This document shows positions 1 through 64,000 of a stretch of DNA of 64,000 nt, piece after piece. How positions within the stretch are numbered: position 1 is the first letter of the stretch; every line of letters begins with the position of its first letter. This DNA comes from Syncephalis fuscata (taxonomy: Eukaryota; Zoopagomycota; Zoopagomycetes; Zoopagales; Piptocephalidaceae), in contig JAHLTZ010000005.1 in assembly GCA_025786725.1 (NCBI GenBank), positions 744,001-808,000 on the forward strand, written 5' to 3'. Position numbers and translations under genes: made by a program. The notes beneath the pieces were generated by a model. It ran no database searches. It had not been told where the DNA came from and saw nothing but the letters and a program-made list of their open reading frames with translations.

Positions 1-3000
1 TAGTATGAGAAAAGACCGCTAGACACGTGCTGCCAACTCTACTGTGGTCAGAATAGTAGCAAGGACAATATAGCTAGTGGGTAGATAGTAATAGAAATAG
101 ATATAGATATGCCGAGAAACCCGTTGACACAAACATACATACATACAAAAACAAAAGGCGTTTCAAGTTAAAAGTAAGTAATAAGCGGAGTGAATACAGA
201 GAGAACAGAGTAAAATAAAGCTTTACCACAGAAAGGTCACCAAGACAACAGTACAAAAGATTTGTTGTTTTTGTTTTTGTTGTAGTTATTGTTATTGTAA
301 AGTGGATAGTAAAAGGTTTAAAAGCAACAAAGTGTAGTAATAGCTGGACAACTTTTGGCGCTCATCATAAGTGTGCGAGAATGAAAGATTGGTACGTGCT
401 ACGTGCGTATGCAAAACGTGGTCAGGTATAGAGAAAGACGTCGTAGACTAATGAATGTAGTGACAGTGGCGAAACAAAGAAAGATCTGGTAATAGCTAAA
501 GAAAGATAGCAAGGGGTGTTTAATGGCAAAAGTATGGATGATGAAAGAGAACCAAAAAATGCGCACTATTTCTTTCTTTTGTGTAGCGCGCAGATGATCG
601 ATAGTGGTCATCGGAGCCATAGGCGACAAAAGTAGCTTCTCTGCCTAAAAAGAGCAAAACCAGTCTAAACAATGGCTCATTTGGTGGTATCCTTTGCATG
701 GTGCAATTGATCCATGCAAAAGAAAAAAGTAAAGGCAAATAAACCTATTTGTAGTAGGCCTCGGATAGTCTAGACAATTTGTAACAATGCAGACTATCAT
801 GCAAAATGGACGACAAAATGTAATACGCATCACAATGACCATTGGTCTATAATAAAGTTTTTATGAGCTACTTACCGTCAATCTTTGTGCTCCAAGCAGT
901 TAATGAGATATGAATAAGGCAGCTGCCACTAGCAATGATGCGAATAGGTCGGTTAATCTAAGCGTGTGATGGTGTACAGATGAGAGTAGAAAACAATGCA
1001 GCCGCGTACACCTACGTGCATGCAAGCGCTAGATGTAGCCTATGTGCGCTGTTTTAAGAGAGAGAAGGCGAGAAAGAAAGCGAACAAACAAGTGAACGAC
1101 GAACGAAAAAACAGAAGGAAAGAGAGAGGGGGGAGGTCTAGGTAACCGAGAACTACCACAACAACAAACGAAGTGGTATTTATGAGTGAATTAGCAAATA
1201 AGCAGGGTATGCAAATAGCCAAGTGGCAGGTACAGCAAGCAAGGAGGTGAAATAGAAAGTGCAGCAAATGATGTTGAATAAAGCTTTGTTAATTGGAGTT
1301 GGTTGCGGTAATAAAAACGAAAAACGATTGAATCAAATCGTAGCAGCAGAGTAGCCAAGCACGGCGTCACACAAGCATGAAATACGTACACATGTCCATC
1401 TATAAATGCATGCACCAACAAGAGTAACATAATGGGCATTGCTTATCAGTTGTAATGATTGGTGTTTGGAAAGGCTCGGCGAAACGAGCTGATGGACGGA
1501 CCACGCACTACTTTGACACATGGTGCACGATCATGCAATGATGTCATAGAATGTACAATGGACTACTAGATAACAGATGACGACAGGCAGCTTTGCAATC
1601 TGGATAAGTAAAAGATAGTCTATGCCAACATTTTTAAGGGTGAACAGGTATAGTTTAATAAAAATGCAGATATAAAACAGCTAGACTGGCTGGCGAAAGA
1701 AACAGCGGCCGCAGTGGACAGTCAGGTGTAGGCTATCTTGCACTGCTGGCAGTTTCTATAATAGAACTGAAGCATGCTTGCTTGCTCGCATGATAAGCTG
1801 ATTTAGTGACAACATTCAAGTTAGTAGTATTCAGTAGCATGCGGATGATAAAGGAGATCAATAGTGGAGATACTGCATTGAGCAATTATGCAAGGAGATG
1901 CATTGCTGAATCAAGACCGAGCTACATTAGACGAAATAGAGCAGTACCGACAATAAATAACTTATATTAATTATAATTTACAAAAGCTTAATGATAGCTG
2001 TAGTTAAGTGGAGTTTTATTGGGCACAAATGATGTAATAGCGCCTCAATTGTTGAGGCAATAATTATAAACGATGCGACGATGGCGATGCATCTTTCGAT
2101 ATTACTAAGCAAATTACTTGAGAATGCATATTCATCTATAATTTGTAATGGTTGCTATTAAAAGAAATGACCCCGTTCAATGAAAAAATACATGGATTTC
2201 ATATGCGGTATTTCAATTCTTGTTCAATGACGACTAGCGACTAATGAAATTGATGCGCATAGACATCATTGGACTCTACATACAGCATATTAATCGTAAA
2301 ACAGCGCCAGTTATAGTAAGGATACCCATGTGCTGTGAGAAAATTTATACGCTTTCCCATGACAAACTTTAATGAAATATGATCGTGGGACAATACTTTG
2401 TTATTGTTGAAAAGCAATTTACGTAGTTTTATTTGATATTTACAATAATAAACTTATTATACTGCTACACAGCTCTACGTAATAAACGATGACACAAAGT
2501 CATGCTTTCTATCAATTACGACATGCAATATACATTTTGCGTGATGAAATACACAATAAAAATACCAACCAATCAGTTGATTATAACTCAGGCCTCTCAT
2601 TATAGGATAACAGTCATTCAAAGTTTTTTGGGATGTGCTCTTAGCCACCGGTATTTTTTTGCACCGCATTCGTTTCACGCACCTGATTTCGGTCAATGGA
2701 ACTGGACTGCTCGGCACACGCGCAAGCACACACAAACACACCTACCCAACACCGTTCAGGCTTCTTTGTTTTTTTTTCTTGATTGTTGTAACGTTTCACC
2801 AATGCAATAGGCGTATTGGGACTATTTCTCTCGTACATCACCTGAACTTACACAATCGTAGGCAGGCAACGACGATGGGTGAATAACCCGTGGACAAGCC
2901 GTGCTGACTATTTTCAAACCTGATTATAAAATGAAGAAAAATATTGCTTTTCTTTTGAATAACGAACTCAGCGCCTTCACCTTCGCCTCATATTCCCACC

Positions 3001-3420
3001 CATTGTAACTGAACCACTGTTCAAATCAATAACGGTATTTTTTATCTATACCATAGCTTAACGATTAAATTGTTTGCCCCCTAGTTATTACTGCTTTTTA
3101 CGAACGACATTTTTGAACTTTTTTAACGTCAATAGCTAGCAAACAAGTATTACTACGCCCACGTAAGTTAAACTGATCATTTCCGGTTTTATGTGCTATT
3201 TTAGTCCGCCATTTCATATCGGCTCTCATGAATACACTCCGCTTTTTTAGTACATAAATTCACGATTCGCATAACGTGCCCTCCACGTATTTGGCAATTG
3301 ACCGTTCCAACATTTTCCTCGATCCTACCTCCCTACTCCTTATTCTTGATCTACTCTTTTAACTAACTTATTCATATCTCTTCAGCCGTGCTGTACTAGC
3401 AAGTAATAGTCTATAACACC
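1..3420. other. Intergenic region, no supported gene
   Basis: I see no gene I can defend. The first 1.7 kb is purine-rich on the plus strand (pyrimidine-rich on the minus strand), which yields several minus-strand open frames of 60-80 codons with low-complexity F/L/S/Y-rich translations and no domain. Such pyrimidine bias resembles the stretch just upstream of the PTR2 start (3300-3400), so the left end may be promoter or leader DNA of a gene outside the window; that is inference. Small simple repeats such as (catacata) near 130-150 are present. The last ~120 bp before 3421 are CT-rich and are the likely promoter/leader of the transporter gene. Confidence 0.5.
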
Positions 3421-5005
3421 ATGGAGGAAATGACCGAAAAAGCCACGGCCAATATTTCGCTCGCCAATGACAGTAACGAACTTGTCGTCAAGAACGAACA
3501 GCCGCTTAAGCAGCAGAAACTTGATGAAGATCCTCCAGCGGACTGCGAAAAATTAATTGCAGGAACCGTTCCATGGTCTGCATGGTTCATTGTCGGTACG
3601 GAGCTATGCGAACGCTTCGCCTACTATGGTTCATCTCTTATTTTCCAAACGTATATGCTTGACGAACTGCACCTTCCTAAGAACAAGGCCACAGCCATCA
3701 ACCGTGGTTTTGTTTTTCTTGCCTATTTTACCACAGTTATTGGTGCTATCATTGCTGATGTAAAATTGGGTAAATTCCGTACTATTATTCTATTTCTCTC
3801 TTCTACACTGCCGGTCTTATCATTCTATCGGCATCGGCATCAGGATCCTCGCTCTCTGTTGGATTTGGCCTACCCGGTTTCATTATCGCTACCTATCTTT
3901 TCATTGCTAGCGGTACCGGTGGCATTAAATCAAATGTATCGTCGTTTGTTGCCGACCAAGTCAGGCCTGGATTCAAGCCCACCAGCACGCCAGGTATCTA
4001 CGTTGACTCACGTCTTACGCTCGAGGGTATTTTCCGCTACTTCTACTGGGCCATCAATGTCGGATCATTCCTTGGTATGCTTATCTGTCCCATCGTAGCT
4101 CGCAACAGCTACTCTTTGGCCTATGCAGTACCGGCCATTATGTTTGTGCTTGGTATTCTTCTGTTTATACTCGGACGCAACCGGTACTACAGCAAGCCTG
4201 CATCTCCAGACATTTTACTTAAAACTTACGGCTGCATCAAATACGCACTTACCCACCGTGAAGACAAATCGGTCGAGCATTGGCTACACCGTGCCAAGGT
4301 CCCGGGACAAGCCTGGGATGACAAATTTGTCAGCGATCTTGCCGAAACACTCAGCGCTTGCAAAGTATTTTTCTTCTACCCATTCTACTGGGCTCTCTAC
4401 GGTAACATGACTGATTGCTTCATCAGCCAGGGTGTTAGTATGGAACGTCCTAGCTGGCTGATGCACCACAACTTAACCTAATCAATGCCATTGTTATTAT
4501 CGTGGCAATTCCCGTTATGGACTCATTTATCTTCCCAGCGCTACGTCGTTGCGGCCTACGTCTCGGCCCTATTACCCGTATCACCATTGGCTTTGGCATT
4601 GTAACAGCTGGCTTTGTCTACGTCACTGTTTTACAGCACTTCCTTTACCAGACTGGTCCATACTATGACTTTACCACTGTGCCCAAAGACGTCGAAAAGC
4701 CATTCAACAATCTGTCCGTCTGGTGGCAAGTTCCTCCCTATATTGCCATTGGTATTTCCGAAATCTTCGCCTCGGCTACTGGGCTTGAATTTGCCTACAA
4801 GCGCGCCACCCCCGAACTCAAGTCGATTGTTATGTCGCTATTCCTTTTGACTAACTGCGGTGGCTCTTTGATTGGTTTGATCCTTGCTGAATGGTCTACC
4901 GATCCGTACTTTGTTACTATTTTCGGCATTGAAACCGCCGCAATGGCCGTGGTCACAGCCGTTTTCTACTGGTGCTTCCGACACTTGGATAATGTTGTTG
5001 TTTAG
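3421..5005 (+). CDS. PTR2: PTR2-family proton/oligopeptide transporter
   Basis: Proton-coupled di/tripeptide transporter of the POT/PTR2 family in the major facilitator superfamily, expected in the plasma membrane with 12 helices. Seen: a hydrophilic N-terminus of about 45 residues, the family motif ELCERFAYYG (about residue 60), the stretch GGIKSNVSSFVADQV, the second signature FRYFYWAINVGSF, and multiple hydrophobic helices to the C-terminal TAVFYWCFRHLD. The frame must step back one base at about 3795 (RTIILF to SLFYTAGLIIL, a T missing from a T run) and at about 4452 (ERPSW to ADAPQLNLINAI, probably a G missing). With those two bases restored the protein is about 525 residues, near the usual family size, and no intron is needed. 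I read the breaks as sequencing deletions because each side aligns without gap to the family pattern. CT-rich promoter upstream; 3' neighbour is a foldback repeat. Confidence 0.93.
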
Positions 5006-5111
5006 TTTCTTATTATATAAAATTGGATTTACGAGTTAGTTATATTATTTGTCTTGTTTGTGTATATGTATATGCTTGTGTGTAAAATGAATCCTATTAC
5101 TTCTTAAATAT

Positions 5112-5870
5112 CATTCAATCTATTGAACATGGGGACGGGCGGTAAGTTTTATTAATCATCAAATCATCACATTTATTGTGATTTGGAGACAAATGGCTAA
5201 CATTTAATAACGTTCAATCTATTGAACATGATGATGGGTGGTGAATGACATCAAAGTTTAAACTACTTATCGTAGATTTATTATTCAACATGCATATATC
5301 CTTTATTTACCTATATAGTTACCATTATTTATTTAAAATAATATACATTATTTAATGGCATATTATACACATTTTATTGCTTATATATTGCAAGTACATA
5401 TAGTTTGATTAGTAAGATAAGCAAAAAATGAGTTTTATGAATAATAAAGTTAGAAACAAACTTACAGTGCCATTGAATAGTGCGTATTAATTAAACAATA
5501 AAAGAGCAAAAGAATATAAAGAATATGCAAAGTAAAGTGGCGATTAGCAGCATTGAAGCTAATGAGCATATATGCATAATCAATGAGCGACATTGGTCGA
5601 AATTCATAAATAATAGAGTATCTAGTATATCATAGAATGATATATAGTAGTATGTAATAGAATGGGAATGATATAAATAAATGGTGGATATATGCATACT
5701 GGATAATGAATCTACAACGATGAGTATTTGATGATTAATGTCACTCACCACCCATCATCATGTTCAATAGATTAGATGTTAGTCATTTAACCACCAAATC
5801 GCAATAAATGTAATAATGTGATGATTAAATAAAACTCATCACTTGTCCCATGTTCAATAGAACGAAAATG
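5112..5870. mobile_element. MITE-like foldback element with ~135-bp inverted ends
   Basis: The segment 5112-5252 reappears in inverted orientation at 5737-5870. Shared blocks include TCTATTGAACATG, CACATTTATTGTGATTTGG (right copy: ACATTTATTGCGATTTGG) and CATGATGATGGGTGGTGA. The left arm carries the TCTATTGAACATG block twice. About 480 bp of AT-rich DNA without a supported ORF lies between the arms. Long terminal inverted repeats, small size and lack of coding capacity fit a non-autonomous DNA transposon or foldback element. A diverged single arm is visible near 12625-12665 (ATGTCACTCACCATCC then TGTTTAATAGAAC). I could not define target-site duplications. Confidence 0.65.
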
Positions 5871-6201
5871 TAGTCCAACTACGCGAATGTTATTAAAAAC
5901 AGCCATTTGACTACTAGGTGATAATAATATTAAATATACATAATATTCAATTTAGTAAATAAATAACAAAACCTATGTGCTTTTAAATCAAAAGTTAACA
6001 TATACCAATACAAGCTATTACTTGGTCATTTAAGCTATAATATTTAAGATTAAAGTCGTAATATAGCTATAATATCAAATATGATAATACAAATCAAAAA
6101 CAAGCATCAGTTGTCTTTATTTTTAGCTACATGCTATTGTTTTTATTTATTAAAATCAGTTATTATAAATTATAGGTATTATATGGTAGTTTATATTAAG
6201 T
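5871..6201. other. AT-rich intergenic spacer
   Basis: Strongly AT-rich DNA between the foldback element and the 3' end of the methyltransferase gene. No ORF, tRNA or repeat unit stood out. It probably holds the methyltransferase terminator on the minus strand. Confidence 0.5.
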
Positions 6202-8063
6202 CTAAGGCTTTCGTGCCCAGTAAAAATGAAACTTGGCTGTAGCACGCTCAACGTTTACTTCATTTTTAGCCGATCGCGCTAATGCCATGAAAGGATCTTT
6301 GTTAGGATCGATGGGCGACGATGGTATTGTATCAAAGTCATCAGGTAATGCTGGTAACCGGGCCATGTTCCGCGCCCAGTATATTAACGTATCATTCGGA
6401 TCGATGTCGTGTGGAATGGCCAAAATTGCTTTGTAAACAGAAAAGTAGAGCATTTTCATAAAACGCCAAGTAAATTCACCACGAACTGACCCCCAAGATC
6501 CTATTGGAATTTCCACAGCGTGATGATGTATATCGGTAAATCCGGCCAATTGAAGTAGCTGGTCAAAATACGGGTCACCTTAATGTCTATTCCTTGAGCT
6601 AGTAAATTTTCTTTCATCCAGCCATTAAGTATTTTGCAACATCGGCCCAGGGGTGCAATATCGGGGTCAAGTTCAACGAGTTCTATGTATCCGCCTGGTC
6701 GCAGCATTCGGTAAGCATCGCTTATACGAAAGGCCCATACTTCAAGAGGCGTGTAGAAAGACATCATTCGTTGGTGGATATAATCAAAATAACCATCGCT
6801 ATAGGGAGTTCTAGTGATCGAGCAAACATTAGAAAAAGCTAAAGAGCAGTGGTAGATTTGAGTAACATACGTTTACAAAGATTAACTATATCTATTCGAC
6901 AGTTGGGTGACAGTGCCGATTTACTAGATTCGTCTAAAGAAAATCCCTCACATCCACGGATTTTACATGATGGAAACTGCTTTCCCATAGACTGCTCACG
7001 TCAGTATCTAGACCGTTGTACTTTTAATAAGCAATTACTTACTACAATCCAAGCGCCGTCTTTCGCGCCAATATCCAAAATTCTACGCGGTTTTGTAATG
7101 GGCGCTGCATAGTCTTTTCTTATGACATAACGCAATAATTGCTGCACTAAATGATCTCTAAATATACAAAATACGTCGTGTTATAATCATACGCATATGC
7201 TTGCTCGTTTGCAATTACCTTGATGCCAAATCTTTTCTCGATTCTAGAAATTCAACACACACGCCAGTTATGCATCTTGCACAGTAGCTCACGCTATCTG
7301 TTTGCTGACATGCTCGCCAACGTGGAAAAAATCGAGTTGTCGGTGATGTTCGTCGACTGACCGACATTTGTCGCTGCATTTGACTCTGCTGCTCGCCTGA
7401 TTTCTCCAAAATGTGCTTCCATGTCGTATAGAATGATATAAATGCTGTCGACGCGTCCTGGTTAAGCTTTATTCCACTCGCTTGTTTAATGGGCACGTGA
7501 ACATAGTACTGGGTCACTGCTGCGCCTGAATCAGGAGATGGGCTACACGGACTGCTGTTTGTTTGATGGTGCGTCTGTTCTGGCATTAAATAAAGAGCGG
7601 GCCCAGTTTTACTGCGCTTGAGCTTCTCTCTGTTTTTGGCCAAGCAACCGGCAACGGTTTTTTTCATCTTTGCCACATTGCTAGAATGTCCCGCATCACA
7701 TATTAGTCTTTGTTCATGAGCAATGCCTCGAGAAGAACCCGGAAGCCGCTGCATAAGCTCTTTGCCTGGCATCTGGCCGTTTCCAAACTCGTTATAACCA
7801 TATCTGTCTTCGTCGCCTTTGATTGACGCGGGCGCCGAAGCTGGCACGAGATCTATTTCCTCTAACGCCATTTTAGACAGGTACTGGTGAGGCGAAAGGT
7901 CTCGTTGCAAGTCGACCGTATTTGGAAGCAATGCACTAGCTGCCTGCGCTTTTGCTTTTTCATTGGTGTCGCCTTCGGCCTTATCCTGGCAATGAGGATA
8001 CTGTTGATGAGGATTGCCGGTCCCATAAGGTTCTTTCCCCAATTGGCTTGTAGTTACACCCAT
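6202..8063 (-). CDS. SAM-dependent methyltransferase (class I, LaeA/UMTA-like)
   Basis: Class I S-adenosylmethionine methyltransferase of the fungal LaeA-like type; substrate unknown. The catalytic half is clear: motif I RRILDIGAKDGAWIV (near 7060), then GKQFPSCKIRG, PYSDGYFDYIHQRMM, YRMLRPGGYIELVELDPD and the C-terminal DIHHHAVEIPIGSWG. I infer three introns: 7158-7218 region (GTAATT...TTTAG), 6998-7048 (51 nt, GTAAGT, branch site TACTGAC, CAG) and a 32-nt one near 6840-6875 (GTATGT...TTAG), all joining in frame. One base is missing in a T run near 6556 (VTRI to DQLLQLAGFTDI). The first exon (7219-8063) encodes about 280 residues rich in Q, S, K and P with no domain I know. It starts MGVTTSQ, which fits the MGxxxS pattern for N-myristoylation; this is only a pattern match. 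The large N-terminal exon could in part be misassigned. Confidence 0.8.
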
Positions 8064-8640
8064 GTCTATAGATACATTTCACGCACACGATCAGGTGTTA
8101 GTAATAAAGGATAGGGCTTCACTAATTGAAATCAAGAAATAGGCAGATATTTTATTATGAAACTCGGCTGCTAGTTTATATCTAGTTGCATAGTTAGCAA
8201 CGAACACAAGCGTGGGATGAGCAAATGTTTCAGCCGATGCCGGACGAGTCTTGTTAAACTAAACGGGGCGAGTAAGTGTGCATATTTTTTGTCTTTTTGT
8301 CTGTCTCATGTTGCTAAAACATTCGCTTGCATGAAACCAGTTAACATGCTTTGAATACAATTGGTCGGTGGTTTACGACATGAATCAACTCCACATTCAG
8401 TAGCTGGGAGCAACCAATGAACTATAGTAGAATGTGCCGTAGCGAAAAGATAGCAGATACAACTAATATACAAACAACTCTGTAAATAAACAATTGCGCT
8501 TTAAATGATTTATAAAAATGTGTATTACACTAACAACTAAATGATAAGGCCATAGTTGCAAAATGCCATTAAACAAGGAATAATAGCTTTCCTTTGCCTG
8601 TTTGCTGTTGAAATAATCGACATAGTTTACATGGGGAAGT

Positions 8641-8933
8641 TTAGCCGCCTCGTGGCTTACGCATGTTCGTGGTGAACGATACTATAGTGCCAAATGTTAG
8701 TCATGCGGCTCTGGTTACTACGTGGCAATGCACTTACAAGGAAAGTAATATCTGAAGCTGATAGCCGGCGCTCCATCTATCGTCGAATCATGCTGCTGGT
8801 GGTTATGGGCCGGGATAGAGTCGCTTTTGTCCAAGGTGGAATGTGCAGTCTCTTTCGGTGCTGAGGTGTAAGGTTTGATGTTTAGTTTGGAGAGTAAATG
8901 TTGCTGAGCAACGGCTTGGATCGACGCGTCCAT
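8641..8933 (-). CDS. Small spliced hypothetical protein
   Basis: Not recognised. A minus-strand ATG at 8933 opens a frame beginning MDASIQAVAQQHLLSKL. It ends at an intron with strong signals: donor GTAAGT at 8737, branch-like TGACTAACA, acceptor TATAG at 8682, length 56 nt, typical of introns elsewhere here. After splicing the frame continues for about 13 codons (LSFTTNMRKPRGG) to TAA at 8641-8643, giving roughly 78 residues, hydrophilic, without signal peptide or membrane segment. It lies upstream of the methyltransferase on the same strand, so it could be an upstream exon or leader of that transcript rather than a gene of its own. The splice signals are the main support. Confidence 0.35.
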
Positions 8934-10145
8934 TATTAATACTACTACACTACTGCTATTGCTGATACAAATAGTAATAAAGCAAACTATTGGCGCAAAA
9001 GCACTAATTTTATGTAATGCGATGTACAACTAGGTCTATCGAGGCGTAGCGAGGAAGGATTGGAAGGAATGAACGCGAGCGATAGGGGGGCAGAGCAATG
9101 TTGGCCGGTTAAATGGACTTTCTTGGTTCTTGAGCATGCGCCGACGTATTTGTACAGACCATCCTGATGCGGCCAAAAGCATGATGTCCCGCAAGTATGA
9201 GAGCTTCCGTGTATCCAGCTGGCCTGAGCGATTCAATAAAGCCCATATTTAGTTACGTACATGCAGTGCAAAGAGTAAATCCAACAATTGAATACCAGCT
9301 GCAGCTGCAGCTTTGCACGCACATAGCCATAGCATGTGAACTCGACAATAGACACAATCACGCAAGTTGTCAGGCGCCATTTTGAATGTTGCCAAATACT
9401 GACGACGACAAGTTCAGCATGTCACCAGCTGTGGTAGAGCTACTTAAATGCTAGGATCCTGATATAGTAATCAGCTACCACATGTACTGATGTGGCACAT
9501 GTCTTCCCAGCAACATCCTTATTTGAACAGCTTGAAAGCACCCACAAACACACACACACCTCCACACGCACACATGCGCACATTATTAAATTATTGGTGT
9601 GTTAATTGCATTCACACAGCCACGTAAGACAAATATGCTACTTTTTACTGGTGTACCAAAATACACAACGATTAACACGACATGTTGGCGAAACTAAGTA
9701 GCACCATAATGCACTTTACAACAATCGTCATTATAATGGCCATTGTTACCGCCTCTGCTATATTAAAATTCAATAAAACTGCTTCTATACTTAGATCGCT
9801 TTGTACATATATGGGCGAATGGGCTTGATTTATATATATGTATGTATGTATAAAACATCCTGCTACATGCAACGCTGTAAAAAAGAAAAATAAACAGGTT
9901 TCTAGCTTACAGGAATGACGTTCAATGGTGGTGCACAACAAGGCCGTTGGTGCTACCGCTTCTCCTATGGCATTTTCGTTTCAAAAGACATAACTATAAT
10001 TCTATTGGGTTCTAGTATGGCCGTCCCATCTCGGCCGATATTGCCTGACCACGATTGACGCATCATCTTGAACATTGGCTAATAAATAAACGATGCCAGT
10101 GTTATACATCAGATAACTCCATTCTACTGTCTATCCGTTATAGCT
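8934..10145. other. Intergenic region between divergent genes
   Basis: Intergenic DNA between minus-strand genes on the left and the plus-strand glycosyltransferase on the right. It contains a CA-rich stretch at about 9539-9580 and a short (TATG) repeat near 9835-9850. Open frames here are short and without recognisable domains. A plausible promoter for the glycosyltransferase lies in the last few hundred bases, but I see no clear TATA box. Confidence 0.45.
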
Positions 10146-11959
10146 ATGAAATTTCTAACATCAAAAGTATGGCTATCAAATATTCTGTTGTCGCTATTGG
10201 CGCCCGCCACCTATAGCGCCGACAGCAGCCCATCTTCTCTACGATTCTACTGTCGGTTACATTGGGAACGCGTACACATTCAGTTCCTTTATTGGAAATT
10301 GGAAAAGAGTTGCTGAAGCGCAACCATCAGATTTTCTACGCAGCAAACGATGACCAAATTAGCTGGGCCGCCCATGTACTGAGGTGAAAACCATTAGTTA
10401 TGGTAAAAACTTTTTAACCCGTCCTGAAGTGGCTGCCCGTGCTAAAGGAGTAATTTATGCCAGTGATAATGTCGAGTCGGCTGAAGTGCCAGGCGATCCC
10501 ACGGCACTCTTCTATCTCGACTATACCATCGAGTATCCGCTGCTCCGTAGAATCATCTCGGGCGAGTGGAGCGACGGCAAGCCTATGGATGTCGTACTGT
10601 GTGATTTAATGGCCATTGCGTGTATGGACGCCGCCTATAGCCTTGGTGTCCCCTACATTATCTCCAGCATGGGCATTGGATATCAAGGTAATGAGGATGC
10701 ACCAACAGACATTTCAATGCAAAAATACATTAACCTGTACAACTATGACGACTACTAGGTTATGGCCACCAGCCCTATTTACCAGTAGTGCCTGGTAGCT
10801 TTGGTGTTACGCTAGAACATGCATCATTCTGGCAACGTTTTAGTAATAGTATCATTCTACCCGCTATTATAAAGTGGAAGCAATACAAAAATTTATCGTT
10901 ACAACATCAAAAACAGGTGCAATTTGGCGTAGAGTCTTATTCCGGACTTACCAAGCGCTACGACGATGGACTAGTGATTATTTCAACTTTTCCTGGACTG
11001 GAGGCAGGTTAATGAACCATCTGGTATTATAGCAATTAACTAGCTAAAACTAGCCTCCTATTCCACTGGCTGCCCATATTAGTTACATTGGGCCAACACT
11101 TCCCAAAGAGTATCCACCAATGACGGATGAGGTCGAATTATTCCTAAAAAATCGCAGCCGTGTTGTATTTGTGGCTTTTGGCAGTATTATCGTTGTGCCA
11201 CCAGAACGATATGAAATGCTTGTCACTGCACTTGTGGCAGCTTATCGCGCCAATCTACTAGACGGTGTTATTTGGGGCATGATGAATACAAACGCTAAAG
11301 ACATGCCTAATGTTATTTATCGTGAAAATACCGGTACAGGTGTACATACGGAAGAACATCGCATAAAAGACATGCTTTCTGGAGAACATCCATTTATTTG
11401 TATTATAAATCGTGCGTCACAGCGTGCTTTATTAAAACACCCCTCGGTAAAACTATTTGTTTCTCATTGCGGTCTTTTATCCGTTCATGAGGCGATAGAT
11501 GCTAAGACGCCAATACTGGGCATTCCAGGATTTGGTGATCAGCCACAGCTAGCATTGCACGTTGAACATCTTGGTATAGGACGCCGAGTACTATGGCCAT
11601 CGGTTAACACGCCTGAAATGCAAAAGAAATTGCACGATTTATTAGGCAATGAACATGCTAGTGGACTACAGGAAAACTTGGAGAAAGTTGCTTGTATGGC
11701 CACGATTTATGGACGTCGTCTACCATTTGCGGCGGATCTCGTTGAACTAGCAGCCATTCCAGGTGCTATTAAATTGTTGCAATCAGCCGACCGAAGAATG
11801 CCGTGGTGGAAAGCTCAGAATATAGATGTATGGGCAATATTAACATTGCTTTTATTACTACTTTCTGCTGGCACTATCTACTCTGCTATTCGGCTAACAT
11901 GTCATTTTAAATTAATGACCCATCGTGTTGAAGTAATTAACAAAATTAAAGCAGCTTAA
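10146..11959 (+). CDS. UDP-glycosyltransferase, membrane-anchored (GT1 family)
   Basis: UDP-glucuronosyl/UDP-glucosyl transferase of GT family 1, expected in the secretory pathway; acceptor unknown (sterol or lipid are common in fungi). The start at 10146 gives a signal peptide (MKFLTSKVWLSNILLSLLAP). The N-terminal acceptor half follows (VPLLEIGKELLKRNHQIFYA). The donor-sugar half holds VVFVAFGSI and the signature region FVSHCGLLSVHEAIDAKTPI with GFGDQPQ. A C-terminal helix (IDVWAILTLLLLLLSAG) and a short basic tail ending KIKAA suggest a type I membrane protein with the catalytic part in the ER lumen. The frame steps back one base near 10240, 10380 (C missing in HVPEVKT) and 10755 (NYDDYLGYG). 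Between 11005 and 11056 there is a probable 46-nt intron (GTTAAT...ACTAG), though phase requires one more lost base. Total about 580 residues. Confidence 0.85.
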
Positions 11960-12764
11960 TTGATGCAGCAAATACCACATTGCTATTGATTAATTAATAA
12001 TACGTATGCTTATTACTGTCGTTAAAGTCACTACTTTCCGAGTATGTAATAGTTAAAACAATAAAAAAACATTAAAATTAAATAAGGTAATGTGCAATTA
12101 AATATAAATTATATTTATTCAATCGCTAAAATAACTTGGTTTCTATACTAGGTATTTATTTATCATGATAATAATGGTAATAATAGCAATAAATAAAATA
12201 AATAACAGTTATACTAGCATTGTTACAATTAATTAATTACATGAATAAGCAGAGTTTCAAATTAAACTTGTGCATTTACTATACTTAAAATTCGCTTTCA
12301 TCACACATTTTATACTATTTAACTTTTATTAAACATCTGGAGCTATTTTACTTTTAGTCCCTATCCTTAAACTGAAGGATGAAAAAAATTATAGCTTAAA
12401 TAGTAAACCGTCGATTAGTTGTTGTACTGAAAAGCGTTATTTGTTGAAGCAGTGTTATATCAATTCCGATTGAATTAATCAGTGTCAATTAATCACCACT
12501 ATTTTTAATATCGAAATAAATAAATAGTATTTGATGCTACAATAAAATATAATAACTAAATAAATGTTAATCCATATTATTATTGCTGTAAAGTATTCAA
12601 AGCATTATAATTTGATATTTAATGTCACTCACCATCCAGTTACATGTTTAATAGAACAACAAATGTGTAGTTCAGTCAAGTAAAGAATGTCAATTTAGTC
12701 TTTTAACACTGAATTACATGAGTCTACTCATTATTTAATATAGGGAAGTTATTATAAACTGACT
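11960..12764. other. AT-rich spacer with a diverged foldback arm
   Basis: Very AT-rich intergenic sequence with no supported ORF. Around 12625-12665 it carries a diverged copy of the arm of the foldback element at 5112-5870. Nothing else recognised. Confidence 0.5.
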
Positions 12765-13700
12765 TTACATCTTTTATTTACTCATTTCACCATTTTTCTT
12801 ATTACTATCTTATATTCTTTTTATATATTCTATTTAGTAATATATTATCCGATAATGCCAAATATAACAATATAAATAACATGTGTATTTGAACATCAAT
12901 AAAAACACTATTCAATTCCTAGTCCTTATTTCTCTTATTTTACACTAACATCTCTTCAAGTAACCTCAACGGCATGCCGTATATTCTGGTTACAACTGTC
13001 GCCCCAAGATCTTTCTGGTGAAGATACTCAACCTATCATTATTGAATAAGATAAAGGCCATCTGTTTCATCAATGTCGGCAAAGCATCTGCGTCTACAAG
13101 TTGATACCAAGAGTGCTTAAGACAATGGTGAACATCAGAAATGCTGATCGTCCTACCTTCTTGTCGCCATAAACGAGTATTTACATCGTAAATCTGCCAT
13201 AATACAATATTAGAAAATCAAAAAATAAAAGAGATCATTTAGACGCAAGAAACCACATTGTTGTAGTGACAGCAATAACAACAGCGGAACGACATGGAAT
13301 TGCGATCAATGGCTTTTATTAATATTCTATCAATTTTTCTACGCATAGCCAACAACAATGATTGGTCTCGTGAATTTCAAAGTAGTCAAATGGAAACATT
13401 ATGGCTATGTTTCTTGTACATAATAGTATTGATTTCAATTGAAGCCAATTTTGCTTTAAGATCCAAATTATGAGAGTCAAAGTAAAATTGAGAAATTTTG
13501 AAAGGCTAAACATGCCTGATAAAAAAAGTTAATTACAATAAATACAACAATGTTAATTTGAAGCTTTGTTTACATAATTCAATTAGTTATAGTAATATCA
13601 ACAGCAATTCCAACCGTGTTTTATTTGTCAAAAAGACTCCCAACAATATACTGGCGGCAAATGCAACTTAAAAAATATAATACAAGAATAGGTTCTGTAA
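12765..13700 (-). repeat. Dispersed repeat family, copy 1, with decayed ORF
   Basis: First of five related copies in the window (others near 19655, 32455, 36885 and 57185). Left edge: the block TTTATTTACTCATTTCACC followed by CTTATTACTATCTTAT. The central part (about 12940-13205, minus strand) encodes a conserved but broken small protein. Its core, ISISDVHHCLKHSWYQLVDA then DALPT, and its C-terminal TVVTRIYGMPLRLLEEMLV before a TAA at 12940-12942 are shared with copies 2 and 4. A lost A splits the frame at TRK/DLGATVV. The right part carries GGAATTGCGATCAATGGC and CGCATAGCCAACAACAATGA, found in all five copies. The protein matches no transposase I know, so I call only a repeat with a former gene in it. 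Confidence 0.7.
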
Positions 13701-15092
13701 GGATTATTATTAATAATATTGAACTAGTAGCTAATACTTAAATAAACGTTTATTGAAAAACAAAAACAAACTACTAATGAAGCAACTATCAAAATAAATA
13801 AAGTGTAATGCAAATAAAAACGATTTAATTAACAAATAGTTTTAAAATTTAAATTTAACCAACAAATAAAACTAGTTTGGCTTATTTAGAGTGTTTTATG
13901 TGTTAGATTTAACAATTAAACAATTCTGAATTACATGAAAGTACTATTGCTTTAAGTAACTTGAGTTAATTAGCTGGTGTATCAAACAAGAGTGAAGATA
14001 TGCAAAATAATGCCGTCAACATGGAATTTGTCATTGATAAACTAGAACAATCTACTCGTAACATTCATTTTTAAACATCGCAGTAGTCGCTCCAGTGTTC
14101 TAATTTAAAAAGTTGTGGAACATGGCGAAAGAAGCTTAAAAGGGTGCTGTGACGAATCATTTAAACCGCTTGATTTGTATTAAATCTTATGATATTTTTA
14201 TTAACTAAATAAAGATAACTTTTCCACAATATTAAGCACGCTATTGGTTGTTTGATGTGATTTGGCAGTTAAATAGCTATAATAGTCACACATTTAAACG
14301 GAGTATCCGCTTTATTGAAGATGAAACTGGCTGTTGAGTGTCATTGATCATTGAACTATTTACTTATCATTATTATTGTACTGTACATATCTATCCTTTA
14401 TACATATACTATATGTCCGTCTATATCATTAATATTGTAAATTGCAAAAACTATATTAATAAAAGCTAAAAGTTTATTGCTAACTGTATTCTTTTAGCAG
14501 ATTTTGATCCATTCCGTTCATTGCTCTTGGCTAATTGCATACAGTATAGTTTTGTTATTACTATTCACGTATTCGTTTTGTCTATTTATTTTGTTTTATA
14601 ATATCGTATGCTTTATTGCCATGTTTTATTAAAAAGCTTCTTTATTCTAATTTCAGCATAATATTGTTTGGCTATATGATAATGATAGCTTTGCTACTAT
14701 CCATACCAATCTATGCCTATAGCTTAGGCGATATAATTATACACATTTTGTTATTAATTTAACTATTTGATTGATAATTGTCATTATTGAATGCAAATAG
14801 AACATGATTAAAGATATAGTAAATTGATTGTATATAGCTAAGATGGAACCATAGTTTTATTACTATAAGCTTGCACAGTTGAATAGAAGCAACTAAATGC
14901 AAGCTTGTTAATAAAATAATGATTCCATTGATTAGAGACTGGATAAACCGGAGCATTGGCCAAAACTTGATATATGGATAGACAGGACGGCGTAGTTGTC
15001 AAATGATCTTGCTTTTCACCGAATATATACCTAAAGTGTATTGGAATAGTGGTTTGGTTGCACTATCAATGCTGATGTCTTGAAACCATCGA
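13701..15092. other. AT-rich spacer downstream of the micro-exon gene
   Basis: AT-rich region. A short plus-strand stretch at about 14000-14070 reads NAVNMEFVIDKLEQSTRNIHF before a stop and may be a gene remnant. I cannot assign it. The part just left of 15093 should contain the 3' untranslated region of the minus-strand micro-exon gene. Confidence 0.4.
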
Positions 15093-17870
15093 TTATGCTG
15101 TATTTACAAATAAAGATATTATATGTTATATGATTAATTTATACTCTATCAATATATAATGTTACTTACGGCCTATTAATAGTAAGTTGTTGATACACAT
15201 GGTGCATAACATGTGATTAGTAAGTAATCAATTAACATACAATACAACTTACATGAGCCTAAGGTTGATTTATTGGTGAATACAGTACATGGTATATATA
15301 ATTAATGTATCGTCAATTAATATACAATACTAATTACCCTCTATTAATATTAAATAATCAGTACAATTAACAAATAGCATAGTTAATGTATAGTCAATTA
15401 ATATACAATATCGCTTACTCTCTATTAATATTAAATAATTGATACAATTGGTAAATAGTATAATTAATGAATAATCAGTTAATATACATTAACTCTTACT
15501 TTCTATTAATATTAAATTATTGATGTACATGGTACACGATATATAATTAGTTAATAGTCAATTAATATACAATACTACTTACTGCCTATTATATTAAGTT
15601 GTTGGCGCACATAGTGCATTGTATACAATTAGTGAATAATCATTAACATACAATACAACTTACAATCTATTAATGTTAAACAATCAGTACAATCAGTAAA
15701 TAGCACAGTTAGCGTATAACCAAATATAATATACAATATCACTTACAATCTATTAATATTAAATAATCAATACAATCAGTAAATAGTATAATTAATGTAT
15801 AATCAAATAATACACAATACAACTTACCCACTATTGATATTAAATAAGTACAATTAGTAAATATTATAGTTAATATCACTACCGCTTACCGCCTGTTAAT
15901 ATTAAATAATTGATACAATCAGTAAATAGTATAGTTAATGTATAGTCAAGGGATATACAATACAACTTACGACCTATTAATATTAAATAATTGGTACAAT
16001 CAGTAAATAGTATAGTTAATGTATAGTCAATAATATAAAATATTACTTACAATCTATTAATAGTAAATAATTATACAATCAGTAAATAACATAGTTAATG
16101 TATAGTCAACTAATATAAATATACTTACAGACTATTAATATTAAATAATCTACAATCAGTAAATAGTATATTAATGTATAGTCAATTAATATACAATACA
16201 ACTTACCTTCTATTAATATTAAATAATTGCTACAATCAGTAAATATCATAGTTAATATCACTACCGCTTACCGCCTATTAATATTAATAATCAATACAAT
16301 CAGTAAATAGCACGGTTAATATATATTAGTTAATATAATATCACTTACTAGCTATTAATATTAAATAATTAATACAATCAGTAAATAGCACAGTTAATGT
16401 ATAGCCAGATAATATAAATACAACTACCACTATTGATATTAAATAATCGGTGCAATCAGTAAATAATATAGTTGATATGTAATAACTATAATATCACTTA
16501 CGCTCTATTAATATTAAACATTGGTACAATCAGTAAATAGTATATTTGATATATAATGATTATAATATCACTTACGCTCTATTAATATTAAATAATTGGT
16601 ACAATCAGTAAATAGCATAATTAATATATGGTTAGTTAATATGCAACACCACTTACCCCCTATTAATATTAAATAATTGGTATCATTAGTAAATAGCATA
16701 GTTATTTATAGTGAGTTAATATGCAATGTTACTTACTAACTATTCCAGCAGTTATTGATGCACAATGCATGACACAATTAATTTATAAGCCAGCACATAC
16801 AATGCTACTTACTGCCTATTAATATTAGGTTATTGATATACATAATATAATTAATGTATAAACTACCAATATACAATGCTACTTACAAGCTATTAATATT
16901 TGTTGATACACACAATACATAAATATAATCAGTGAGTAATTAGTTCATATACAATACAACTTACCAGCTATTGCATTGAATTGTTGATACACATAGTACA
17001 TTATGTATAATTAGTTCATAGTCAGTTAATATGTAATGTTTCTTACCAACTATTCCATCAGGTTATTGACATACAATGAATGACACATAATTAATACATA
17101 ATTAGCTAATATGCAATGCTACTTACTGCCTATTATTATTAAGTCATTATACACAATACACGATATGTAATTAGTCAATGCTCAATTGATATACAATATA
17201 ACTTACAATCTATTAATATTAAGTTGTTGACATACACGGCGCATGGTATAAAATTAACGTATAGTCATTTAATACACACTACACTTTACCCTCTATGTCA
17301 TTAAGTTGTTGATACATACAATACATGATATAATTGATTTATAAGTTATTAATATACAATATCACTTACTGCCTATTAGTATTAGGTCATTGATACAGTG
17401 CATAACATGCAATTAGTAAGTAATCAATTAATATACAATACAACTTACATTGCTCTAATATTAAGTTATTGATGGATGTAGTGCATGACACATAATTAGT
17501 GTATCTCTATTGATATGCAATACAACCTACTAGCTATTAATATTAGTTTATTGATAAACACAGTGCATATCATGTAATTAGTAAGTAATTGATTAATATA
17601 CAATACAACTCACATAGTTCTAATATTAAGTTGTTGATGAATACAGTACATGATACATAATTAGTGAGTAGTTGGTTAATATGCAATATCACTTACGACC
17701 TATTATAATCATTAGTTAAAAATACTATTAGTAAACATAATTCGATAATATATTTGTTAATACTGCAACATACCACCACGACGAACTAAAGTTGGTTTAG
17801 CATCCACCATGGATGTACTGGCCACAATAGCCACGACAATGGTGCAAACGGCGGCAATAGAAAGCTTCAT
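15093..17870 (-). CDS. Secreted six-cysteine prepropeptide built from 33 micro-exons of 3 or 6 nt
   Basis: Exon 1 (17774-17870) encodes 32 residues plus one base: signal peptide MKLSIAAVCTIVVAIVAS, then KPTLVRR, a dibasic Kex2-type site. Then come 33 micro-exons, each preceded by AG and followed by GT. Sites on the plus axis: 17697-99, 17614-19, 17531-33, 17449-54, 17370-72, 17290-92, 17207-09, 17127-29, 17047-49, 16965-67, 16887-89, 16813-15, 16737-39, 16657-59, 16576-78, 16502-04, 16428-29, 16349-51, 16272-74, 16207-09, 16129-31, 16051-53, 15971-73, 15890-92, 15828-30, 15747-49, 15664-66, 15583-85, 15500-02, 15419-21, 15338-40, 15253-58, 15170-72. The last exon starts at 15097 and gives TAA at 15093-15095. 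All introns are phase 1, 53-80 nt. The joined frame has no stop in 37 codons and cysteine spacing C-x2-C-x3-C-x10-C-x4-C-x5-C; total 69 residues. The 16428 exon shows 2 nt; its unit has two single-base losses compared with the unit at 15828. Function unknown: secreted cysteine-rich peptide (effector or antimicrobial type). Confidence 0.85.
15098..17773 (-). repeat. Tandem array of ~80-bp intron units
   Basis: About 34 tandem units of 59-95 bp, mostly 77-84 bp. Read on the minus strand each unit runs GTAAGT, an AT-rich body with TTAATTGACTATAC or similar, TTTACTGATTGT (branch-like TACTGAT), then TTTAATATTAATAG. Two sub-types are seen. Type A has the body AATCAGTAAATAGTATAG (plus strand) and fills most of 15300-16700. 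Type B has GTTGTTGATACACATAGTGC and fills 16740-17690, with copies at 15170-15290 and 15540-15640. Units containing the 6-nt exons share their own variant (CTAATATTAAGTTGTTGATG), and units with the GCA exon share another. The donor varies (GTAAGT, GTGAGT, GTAGGT, GTAATT, GTAAGA, GTAAGC, GTAAAG) but always keeps GT apart from clear base loss. Confidence 0.9.
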
Positions 17871-18209
17871 GGTGATATTGATTTGTTAAGACAAACAAAT
17901 AAAAGAGATAGTAGAGTGTGGTTGGTATAGAATGGAGAGTAGTGCGTGTATAGCAAGAAGTAGAGTGTGATAATGATATTCTAGTTGGTTGTGTATATTT
18001 TGTGGGCTATTTATACTTATGATTATGCTGAGATGCCAGTATACTGTAGTATATGAGGTACAACATTGATGTGTAGTATAACCAATAAAGCAATCCAAAT
18101 AATGATTTGAGGTCCGCGTGTACCAATAGATTGATGACATGATAAAACACCCCAATTTTGATTTCAACCTGCTCGGCATTTACACAGATAACGCGGCAAT
18201 TCCAATGAG
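17871..18209 (-). promoter_or_regulatory. 5' leader and promoter region of the micro-exon gene
   Basis: Upstream DNA of the minus-strand secreted-peptide gene, containing the TATA box at 18008-18015 and a pyrimidine-rich leader (TCTCTTTTATTTGTTTGTC) just before the ATG. A minus-strand open frame at 17886-18179 runs through the TATA box, has no domain and is probably fortuitous. Confidence 0.5.
18008..18015 (-). promoter_or_regulatory. TATA box of the micro-exon gene
   Basis: Minus strand TATAAATA, about 138 bp upstream of the ATG at 17870. The paralogous gene at 45080 has a TATA-like element at a very similar distance. The leader just before both starts ends in the same TATCACC/CATCACC context before ATGAAGCTTTCTATTGC. 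Confidence 0.55.
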
Positions 18210-18612
18210 CAGTACATATGCGATAGAAACATGTACATTATTCTGCATTTTTTGTTACACAATTTAACTATTTGGTAAAAACAAGTATATTATTTAGTTT
18301 TGTAAAAGCGATAGTAATGTCTTTGCCGCCATTTCTACCGATTCAGTCCTCAATATCTGCATGCATACTAAACAGCACACAACCTGCCCAGTCTTTACTT
18401 CAATCTGTTAGTCATTTGCACGAGTGCTGTAGCGGTGTTATAATCCAGTACATATGATAAAAATAGACATATTCGCCTGTATTTTTGTTACACAGTCTAA
18501 CTATTTGGTAAAAACAAGTATGTTGTTTGGTTTTGTAAACATGGTAAAGACGCCTTTGCTGCCATTTCTACCGATTCGGTCCTCAATATCTGCATGCATA
18601 CTAAACAGCACA
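18210..18612. repeat. Tandem duplication of about 236 bp
   Basis: Two direct copies, 18210-18445 and 18446-18612 (second copy shorter). Shared blocks include CAGTACATATG, TAACTATTTGGTAAAAACAAGT, GCCATTTCTACCGATTC and CTCAATATCTGCATGCATAC followed by TAAACAGCACA. The two differ at scattered bases, so the duplication is not brand new. No domain-bearing ORF. It lies upstream of the micro-exon gene and may hold regulatory sequence; that is a guess. Confidence 0.75.
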
Positions 18613-19654
18613 TAGTACTGGCGCAAAAACAAGTCTAATATATCAAAATAATATTTTTATACACATTTTTACTGCTGTACATAGGTCAGCCATAATTTTT
18701 AAATTATAAAATGTATTGATTGGTACATGTATGCATTTCATTCGACACTATGCCCATTGTTATCGGGTAATCATTGCTTTGAATTCACAATGTATCACAT
18801 CCAGGCATATCATGCCACATGCTGTGCAACTACCATCATTCAAATGACGGCTAATCTAAATTACCTGAAATCAATTATACAATAAGTACTATTTGTAGGG
18901 TGATGCATCATAGCATTTTGAGCAATGGAACATTCCAACAAGTCATTTTCGTCATCAGTTTTCAGGTGTAGACTAAATTGCATCGGCTAGATTGCACACA
19001 ATACAATATGCAGACACTAGACTAAACACAATAGAAAGTTCTGCTCAAATATCAGCAATTTCAAGTGCATAATATCAATGGGCTGCATATCAACCGGTAA
19101 TCATCCAAGGCCTAACTGCTGTCCACATTTCTGAAACCACTTCTGACAAGTCAAGCAAGATGGAATATAGAAAAACAATTAACAGCTCAAAGGCTTACTG
19201 GTTTAACCTATAGCAAATTATTATAGCTATGCTAATATAACTATATTTATCAAAAGTTGACCGTTGCTGATGCAATTAGAACAGCAGCAATATTAAACAG
19301 ATAACGCACAGAAAACAGAGAGCTGTAGATAGAACTAAAGCAATAAGTTTTAGTAATTAAATAACTTATTATTGTCACTATACTTTATAATTCTGGTTGT
19401 TTGTATGAATAAATATTTACAGTCACATTGTAACTTCTTATATACTCACATTTATACAACCACCAACTAAGCCAATTATTATAAGACTTAATCTAATATT
19501 TATCAGAGTAAACAGCTAGTATTATACACTATTGCAATATAAAAACATTTTTTATTTATTGATTATTAATAAAAGTGTATAGCTATATATTAAAATAAAA
19601 CAAAACATCGGATTGAGCGCGCAATATTTATATGGTCAAGTCATTTTTACCTTG
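18613..19654. other. Intergenic spacer, nothing recognised
   Basis: About 1 kb of AT-rich DNA with no supported ORF, RNA gene or repeat unit that I can see. Confidence 0.5.
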
Positions 19655-20620
19655 ACTTCACATTTTTTATTTATCATTTCACCGTCTTTCTTATCGCTAT
19701 CTTATCGTTCTATTCAGTAATATATATCTGATAAGCCAAATATAACAATATAAATAGCATGCGTATTTTAACATCAATAAAAAACATATTCAATCCCTAG
19801 TCTTTATTCTCTTATTTTACACTAATATCTTTCAAGTAACCTCAACGGCATGCCGTATCTTCTGGTTACAACTGTCGCCCCAAGATCTTTCTGGTGAAGA
19901 TACTCAACCTATCATTATTGATAAGATAAAGGCCATCTGTTTCATCAATAGTCGGCAAAGATCTGCGTCTACAAGTTGATACCAAGAGTGCTTAAGACAA
20001 TGGTGAACATCAGAAATGCTGATCTCCTACTTCTTGTCGCCATAAACCAGTATCTTACATCGTAAATCTCCATAATACAATATTAGAATATTAGAAAATA
20101 GAAAAAATATTCAGACGCAAGAAATCACACTGTTGTAGGTGCAATAACAAAAATGCGGAACGATATGGAATTGCAGTCTAATGGCCTCTATTAATACTCA
20201 ATCAATCTTCTTAGACATGGCCAACAACAACAATAGTCGGCCTCAAATGTTCCAAGGAAATTAAATGATATGTTACATTACTTATTTAAATTAATTTATT
20301 AACAATATTTTAATAGAAAATAATATAAACATGTTCCATATAGCAGTGCGACTTTAATTGGAACGAACTTTGCTATGGGGATTTCAAATGTGAAAATCAA
20401 AGTAAAATAGTTCTTTAATCCGGAATGAAAATACTAGACTATCTCAAACTAATACAATTACTGCCGAGAACGCAGGCTTGTTTTCCAGTAAGACTTTTAA
20501 GACATCAAAAGTAAGTTTTTATTTAAATATTTAAATTATTACTGATACAATTTTCTGTTACATTTAATTATATTTTATGGAAATGATTAAACAATATTTC
20601 AAAATTCGATAATGCAAGCA
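19655..20620 (-). repeat. Dispersed repeat family, copy 2, with decayed ORF
   Basis: Second copy of the family described at 12765-13700, same orientation. It starts with TTTTTATTTATCATTTCACC, includes CCTCAACGGCATGCCGTATC and the minus-strand ORF remnant (about 19835-20075, again ISISDVHHCLKHSWYQLVDA), and ends with the GACATGGCCAACAACAACAA block and an AT-rich tail. Several single-base losses relative to copy 1 interrupt the frame. Confidence 0.7.
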
Positions 20621-20786
20621 TATCTTGTAATGCCAATTATTAAATTATTTCCGCACTTTTAACATAATTTCTACCTTTTTAACAATTACGTTTATTATAT
20701 AATAAACATATTGCTAAATTGTTTTAATTAAACAATAAACTATTATAATGGTGCACACGTAAACGTAAATAAGTATTTTATTCCCG

Positions 20787-22469
20787 TTATGCTTGCTTCT
20801 CCTGCATTTGCTGTTCGGCAAGCTGTTCGGCAAGCTGTTTACGGGCATCAGAAAGCATAACTTGGAATGCTGCGTAAACACCGTCTACAACGTGACGTGC
20901 CTGGTTGGGATAGGCGGGCGAATCGTCAGTAATCGCGTTGTACCAGACATTTCCGTTATATGAGGATATGCCCATTGAGGTTAGACCTAAGGAAAGAGAT
21001 GGCGGCAAGGCAACAAAATCGAGGCAGCGATGTTTTTCCTCTCCATTTGAAATATAAAGCGTTTTGTTGGACCAGGAACATTGGTAACTACGCCATGGGC
21101 ATTGTTTATGACGTGTGTCATACTAGATTACGCATTAATATAATTAATAATGATTGTTAAATTTCAATTATTTAGATTACTTACCCTGAGATCGAATAAA
21201 GGCCTGGTGCCACACTGCTCATGAGACGTACGCCCATACTCATGAAAAACGCATTAAAGATGTCTTGATCTTGTCCATATGCTTCTTGGCGTTACTGATC
21301 GCAGCATCGGGTGTTGTGGACGAAGGTAGAAGCGGAAGTTTCAAGTATTCTAGACTAGCAAGATTTTCGATACGGTTGTCACCAGGAAGACGGAGGCCCT
21401 TTGGTATAATAATGCTTAATGCATTGTCGCGGCCGTGTCTTCTCAAGGGTATTCGTGAGTGTCTTTATCAATGGCATCGAAATACGCGGCAAATGAACGT
21501 TCCATACAAGCTAGCATAACATCGTTAAGCGTTGCTCCTGGATGGGCGGCACGAACTATTTTAATGTCATCCATAGGTATTGGCTTCGACCAGGAAATAC
21601 GCTTCTCGCTAACTTGTGGCCCATCATACATAAAGCCTTTACGTTTAAATGTCCTTCCGTGGATTGTGACCAAAATAAGCTGCCATATACCAAGTAAGAA
21701 ATTCCAAAAGGCCGTGAAAATATTGCCTCTAGCTGCTTTTATTCTATCTTGTGCCTGACGTATTTCTTCGTCCGAAACCTCCAAGCCATCCATCATTGAG
21801 CTAAGAGCAATAATAAAGCCTTGTCCATCAGTAATGGAGTGGTGTCCACCAAAGCCAAATATTGAGCGATTACCCGATACACCACGTATCAGTATCGCAC
21901 GCCATAATGGATAATCCATATTGAAAGGCTTCCATACAAAATCACCGATAACATTTCGATCATCGTACGCTCATACTCCTCTTTCTCCGCATCAGAAAGA
22001 CCCTCCATTGCGCTAAGATCCACGTCTTAACTTGGAGATTGTCCTTGACGGTCCAATCACGCTCGATCTCTTTAGATTCACCTGCGTCGTCGACTACCGT
22101 CTCAACAATGGGCTCAAGGTCAGCCCATCGACCCAATTTCCAAAGTGTGCCCGGAATACAACGTTGGCGGAATTTTGGATGACTATCCCTTAGTCTTTCC
22201 AATAGCGCCAAAGCAGTGCTAGGCTGCATATCGCCTTCAACCCAGGTGTATGATGACACGCTGAAATTGCACTCGGGCGTCGTCGTGCGCATGTAGAGGT
22301 TGTCATAGCCTTGCAGTTTCGATGTATTGGTGGGCTTGGACTTCTTTTTGGTCTGCTTTGGTGTCTCTACTTTAATGCTCGTGGGGATGATCTTAGCCAT
22401 CGACTCCTCAGTGCAGTGAGACTGATCGTCGGTATGATCATCAGGAATATCAATCACATGTGTCGCCAT
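20787..22469 (-). CDS. Wax ester synthase/diacylglycerol acyltransferase-like (WS/DGAT) protein
   Basis: O-acyltransferase that esterifies acyl-CoA with fatty alcohol or diacylglycerol, giving neutral lipids. Seen in order: a hydrophilic N-terminus from MATHVIDIPDDH; the early domain motif LLERLRDSHPKFRQRC; the active-site motif GGHHSITDGQG (HHxxxDG); LSWSKPIP-like ISWSKPIPMDDIK; HPGATLNDVMLAC; RGRDNALSIIIPKGLR-type segment; the family motif VVTNVPGPTKRF; then GLTSMGISSYNGNVWYN and a C-terminal helix ending in QEKQA. One intron near 21125-21185 has donor GTAAGT and acceptor CTAG. Base losses near 22020, 21950, 21445, 21250 and 21040 break the frame, all of the same sign. Restored length is about 520 residues, normal for the family. 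Sequence resembles plant/bacterial WSD1-type enzymes; substrate not deducible. Confidence 0.85.
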
Positions 22470-25326
22470 ATTAAATTAGATTAAAGAAAATAGTAATAAA
22501 ATGTGTAGATGTAATATAATCAAACCAATTTTGCTACAAATAGCTCAAGCCGTGTAACGTGCCTCAGTTAAAAACAATATAGGGCGACTGTTGTATTGTT
22601 GCGGGTATACAGTAATATAGATATATAGACAGTTTTTGAAGATTAATAGTGAAATTCTAACTTTAACAGAAATAGAATATATATATACGTATGTGGTGTT
22701 GTCGATTGACAAACAAATTTGTTGAAATTAAAAGAAACGACATTAGCTTGCCCACAACGAAAAGGCCAAGTTTAAGCACATGGTTACACGACAGGCTATG
22801 GCATAAACGAGTTTAGTATCAGTATCATTGTTATTGGCATCACCACTGCGCTTTCTATGGTTGTTAAATCCCATGGATCCAATCAGTGATTATTCTTGAT
22901 TCGTGCACACGCAATGCCAAAAAGCATTACTAGTTTGTACATCGACTTACGACAATAGTCGTATTGTGCAAAAAAACCTGATTAACGTGCTTTACCGGTT
23001 AATAAAACGGTATTCACCAGAGGCAAAGCATGCATGATCATGGGTGTGTTGATCTGAACAAATGAACGTTGTATTTGAGCTTCAAGCTATGCTAAGTCAC
23101 CATATGTATCAATTGTTGATTTTGCCAAGTTGTTTGGCTTATGGCATGTTCATTTTGTTATAGACAAACAGTAAGATTGTATGAATTCTATCAGACTTGT
23201 TAAAATTTGTAAAAAAGTATATCGGAAATGTTGGGCAATTAACAGTTTAGCGTGTTTATTTGATGTAGAAATCCAAGTATATTTTAAGCATGTATATGTG
23301 TGCGCGTACCAAAAAAGAACAGCTAAATGTACTGATAAACGCTACACTGGCAACGATACAACGAATAAGCATGTAGTTTGCGATGGCTGATCCGATTGGT
23401 TTTGCTCAGCCGCAAAGTACTCAACCACGCATGATTGCACACCATTGTGATTAGCAAGCAGTTGCAAGTGGTGAAATCGCCATGAGATCCTGGGGGTGGC
23501 TATTGAGCGATGCGATATCTATAAGCGCACATCAAACGAAATGATATCGATTAAAGTAAATACACGCACATATGCACACACACACAATATATATATATGG
23601 TATAGTATTAAATATATAGACTATAAAATTATAAAATTATAACTTTAAAAAACATGAATACATGTATCATGTAATAAAAAAGAATAGATCAAGTATTAAA
23701 TTAGCAATAGCTTATTACTGCTTGGCTATTACAAAAATCTAGGTAGAAATCTGGATAGAAATTTAAGGCAAATTGAAAATAGAATTCTATTTGCATGGAA
23801 AACTTGAAATTGTTCACTGGTCGTAATATGATTTACTCTATGATATCAGCATGACGTTTAGCATGTGCGTCAGAAAATGAATTAAAAAATAAGTCCATGA
23901 AGCGTTAAAGTTGCTATCATAATCATTACAAAATATGATGCACAATACGTTCAAAAGTTCTTGGTATTAAGAATACCGAGTTGTGACTATCGTTTATGTG
24001 CGCAAATTAGCAAAAGACATTGTACTAATATATTGATATATATAGCCAATATTGCCATCATGACTTCGGCCATACACCTGTATTTTAACAGCTATTGTTG
24101 GAGCTTGTGCCGGTTTTGAAACTGATATGATTGATTTGAAAACTTGAATAGCTTATTATACGGTTTAATAATAATAGCGCAAGTTTGCCCAATCATTAAC
24201 AGTGGCGGTATGTATGCGGTCCATATTGAATATCAAACAACTTACACAGTAATCGCCTGAAACTACCATGTGGATGATTGTTACAGAAATCCATGGTCAT
24301 TTAGCACTAAGACTTGTACATCATCCCTTATTTGAAAATATTATTTCAATAAACTACTGAACTTACTTGAAATTTTGTATCAGCTTGAAAAAACAATTTA
24401 TTTTTTACACTCATATTATAATTAAATGTGCTATTTGTAAAACAAAACATGCTAACACAGTAATTTACTTGATGTTTGCTATATCATTACTTAAATTACA
24501 CATATCGCATAAATTGTTCACAGTAAATTATTGTCATTAATGATTGCAATGACAATTTAAAGCCCATTAAAACGTATTAATAATTCAATTAAACCATTGA
24601 TTCGAAGTAATTGGCAGTCACTCAAGTGCACATTTGTGTGGTAGCACAATGTAACCATTGAGTACTATTTCACAATGTAGTTTACCAACCATTAATTGAT
24701 GGTAGCTAGCTACTTTGATCATTGTTGGTAAGGACTTTTAAGAATCAAGACCTTTAATGTTATCAGATCTCTGCCATCAATACACTTTATTAACTTATAA
24801 TTGTATATTAATAGCTACCATTTATTTATATCACTTAAATGTCAGTGTATGGCATAAATTTAGCCGGTAAACCTCACCCAATATTGTTTAAACAGATGAT
24901 AGCCTGGCTTGATCTCTATACTATATAGATGTATAGATCAAAATCAGCATTTGGCAGTCAGCATCAATTCATTAGAATTAAAATGAAAACCGTCACATTA
25001 TGCCATCTTTTGTTGGTATGGTATAATTGATTGTTGATAACAATGGCGACAAAAGGTCGGACTATTTTAGGAATGTGCGAAAATATAACAGCAAAATCTT
25101 CAGGCGTTCAAGTTACACTCACTTTCCACGTGTATCTCGATCCTTAATTGAATCCCAGACATGAAACAACATTATTGTTTTCCCGCTTACTTGCTAGCGA
25201 TAAAACACATCAAACGCACATCGGTGACCTAATAAAACCAAGCAGTTTTGCCTATTATTCTGAAATGTTTCCCCCAGTAGTTCACCTTCTGATTTTTCTC
25301 TTGCTCAGTGCCAACAGCGTATAGTC
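22470..25326. other. Long intergenic region
   Basis: Nearly 2.9 kb of AT-rich DNA with divergent promoters at its ends. CA and TA simple repeats lie around 23563-23602. At 24982 (+) a TATA-like context (CTATATAGATGTATAG) precedes ATGAAAACCGTCACATTATG, which reads MKTVTLCHLLL and then GTATGG, resembling the start of a secreted-protein first exon. I could not find a continuing exon series, so I do not call a gene. An open frame at 23181-23390 has no domain and is probably chance. Confidence 0.45.
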
Positions 25327-26808
25327 ATGCTGTTCCATGCTAGTCAGAAAGTTCTTGTCAGTATCGAGCTCCAGGAGAGCGCTGCAGTACTACGCGGCAA
25401 TGCAGAGGAGTCCGTGGGCACCGTTCTACGTGGCGCTGTGGTCGTTACCGTAGCGGAAGAGTGTCGCGTCCGTAGCATTAGTGCCCGCTTCCGAGGTCGA
25501 ATGCGTTTATGGTGGAATAAAGGTATGCAGCAACAACTACAGCAATTCAGTACAAGCGCCCTTTTAATACCCGATTGTCAATGGATAGACGGCGAGCCGC
25601 ATCATACGGTTCGCGAAGAAAAACGCACACTTATTGAGCGTATCTGGACTTTTCTGCCCCACGGCAAACATTCACATACAATGCGGCCAGGTGTTTATCG
25701 ATATGCTTTTGAGGAACTATTACCGGGTAATCTTCCGGAGACAGTTTGCGTCGAATACGGCAAGGTTAACTACCAAATACTCGCTACTGTCGAACGACCC
25801 ATGCTTCACCACAATCACACTGCTGAGCGGGAGGTGCGTATTGAACGTCATCTGTACCCAATTCCCCTCGATTGGCTTGATACGTGCCAAGTGTCGGATG
25901 TGTGGCAGCACCGCGTTGCGTATTCAATGTCTATACCTGCCCGCGCCGTCGGCTCTGGTGATGTCGTGCCTATTCGAGTGGAGTGGCAGCCAGAGCGTGA
26001 GGACACCCGTGTACGCGGTGTTATTTTCACGCTTGTGGAACACGTCCAATACCGTCCTAATCACTTGGTAATCCAGCGCGACCAGCGTTGTGTTGCCCAG
26101 CATTCGGAAAAACTAATAGACCAGAATGGCAGCGGTGGCAGTGGTGACTGGTCGCGTACTTTTTTCTTCCGTTTGCCAGACAGTGATTATCGTCATCCTA
26201 CGCACCGTGTTCAGTGTGATTGTCGTACAACTTGGATTCGTGTAAAGCATCGGCTACGTGTTCATGTAGTATTCGAAGATGGCCTAGGTGCCGCTAAAGT
26301 CTATGGTATTATTCCTATTGTTGTGCTATCGCAATCACCGCGTAATCTTGATGTGGATCCACCTGGCTATGAAAACTATCAACGAGGCGCACTTATTATG
26401 AGTGCGCCAGTAACACCAAGACCTGCTTCTATTGCTGACGATAATGATGAGGATGATAATGGTACTAACGACAATGATGTAGGCAATATAAATAGCGAAC
26501 TTGAACTTTCTGGTTTACAACGACGTCAGTTAAGACGTACCTCTTCCATTCCGTCCACAAGAGAACTGGGACGACGTGCACAAGCAGTATCGATGACACT
26601 GGAGGGATTTCCCGCTCTTAATGAGCCTTCAGCGCCATTTACTTCGTATATACCAAGCTCCATTCCTTCTTGGGCAGGCAATTTTGCCGCACTACCTTCT
26701 TACGAATCGGTTATTCGCCACCGACAAAACTCGCTACCGCAATACAACGAAATTGTGGCCAATTTCGCGGCACTCAACATACAAAATTCTACACCTCAGC
26801 TTTCATAG
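25327..26808 (+). CDS. Alpha-arrestin (ART/Rod1-like ubiquitin-ligase adaptor)
   Basis: Arrestin-related trafficking adaptor that recruits a Rsp5/Nedd4-type ubiquitin ligase to plasma-membrane transporters for endocytosis. 493 residues, one uninterrupted exon. Seen: an arrestin N domain from VLVSIELQESAAVLRG (about residues 10-180, with PGVYRYAFEELLPGNLPETV) and an arrestin C domain (about 190-340, with VVPIRVEWQPE and VKHRLRVHVVF). A disordered acidic/serine tail follows. PY-type motifs are DPPGYENY (about 348), LPSYESV (about 460) and LPQYNEI (about 475), which are the expected ligase-binding elements. Base composition is more GC-rich than surrounding DNA, as for other conserved genes here. 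It converges on the phosphotransferase gene, with only about 120 bp between the stop codons. Confidence 0.9.
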   Translation: MLFHASQKVLVSIELQESAAVLRGNAEESVGTVLRGAVVVTVAEECRVRSISARFRGRMRLWWNKGMQQQLQQFSTSALLIPDCQWIDGEPHHTVREEKRTLIERIWTFLPHGKHSHTMRPGVYRYAFEELLPGNLPETVCVEYGKVNYQILATVERPMLHHNHTAEREVRIERHLYPIPLDWLDTCQVSDVWQHRVAYSMSIPARAVGSGDVVPIRVEWQPEREDTRVRGVIFTLVEHVQYRPNHLVIQRDQRCVAQHSEKLIDQNGSGGSGDWSRTFFFRLPDSDYRHPTHRVQCDCRTTWIRVKHRLRVHVVFEDGLGAAKVYGIIPIVVLSQSPRNLDVDPPGYENYQRGALIMSAPVTPRPASIADDNDEDDNGTNDNDVGNINSELELSGLQRRQLRRTSSIPSTRELGRRAQAVSMTLEGFPALNEPSAPFTSYIPSSIPSWAGNFAALPSYESVIRHRQNSLPQYNEIVANFAALNIQNSTPQLS

Positions 26809-26929
26809 CGCTAAATTAATATCAAGTAATTAGATCTGGCCCCTCCCCCTCCCCCTTAGTAGGCCACTCCATTTATTCATTAATATTTGCATCAACATAA
26901 TTATAAATTGTAATGTCATAAAGTATTCT

Positions 26930-28588
26930 TTATTCAGTCTTTTTGCTCGCTTTCTTTTGTTTAATCGAAAGACAGTTGATATCGAGATAGTTGCAAATGT
27001 CACGGATCACCGCTTTGCAGAAGTATGCATAGGTAGCTCCGACCAAGGCTAGACTGGCATATAGATAGGTGGTCTCGTGGGTAAATGAAATAATTGGTTT
27101 CCTATTCATGTAAATTAATTAAAATCAGTCCAGCTGTTAGTCTGTTATTAATAATTTCTGATAATACTTACATATTGAATAGTGGCAATAAAGCGTTTAA
27201 TGATCCAAATAAGAGTGGGATTTGGGTGATGTTGAAGAATGGGAACGATGATTTAACTACATGAGCCAGAATAATACGGCCGACCATTATGCCGAATGTT
27301 GCGCCGATATAGAAAATAAAGGCCACCAAATGATGTGTCAACAGTTCAGGCGATGTTCTAAGCCATGAATAGGTTGCGACAGAGACTGCGCCAAATGGTA
27401 CCAGGCCTACAATTGCATTAAACAATTGAGATGTCGTTGACTTTTTGGCATAAATAACATTGGCCACGCTATTGGCAACAAATTAGCGCGAGAAAAAAGA
27501 GTAAATATTTACTTACCTGCTAGCAATGTTATATATTAGAATAGTAAAAGAAACAACAACTACTACATGGTTAAGTTGACCATTAGGTACCAGACTATCG
27601 GGAAGAATACGCTCTAAGCCTAAAACCTGTTTATATGGCAATAGCCAAAATGATGGGCCTAGTAGCAAATCATTAGTATTAATTAATTAATTAATTTGTT
27701 AAAAATAAACTACCTAAATAACCGGTCATCAACAATGAAATAACAATCATAATGACGCCCTCAACAGGTCCACTAAAGTAGCTGAGATAGAGTGTACCGG
27801 TATGATACTCCTCCCAAGTGGTCAAGTAAAAGTTGGACAGCGCTATAAAGTATTAATTATTTGGCTATATATATATATATATATAAGTATTGCTTACCTG
27901 TAAACACCGAAAGAACTGTCCACCACGATTGTCGTAGCTGCAAGGCTTCCACAATAACAATAGCACCGACCTAATCAATGTTAACTACTACTTGCAGTCA
28001 TTTTTCTATTGCTTACAGTGGTATTAAGCGCATCACAACCTAGATAATAATAGCGAAACATTAATATGCAGTCATTCAAGTACTTTTATATGATTTCGAA
28101 CCTACCATGATCAAAAAGCTCGCCAAGTGGGCCAGAAGTACCGGTACGACGTGCTTGTTTTCCGTCAATGGCATCAAATGATTGGTATATCCAAACACCT
28201 AAACCCGCGCTATATTGACATACAAGAATATAACCAGTGTTAAACTATTGCTCATTAGCTTTATTATTAATGTTTGCCTACCTATAATAGACCCAATTGG
28301 GACAGTGGCCCGACAAATCACGATCATAATAAAGTATTAAAAGCATGTTAACTACGACGCAGCCAAAGCCTAGCAACGTAATAAGATTTGGTCTGGAGGC
28401 CAAAGCATGCTAGGTTTTAGTATAGTATAGCTGTCAACTTTAGCTACTTACGCCATCCATAACGGAAAGAGTTCGACCAGACGTGTCCAGTAAGGTTGTA
28501 GAATATACTTGGACACTAGCGAGTTATCTACACCACTGTACTTGTATTTCTTCAAGTTTTCAAGCTGAGTCGGAGATAAATAGGCCAT
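26930..28588 (-). CDS. EPT1: Choline/ethanolamine phosphotransferase (CDP-alcohol phosphotransferase)
   Basis: Final step of the Kennedy pathway: transfers phosphocholine or phosphoethanolamine from CDP-choline/ethanolamine to diacylglycerol in the ER membrane. Starts [19 protein letters not shown], then [10 protein letters not shown] and the catalytic CDP-alcohol signature DG-x2-AR-x8-G-x3-D-x3-D ([20 protein letters not shown]), then helices such as [31 protein letters not shown] and the C-terminal segment [18 protein letters not shown]. The last residues are SKKTE, a KKxx-type ER retrieval signal. About nine exons separated by 45-70-nt introns with GTAAGT/GTAAAT donors (for example around 27120-27170, 27470-27530, 27880-27900). 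The EPT1/CPT1 choice cannot be made from sequence alone. No frameshift was needed. Confidence 0.88.
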
Positions 28589-29322
28589 TTTAACGTGGCT
28601 GTGCGCGTGTGCGTGTATGTGCGTGTGTGTGTGTGTGTGTGCTTATGCACTAGAAAATAAACAAACTGACAAGCGGGTAGCTGAGTAGATACACGTAGGC
28701 TGTCGTAAAATGGCGGTAGCAATAAAGATATTATAATGTAATTACGGAGTAGTAATTTTATGTTTTTTTATTTTTCTACTAACGATTGATTGGCAGACGA
28801 ATAAGTAACTTTATATCACATGATTGGCATGTGGTAATATTGTCAAATAAGACAATGTAAGGTATTTTTGATATACACCGTAGTATGTTACTTATTGAGC
28901 ATTAATTACTAATGAATTGAGCAAATAAATAAGCATAGCTATAATAGTTGCATTGCTGCATGCCATTATACATTGATTTGACCGCTATCGTTTCAAGTCG
29001 ACTAATATCGCAGCAGTGTATTGTATAAATATTAAATGTCGTTTGAAGATACAGGTAATCTGGCAATCTATATTTAACCTGGTACAATGATACCAAATTG
29101 TAGGCAAGTTTGGCATTGCATCATGAGAGCAAGCTGAGCCATTTCAATAGCAAACTGGTTACTGCGTATTTCTGCACATCAAGGCAACCGGCTGATAAAT
29201 ATAGACCTGAACGCCATAGAGTTCTGGCGTATGCGCTTTTGTCCTTTTTTCAGCTTTAAACGTTTAACGCCAAAGTCATACTATTTTTTGCTATTTTTGC
29301 ATATTTAGAATATTTATTTAAA
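28589..29322. other. Intergenic region between divergent genes, with GT microsatellite
   Basis: Divergent promoter region between the phosphotransferase (left, minus) and the seven-helix protein (right, plus). A GT-rich microsatellite occupies about 28605-28645, immediately upstream of the phosphotransferase start. No ORF supported. Confidence 0.5.
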
Positions 29323-30544
29323 ATGGATAAACAATTTCTAAATAAGCCATTGTGTTTTACAACCATTAATGGATTTAGTTGTCAGGAAGAAAATCAAAAG
29401 CATTTTTTTGATTTAATTATTGTTTGTAGCATTGTAAGCTTTTCAGTTATGATATTGGCCGCTGTGATAATGATTTACCGATACAATTATGGCTTATTTA
29501 CAGGATTCTTTCAATACGTTAAAGGATATCGAATACCAAAGCCTATCAATACGCTACTTACAGTTATATTTATTTCAAAATTATCCAGATTCATCAGCCT
29601 GGTGCTTTTATTGTTTGATGTGCCAAACGTAGCTAGGATACGTGTAGTGCTTAATTATCTAGGCACACTACCTATTTCACTGGCTCAGCTGAATTCATTC
29701 TAGGCATAATCATTTACATTCCATTGCTATTTTCTACTCAGTTCTTGCCTATCCATCATTTTGAAGCTGAATCTAGTGATGAAAGCGACAAAGGCAAAGA
29801 GGAAGATGCCATTAGTATGCCTCGACTGGTTTTCGCCATTTATACGCCATCAATTCGTACCATCTATTTAGCAAACGTTTTTTCCTTTTCAGTTTCAATT
29901 ATAGTCGGTATAACACTAGCTACATTACGCATCGTAGCAATGTGCTATCATAATGAAGATTTATTTACGATGCCAACTATTCTGACGTGGTAATGCTTTT
30001 TACAGGATCGTTTATACTTTCAGTAGCTAGCGGTTATTATCTTTACGGATTCCATTGTCTTGCACACGAGTGTGCACATCAACTAAGCGACAATAAGATA
30101 ATGAGCACCATGATGCAGACAGCGGCACGTAATCTTCGAAATCTGTTTTTTGGCTTATTTATTGGCTTTTCTGGACTTATTGTTTTTTCAACAATCATTG
30201 GTACAATAAGTGCTTATATTCTCAATGTGCGGCTTCAAGTAATCGATATTCTGATACAAGAAGTGTTTATATACCCAATAATTCATATAGCAATGCTGAT
30301 AATTATTTTAAAAAGCTCGATGAATCAGGTTAGGTATAAAAAAGCACTTATTGAAAAAAACACTAGTAAAGAGAATTCAATCAAAGCCAGCAATAGCTGT
30401 AACCTTTGTGATGCAAATAACAACGGCGCCAGCACTGTCATGTCGCTACCTGTGCATTTAGACGACATTACGCTAATATGGCAAAGCTTTATAAGACCTT
30501 GTCCAGCAGTAGAATCGCCAAGCATGTATCATAACATTGTTTAA
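29323..30544 (+). CDS. Orphan seven-transmembrane (GPCR-like) protein
   Basis: Not recognised as a named family. After restoring one base near 29690 (SLAQ to AEFILGIIIYIPLLF) and one near 29990 (TILTW to VMLFTGSF), the frame gives about 405 residues with seven hydrophobic segments: about FFDLIIVCSIVSFSVMIL, INTLLTVIFISKLSRFISLV, RVVLNYLGTLPIS to GIIIYIPLLF, ANVFSFSVSIIVGITLATL, TWVMLFTGSFILSVASGYY, FFGLFIGFSGLIVFSTII and FIYPIIHIAMLIIILKSS. A short N-terminus with two cysteines (CFTTINGFSC) and a hydrophilic C-terminal tail of about 75 residues rich in S/N fit a receptor topology with outside N-terminus. No DRY or NPxxY motif. It lies upstream of a secreted kinase-like gene on the same strand. 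Confidence 0.65.
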
Positions 30545-31214
30545 TAAATAGGATGTAGGAGATTGGTGCTAATGCCACATATGTTAAATTGTAACAGCCG
30601 TGTTGTAATAATAAAAATGTACACTAATCCTAAGCCACGCGACACTAGTTATTGCACCTTATCAGTTTTTTTTCATGTAGAGCTTGCAAAAATTTAAGTT
30701 TATGCTTTAGATTATTATGGCTTGTAAAAACTAGTTTGTGGCACACTTTTGTTGCATCGCGTGGTATTGTACACCCAAAAACTTCATATTAGTTGCTATT
30801 GATGTTTTTCATGGTAAATATTTGTTTTTTAAATATTGCAAACATTTAAAATTTTACCTATATTTCATAGAATGTTGCTGTTTTTCACATTAAATCAATC
30901 CTCGCTTTGTGTCATGCTTTTATTTGCTTTATTAAATCATTCCCATTTGCCACGTGTATGGTCCTCAACTGGTTTATGACTGGTAAACGCTGTTTTTACA
31001 ACTAGATTAAGTTAGTTTTCTCGTGCTTATTCTATATTTGTATTTTACACTGCGGGTAATCATTTGAAAGTACTTATTGTAAATTTGCGCTTCCTGCAAT
31101 TATTTATAAAGTTTTTCAAATGGTTGCTAAATTGAATTTTACTGCAACATTACGCACTATCGTTTTATCACACACAATTTATATCGATTGCTTTTTCAAT
31201 AGCCTATTGTTATA
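30545..31214. promoter_or_regulatory. Intergenic region with TATA box of the secreted kinase-like gene
   Basis: AT-rich spacer between two plus-strand genes. TATAAA at 31105-31110 lies about 105 bp upstream of the ATG at 31215, similar to the TATA placement of the other genes for secreted proteins here. No other feature seen. Confidence 0.5.
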
Positions 31215-32340
31215 ATGATATTTAGACACGTATTTACAGCCATACCTGCTGTCGCCTGCATATTAGCTACGACATTTATTCCCCAGGCTACATCAGACAA
31301 TATCCAAGCCACATCATTTCTCGGTGAACCGCTAGGGAAATGGGGCGCTTTTAATCAACCTAATCTAAAGATCGTCATGCAAATAAAAGAGATCAGCAGT
31401 ATTATGTAGCATCTGGAAAGTATGCTAAGCATACGGTTATTATTCGATGCCAAGGTGCTACAACAAACCTTGGCCAAGAGCGTATTGCATATGAAGTAAG
31501 CAAACGATTTTTAAACATTTATTTATTAACAACAGTGCCAAAAATCTAGCTTCTTAGAAAATTCAAAACCGAGGCTGATACATCAAATGTTGATGGCCAG
31601 CAATTTGTAGCTGACCCGCTGCACGATTTTAGCTTTAAAGCTATGCACTGCTTTGTAATGTCTGATGAAGACCAGACACTTGAAAGTTACACAAAAACAT
31701 GAGCAATTCTCAAAAAATTGCCGTATTACCCAGAATACTTAACCAGGTCTTACGTGGTATGTAAATCATCGTTTTTGTCACATAAAGTGTTTTAATATTT
31801 ATTTTTATTATAGGAGTAAATTATTTACATAAAGCTCAGCTAGTACATGGTGACATTTCTACAACGAGTAAGTAATCATTAAAATAGATCGTCTATTAGT
31901 AGAGTTACTCGCTAACGTATTTATTTAGATATCCGTGTCACCAAGCCAATTTTGGGCAAACCCAGTGTGCTAATCACAGGCTTTGGTCATTCAAAGCATA
32001 TTACATCTGATGAATTAACAACCATTCAAGTTACCGCCAAATACAATATGTCACCTGAATCTATTTTGCAAATTCCATGCAATTTGCGCAAACACGACAC
32101 TTGGGCTATTGGCGCTACAATTTTTAAAACTCTTTATGGTAAATATCCTTATCAACATTTTGCGGAAGAAGCAGCGAAAGGCCAAGATTCTAAGCAATTT
32201 ATGCAAACAATTTATCGAATTCGTGATTCTGGCATTAGTTTATTGCCAGTAATTACAGAAAATGGTGCCAAATTCAAAAAATTAGCACCACTGTAGCGGA
32301 TATAAAAATGCTGCTTTCACCAAGATTTGAGGAGCGTTAA
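31215..32340 (+). CDS. Secreted protein-kinase-like protein (possible pseudokinase)
   Basis: Signal peptide (MIFRHVFTAIPAVACILATT) followed by a degraded protein-kinase fold. Exon 1 carries an N-lobe-like stretch (QYYVASGKYAKHTVIIRCQG). Exon 2 (from about 31561) has FSFKAMHCFVMSDEDQTLES, then LPRILNQVLRG. Exon 3 carries VNYLHKAQLVHGDIS, where HGD stands in place of the catalytic-loop HRD. Exon 4 has ITGFGHS in place of DFG, SPE in place of APE, and DTWAIGATIF in place of DxWSxG, with a helical end TVADIKMLLSPRFEER. Introns are about 60 nt with GTAAGC, GTATGT and GTAAGT donors. A base is missing near 31383, 31700 and 32280 (A runs), which moves the end to TAA at 32338-32340. The aspartates needed for metal binding look altered, so kinase activity is doubtful. 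A secreted effector or scaffold role is inference. Confidence 0.75.
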
Positions 32341-33167
32341 CTCCAAAAACATTTATAGCGCATCAGCAAAGTCTTAAGACATCATAGTAATTCCATTTTG
32401 TGTATGAAAGCAAAAGTAAAAATAGATGCGCTTACATATGAGCTAGCGTACGTTGACTCTCATTTTTTATTTACTTATTTCACTCCCTTTTCTTAATACT
32501 CTTAGACACAATTAAACACTTATTCACTACTATAACATGTATAATATTACATCCAACATTAATTAATTCATGTGTAATTATCAATACAATAATGTAATTA
32601 ATTAGTTATTTTTATTATTGCTTTAATATATATATTGTCATTTATTTAGTCAGATTAGCTATAGGGAAAGTGACTGTTTAATAAACGACATTTATATTAA
32701 TTATATTGATCTTGAGCTTACATCACAAATATGTCCAAAATACAATAGTAGAAGATTAGAAAATAGAATAGACCATTTAGATGCAATAATCGACACTGTA
32801 CGTAGATATAACAACAACAAATGCGAGAGCGATATGGAATCGCAATTATATGGCTTCTATTACTATTTGATCAGTCTTTCTACACATGGCCAACAACAAT
32901 AATAATCGGCCTCAAATGTTTTAAGATAATTAAATAGTATGTTACATTGTTTATTTAAATCAATTTATTAACAGCATTTTAATAGAAAGCAATATAACTG
33001 TTTTATTATGCATAATAAAAACAATATGACTTCAATTGAAACGAATTTTACTTTAAGAACTCAAAATAGGACAATCAAACTACAACCCAATCAAATATAA
33101 ATATTAAACAGCATAACAAGTACAATAATCAATCAATCAATCAATCAACACTGATCCATATAATTTA
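32341..33167. repeat. Dispersed repeat family, copy 3 (ORF part missing)
   Basis: From about 32455 to 33000 this is a shorter copy of the family at 12765-13700: the left edge CATTTTTTATTTACTTATTT, then the right-hand part with GATATGGAATCGCAATTATATG and CACATGGCCAACAACAATAA and the AT-rich tail. The protein-coding middle is absent. (AATC)n occurs at about 33125-33148 close to the 3' end of the Vps34 gene. Confidence 0.6.
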
Positions 33168-36895
<3,728 letters not shown>

Positions 36896-38457
36896 TTCAT
36901 CATCTTTTTCTTATTGCTATCTTATTGTTTTATCTTCTTTTTAGTTGTTTTATTCAGTAATATATTATACGATAATGCGAATATAACATATAAATAACAT
37001 GCGTATTTAACATCAATAAAAACACTATTCAATCCCTAGTCTTTATTTCTCTTATTTTACATCAACACCTGTACAAGTAACCTCAATGGCATGCCGTATA
37101 TTCTAGTTACAACTGTCGCCACAAAATCTTTTGATGAAGACACTCAACTACCATTATTGCATATGGTGGAGACCATTTGCTTTATCAATGGTTGGTAAAG
37201 CATCTGCGTCTACAAGTTGATACCAAGAATGCTCAAGACAATGGTGAACATCAGAAATGCTAGTCATCCTGCCTTCTTTGCTATCATAGATGTGTATCTT
37301 ACATTGCAAATATGCCCAAATGCAACAGTAGAAGATTGGAAAATAGAAAAGACCATTCAGACGCAAGAATCCACACTGTATATAGTAATAACATAACAAC
37401 TGCGGAATAACATGGAATCGCGATCAATGGCGTTTATTAATATTCGATCAATCTTTCTACGCATGACCAACAACAATAATCAATTTTAAATATCTCAAAT
37501 AAATCAAATAATATGTTATGTTATTTATTTAAATGTTTAATACTATTACTAATACAATGTTCATTACATTTAATTCTACTTTATGGAAATGATAATGCTA
37601 TTACATTTATTAATATTTATCATGGATAATGGTTTAAACACAATTTAATCCAATCAACTCGTCAACTATTTAAATTGCTACAACTGAATGCGTAAAATGA
37701 TTAATGATTTAGAGGATGCAAGGCACAATTCAACTATATGAATAATGTAAATTGTATCCCCGTCACGCTATCGTATGACCTGCATGTGTGTAGTCTATTA
37801 ATCCATCTGTCGTATTGCTATCAGAGGGGGGGACTGAGCAATACAAGGTAGATAGAACACTGGCAGAAATAGTAACCAAATTATATAATTGAAACTTAGC
37901 TACTTTATTAGAAAATGAAATGTTCATCGGCATTTTATAGCTGGATATCTGGTCGGCGATGTGGTGCCTATGTACCACGTGATCTGGATATTACACCACA
38001 CCATCCATCCATCCACTTGTCTACCAACACCGTCTATATCTAGGTAAGAGTATCTAACAACAGCATACGACTATTTATTAAACTAAACGTTTTATTCATC
38101 CATCCATCCATCCATCCATCCATTTATCTATTAAATACGTATCTATAGATTATTACGTAAAATATAAATGCTTTATTAAATCATCAATGATGTGTATGTG
38201 TACAAGTGTATTAATATTATTATGATTGGTATTAGTATTATCGACATTCCTATTAACATTCCTATAAATCACAAATACTTAATAAAATGGGGATAAATGG
38301 TGTCAATTACTACACTTTTATATTTAAATTATAGTGATACCAACGGCAATAACAACGACGACGACGACGTCAGTCAATACTTGTCTACCATTAAATACGT
38401 GTGTTTATTCCATTTTCTACTACTTGGCCATTTCTTTATTGTTTACATCAGAGCAGC
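36896..38457. repeat. Dispersed repeat family, copy 4, plus spacer with tetranucleotide repeat
   Basis: 36885-37700 is another copy of the family described at 12765, with the best-preserved ORF part. On the minus strand at 37154-37360 it reads CKIHIYDSKEGRMTSISDVH, then HCLEHSWYQLVDADALPTID. The right-hand block (CGCATGACCAACAACAATAA) and tail (CAACTCGTCAACTATTTAAA) match copy 5 closely. The repeat abuts the 5' end of the Vps34 gene. A (CATC)n microsatellite lies at about 38094-38124, and divergent promoter DNA precedes CCT1. No other gene seen. Confidence 0.65.
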
Positions 38458-40754
38458 ATGTTCACCAAAGACCCTACTACCAGTCTGTTTCTCGGTGGCG
38501 AGCGAACAAGCGGACAAGATGTCCGTTCACAAAATGGTTTGTAGCCTAATCGCCGTCTTAATAGATGCATAAACTAATAGATGCTGTCGCGTACGTCATC
38601 GATCATAACGATAACTACTGGACTATTGTCTATAGTCTTGGCAGCTCAATCGATTGCGAATGTCGTAAAGAGCTCGTTGGGCCCGGTAGGATTGGACAAG
38701 ATGATGGTCGATGAGATTGGTGTAAGTATATGGGCTGGACAGGCAAGTTGAACACAGATTGATGCATATATGACTGTAGGATGTCACCATTTCGAACGAT
38801 GGCGCCACCATCTTGCGCATGCTTGAGGTAGAACACCCAGCTGGCCGTGTTTTGGTTGAATTGGCAGAGCAACAGGATAAAGAAGTAGGCGATGGTACGA
38901 CAAGCGTCGTTATTGTAGCGGCAGAATTGTTGCGTCGAGCCAACGAGCTTGTAAAGAATAAAATCCATCCAACAACCATTATTACCGGCTATCGTCTGGC
39001 CAGCAAGGAGGCTTGCAAGTTTATCGCTGACCAGATGACGATTAAGGTAGATACACTAGGTCGCGACTCACTTATAAATGTGGCCAAGACAAGTATGTCT
39101 AGCAAGATTATTTCCTCGTAAGTAATGTAAATGGCGTATGGTCAATTATGTTAATATTCTATTTATTAATCTACGGCATTTGACCAATAATAATAGTGAT
39201 AGCGACTTTTTCGCCAATATGGCCGTGGATGCCATGCTTGCGTCAAGACGGCCAATTCTCGTGGTGATGTTAAATATCCAGTCAAGTCTGTCAATGTTCT
39301 AAAGGTTCATGGTAAAAGTGCCACTGAAAGTGTATTGGTTAACGGCTATGCACTCAACAACACTGTGGCCAGTCAAGGTAGGCTATATGGCTAGTATTTA
39401 GACATTTAAATAGCACTGTTGTTAATGCGATGATAAGGTATGAAGACGCAAATTAAGAATGCCAAGATTGCTTGTCTCGATATCAATCTGCACAAAGCAC
39501 GTATGGCTTTGGGTGTGCAAATAGTCATCGATGATCCAGAACAGCTAGAAAGTATTAGAAAACGGTAAGTTACATCAGTATTGGTATAGTAATACTGGTA
39601 TTGATTTAATACGATATTTGTAAACGATAGTGAGGCCGATATTACACTAGAGCGCATTAAGAAGATTCTCGATACAGGCGCCAATGTTATTTTGACCACC
39701 AAAGGTATCGATGATTTGTGCCTTAAATGCTTTGTTGAAGCTGGTGCCATGGCAGTACGTCGTTGTAAGAAGGAAGACTTGCGCCGTATGCTAAAGCAAC
39801 TGGAGGTGAGCATTTAACAGAATATACCAAATAGTATACTAACAATATTTTATTTTATTTGCCGACATTTAGCCACTTTGGTATCAACTCTGGCCAATCT
39901 AGAGGGCGAAGAGACATTTGAAGCCGCATATCTTGGCCAGGCCGATGAAGTTGTACAGGAACGTTTTAGCGACGATGAATGTATTTTGGTCAAGGGCACC
40001 AAGGCCCATAGCTCTTCAAGCATCATTCTACGTGGTGCCAACGATTATATGTTGGATGAGATGGATCGTAGTTTGCACGACAGTCTGTGTGTTATTAAAC
40101 GCACTTTGGAAAGTGGCAGTGTTGTGCCAGGTGGTGGTGCCGTTGAAACTGCACTTAGCATTTATTTGGAAAACTTTGCCACCACACTTGTAAGTTGCTA
40201 TAGTCATTACTGCTGTATTTATGCTAATGAATGGCTGTTTATAATTGAATAACAATAGGGATCTCGTGAACAATTGGCCATTGCCGAATATGCCAATGCT
40301 TTACTGTCCATTCCAAAGACTCTTGCTGTGAATGCAGCCAAGGACTCTACAGACTTGGTGGCTAAATTGCGAGCCTATCATAATGCCGCGCAAAGCACTT
40401 CGGGCGAAAAGGATAAACAAGCGTTGAAATGGTTAGTCTATTTTATTGTTTGATATTATTATCATTATTATTATTATTGTTGTTGTTGTTACTGTTATTA
40501 CTATTATTACTATCATCATTACTACTATTATTACTATTATTAATGAGTGGAATTAATTATTTAGGTATGGTCTTGATCTAATTAAGGGCGAGACCCGTGA
40601 CAATGTTCAAGCCGGTGTACTCGAGCCAGCCATGTCAAAGATCAAGTCATTGAGATCAGCCACAGAAGCAGCCATTGCCATTCTACGTATCGATGATATG
40701 ATTAAGGTGGCCCCAGAACCTCAAGGTCCACAAGATCCCCATGACCATATGTAG
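38458..40754 (+). CDS. TCP1: Chaperonin CCT subunit alpha (TCP-1 alpha)
   Basis: Subunit 1 of the cytosolic group II chaperonin TRiC/CCT, which folds actin and tubulin in an ATP-driven double ring. Start at 38458 gives [19 protein letters not shown]. Then [18 protein letters not shown], the nucleotide-binding stretch [106 protein letters not shown] and a C-terminus ending DPHDHM, as in subunit alpha. About nine exons. Bases are missing near 39243 and near 39790 (G run, RRMAKATGATLVS). The intron at 40437-40563 is rich in ATT/GTT trinucleotides. It converges on the sugar transporter, about 170 bp between stops. Confidence 0.95.
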
Positions 40755-40927
40755 TCATGATAAATGAAAATTGATATTTGTCCATTACGACCACGCCAGC
40801 GACATGCACGTAAAATGAATCGATGACCGATGATAGTCGTTTTATAAATAATTTTATCAATATTTATTACGTTTGTTATTATATTATATATTGTTATTAA
40901 TGCTGCCATGTTTATAACAAATGGTGA

Positions 40928-43334
40928 TTAAGTGGCTGTGCCTGGTTTAATCTTTGTAGAAAGATAAGCGGCAAACAGCACACTAATGCCACCTAATCGA
41001 AGAATCCATCCAATAGCCATGGGACTATGTATAGTCTCACCCGTATCACCTTCACTGCCATGACTATTTGCAGTAGTAAAAGTATCAAATAAAGCAAATA
41101 GAATACTACTAGTAAATGTACTAATAAATTGTGGTATTACCACATAAACATTATGAATACCGAGAATCTCACCGGCACAATCGCTTAAACGTCGACCATT
41201 AAGTGTGGGCCCTATGACATCATCATCTTCAATGATATTCAGACTGTTATTATTGTCTTCTTCATCTTCTTCATGGTTATTAGATGGTGATATACCCACT
41301 ATCATAGCATCTTGATGACCGCCTTCACTTTGTTCAGTAGATTGTGGATTGGCCAGTGGATAGTATTCAGGTACTTGGTCCCATGAGTACTGCTTGTGGT
41401 GGTGGTGGCATCGCTGATGTATTGTTGTGTTGTTGTTGTTGCATTGGTTATACGATCTGACACATCGGCATCACTATTAACAATTTCACCAATCAAGGCA
41501 AATGGTGCCCACATCATAATAGCCCAGGAAATACCACAAATAGATATTAGCAGTGTGGCAAACCATACGGCATCAGTAAGTATAGTGGCAATCATTGAAC
41601 CACCGAAAATTAAATGAGCCAATGTGTAAATACGATTAAGGTTGAACCATCGTTCAATATAGTCAAGTAAGCTGTTGGTCAATGATTTTCTCGCATAAGA
41701 TGATGTGCTCGATGCTCGTTGCCATCGATTAGATCCAGTGGCTATGGTTATCGGTAGAATACAGGCCGTTACAAATGATACAATTGAATAAAGTAGAAAT
41801 GCAAATGAGCCAGTACGGGTTGCCTCACCAACTTGATCCTTATCAGCTTGTTCACTGGTCAAATTACCATTACCGGCCAATTCACCCACCCAAGTAGTGG
41901 CGTAGAAAAGAAAAGGAAACCAGCCAACCCATGCAAAGAATTGTACATTACAGATGCGTTGAATAGATGGCGGTAATTGACGCATAGTACGTAAAAGTTG
42001 TCGTGTAATACTAGTTGACTGCTGAAAGACATTGACACAAGTTTGCCTATTATTAATCATTAATTAATTAATAGTCTAATAAATGATACTATTAACCATA
42101 ATGATTGATATGGCTTACCATGGATTGAAAGAGGACTGTGTAATGACTGTAGTAGTTACAGAAATTGAAGGTGCATCAAAACTGCGTTCATGAATGGTAA
42201 AACACGTAATACCGACAGTCAAGAGTAGAGCAAAGGAAGCAATGGCACATAGTACTTTCATTTGAGTGTTGCCAAATCCATGAAATGTACTTACTAAATC
42301 TATCATGCCACTATAAGATGTACGATGGTTATTAGTGATATCGACATCAAGTGTCAATACTTACAGGAAATAGCCACATACACTGCCTACACCAATCATA
42401 CCACCAGCCCATGCATTGCCTCGTTCTTGCTTCTCAGCCGGCAATACATCAACAATCAAGGCACGTATACTTGCTTGTACTATATATATATATACTGATT
42501 AGTCCCAAGTATGGTTTTATGCTATTATTTATTAATAAGCTTACCGGTGTTGATGGCAAAATCAACCATATAAAAGGCAAAGACGGCCACTACGATGCTT
42601 AATGTAGCTGGCTATATAATCGTTTAATTGGGGTGTCATAGAATCTAGTATTGCATACCTCATAATAGCCAAAAGTGAGTATACTGGCTATTTCTTTGGC
42701 CCAACCAATGAGTAATAGTGAAAATACAACAACTAAACTACCGCCTAGCATAAACGGTCGTCGTCGACCGAACCGACTAGTGCAACGATCGCTGAGTGCA
42801 CCGACCAGCGGTTGCATAATCAATCCTAATAATACACAATAATATGCAGGTCATAAAAATGCTGAATATTAATGGTACACTTATTACTAAATAAACTACT
42901 TACCCGACAATGGGCCGGCTAACCACACTAGCGACATTAACGAACGACTCATGCCTAATGACAATAAATAGGGGGTGCCTAATGTAATAATGGATATCAC
43001 TTGGATTAATATCAATGTCTAAAATCGTAGCCAGTTAATACTTGCCGTAGCCTAGTTCAACCGTCCCTAGAGATAATTTTAGTCAATTTCTATATATATA
43101 TATTGATAGTAAAAAAACACTTACAAGTAAATTGCATTCTACATATACATATATACAAGTGTGGCATAAAATGAGTTACAATACTTGTTAATATCGCTGA
43201 TATTATAACTTACCCGACTAGCGATATAGTTAAAAGACCTAGTTTCCAACTATCGCGCCATGTTGCTCCTTCTCCTCCTCCTACTGCTACTTCAGCTGGA
43301 TTTTGTCCAACTGACAAGAAATGCCACCAGTCAT
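40928..43334 (-). CDS. SUT/GPH-type sugar:H+ symporter (MFS) with micro-exons
   Basis: Proton-coupled disaccharide transporter of the sucrose-transporter (GPH) family in the plasma membrane, 12 helices expected. Seen: [13 protein letters not shown], then [35 protein letters not shown], the diagnostic loop [38 protein letters not shown]-type segment near 42430, [16 protein letters not shown], a long central hydrophilic loop, [17 protein letters not shown] and a C-terminal [16 protein letters not shown]. Two exons are very small: 43125-43138 (14 nt) and 43046-43066 (21 nt). The intron after the latter starts with GC (GCAAGT), a GC-AG intron. One base is missing near 41360. An acidic/asparagine-rich insert (EEDEEDNNN) lies near 41250. 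The exact start is uncertain: ATG at 43332-43334 needs one further base correction. Confidence 0.85.
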
Positions 43335-44151
43335 GATCTGGTTATGTTTATTTTGTAGAATGGGGATCTTTAACTCTTTACTGTAATAGTAAGCTGTAGA
43401 TATACAAGAAGCAGACGACAAAAAGGGAATACGCAGATGGCGATTGTACTTTATAAAACGAGTCGGTGTAGAATAGGAAACAACAGGATTTAACACTAAT
43501 TGCCAACAGGCTATCGTTGAAGATTGCGCCGCAAAGTATATTGATGGCCGTTTGGAAAAAGGGGTCTCTTATCTGTACGCGTGGGCATGATAGGATATTG
43601 GCCTATAGATACGGTTTTTGAATGACGTCGTCTAAAACAACCAGATTAACGCTAGACCTTTGGTGTGGCAGTTGTATTTGCTGTCCCATTTGTTGCTATT
43701 CTTCGCGTTCTATTTATAGACATTGTATTCAAGAATCCTTTGAAAGGATTAAGCGGTTCCGTTGACAAGATTAAACGGTTAATAGATAGATGGGATATAG
43801 TCAGCTATATTAAATAGTAATAACTTGGATCGATTTAATAAAGTTAAAAGTGTCAAGTGTGATGTATTGGCGTATAATACAACTATGTTGCATTAGAATG
43901 TTACATCAGCTGTTGTTAAATTGTAGTTATAGTGGTATTATAATGTAGCTACTAGTATTTATTTAATTCACGATAGTTTTGCCAAAGAAGCTAAATAAAA
44001 TTATTTAACCGCCTAGCAATCATGTTGTTGAAATACTAATGGGTTGGGTTTATATGGTGGATTGGGACTTGGTATGTAGTTAACTAGAAAGCTAGCTATG
44101 GTAATTTCTTGCCCGATATACACTTCAAATTAAGCATCAAGACTTCTTTTG
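43335..44151. other. Spacer between two minus-strand genes
   Basis: AT-rich DNA with no supported gene. It should contain the promoter of the sugar transporter and the 3' end of the second micro-exon gene. A minus-strand frame reaching 43496 runs into the transporter start but shows no domain. Confidence 0.45.
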
Positions 44152-45080
44152 CTATTTCCGAGTCCCTATAAATTTTAAAGCATTTATAATTTATGCAAAT
44201 ACATCGAGATAGCTATATTATATACTGTTTACATATTAGACAGATTATGACTTACCACTGTTGGCAATTTTACAAATAAAAACATGGAATTTTACTTAAT
44301 TAGTATTTGCTACACATCAAGTACAAAGACTTACCGACTATTATATTGATTTAATAAATATCACTGAATGAGTCGCAAAATATTTGTATATCAGTCTAAC
44401 TTACTCCCTATTATTATCATTGTTAAAAAGCATGTTAAAAGTTAGTAAGTTTATGATAGTCTATTAGTAAATAATGTATCTTACTATCTATTTAGTTAAT
44501 ACACCAAATGGGCATTAGCAAGCAACATATAGTGGTTAGTTTTAATTAAGTGCTGGAAGGCGTGATTTACTATCTAATGGAATCAATAAACATACGCACA
44601 CACATATATTATTGTTAGTATTTATATAACAGTAATAAGGCACGACTTACTTTTTGTAATAGTTGTCAAATATAACAGTGTCAAGTTATATTTAATTAGC
44701 ATTAGTAAACATAAAAAATTTTCACTTACCATTTATTAATTGTTATTCAACAGATAGCACATTGGCTGTTATTATAAAACAATCCCATGATCGTTTTCCA
44801 AGCTGGAACTTACCAACTATTGGCAGTAAATTATTAAAACGTAGCAAAGCAGAGAACGTATAATGAGTCAACAAATAGCTATCTTTTAGTTACAACTTAC
44901 GTTCTAAAAATCACCCATTCATTAAATAAATAGAGTTTAAATTAGTGTATTGAATATCTAATAGCATTTCAATGTACTTCGGCGATTGAGAACCGGCTTA
45001 GCGTCTGCCATACTAATACTAGTTACAAAAATAACGGCCAAAGCTGCAGTCGCACAAATGGTAGCAATAGAAAGCTTCAT
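44152..45080 (-). CDS. Paralogous secreted peptide with 3-nt micro-exons (short, partly degraded)
   Basis: Exon 1 (44978-45080) starts with the same 17 bases as the gene at 17870 and encodes MKLSIATICATAALAVIF, then AKPVLNRR: signal peptide plus dibasic site, 34 residues and one base, phase 1 as in the larger gene. The donor is weak (GTACAT). Candidate 3-nt exons follow at 44901-03, 44814-16, 44730-32, 44651-53, 44570-72, 44485-87, 44405-07, 44335-37 and 44256-57 (one base apparently lost), and a last exon from 44165 ends at TAG 44152-44154. The exons at 44730 and 44651 are preceded by AA instead of AG; they may be skipped, mutated or misread. With or without them the frame stays open, giving 45-47 residues and, unlike the larger gene, no cysteine in the mature part. 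It is either a minimal relative or a decaying copy. Confidence 0.55.
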
Positions 45081-46554
45081 GGTGATGTCGATTTTGTGGA
45101 ACAAATTGATATGAAAAACAAGATGGTATGGCAGAGAATAAACAAGAGAGAAAGAGAGAGAAAGAGAAATCAGAATGATTAAAAGCAGGCTACAAGCCTT
45201 GGCTATGTCCTATTTAAATTTACAGCAAAGGCAGCCTACTATATTCTATACTGCAGATAGTACTATTAAAACGTGATTCTAGCCAATGAAACTATGTCAC
45301 CTGATAGTGATAGCTGCATCATTATTATCGTCATTGCTCGGCACCCAATAAATAATCTTTGTAGTTGTCCTGTATTAAAATATCTCTTTATGAAAACATG
45401 GTTATTACACTGTGTAAAATGTTGAAAAAAGTCCAAATGAACGGTTTAAAAAATGAAAAGCGTTATATTAGTTACATTAATGATCGAATGATTTTTTTAA
45501 TTTTAGATTCAATGAAATTTTATTACTATGTCTTGTTTGAATGCAATGCTACAGTAATTATTTGTATTGCAGCTAAATTTCCATTATGAATATAAACTAC
45601 AACTGAAAAATATCGATCCAAATGTGCAATCCATATTGAAGCATGTATCTAGCGATCATCATATCGTAAGAAAGGATTAATTGCCAAAGTTTCATACAAA
45701 AAAGTTGTATTGATCAATAACGTCTTGTTGTAAACATTATCGCTTCCACTGGTGTGCCTAACACACATCAAGAACTATACTAGTCACAGATCTCGGTAAT
45801 AAAAATTCCGCTTGAACGGAGTTGTAAGGAATATCCAATCAAACATATGTATACTATATTTGAATATTGTGCGCATTCAGCAATTGAGTAGTGATTTACA
45901 GTAGCATCTGTCTGTCTTGAAATTTGAGCATTTCTATAACCATTGAATGTTGAATTCCACACTAGTTGTTATTGAAATAAAGTATTTTTTAAACAAATAA
46001 ATGTTTTTGGAATTTTTATATAAATTGATGTCGAATGTTCTACAGTCTATATGCATCGTTCGACAATCATACCATATGGAGTTGAAATTTATATTTATTT
46101 GTAACAAGTTTAATCTCAGCACATTTATACATATTTATACATAAAAGTATCTTTTTAACATATGTAAAACATTGCATAGTCTTAAGCTCAATCAATTTTG
46201 CTACATATATGTAAATTGCCATTTTGAGTTGCGGTCGGTAATGTAACATTTTAAACTCGGTTACTTTTGCCATTATGTAGATTACCTTTTTGAGCTACGG
46301 AGAATATTGCTGCGGTTTTAAATCCAGCTGGATTTACACGTGGCATATTCGCATTACCTTTTTTATGCCAGACAATTTATCGGTCATAATCTTTTAAATT
46401 TGCTATAAAATGCTCATAGCTTAACCATCTATTACTCCATATACTCCTCATACACACTTCGCTTATACTGCTATCTCTAGAGGCACTTTACGAATTTTAC
46501 TTTTACATAGAGCCTACAGCCTACTACCCTTGTCAAACAATTAAATTTGCCATA
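45081..46554. promoter_or_regulatory. Divergent promoter region of two secreted-protein genes
   Basis: On the left, the minus strand has a TATA-like element (TTTAAATA, 45211-45218) about 131 bp upstream of the ATG at 45080, and a strongly pyrimidine-rich leader (TCTCTTTCTCTCTCTTTCTC on the minus strand, near 45150-45170). On the right, TATAAAA at 46404-46410 lies about 145 bp upstream of the ATG at 46555. An open frame at 45365-45589 (+) encodes a Y/I/F-rich stretch without domain and is not called. Confidence 0.5.
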
Positions 46555-47679
46555 ATGCTTTCCAATTCCAAGTCTCTCATTGCCCTCTTGGTCGCTGCAT
46601 CGACACTAGTATCTGCTAGTGCACCTTCTGTGTCGTCTGGAGCCGCTCAAGACCTAGTGAACGAACGTCAGGGACTACTATTTGGAAGAAAAGCTTTATT
46701 TATTCCAGAATTTACCGGTACGATACAACATTAAGTCGACTATGTCGCCAAATGAATCTTAATAAGATTGAAAAGCAATATTAAACATGTATTCTAACCT
46801 AAATTTACATATTTGCTTAAACACATCAAAATAACATTTAGTTAACGAAATATTTGAAGGAAAATTAAACAGGCCTGGTGTATTCGGTATACCTAATCTT
46901 GTTGTCGAAAAAGCATTCTATAACGAAGGTGGTTATATTGTAACTAGCTCAAGAATAGGCAAAAATAAAGTACAATTTATTTGCGGAGATGACAGAACAA
47001 CAGCATCAACTTTTCGATTCTTTATGGTATGTTCACATATAATATTAGTCTATTGCTAACGTGCTTAAATAAATAACAGGATGCCTATACGCATTCAGAA
47101 TCCAATCCAGCGCTTTTTACAGGCACTGAATATGTCACTGGTCCTACAACGCGAATAGTAGAATCCAAAGTTGAATGTTTTCTGGGTACTCAAAGCAATG
47201 GCGGCACATCTTTGGACGATCTAATTGCAGAAAAAAACATATCAACTGATGCAGCAAAGCAATATATTGAACGAATTTCAAAAGGTAAATGAATACATAA
47301 TTAAAATAAGCACTATTAACATAGCATCAATTAGGTCTACAGTACATGCGCAAAATAGGATGGATTCCTACCAATATGGATTATAGTAAGCCTGATTAAG
47401 CTTTATTCTGCATTAAAACGACACTAATACGTCGGTTTAGACTTTGTTGGCGATAAAACTGGATATCTATTCTACAGATCCCATGCCGACAGTGTTGATT
47501 TGAACTCCAAAGATTTAAGTCCAGTTATGAAAGATAAGGCAATTAAAAGCTATAACGAAAAGCTTTGGGAGATATTCACACAGCTATACAAGATAATTCT
47601 TAACACCAAGGATGTAAAAGCGGCAAAAAAAGAGGCTATAAAGAATCACTCTAACTTGGCAATAGCATTTGGCCATTAA
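46555..47679 (+). CDS. Second secreted protein-kinase-like protein
   Basis: Signal peptide (MLSNSKSLIALLVAASTLVS) followed by about 270 residues in five exons: 46555-46718 region, then exons ending before GTATGT (about 47025), GTAAAT (about 47284) and GTAAGC (about 47385), and a last exon with TAA at 47677-47679. All joins are in frame without any base correction. The order of parts recalls a kinase: an N-lobe-like beta region with KVQFICGDD, a helix (TDAAKQYIERISKGLQYMRK) where helix alphaE would be, then a stretch MDYNFVGDKTGYLFYRSHAD in the place of the catalytic loop and the beta strands after it. The HRD, DFG and APE motifs themselves are absent, so this is at best a kinase-derived fold without activity. 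The similarity to the gene at 31215 is in layout and length, not in clear residue identity. Role unknown; secretion is predicted from the signal peptide. Confidence 0.65.
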
Positions 47680-48335
47680 AATCAAGTGTTATCGATTAGA
47701 TTCTTGCCATAAAGTCAGAACTATCGTATATTTAATCAATTTTGATTGTTTACGGGTGCAATGTCTAGTAATATTACAAGTTATGCTATTTTGAATTGTA
47801 AAATGAAATGCCATCACCAATAAATCCGACTTTAGATAATTGCTATTCTTTAATTGTTACTTTTTTGATGTTTTTAATAATTAATAATGATTAAATTGAG
47901 CAAACTGCTTATTAATTTGCTTATCATAATAACGCTAATAAGTTTATTTATACGATAGTAGCTAGAAATATATGCGTTATAATATGCACGCTATACATGA
48001 ATAGAATGGTGGTATTTTACACATCAGTCTATGCCATATATATATATATTCAATGACATAGAATATCGCGATGAAATTGTTTGAATACTATGTATAAATA
48101 TAAATATCCAAAGCTTATATATAGACGTAAAATACAGTTGATAGTCGGTGTAGATAAGGTATAGTCTAAAAAATATGCCGTTTGATGCATCATCATGCTA
48201 CATTCAGTATAATTAAAATAATAGAACAAAAGAACGTAAAATGTAAGCGTACAATTTATATTAAAACATATCTTCAACGGTAATTATAGCAAAATATAAT
48301 AACTATCTTTAGATTTTATTACTTTCATTTCAGAT
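47680..48335. other. Intergenic spacer, nothing recognised
   Basis: AT-rich spacer between two plus-strand genes, with a short (TA)n run near 48036-48049. A possible acceptor (TTTCATTTCAG) just before 48336 could mean a non-coding first exon of the chloride channel gene. Confidence 0.45.
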
Positions 48336-51794
<3,459 letters not shown>

Positions 51795-52483
51795 TACCGC
51801 CATTGAATATAATAAATAGAATACCATTGATTCCAAGTAGATATATGCAATTATAGATCTACCATGCTTAATGTATAGGTATAGGTATAGGTATAGGTAT
51901 AGAAATAAAGAAAGGAGGCATCTATATATAAATAGGATGATGTATAAAGTGATGGGTATATGATCAATGTATGCAGTGTTGTATCACCGACATCGAATTG
52001 ACATCCCCCTTGAAGAATACCAAGAAATATGGCATTAACTGATGGGTGTCCATTTTTCTTATACAAGTGACTAGTGTGTATACGCGTCTAGTTTTTACTT
52101 TAACACCACTTAAAACACTTCTTTCTACTTCTTCTACTTCTACTTCTACTATCTATTTAGATTAGTGGTCTATTCTCTTTTATTCTCATCTCATCAAGTG
52201 CCTTGTAGAAACATTGATGGTTGTTGTTTTGGTATAACTGCGCTATTGATTCTCCACTTACTCTCCTTTGTGTGAACATAAATAGTCCCTTGTTCGCAGG
52301 CGAATACCACGAGTGCTGTCGTTCTAACTAGCGTGCCATCTCTTTACACTAGCATAACCAAGCGGTTGCATTATTGGTTCTATATATACCCATATATACA
52401 ATTCTTTCTTTACTCTTCAACTCTTTAGCTGCTAGTCGAACAAGTATAGTCGTGTGTAGTTACTTACTCGACGATAGCCTACT
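51795..52483. other. Spacer with hexanucleotide and pyrimidine repeats
   Basis: Between the chloride channel and Kex2. A tandem (TATAGG)n repeat lies at about 51877-51902, and a CTT/CTA-rich pyrimidine tract at about 52118-52150 sits in the probable Kex2 promoter. No gene seen. Confidence 0.5.
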
Positions 52484-55400
52484 ATGCTATACTCGATACG
52501 CACGCTGTTGCGTCGTTGGCAGCCTGCATCGTTCAATGATCCCGCTCACTTATTCTCATCCCGTTGGCCGTCCATTTATAACCAACGAATTAAAGCAACC
52601 ACTCTACTCGGTCTAGTATTTGCGGGTATAATACTTGTAGTGTTACTTGGTTATATGACTGTAGTCAATCATCAAATGATAACCAGATCACTGTTAATCA
52701 AGCCTAAAACAACAACAACAACAACAACAACAGATGCAGATACAACAGTGTCACAACCACTTGATAAATTACTAGCCACCAAGCCTCAATTACCTTTATT
52801 ATCAATTAATAATGAGCATACAGCCAATTCATTACATCCACATGTCTATCCAATGGATCATGAACAGTATCGTTATTATGTTTTATCGTTAACCGACGAT
52901 CATATCGATGAAGTGGCTTCATTACTTGAAATTGATTATGTAGGACCTGTAGGAGAATTGGCATCATTTCATTTATTCCGTACCTCTTTGAATAACATTG
53001 ATGTATCAGTTCATTCTACTAAACCAACCTCATCCCTATTGTCTATTATGGGCGATAGTACAATGAGTTGTTCAACGCTAGTTAAAAGATCTTCATTGGC
53101 CAAACGCGATATTCAATATTTAGTTGATAGAGATGAAGTGATGCAACAGTACAATTCATTAGTTGAATCAACACTACATCCAAATCGTTTAAGTCGACGA
53201 GATATTCAAGTGGTACTGTCAATTAAGCATATATCACCACAAATCCCTTATAAACGACATCGACGTGGTGTTGTTTCATTTAAAGGCAATTTTGATCAAC
53301 AAAAGAAGATTGTTAATGCATTAGGCATTCACGATCCAGGCTATCGTTATCAATGGCATCTCTTTAATCGTGATCAGGCAAAGAATGATATCAATATTAC
53401 TAGTGTATGGCAACAAGGGATTACTGGCAAGAATGTGGTTATTGCACTCGTTGATGATGGTATTGATTTTACTAGTGAAGATATTAAAGAAAACTTTGTA
53501 AGTATTATATATATATGTATATATGTATATATGCATATAGATAGATAGATAGATAAATTAAGATTAGTAGTTTCTAACTAGTTATATAGTTTGCTAAAGG
53601 TTCCTATGATTTTAATGATCATGTTAAAATGCCTATGCCTCGTTTACCTGAAGATGTACATGGTACACGGTGTGCAGGAGAAGTAGCTGCTGTACGTAAT
53701 AATGTATGCGGTATTGGTATTGCGTATGAAGCAAAAGTAGCAGGTAAATACTCATTTATTTATCGTATTTACAAGTTAATATAACTATTTAATAGGAATC
53801 CGTATTCTATCATCAGATATTACAGATGTCGATGAAGCATTATCGCTCAACTATGGCTATCAAGATAACCATATTTATTCTTGTAGTTGGGGTCCACCTG
53901 ATGATGGTCAGTCAGTAGATGGACCACACACAGTGGTACTTGATGCCATGATCAACGCTATTCGTAAAGGACGTGACGGTAAAGGCACTGTATTTGTATT
54001 TGCCTCTGGTAATGGCGGTATCAATGATGATCATTGTAACTGCGATGGCTACACCAATAGTATCTATTCGGTAACAGTCGGGGCTATTGATCGATATAAC
54101 CAACATCCATACTATTCCGAGGCATGTTCAGCCATGATGGTCGTTGCTTATAGCAGTGGCAGTGGCAGTTACATAGTAAGTACCCAGTATAGTTACCGGT
54201 GGATGTTATTAATAGCTGAATAGTATACAACGAATAATGGACAAAATAAATGTTATGGGCAACATGGCGGTACATCGGCCGCTGCTCCACTAGTAGCGGG
54301 TATCTACGCCCTTGTTCTATCTATTCGGTAATTATTTTACAGTTATATAATTGGTGAAACTCATTGCTGTTCAATAGACCCGATTTAACGTGGCGAGATA
54401 TACAACATTTAACTGTGAATTCAGCTGTTACTTTTAATGAAGAAGATAAAAGTTGGTCTAAAACCGCCACTGGTCTAATGCATAGTAACAAGTATGGATT
54501 CGGTAAAATTGATACATTCCGTATAGTTGAACTAGCCAAGAACCATACCATAGTTAATCCACAAGCCTTTATTGAAAGTGACATGTCCCATGTTAATCAA
54601 ACCATTCACTATGGACGAGATGGAATTAATAATTCTATTACACTGACTCAATCACAAATGACCACCCATGGATTCCAACATTTGGAACATATTACAGTCA
54701 CCGTGAATATTGAACATGACCGTCGAGGTGATCTAGAAGTGTTCTTAATATCGCCCAATCATGTGATATCTAAACTATCGGCCATTCGTAAAAATGATCA
54801 AAGTCTAGATGGATTCAAAGATTGGACATTTATGACTGTTAAGCATTGGTAAGTAATGGGGTATTTATTGTTGTTAATACTAACCATATTATAGGGATGA
54901 ATCACCCATTGGAGAGTGGACATTGAATGTACGGGCCAATATCAATCCTAGACTAAAAGGCCGTCTAGTAGATTGGAGGATTAAATGGTGGGGCAGTTCA
55001 GTGTCTAATCACTCGACCAATGCACCATCTATTGCACCTATACCAGCACCTATGCCGATAGCCACCAATACTACATCTACTTCCAAGATAGCAGTTGAAC
55101 CACCGAATGAACAGAATAAGACAATGGCTTCTGCTCATAACAGCACGACCGATGAAGCCAATCAAGCTAATAGCACGATGAGTATTAATCCAAATAATCC
55201 TGGATCAAGTGTCGCTCGAATGCACTTTATTGGTTATGCAGCATTTGGTGTTGTACTCGCTCTAAGTATTGCCGGTCTAGCTTATTGGGGCAAGAAGCGA
55301 TTCTATGACCGTCGTCGACGTGGTTATGGCAATGATGGGTATGAATTCCATGCCTTGGATCTAGATGCAGATACAGATACAGTGAATGGTATTACACAAC

Positions 55401-55711
55401 AAACCCGTCGATATGTAACTACGCGTGAATTGTATGAGGCATTTGGTGAAGACGATGATGATGATGATGAAAATGATAGTAATAGTCAGCATGAAGAAGA
55501 TGAGGAAGAGGATAATGAAGAGGGTAAACGTATGCTTAATACTAAATCCATAGAATCTACATTGCCTATAACATCATCGATAGCCAGAACAACCCTTAAT
55601 TCATCTATTACTACACCAACACGGGCACGTACAGGAGAATTAATGTATGAAAATGAATTACTGTCTGAAGATGATGATGATCCAAATAATCATCCATCCA
55701 CGACTCATTGA
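52484..55711 (+). CDS. KEX2: Kexin-type subtilisin protease (prohormone-processing)
   Basis: Late-Golgi serine endoprotease that cuts secreted precursors after KR/RR. Five or six exons. Order: N-terminal helix LLGLVFAGIILVVLLGYMTV at about residues 42-61; a long prodomain of about 260 residues with its own basic sites, ending KRHRRGVV, the likely self-cleavage site. The S8 catalytic domain has ALVDDGIDF (catalytic Asp), DVHGTRCAGE (His), SCSWGPPDDG (Asp in place of Asn for the oxyanion hole, as in kexins), FASGNGG and GQHGGTSAAAPLVAG (Ser). Then the P-domain (ITVTVNIEHDRRGDLEVFLI), an S/T/N-rich stalk, a transmembrane helix (IGYAAFGVVLALSIAGLAYW) and an acidic cytosolic tail with D/E runs. 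The prodomain is longer than in yeast Kex2 and the first helix is set unusually far from the N-terminus. The RR sites in the two micro-exon peptides of this window are candidate substrates. Confidence 0.94.
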
Positions 55712-55920
55712 TCCTATTCAATTGACATCTATTAATTGCCTCTATTCAGTCATTCATTATCTATTCATTCTATGCATACTGAAATACATACATACATACA
55801 TAAATATATATATCCACACACACTATCTACACATATATCTCTATATAATACTTTTGAATAAAATGAATCGTATTTGTAGTTTATGAATGATCGATGCACC
55901 ATAATAAAGAAGTATTTTCA

Positions 55921-58026
<2,106 letters not shown>

Positions 58027-61000
58027 ATGAATGTGCTCTTTATTAGAGTCGCCAAGTCGACTGAACGACAAGAAGGCGAAGCATTATTGCAACGGACACT
58101 TACGGCGTATCGACGCGAAATGTCCGAGCAATACACGTCTAATGACTGGGCTCGACTCATTGAAGCACTACTTGTATCAGTGGAGCTTGAACGCGCCGCT
58201 TTAATTGCCAAAACACGAACTGCAGCTGGTCAGGCACGATTGGAAACGCGACTTTCTCGACTAGCCCGTGATCTGTGTAGTGTATTGGATATAGGTCACT
58301 CACAATTAACACCGCGTATTGTACGTGCTATTTGGGAGAACGCCCTTGGTGTATTGCCACTACGCGAAGATGAACTATGTAAACCACTACTACTCGACTA
58401 TGCCCGTATACTTAAATGTCTATTATGCCAACCTGTTTATCGTAATCGTATTGTATCGCCTGATTGGGAACAATTAGTAGAGATTTGTCGATGTGGATTA
58501 AATCATATTTGTCAACGTGTAGAGAAACATCAAAGTCAGTCACCAGAACAGCGTAAGTCATTAATGATAGCTATCATAATTAGTGCATTAATATATTTAT
58601 TGATTAGGGGCTATGGAAAGTGAATTGGCCCAATTACTATGTGTGTTATTATCGGTAGAGACTGTTTCATTGGTAGAACATACTACGGCGCTACTTGATC
58701 TTTTATTGGATTACTTTAAGCATAGAGATACTGAAACAAGTGGACGTGCTTATATGTTGGCGGCTACAAATCATCTACTTTATGAAATTGGTATTAATAA
58801 GCTGGAAGAAGTACAGCAATTTACACGTACGGTATTTCCATTTATTGCTGCTGGATGGGATACAAAAGATTTAACTGTACGAAGACTTGTATTTCAATTT
58901 ATGCAATGCCACTTTATTGATTTACATTCATTCATGGAAACAATATCTTGTATTGAAGAAGAAAAAGAAGAGGATAATGAAGATACTGATGAAGAGGAAC
59001 GGCATAAATCTCCTATGAATAATTCAATCAAATCGGTTAAATCGTTATTATATACACAACAATTATCTTATTATGATTATTTAGTTACTGAACTATCATC
59101 GATGCGTTTATTTATGCCATTACGTATTGAACATATACACTTTTATAGTGGACATCCTTATAATTCAGTATTTAGTGATAATAATAATAATAATAATGAC
59201 GATGAGAAATTACAACTATTTACTCAACCAATGATAATAGCTTCATCTTTATTAATGGAAGATAGATCGATGGTTACTAGTTGGTCAACATTAGTATTAA
59301 CAGCACATATATTCCTTTCAGTGGGTATTCAACAACAGCAACAACAACAACAACAAGAAGAAGAAGAACCACAGAAAGAGGAACAAGAATTAGAACCATC
59401 AAATAGCGGTAATTCAAGTAAAAAAACTAAATTATCGCAAAGAAACGAACGACCTGTAAAGAAAAGTCGTTTTACAGACTTTGTTGAATTATTTCTTATT
59501 GAATTACAACGACCTTATTCTTTTACTACTGAAATACATACACAAAGTTATCATCAATTATTGTTTTTTATACTACAGGATACACAACGGGCGCGTTATT
59601 ACTTTCAACCAAAACATTATCCAATACTTTTACGTCATTATTTGATCGTATTGAAATAGGTCGACCTGAATTACAAGCATGGGCATTTGCTTGTATAGCT
59701 GCTCTTATTCGACTAGCCTCAATAGAGCAACTTGATGAACTGTCTCGCTATCTACTAGATGACTATTATCTTGATCGATTTATTACAGAAATTAGTACTA
59801 AATTAAATAGTGCCCATGTCTCTGTGCGTACCTCACATTTACTACTAGTGAGTGTGGCGTATCAATGGCCATTACCACGTACTATAGGGTCAGTGTCAAC
59901 ATTAATAGAGGAGAAGCCATGTATTACATTAGATACACTCCTTTCTATGACCAATACATTTACAACACCTATTGCTTTGGAATTACTGGTACAAGTGGGT
60001 CTATTATCATTTACATCTACATCTACATCTACATCTACCGCATCTAATGATTTACATGTCAATCGATCCAGTTTAATTGAAGCATTTTATGAACAATGGC
60101 AATTACAATTATCTAATCAATCTAATGGTACAGAAGTAGTAAACGAAGTATGGTCATTAGATACACTGCAATGGTTACGCTACTTCTTTCCAATGTTGAC
60201 TCGCACAAAACCGGGTTTGTTAAAACGACCTTGTTTATCATTAACAGCAACTATGTTATCAGAAGAAGTTATCTATGCTCTACGATCCATCACATTACAA
60301 CGTTATACTAATGGATTAAAGAGTCGACCATTACTATTAGCTAGTAATACAAATAAGCATGCATCGGATAAAGAACATAGTATAGAAGGCGTGACTCAAT
60401 TATCTAATCTATGTCTACGACTTGTTCAACTAGTCGATAGTAATAGTAGTAATAATAGTAATAACAATCAAGTTAAACAACATTTAACTATGTATATTTA
60501 TACATTAACAGTCATTAGTTTTATAGCAATATCTATTATTGATGATCCAGTAATGACGCCAGTATTCTTTTCTGATGAACTAGTTAATTCAGTAGAAGGA
60601 CTGGTTAAATCGATACAACAAATACCTAATGAAGTAATTGGATCAATTGATGTATTGGTATTGATAGATCAACTAATTAGACTTGATACACGTCAGCCCT
60701 ATTTAATTAATCCGTCGAATATTAATGTAAAAGATTATAAATTGGCCCATCAACTATCTCAGGTGTGGCATCGCTTTGCCATATTGCCATTGCTTCAGTC
60801 ATGGATTGATCAATGGTCACCTATTATATCTGATATTATTAATGATGATGATGCATTAATAGCCACTAAACAAGAATCACCATCAATGACTACCACCACT
60901 ACGGTCATGGCTCATTTAGACGACAATAATAGTATTAATATGAATATTAATAATAACGATACTATGGTATTAGATGAATTTGCCGATTATGATACTATTC

Positions 61001-64000
61001 ATTTATGGACACGACGTGAACATGTACAATCTAATCGGCTATTTTTAAACTTTTACCGTTTACCAATTCTATCCAATCGATCAACACTGTCATCATTACC
61101 TGCGTCTAATCAGCGTGTGATACGGGCCAAACAAGCTATCATGTCCACTTTAATAGCTGATCTATTAATTATTCTAGTTGAATTGGACGACCCAACTACT
61201 TACTGGTCAAGATTAACAAATCGTTTACTTCATTATAATACACTCCATCTATTAAATGATCCTTATATTCAATTGTCATCTACATCGGTGATAGAAGAGT
61301 TGCTATCAACCTATCAAACATTACTTGAGAATCGACAAACTGAAAAGGATCGAGATGCGCTAATTACGGTGTTACGTGGATTTAGTGGTGTATTGCAGTT
61401 AATTCAACAAAATAGACAACTGGAATTAACACCAACACTATTTGATCGTATCAAAGTGGTCGTTGGATGGTTTGATAAATTAAACGGTAAACGTGTACTG
61501 CCATGGCGTGTACGCATTGAATATTATCGATTAGTGGCCACTTTATGGTCTATAGCAGATGTCACTAAAGATGTAACCGCATCTTCAGCTTTATTTATTA
61601 ATTTACTAGGATCGATTGATGATGGAGAATTCTTAATTCGCATAGCCTCTACTCATATATTCACCCAGGCCATTACTATTCATTCTGGTGGATTATCATC
61701 AACCAAATTTGAAATGATATTACATCGACTTAATGTACTTGATCATACTGTATCATCGACTATTTCACGACTATCTATGCTTGCCCATTTAATCATATTG
61801 ATCCAGGTCGATTTGGCGATACGTTATTACCTGAATTATTTAGATTTAAATTGATGTATCCACCATTAATGAATTACTTGAAACGACTACTTTATACGAT
61901 TGCCCATTCATTAGACTACGATACTTGTGAATCATTGTTATGGGCTTATCGACGGCCGATCATTGTTACGGCTATTCATGAGGATCGATTATGGCAATTG
62001 CCTATTCAGCTATTTGGTACGGAAACCATGGAAAAGTTTTGTGAAAAGCTTCAAGTATTACTGGCCTCTTGTTTAATGGCTTCTATGACTGTTCAGTCCA
62101 CCTCTATTGCCGAACATCATTTAATACAACTGGCTCAACATTTGCATATTCAATTAGATGCACTATTAATGAATCATTATGCCGCTATTGTAGCCGTTAT
62201 TCTGCCCATGTACTTCACCGATCGCCGTCAAGATGCTGATTATGTTGTTAAACAATTTCTACGCCAACGATTAGGCGCTAATCGATTTGATCGTTTAATG
62301 TCACAACAAATTGCTGGTGTACTTGGCCAATTACTGGCCCTTACCTCCAATCCAGATCATATTCATTTATTGGAACGATTAACGTCGCAACAAGTCACCC
62401 AGGAACGGCTAGCGCGTATTATAGTTAAACCACCCATCAGTAGTGATGCTACTACTGCTACAACTACTACAACTACGACGACAGTCATATCTACGCTTTA
62501 TTATTCAGTTGAAGTGATATTACAAGCAGTTGAATATCTAGCCCATATGTTTAATGAAGGAACATTGGGCGAATTTCTTAAACCGTTAAGACTATCGTTT
62601 ATATTCCATAGTTTATTTGAAAATATTGAAAAGTTAAAGAATATTGAAGAACAACGCCGTCTATTTAATATTTTTGTTTAATCACTGCCATGAGTAATAT
62701 GAATGATGGCACTAATAGCTATCTATTACGTATGCTTATGTATAGAACAGCTAAACTATTAGGATCAACAGCCCATCTAGTTAATACGACAAATCGATTA
62801 CTACTCTATTTAGGCGAGATGGTTATTGAACCTATTAAGACATCACTATCAGGCAACGTTAGCGATATTCTATTTCTATTTGAACAAATTATTCCAGAGA
62901 TGATTTCAGTTGCCATGTCCAATCCATTGGGTGAATCGATTAATACATCATGTTATGGCAAGTCATTCGACAATTAACAAGTACATCAACAGAAGGCATA
63001 GAGGATAGTTCAGTTAAACAATCCATTGATCGTATTATAGTATTAGTGACTTGGGTAGAGAGGTCGTCTAATACATCAACTATCGATCCATTAACACCAA
63101 GTGAATCGGCTTTACTTTATAAACGTTCATATTTAAAGTTACGGGGACCAATTCAACAACAATATATTACAGGGTTACGACAAACAATAACCACTGATTT
63201 ATCATCTCATACCAATACGTCTAAACCGCTTAACTTTCTCGTTACTTCGTTAAAGACAGCAACGGATATTAAGGCCAAAAGTAATATACTTTACTGTCTA
63301 GGTGAATTAAGTGCCTATTTTGATCGTAATCAATACAACGATACACTTAAATCCACCCAGAATATTAAAAGAAAGTCTACTGATGGTGTCGTTGAAGCAG
63401 CTCGTCGATATGGTGTTGATATGGTAATACGTCTGCTATTTGATGATGAAACAATTGTTAGTGGATTTGCCGCCCATATTCTAATGCGTATATTTGCCAC
63501 TGAAGAGGGCGGCACTATATTCCGTGGGTTAGACGATGAATCACGTCATCTATTATCTATATTCTCTAGTGCACATCAACCATCATCAGATAGTATAAAA
63601 GGCATTTCATTAACGGATAAAGTATGGCGTAGTCATACAGATAACTTTGACCAATGGATTCGTACTGCCACTTGTACTATAATCGATGCAATAGGCGATC
63701 CTGTACTACGTCATATGGTTAAACTGTTAGATTATCGGCCACGTCTTGGTGTTGATCTATTGCCTAATATGGTCCACTTGCTACTCTATAGACATGCCAC
63801 ACGACATCCTACTTGTCAGCATAGCGATGAACATTGTCCACGCTATCAATTATCAATAGCATCGAATGAATGGCTGAAACAAATGGTTATGGAACATTCA
63901 ACAGCAACTTCAGTATTGTCATTAAATCAGCAGTTAATTACAGATACTATACTATCCATTATTGCTTATTTAAGAGGTCAAATGAAACCATCTGAAGCAA
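58027..64000 (+). CDS. TEL1: Tel1/ATM-type PIKK, N-terminal part (runs off the right edge)
   Basis: DNA-damage and telomere kinase of the PI3K-related family; only the N-terminal helical-repeat part, about 1,970 residues, is in the window. The assignment rests on a TAN-like start (RVAKSTERQEGEALLQRTL), RIVRAIWENALG, the segment SLFDRIEIGRPELQAWAFAC, and LWQLPIQLFGTETMEKFC, which align with ATM/Tel1 rather than ATR in my reading. The kinase, FAT and FATC regions lie beyond 64000. One intron, 58553-58607 (55 nt, GTAAGT...GATTAG). The frame steps back a base near 59637, 61795, 62675 and 62955, each in a T run. From 62956 it is open to the edge. Low-complexity inserts: poly-Q/E (about 59325-59390), an ST repeat (60011-60040) and a T run (62450-62480). 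The upstream ATG at 58014 is out of frame. Confidence 0.85.

Follow-up and report, generated by a model that had tools for sequence, protein, structure and literature searches.

Can an array that looks at first sight like a minisatellite, with triplets between its repeats, be read as one protein-coding gene whose exons are mostly a single codon long? The question is raised by a locus on the minus strand of the window, by which we mean the whole stretch of 64,000 nucleotides of Syncephalis fuscata DNA that was analysed. An earlier note, made from the sequence alone, had resolved this apparent minisatellite into GT...AG introns around micro-exons, and all of these sites could be located on the minus strand. 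The gene runs from a 97-nt signal-peptide exon through 32 micro-exons, 29 of 3 nt and three of 6 nt, to a last exon with the stop codon. The note had counted 33 micro-exons, 30 of them of 3 nt; its three units of 6 nt stand but the total does not, and the surplus unit probably corresponds to a decayed one at 16429-16428 (AG-TG-GTAGTT, 2 nt), whose place is now inside an intron of 150 nt. The features are as follows, all on the minus strand and in the order of transcription.

17871-18140, minus: 5′ flank (promoter/5′ UTR), alike in micro-exon genes and several intronless paralogues by flank comparison
17774-17870, minus: exon 1, coding part of 97 nt with ATG, signal peptide and KPTLVRR, ending in phase 1
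17697-17699, minus: micro-exon 1, GTC
17614-17619, minus: micro-exon 2, AACTAT (6 nt)
17531-17533, minus: micro-exon 3, CTA
17449-17454, minus: micro-exon 4, AGCAAT (6 nt)
17370-17372, minus: micro-exon 5, GCA
17290-17292, minus: micro-exon 6, AGG, weak donor GTAAAG, absent from both automated decodings
17207-17209, minus: micro-exon 7, ATT
17127-17129, minus: micro-exon 8, GCA
17047-17049, minus: micro-exon 9, TTG
16965-16967, minus: micro-exon 10, CTG
16887-16889, minus: micro-exon 11, CTT
16813-16815, minus: micro-exon 12, GCA
16737-16739, minus: micro-exon 13, TTA, absent from the earlier decoding
16657-16659, minus: micro-exon 14, GGG
16576-16578, minus: micro-exon 15, AGC
16502-16504, minus: micro-exon 16, AGC
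16428-16429, minus: decayed 2-nt unit within the 150-nt intron, presumably skipped
16349-16351, minus: micro-exon 17, CTA
16272-16274, minus: micro-exon 18, GCG
16207-16209, minus: micro-exon 19, AAG
16129-16131, minus: micro-exon 20, TCT
16051-16053, minus: micro-exon 21, ATT
15971-15973, minus: micro-exon 22, GTC
15890-15892, minus: micro-exon 23, GCG
15828-15830, minus: micro-exon 24, TGG
15747-15749, minus: micro-exon 25, ATT
15664-15666, minus: micro-exon 26, ATT
15583-15585, minus: micro-exon 27, GCA
15500-15502, minus: micro-exon 28, AAA
15419-15421, minus: micro-exon 29, AGA
15338-15340, minus: micro-exon 30, AGG
15253-15258, minus: micro-exon 31, GCTCAT (6 nt), absent from the later decoding
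15170-15172, minus: micro-exon 32, GCC
14750-15097, minus: last exon, in which 2 nt finish the final codon, with TAA at 15095-15093 and a 3′ UTR/3′ flank alike in paralogues; lower end approximate, by eye

Of the 33 introns of this gene, 32 are 59-80 nt long and one, at the decayed unit, is 150 nt; GTAAGT begins 23 of the 33 and AATAG ends 27, with weak sites in places (e.g. AGG|GTAAAG). All of the micro-exons are in phase 1, and the joined frame stays open to the stop in the last exon, giving a predicted pre-peptide of 68 amino acids with a dibasic site and, after VRR, a mature part of 37 residues with six cysteines in the pattern C-x2-C-x3-C-x10-C-x4-C-x5-C. The phase, the open frame, the cysteine pattern and the stop in the last exon had been described in the earlier note, together with a signal-peptide exon and dibasic site directly before the array (here KPTLVRR at 17870-17774), and each was recovered on joining the exons. 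Two automated decoders each found 30 of the 32 micro-exons, one losing AGG and TTA and the other AGG and GCTCAT; all 32 were placed from a hand-made list, so that their positions and frame were confirmed rather than discovered. An Rfam search of 14500-18700 gave no match.

The spacing of acceptor and donor recurs throughout the genome. The motif TTAATAG-NNN-GTAAGT occurs 1992 times in S. fuscata (911 + 1081) against 0 + 1 in a backward-read control, and the same motif with a spacer of NN or NNNN occurs genome-wide only 13 (control 8) and five times (control 4) respectively; the AG-NNN-GT spacing is far beyond chance. As 431 of these motifs lie in 25 decoded loci (see below), the 1992 extrapolate to approximately 115 micro-exon genes, a figure in which near-duplicate contigs may be included. 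L035 and L036, and likewise L055 and L056, encode identical proteins on different contigs, and L057 and L058, also located on separate contigs, have an identical 5′ flank (0/295 differences); these pairs may represent recent duplication or unmerged haplotypes, and copy counts may be inflated. In similarity searches the window gene had at least 72 matching pieces in the genome, at some 40 places by count (40 of 350 candidates scored); a query of its 5′ flank with exon 1 matched every one of the 40 candidates scored, the gene itself among them, at 87-100% (314 candidates in all); and a signal-exon protein as query matched at least 150 genome places (150 of 324 candidates scored).

A second, divergent family member lies in the window at 45080-44180 on the minus strand, with the signal exon MKLSIATICATAALAVIFVTSISMADAKPVLNRR (by eye) and AG-NNN-GTAAG units at 44903, 44816, 44487, 44407 and 44337. 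Its introns are not visibly alike, and it looks old or partly decayed.

A splice-site model free of frame constraints was run on 27 loci and decoded 25 of them; L034 and L060 were undecodable, the latter not fitting the expected first donor, and L038, L048, L050, L052 and L053 (partial sequence) are outside the decoded set. The 25 loci contain 826 micro-exons in arrays of 24-42, comprising 791 of 3 nt, 32 of 6 nt and three of 2 nt, so that 823 of the 826 are 3 or 6 nt and thus multiples of three. The decoded copies have a first exon of 94 or 97 nt, which places the start of the micro-exon units at codon position 2, and intron length is 53-85 nt in 731 of 742 introns (21 loci). In 22 of the 25 the frame that begins at the ATG runs uninterrupted until a stop codon in the last exon, whereas L017, L021 and L059 are broken; with the decoding used, 15 of the 25 have exactly six cysteines after residue 31 and the others between 0 and 8. 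In a scan with a splice model that had been trained on 3-nt units, the best donor lay 3 nt from the acceptor in 555 of 639 good acceptors and 2 nt away in two, with no qualifying donor in 82. An earlier decoder found 16 of 19 loci open; it overlooked weak exons, did not succeed with L024 or L027 and called one 9-nt and one 7-nt exon. The 7-nt exon broke L026, which is open in the later decoding, and such calls therefore depend on the decoder. By eye, the window gene and the majority of the members listed have a signal peptide and a dibasic site ahead of the mature part; the dibasic site is absent from L033 (VHH), L047 (ARQ) and L055/L056 (CCG). Intron 25 of L024 and of L027 measures 488 and 493 nt, respectively, at the same place in two otherwise regular arrays, and apparent GC donors (GCAAGT) are present in some array units of L009 and L017.

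The coding content of the arrays was assessed by shuffling the order of the micro-exons in 15 of 21 genes, L017 and L021 being dropped as frame-shifted and L010, L020, L026 and L027 as near-duplicates. The joined frames contain two stops against an expected 33.4 (sd 4.2), and none of 20000 shuffles was as low; by reading, these two are the terminal stops of L013 and L019, leaving no internal stop at all. Cysteine codons number 90 against an expected 43.9 (sd 4.7), again unequalled in 20000 shuffles. By phase, the same strings have 0/518 stops in the phase used and 4/533 and 44/518 in the other two. For the window gene, both this test and the comparison with intronless genes described below used a decoding without two of its 32 exons.

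Splice sites were compared in four close pairs of genes (L019/L020, L010/L011, L025/L026 and L024/L027), the exons having been called in just one gene of every pair, a procedure biased towards intact sites in that gene. Differences were found at 6/1680 positions of the 6-nt splice cores, 283/9792 other intron sites and 21/429 micro-exon sites; addition of a fifth pair, L057/L058, which has lost units, gave 9/1990, 383/11465 and 37/513 respectively. Positive selection was sought in the four close pairs and was not found, pN/pS being 0.61 from 21 changes, and the peptides nevertheless vary. The arrays might be taken for pseudogenes, relics of genes that were formerly spliced, since three decoded loci are broken, L060 departs from the expected first donor and the window gene contains one decayed unit; however, splice cores conserved between close pairs, and 22 of 25 decoded copies open with variable cysteine-rich peptides, make this reading very improbable.

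That the pieces are to be read together as one peptide is indicated by intronless sister genes in the same genome. Among the 20 intron-poor loci of the tree set, 13 (L033, L035/L036, L037, L040, L041, L042, L044, L045, L046, L047, L049 and L051; 12 distinct proteins) encode at least six mature-part cysteines in similar order, as judged by eye. L055/L056 are likewise intronless, with a similar signal exon and, by eye, at least six cysteines in similar order in one open frame. Across the mature part, spliced L028 and contiguous L055 are identical at 77 of 111 aligned nucleotides, a match equalled by 0 of 5000 micro-exon shuffles, and the virtual L028 peptide matched two contiguous genome loci at E 7.7e-6. 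When the 22 open micro-exon genes were compared with 13 contiguous genes chosen for their cysteines, seven (L010, L011, L015, L016, L024, L027 and L028) beat all of 300 shuffles, or five if the two near-duplicate pairs among them count once. The other 15, with the window gene among them, failed to beat all 300 against these 13 genes; the window gene, in its 30-exon decoding, had no significant contiguous partner there (best L035, with 30 of 300 shuffles as good), and a translated search with its mature peptide gave no match. Seven further signal-exon members (L029, L030, L031, L032, L039, L043 and L054) are read as intron-free and differ in their mature parts. One of these, L029 (412-948), has a similar signal peptide in a protein of 178 amino acids that is N/Q-rich and in which the cysteine framework is absent.

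These comparisons bear on two other readings of the array. It could be a noncoding minisatellite inside one large intron that is spliced out whole, the AG-NNN-GT spacing being an accident; the units are indeed tandem repeats, and a direct junction of exon 1 with the last exon would preserve the frame and encode a short peptide. We consider this extremely improbable, given that the avoidance of stops and the excess of cysteines both depend on triplet order, that splice cores are conserved around variable triplets and that intronless paralogues carry the joined sequence in order for seven of 22 genes. Alternatively, single codons might be skipped to yield many isoforms, the combinatorial output being itself the function. 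Almost every unit has a length divisible by three and the same phase, so that skipping any of these would leave the frame intact, and some units have weak sites; yet the common order of cysteines and the contiguous paralogues point to one full-length product, and the splice cores are well conserved, which leaves combinatorial splicing improbable as the function of the array.

The proposal of the earlier note, a single secreted-peptide gene assembled from serial 3-nt exons, is therefore strongly supported for the window gene, on the basis of the family architecture, stop avoidance, cysteine excess, splice-core conservation and ordered intronless matches. Very probably it is a protein-coding gene of S. 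fuscata belonging to a large family of secreted cysteine-rich peptides, in which the mature part is put together from 24-42 serial phase-1 exons. The architecture, open frame, conservation and intronless counterparts on which this reading is built are properties of the DNA sequence.

For the splicing of such a gene, the sequential or recursive model suggested in the note is reasonable. Introns would be recognised across the intron (intron definition), for which a length of about 78 nt is suitable. As an exon of 3 nt is too small for the machinery of both neighbours, the two flanking introns could presumably not be engaged simultaneously, and neighbouring introns would be removed one after another until all of the codons had been joined. 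The pre-peptide would then be exported and cut after VRR by a kexin-type protease. A gene for a kexin (subtilisin-type), a class expected to cut after VRR, lies in the same window at 52478-55711 on the plus strand (extent by eye from open reading frames). Syncephalis species, of which S. fuscata is placed in the Zoopagales, are described as ubiquitous mycoparasites, and the likely role of the putative peptide would be that of an effector or antimicrobial peptide acting outside the cell against a fungal host.

As each unit of codon and intron is frame-neutral and the introns are alike, units could be gained by duplication, dropped or swapped with the frame kept intact, and the array would act as a cassette of codons for a peptide that changes fast. 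Change at the level of units is seen in L010 and L011, which differ by a block of units, and in L016, which holds a repeated run of them; further, 53 within-gene intron pairs share at least 70% of their 8-mers (18 of 25 loci examined). It is conceivable, although we hold it only tentatively, that the parasite reshuffles, duplicates and deletes single codons by recombination in this way and that peptides are sometimes fixed in intronless form via their own spliced cDNA.

How the two forms of the gene are related was addressed with a 47-row tree built from the 5′ flank together with the signal exon. This tree has 13 changes between micro-exon and contiguous forms, and well-supported branches force at least four of these; as few changes sufficed in 75 of 500 label shuffles, which shows that the two forms are hardly clustered, on a tree whose bootstrap is unsettled and in which 25 of 43 inner branches are open. 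When 11 intronless loci were compared with 20 micro-exon loci, the best 5′ alignment extended at least 150 bp above the ATG in nine, and for shorter distances in L031 (~104 bp) and L055 (~51 bp). In the 3′ region, 959 bp are common to L033 and L017, reaching some 800 bp beyond the first AATAAA of L033; L031 and L030, for which equally long sequence could be compared, align over no more than ~260 bp and ~350 bp respectively; L032 has no match; and for the other intronless loci the compared DNA was too short to be informative. An origin of the intronless genes as simple retrocopies is disfavoured by the shared 5′ flanks and the 959-bp match of L033, although single loci may have arisen in this manner. 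From the mixture of forms on the flank tree and the shared flanks we infer, by parsimony, that intronless paralogues would have arisen repeatedly and in place, each by losing its whole set of introns in a single event such as recombination with a cDNA. A tree mixed in this way might also result if flanks had been exchanged by recombination.

The opposite direction of change, in which related introns burst in the manner of introners into nearly every codon of a contiguous and ancestral peptide gene, concerns the origin of the arrays and is compatible with the micro-exon gene structure. It draws on the mutual similarity of the introns, on the intron-free members with other mature parts in the wider signal-exon family and on the occurrence of introner-like elements in fungi (PMC4457414). 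However, insertion alone would not restrict exons to 3 or 6 nt, any spacing being neutral, and yet hardly any units are spaced at 2 or 4 nt; the forms are, moreover, intermixed on the 5′-flank tree, and repeated gain of some 30 introns would be costly, with the caveat that flank recombination could mimic the intermixing. We regard an invasion of this kind as unlikely.

Among known systems, the nearest architectures are the micro-exon genes (MEGs) of Schistosoma and the bicycle genes of aphids. The products of the latter carry two CYC motifs. Both systems had been named in the earlier note as having small exons, and both do (PMC10526429; PMC9168663). The MEGs are described as encoding secreted parasite proteins from many short exons, mostly multiples of three, that follow a signal peptide, and as hard for automatic annotation; they have 10-20 short exons, mostly of 15 bp (range given as 6-81 bp in the body of the paper and as 3-81 bp in its abstract), with introns of 0.1-5 kb (PMC10526429). 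The S. fuscata genes are similar in having many micro-exons, mostly multiples of three (823 of 826 being 3 or 6 nt), behind a signal exon, and differ in the number and size of the exons (24-42, each 3 or 6 nt), in their mutually similar introns of about 78 nt and in belonging to a fungus. Bicycle genes encode fast-evolving putative effectors from an average of ~17 exons, the small internal ones nearly all starting from codon position 2, and an aphid megacycle gene has more than 100 micro-exons (PMC9168663). The internal exons of S. fuscata likewise start at codon position 2; bicycle genes, however, are insect genes, and the excerpted account describes neither arrays of one-codon exons nor intronless paralogues (PMC9168663).

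A protein search with the spliced pre-peptide of the window gene, by a method that needs shared exact words of five residues, found only two hypothetical proteins, both of S. fuscata. These two annotated proteins (P0001 and P0002) have the signal exon with a tail unlike the cysteine-rich peptides, which suggests that automatic annotation may miss such genes. For nine chosen mature peptides, Pfam profiles assigned no family, the scorpion short toxin profile Toxin_2 appearing in one of the nine (4.7e-5) and nothing for the window peptide, and a PDB profile search of the same nine gave a best E of 0.98.

Recursive splicing sites of zero length consist of AG|GT inside a long intron and retain nothing. 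They are not matched by S. fuscata, where AG-NNN-GT keeps 3 nt between the two sites. Very small exons have been described elsewhere: one of 3 nt in Drosophila hth (PMC7392893); one of 1 nt in Arabidopsis APC11, where intron definition and removal of the two flanking introns in succession are discussed (PMC4674806); one of 1 nt in Fusarium CYP621A, supported by an intronless relative (PMC12940212); and two of 3 nt in a fungal lipS gene (PMC5639578). The hth, APC11 and CYP621A genes resemble those of S. fuscata in that spliceosomes can evidently include exons of 1-3 nt, but these published excerpts give one such exon per gene, as opposed to 24-42 in series. Introners are described as families of sequence-similar introns (PMC9860276), and the S. 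fuscata introns are similar to each other, both as rows of tandem repeats and as intron pairs; introners, however, are spread over many genes, whereas these introns are in tandem, in one gene family and at one-codon spacing.

Neither serial 3-nt exons nor this S. fuscata family was described among the matches listed in the open-licence PMC literature; in that literature, single exons of 1-3 nt and micro-exon families are known, and a gene family with dozens of such exons in series was not found. The family would offer a natural test system for a spliceosome facing dozens of nearly overlapping sites, and for exon-intron structure as an engine of peptide diversity.
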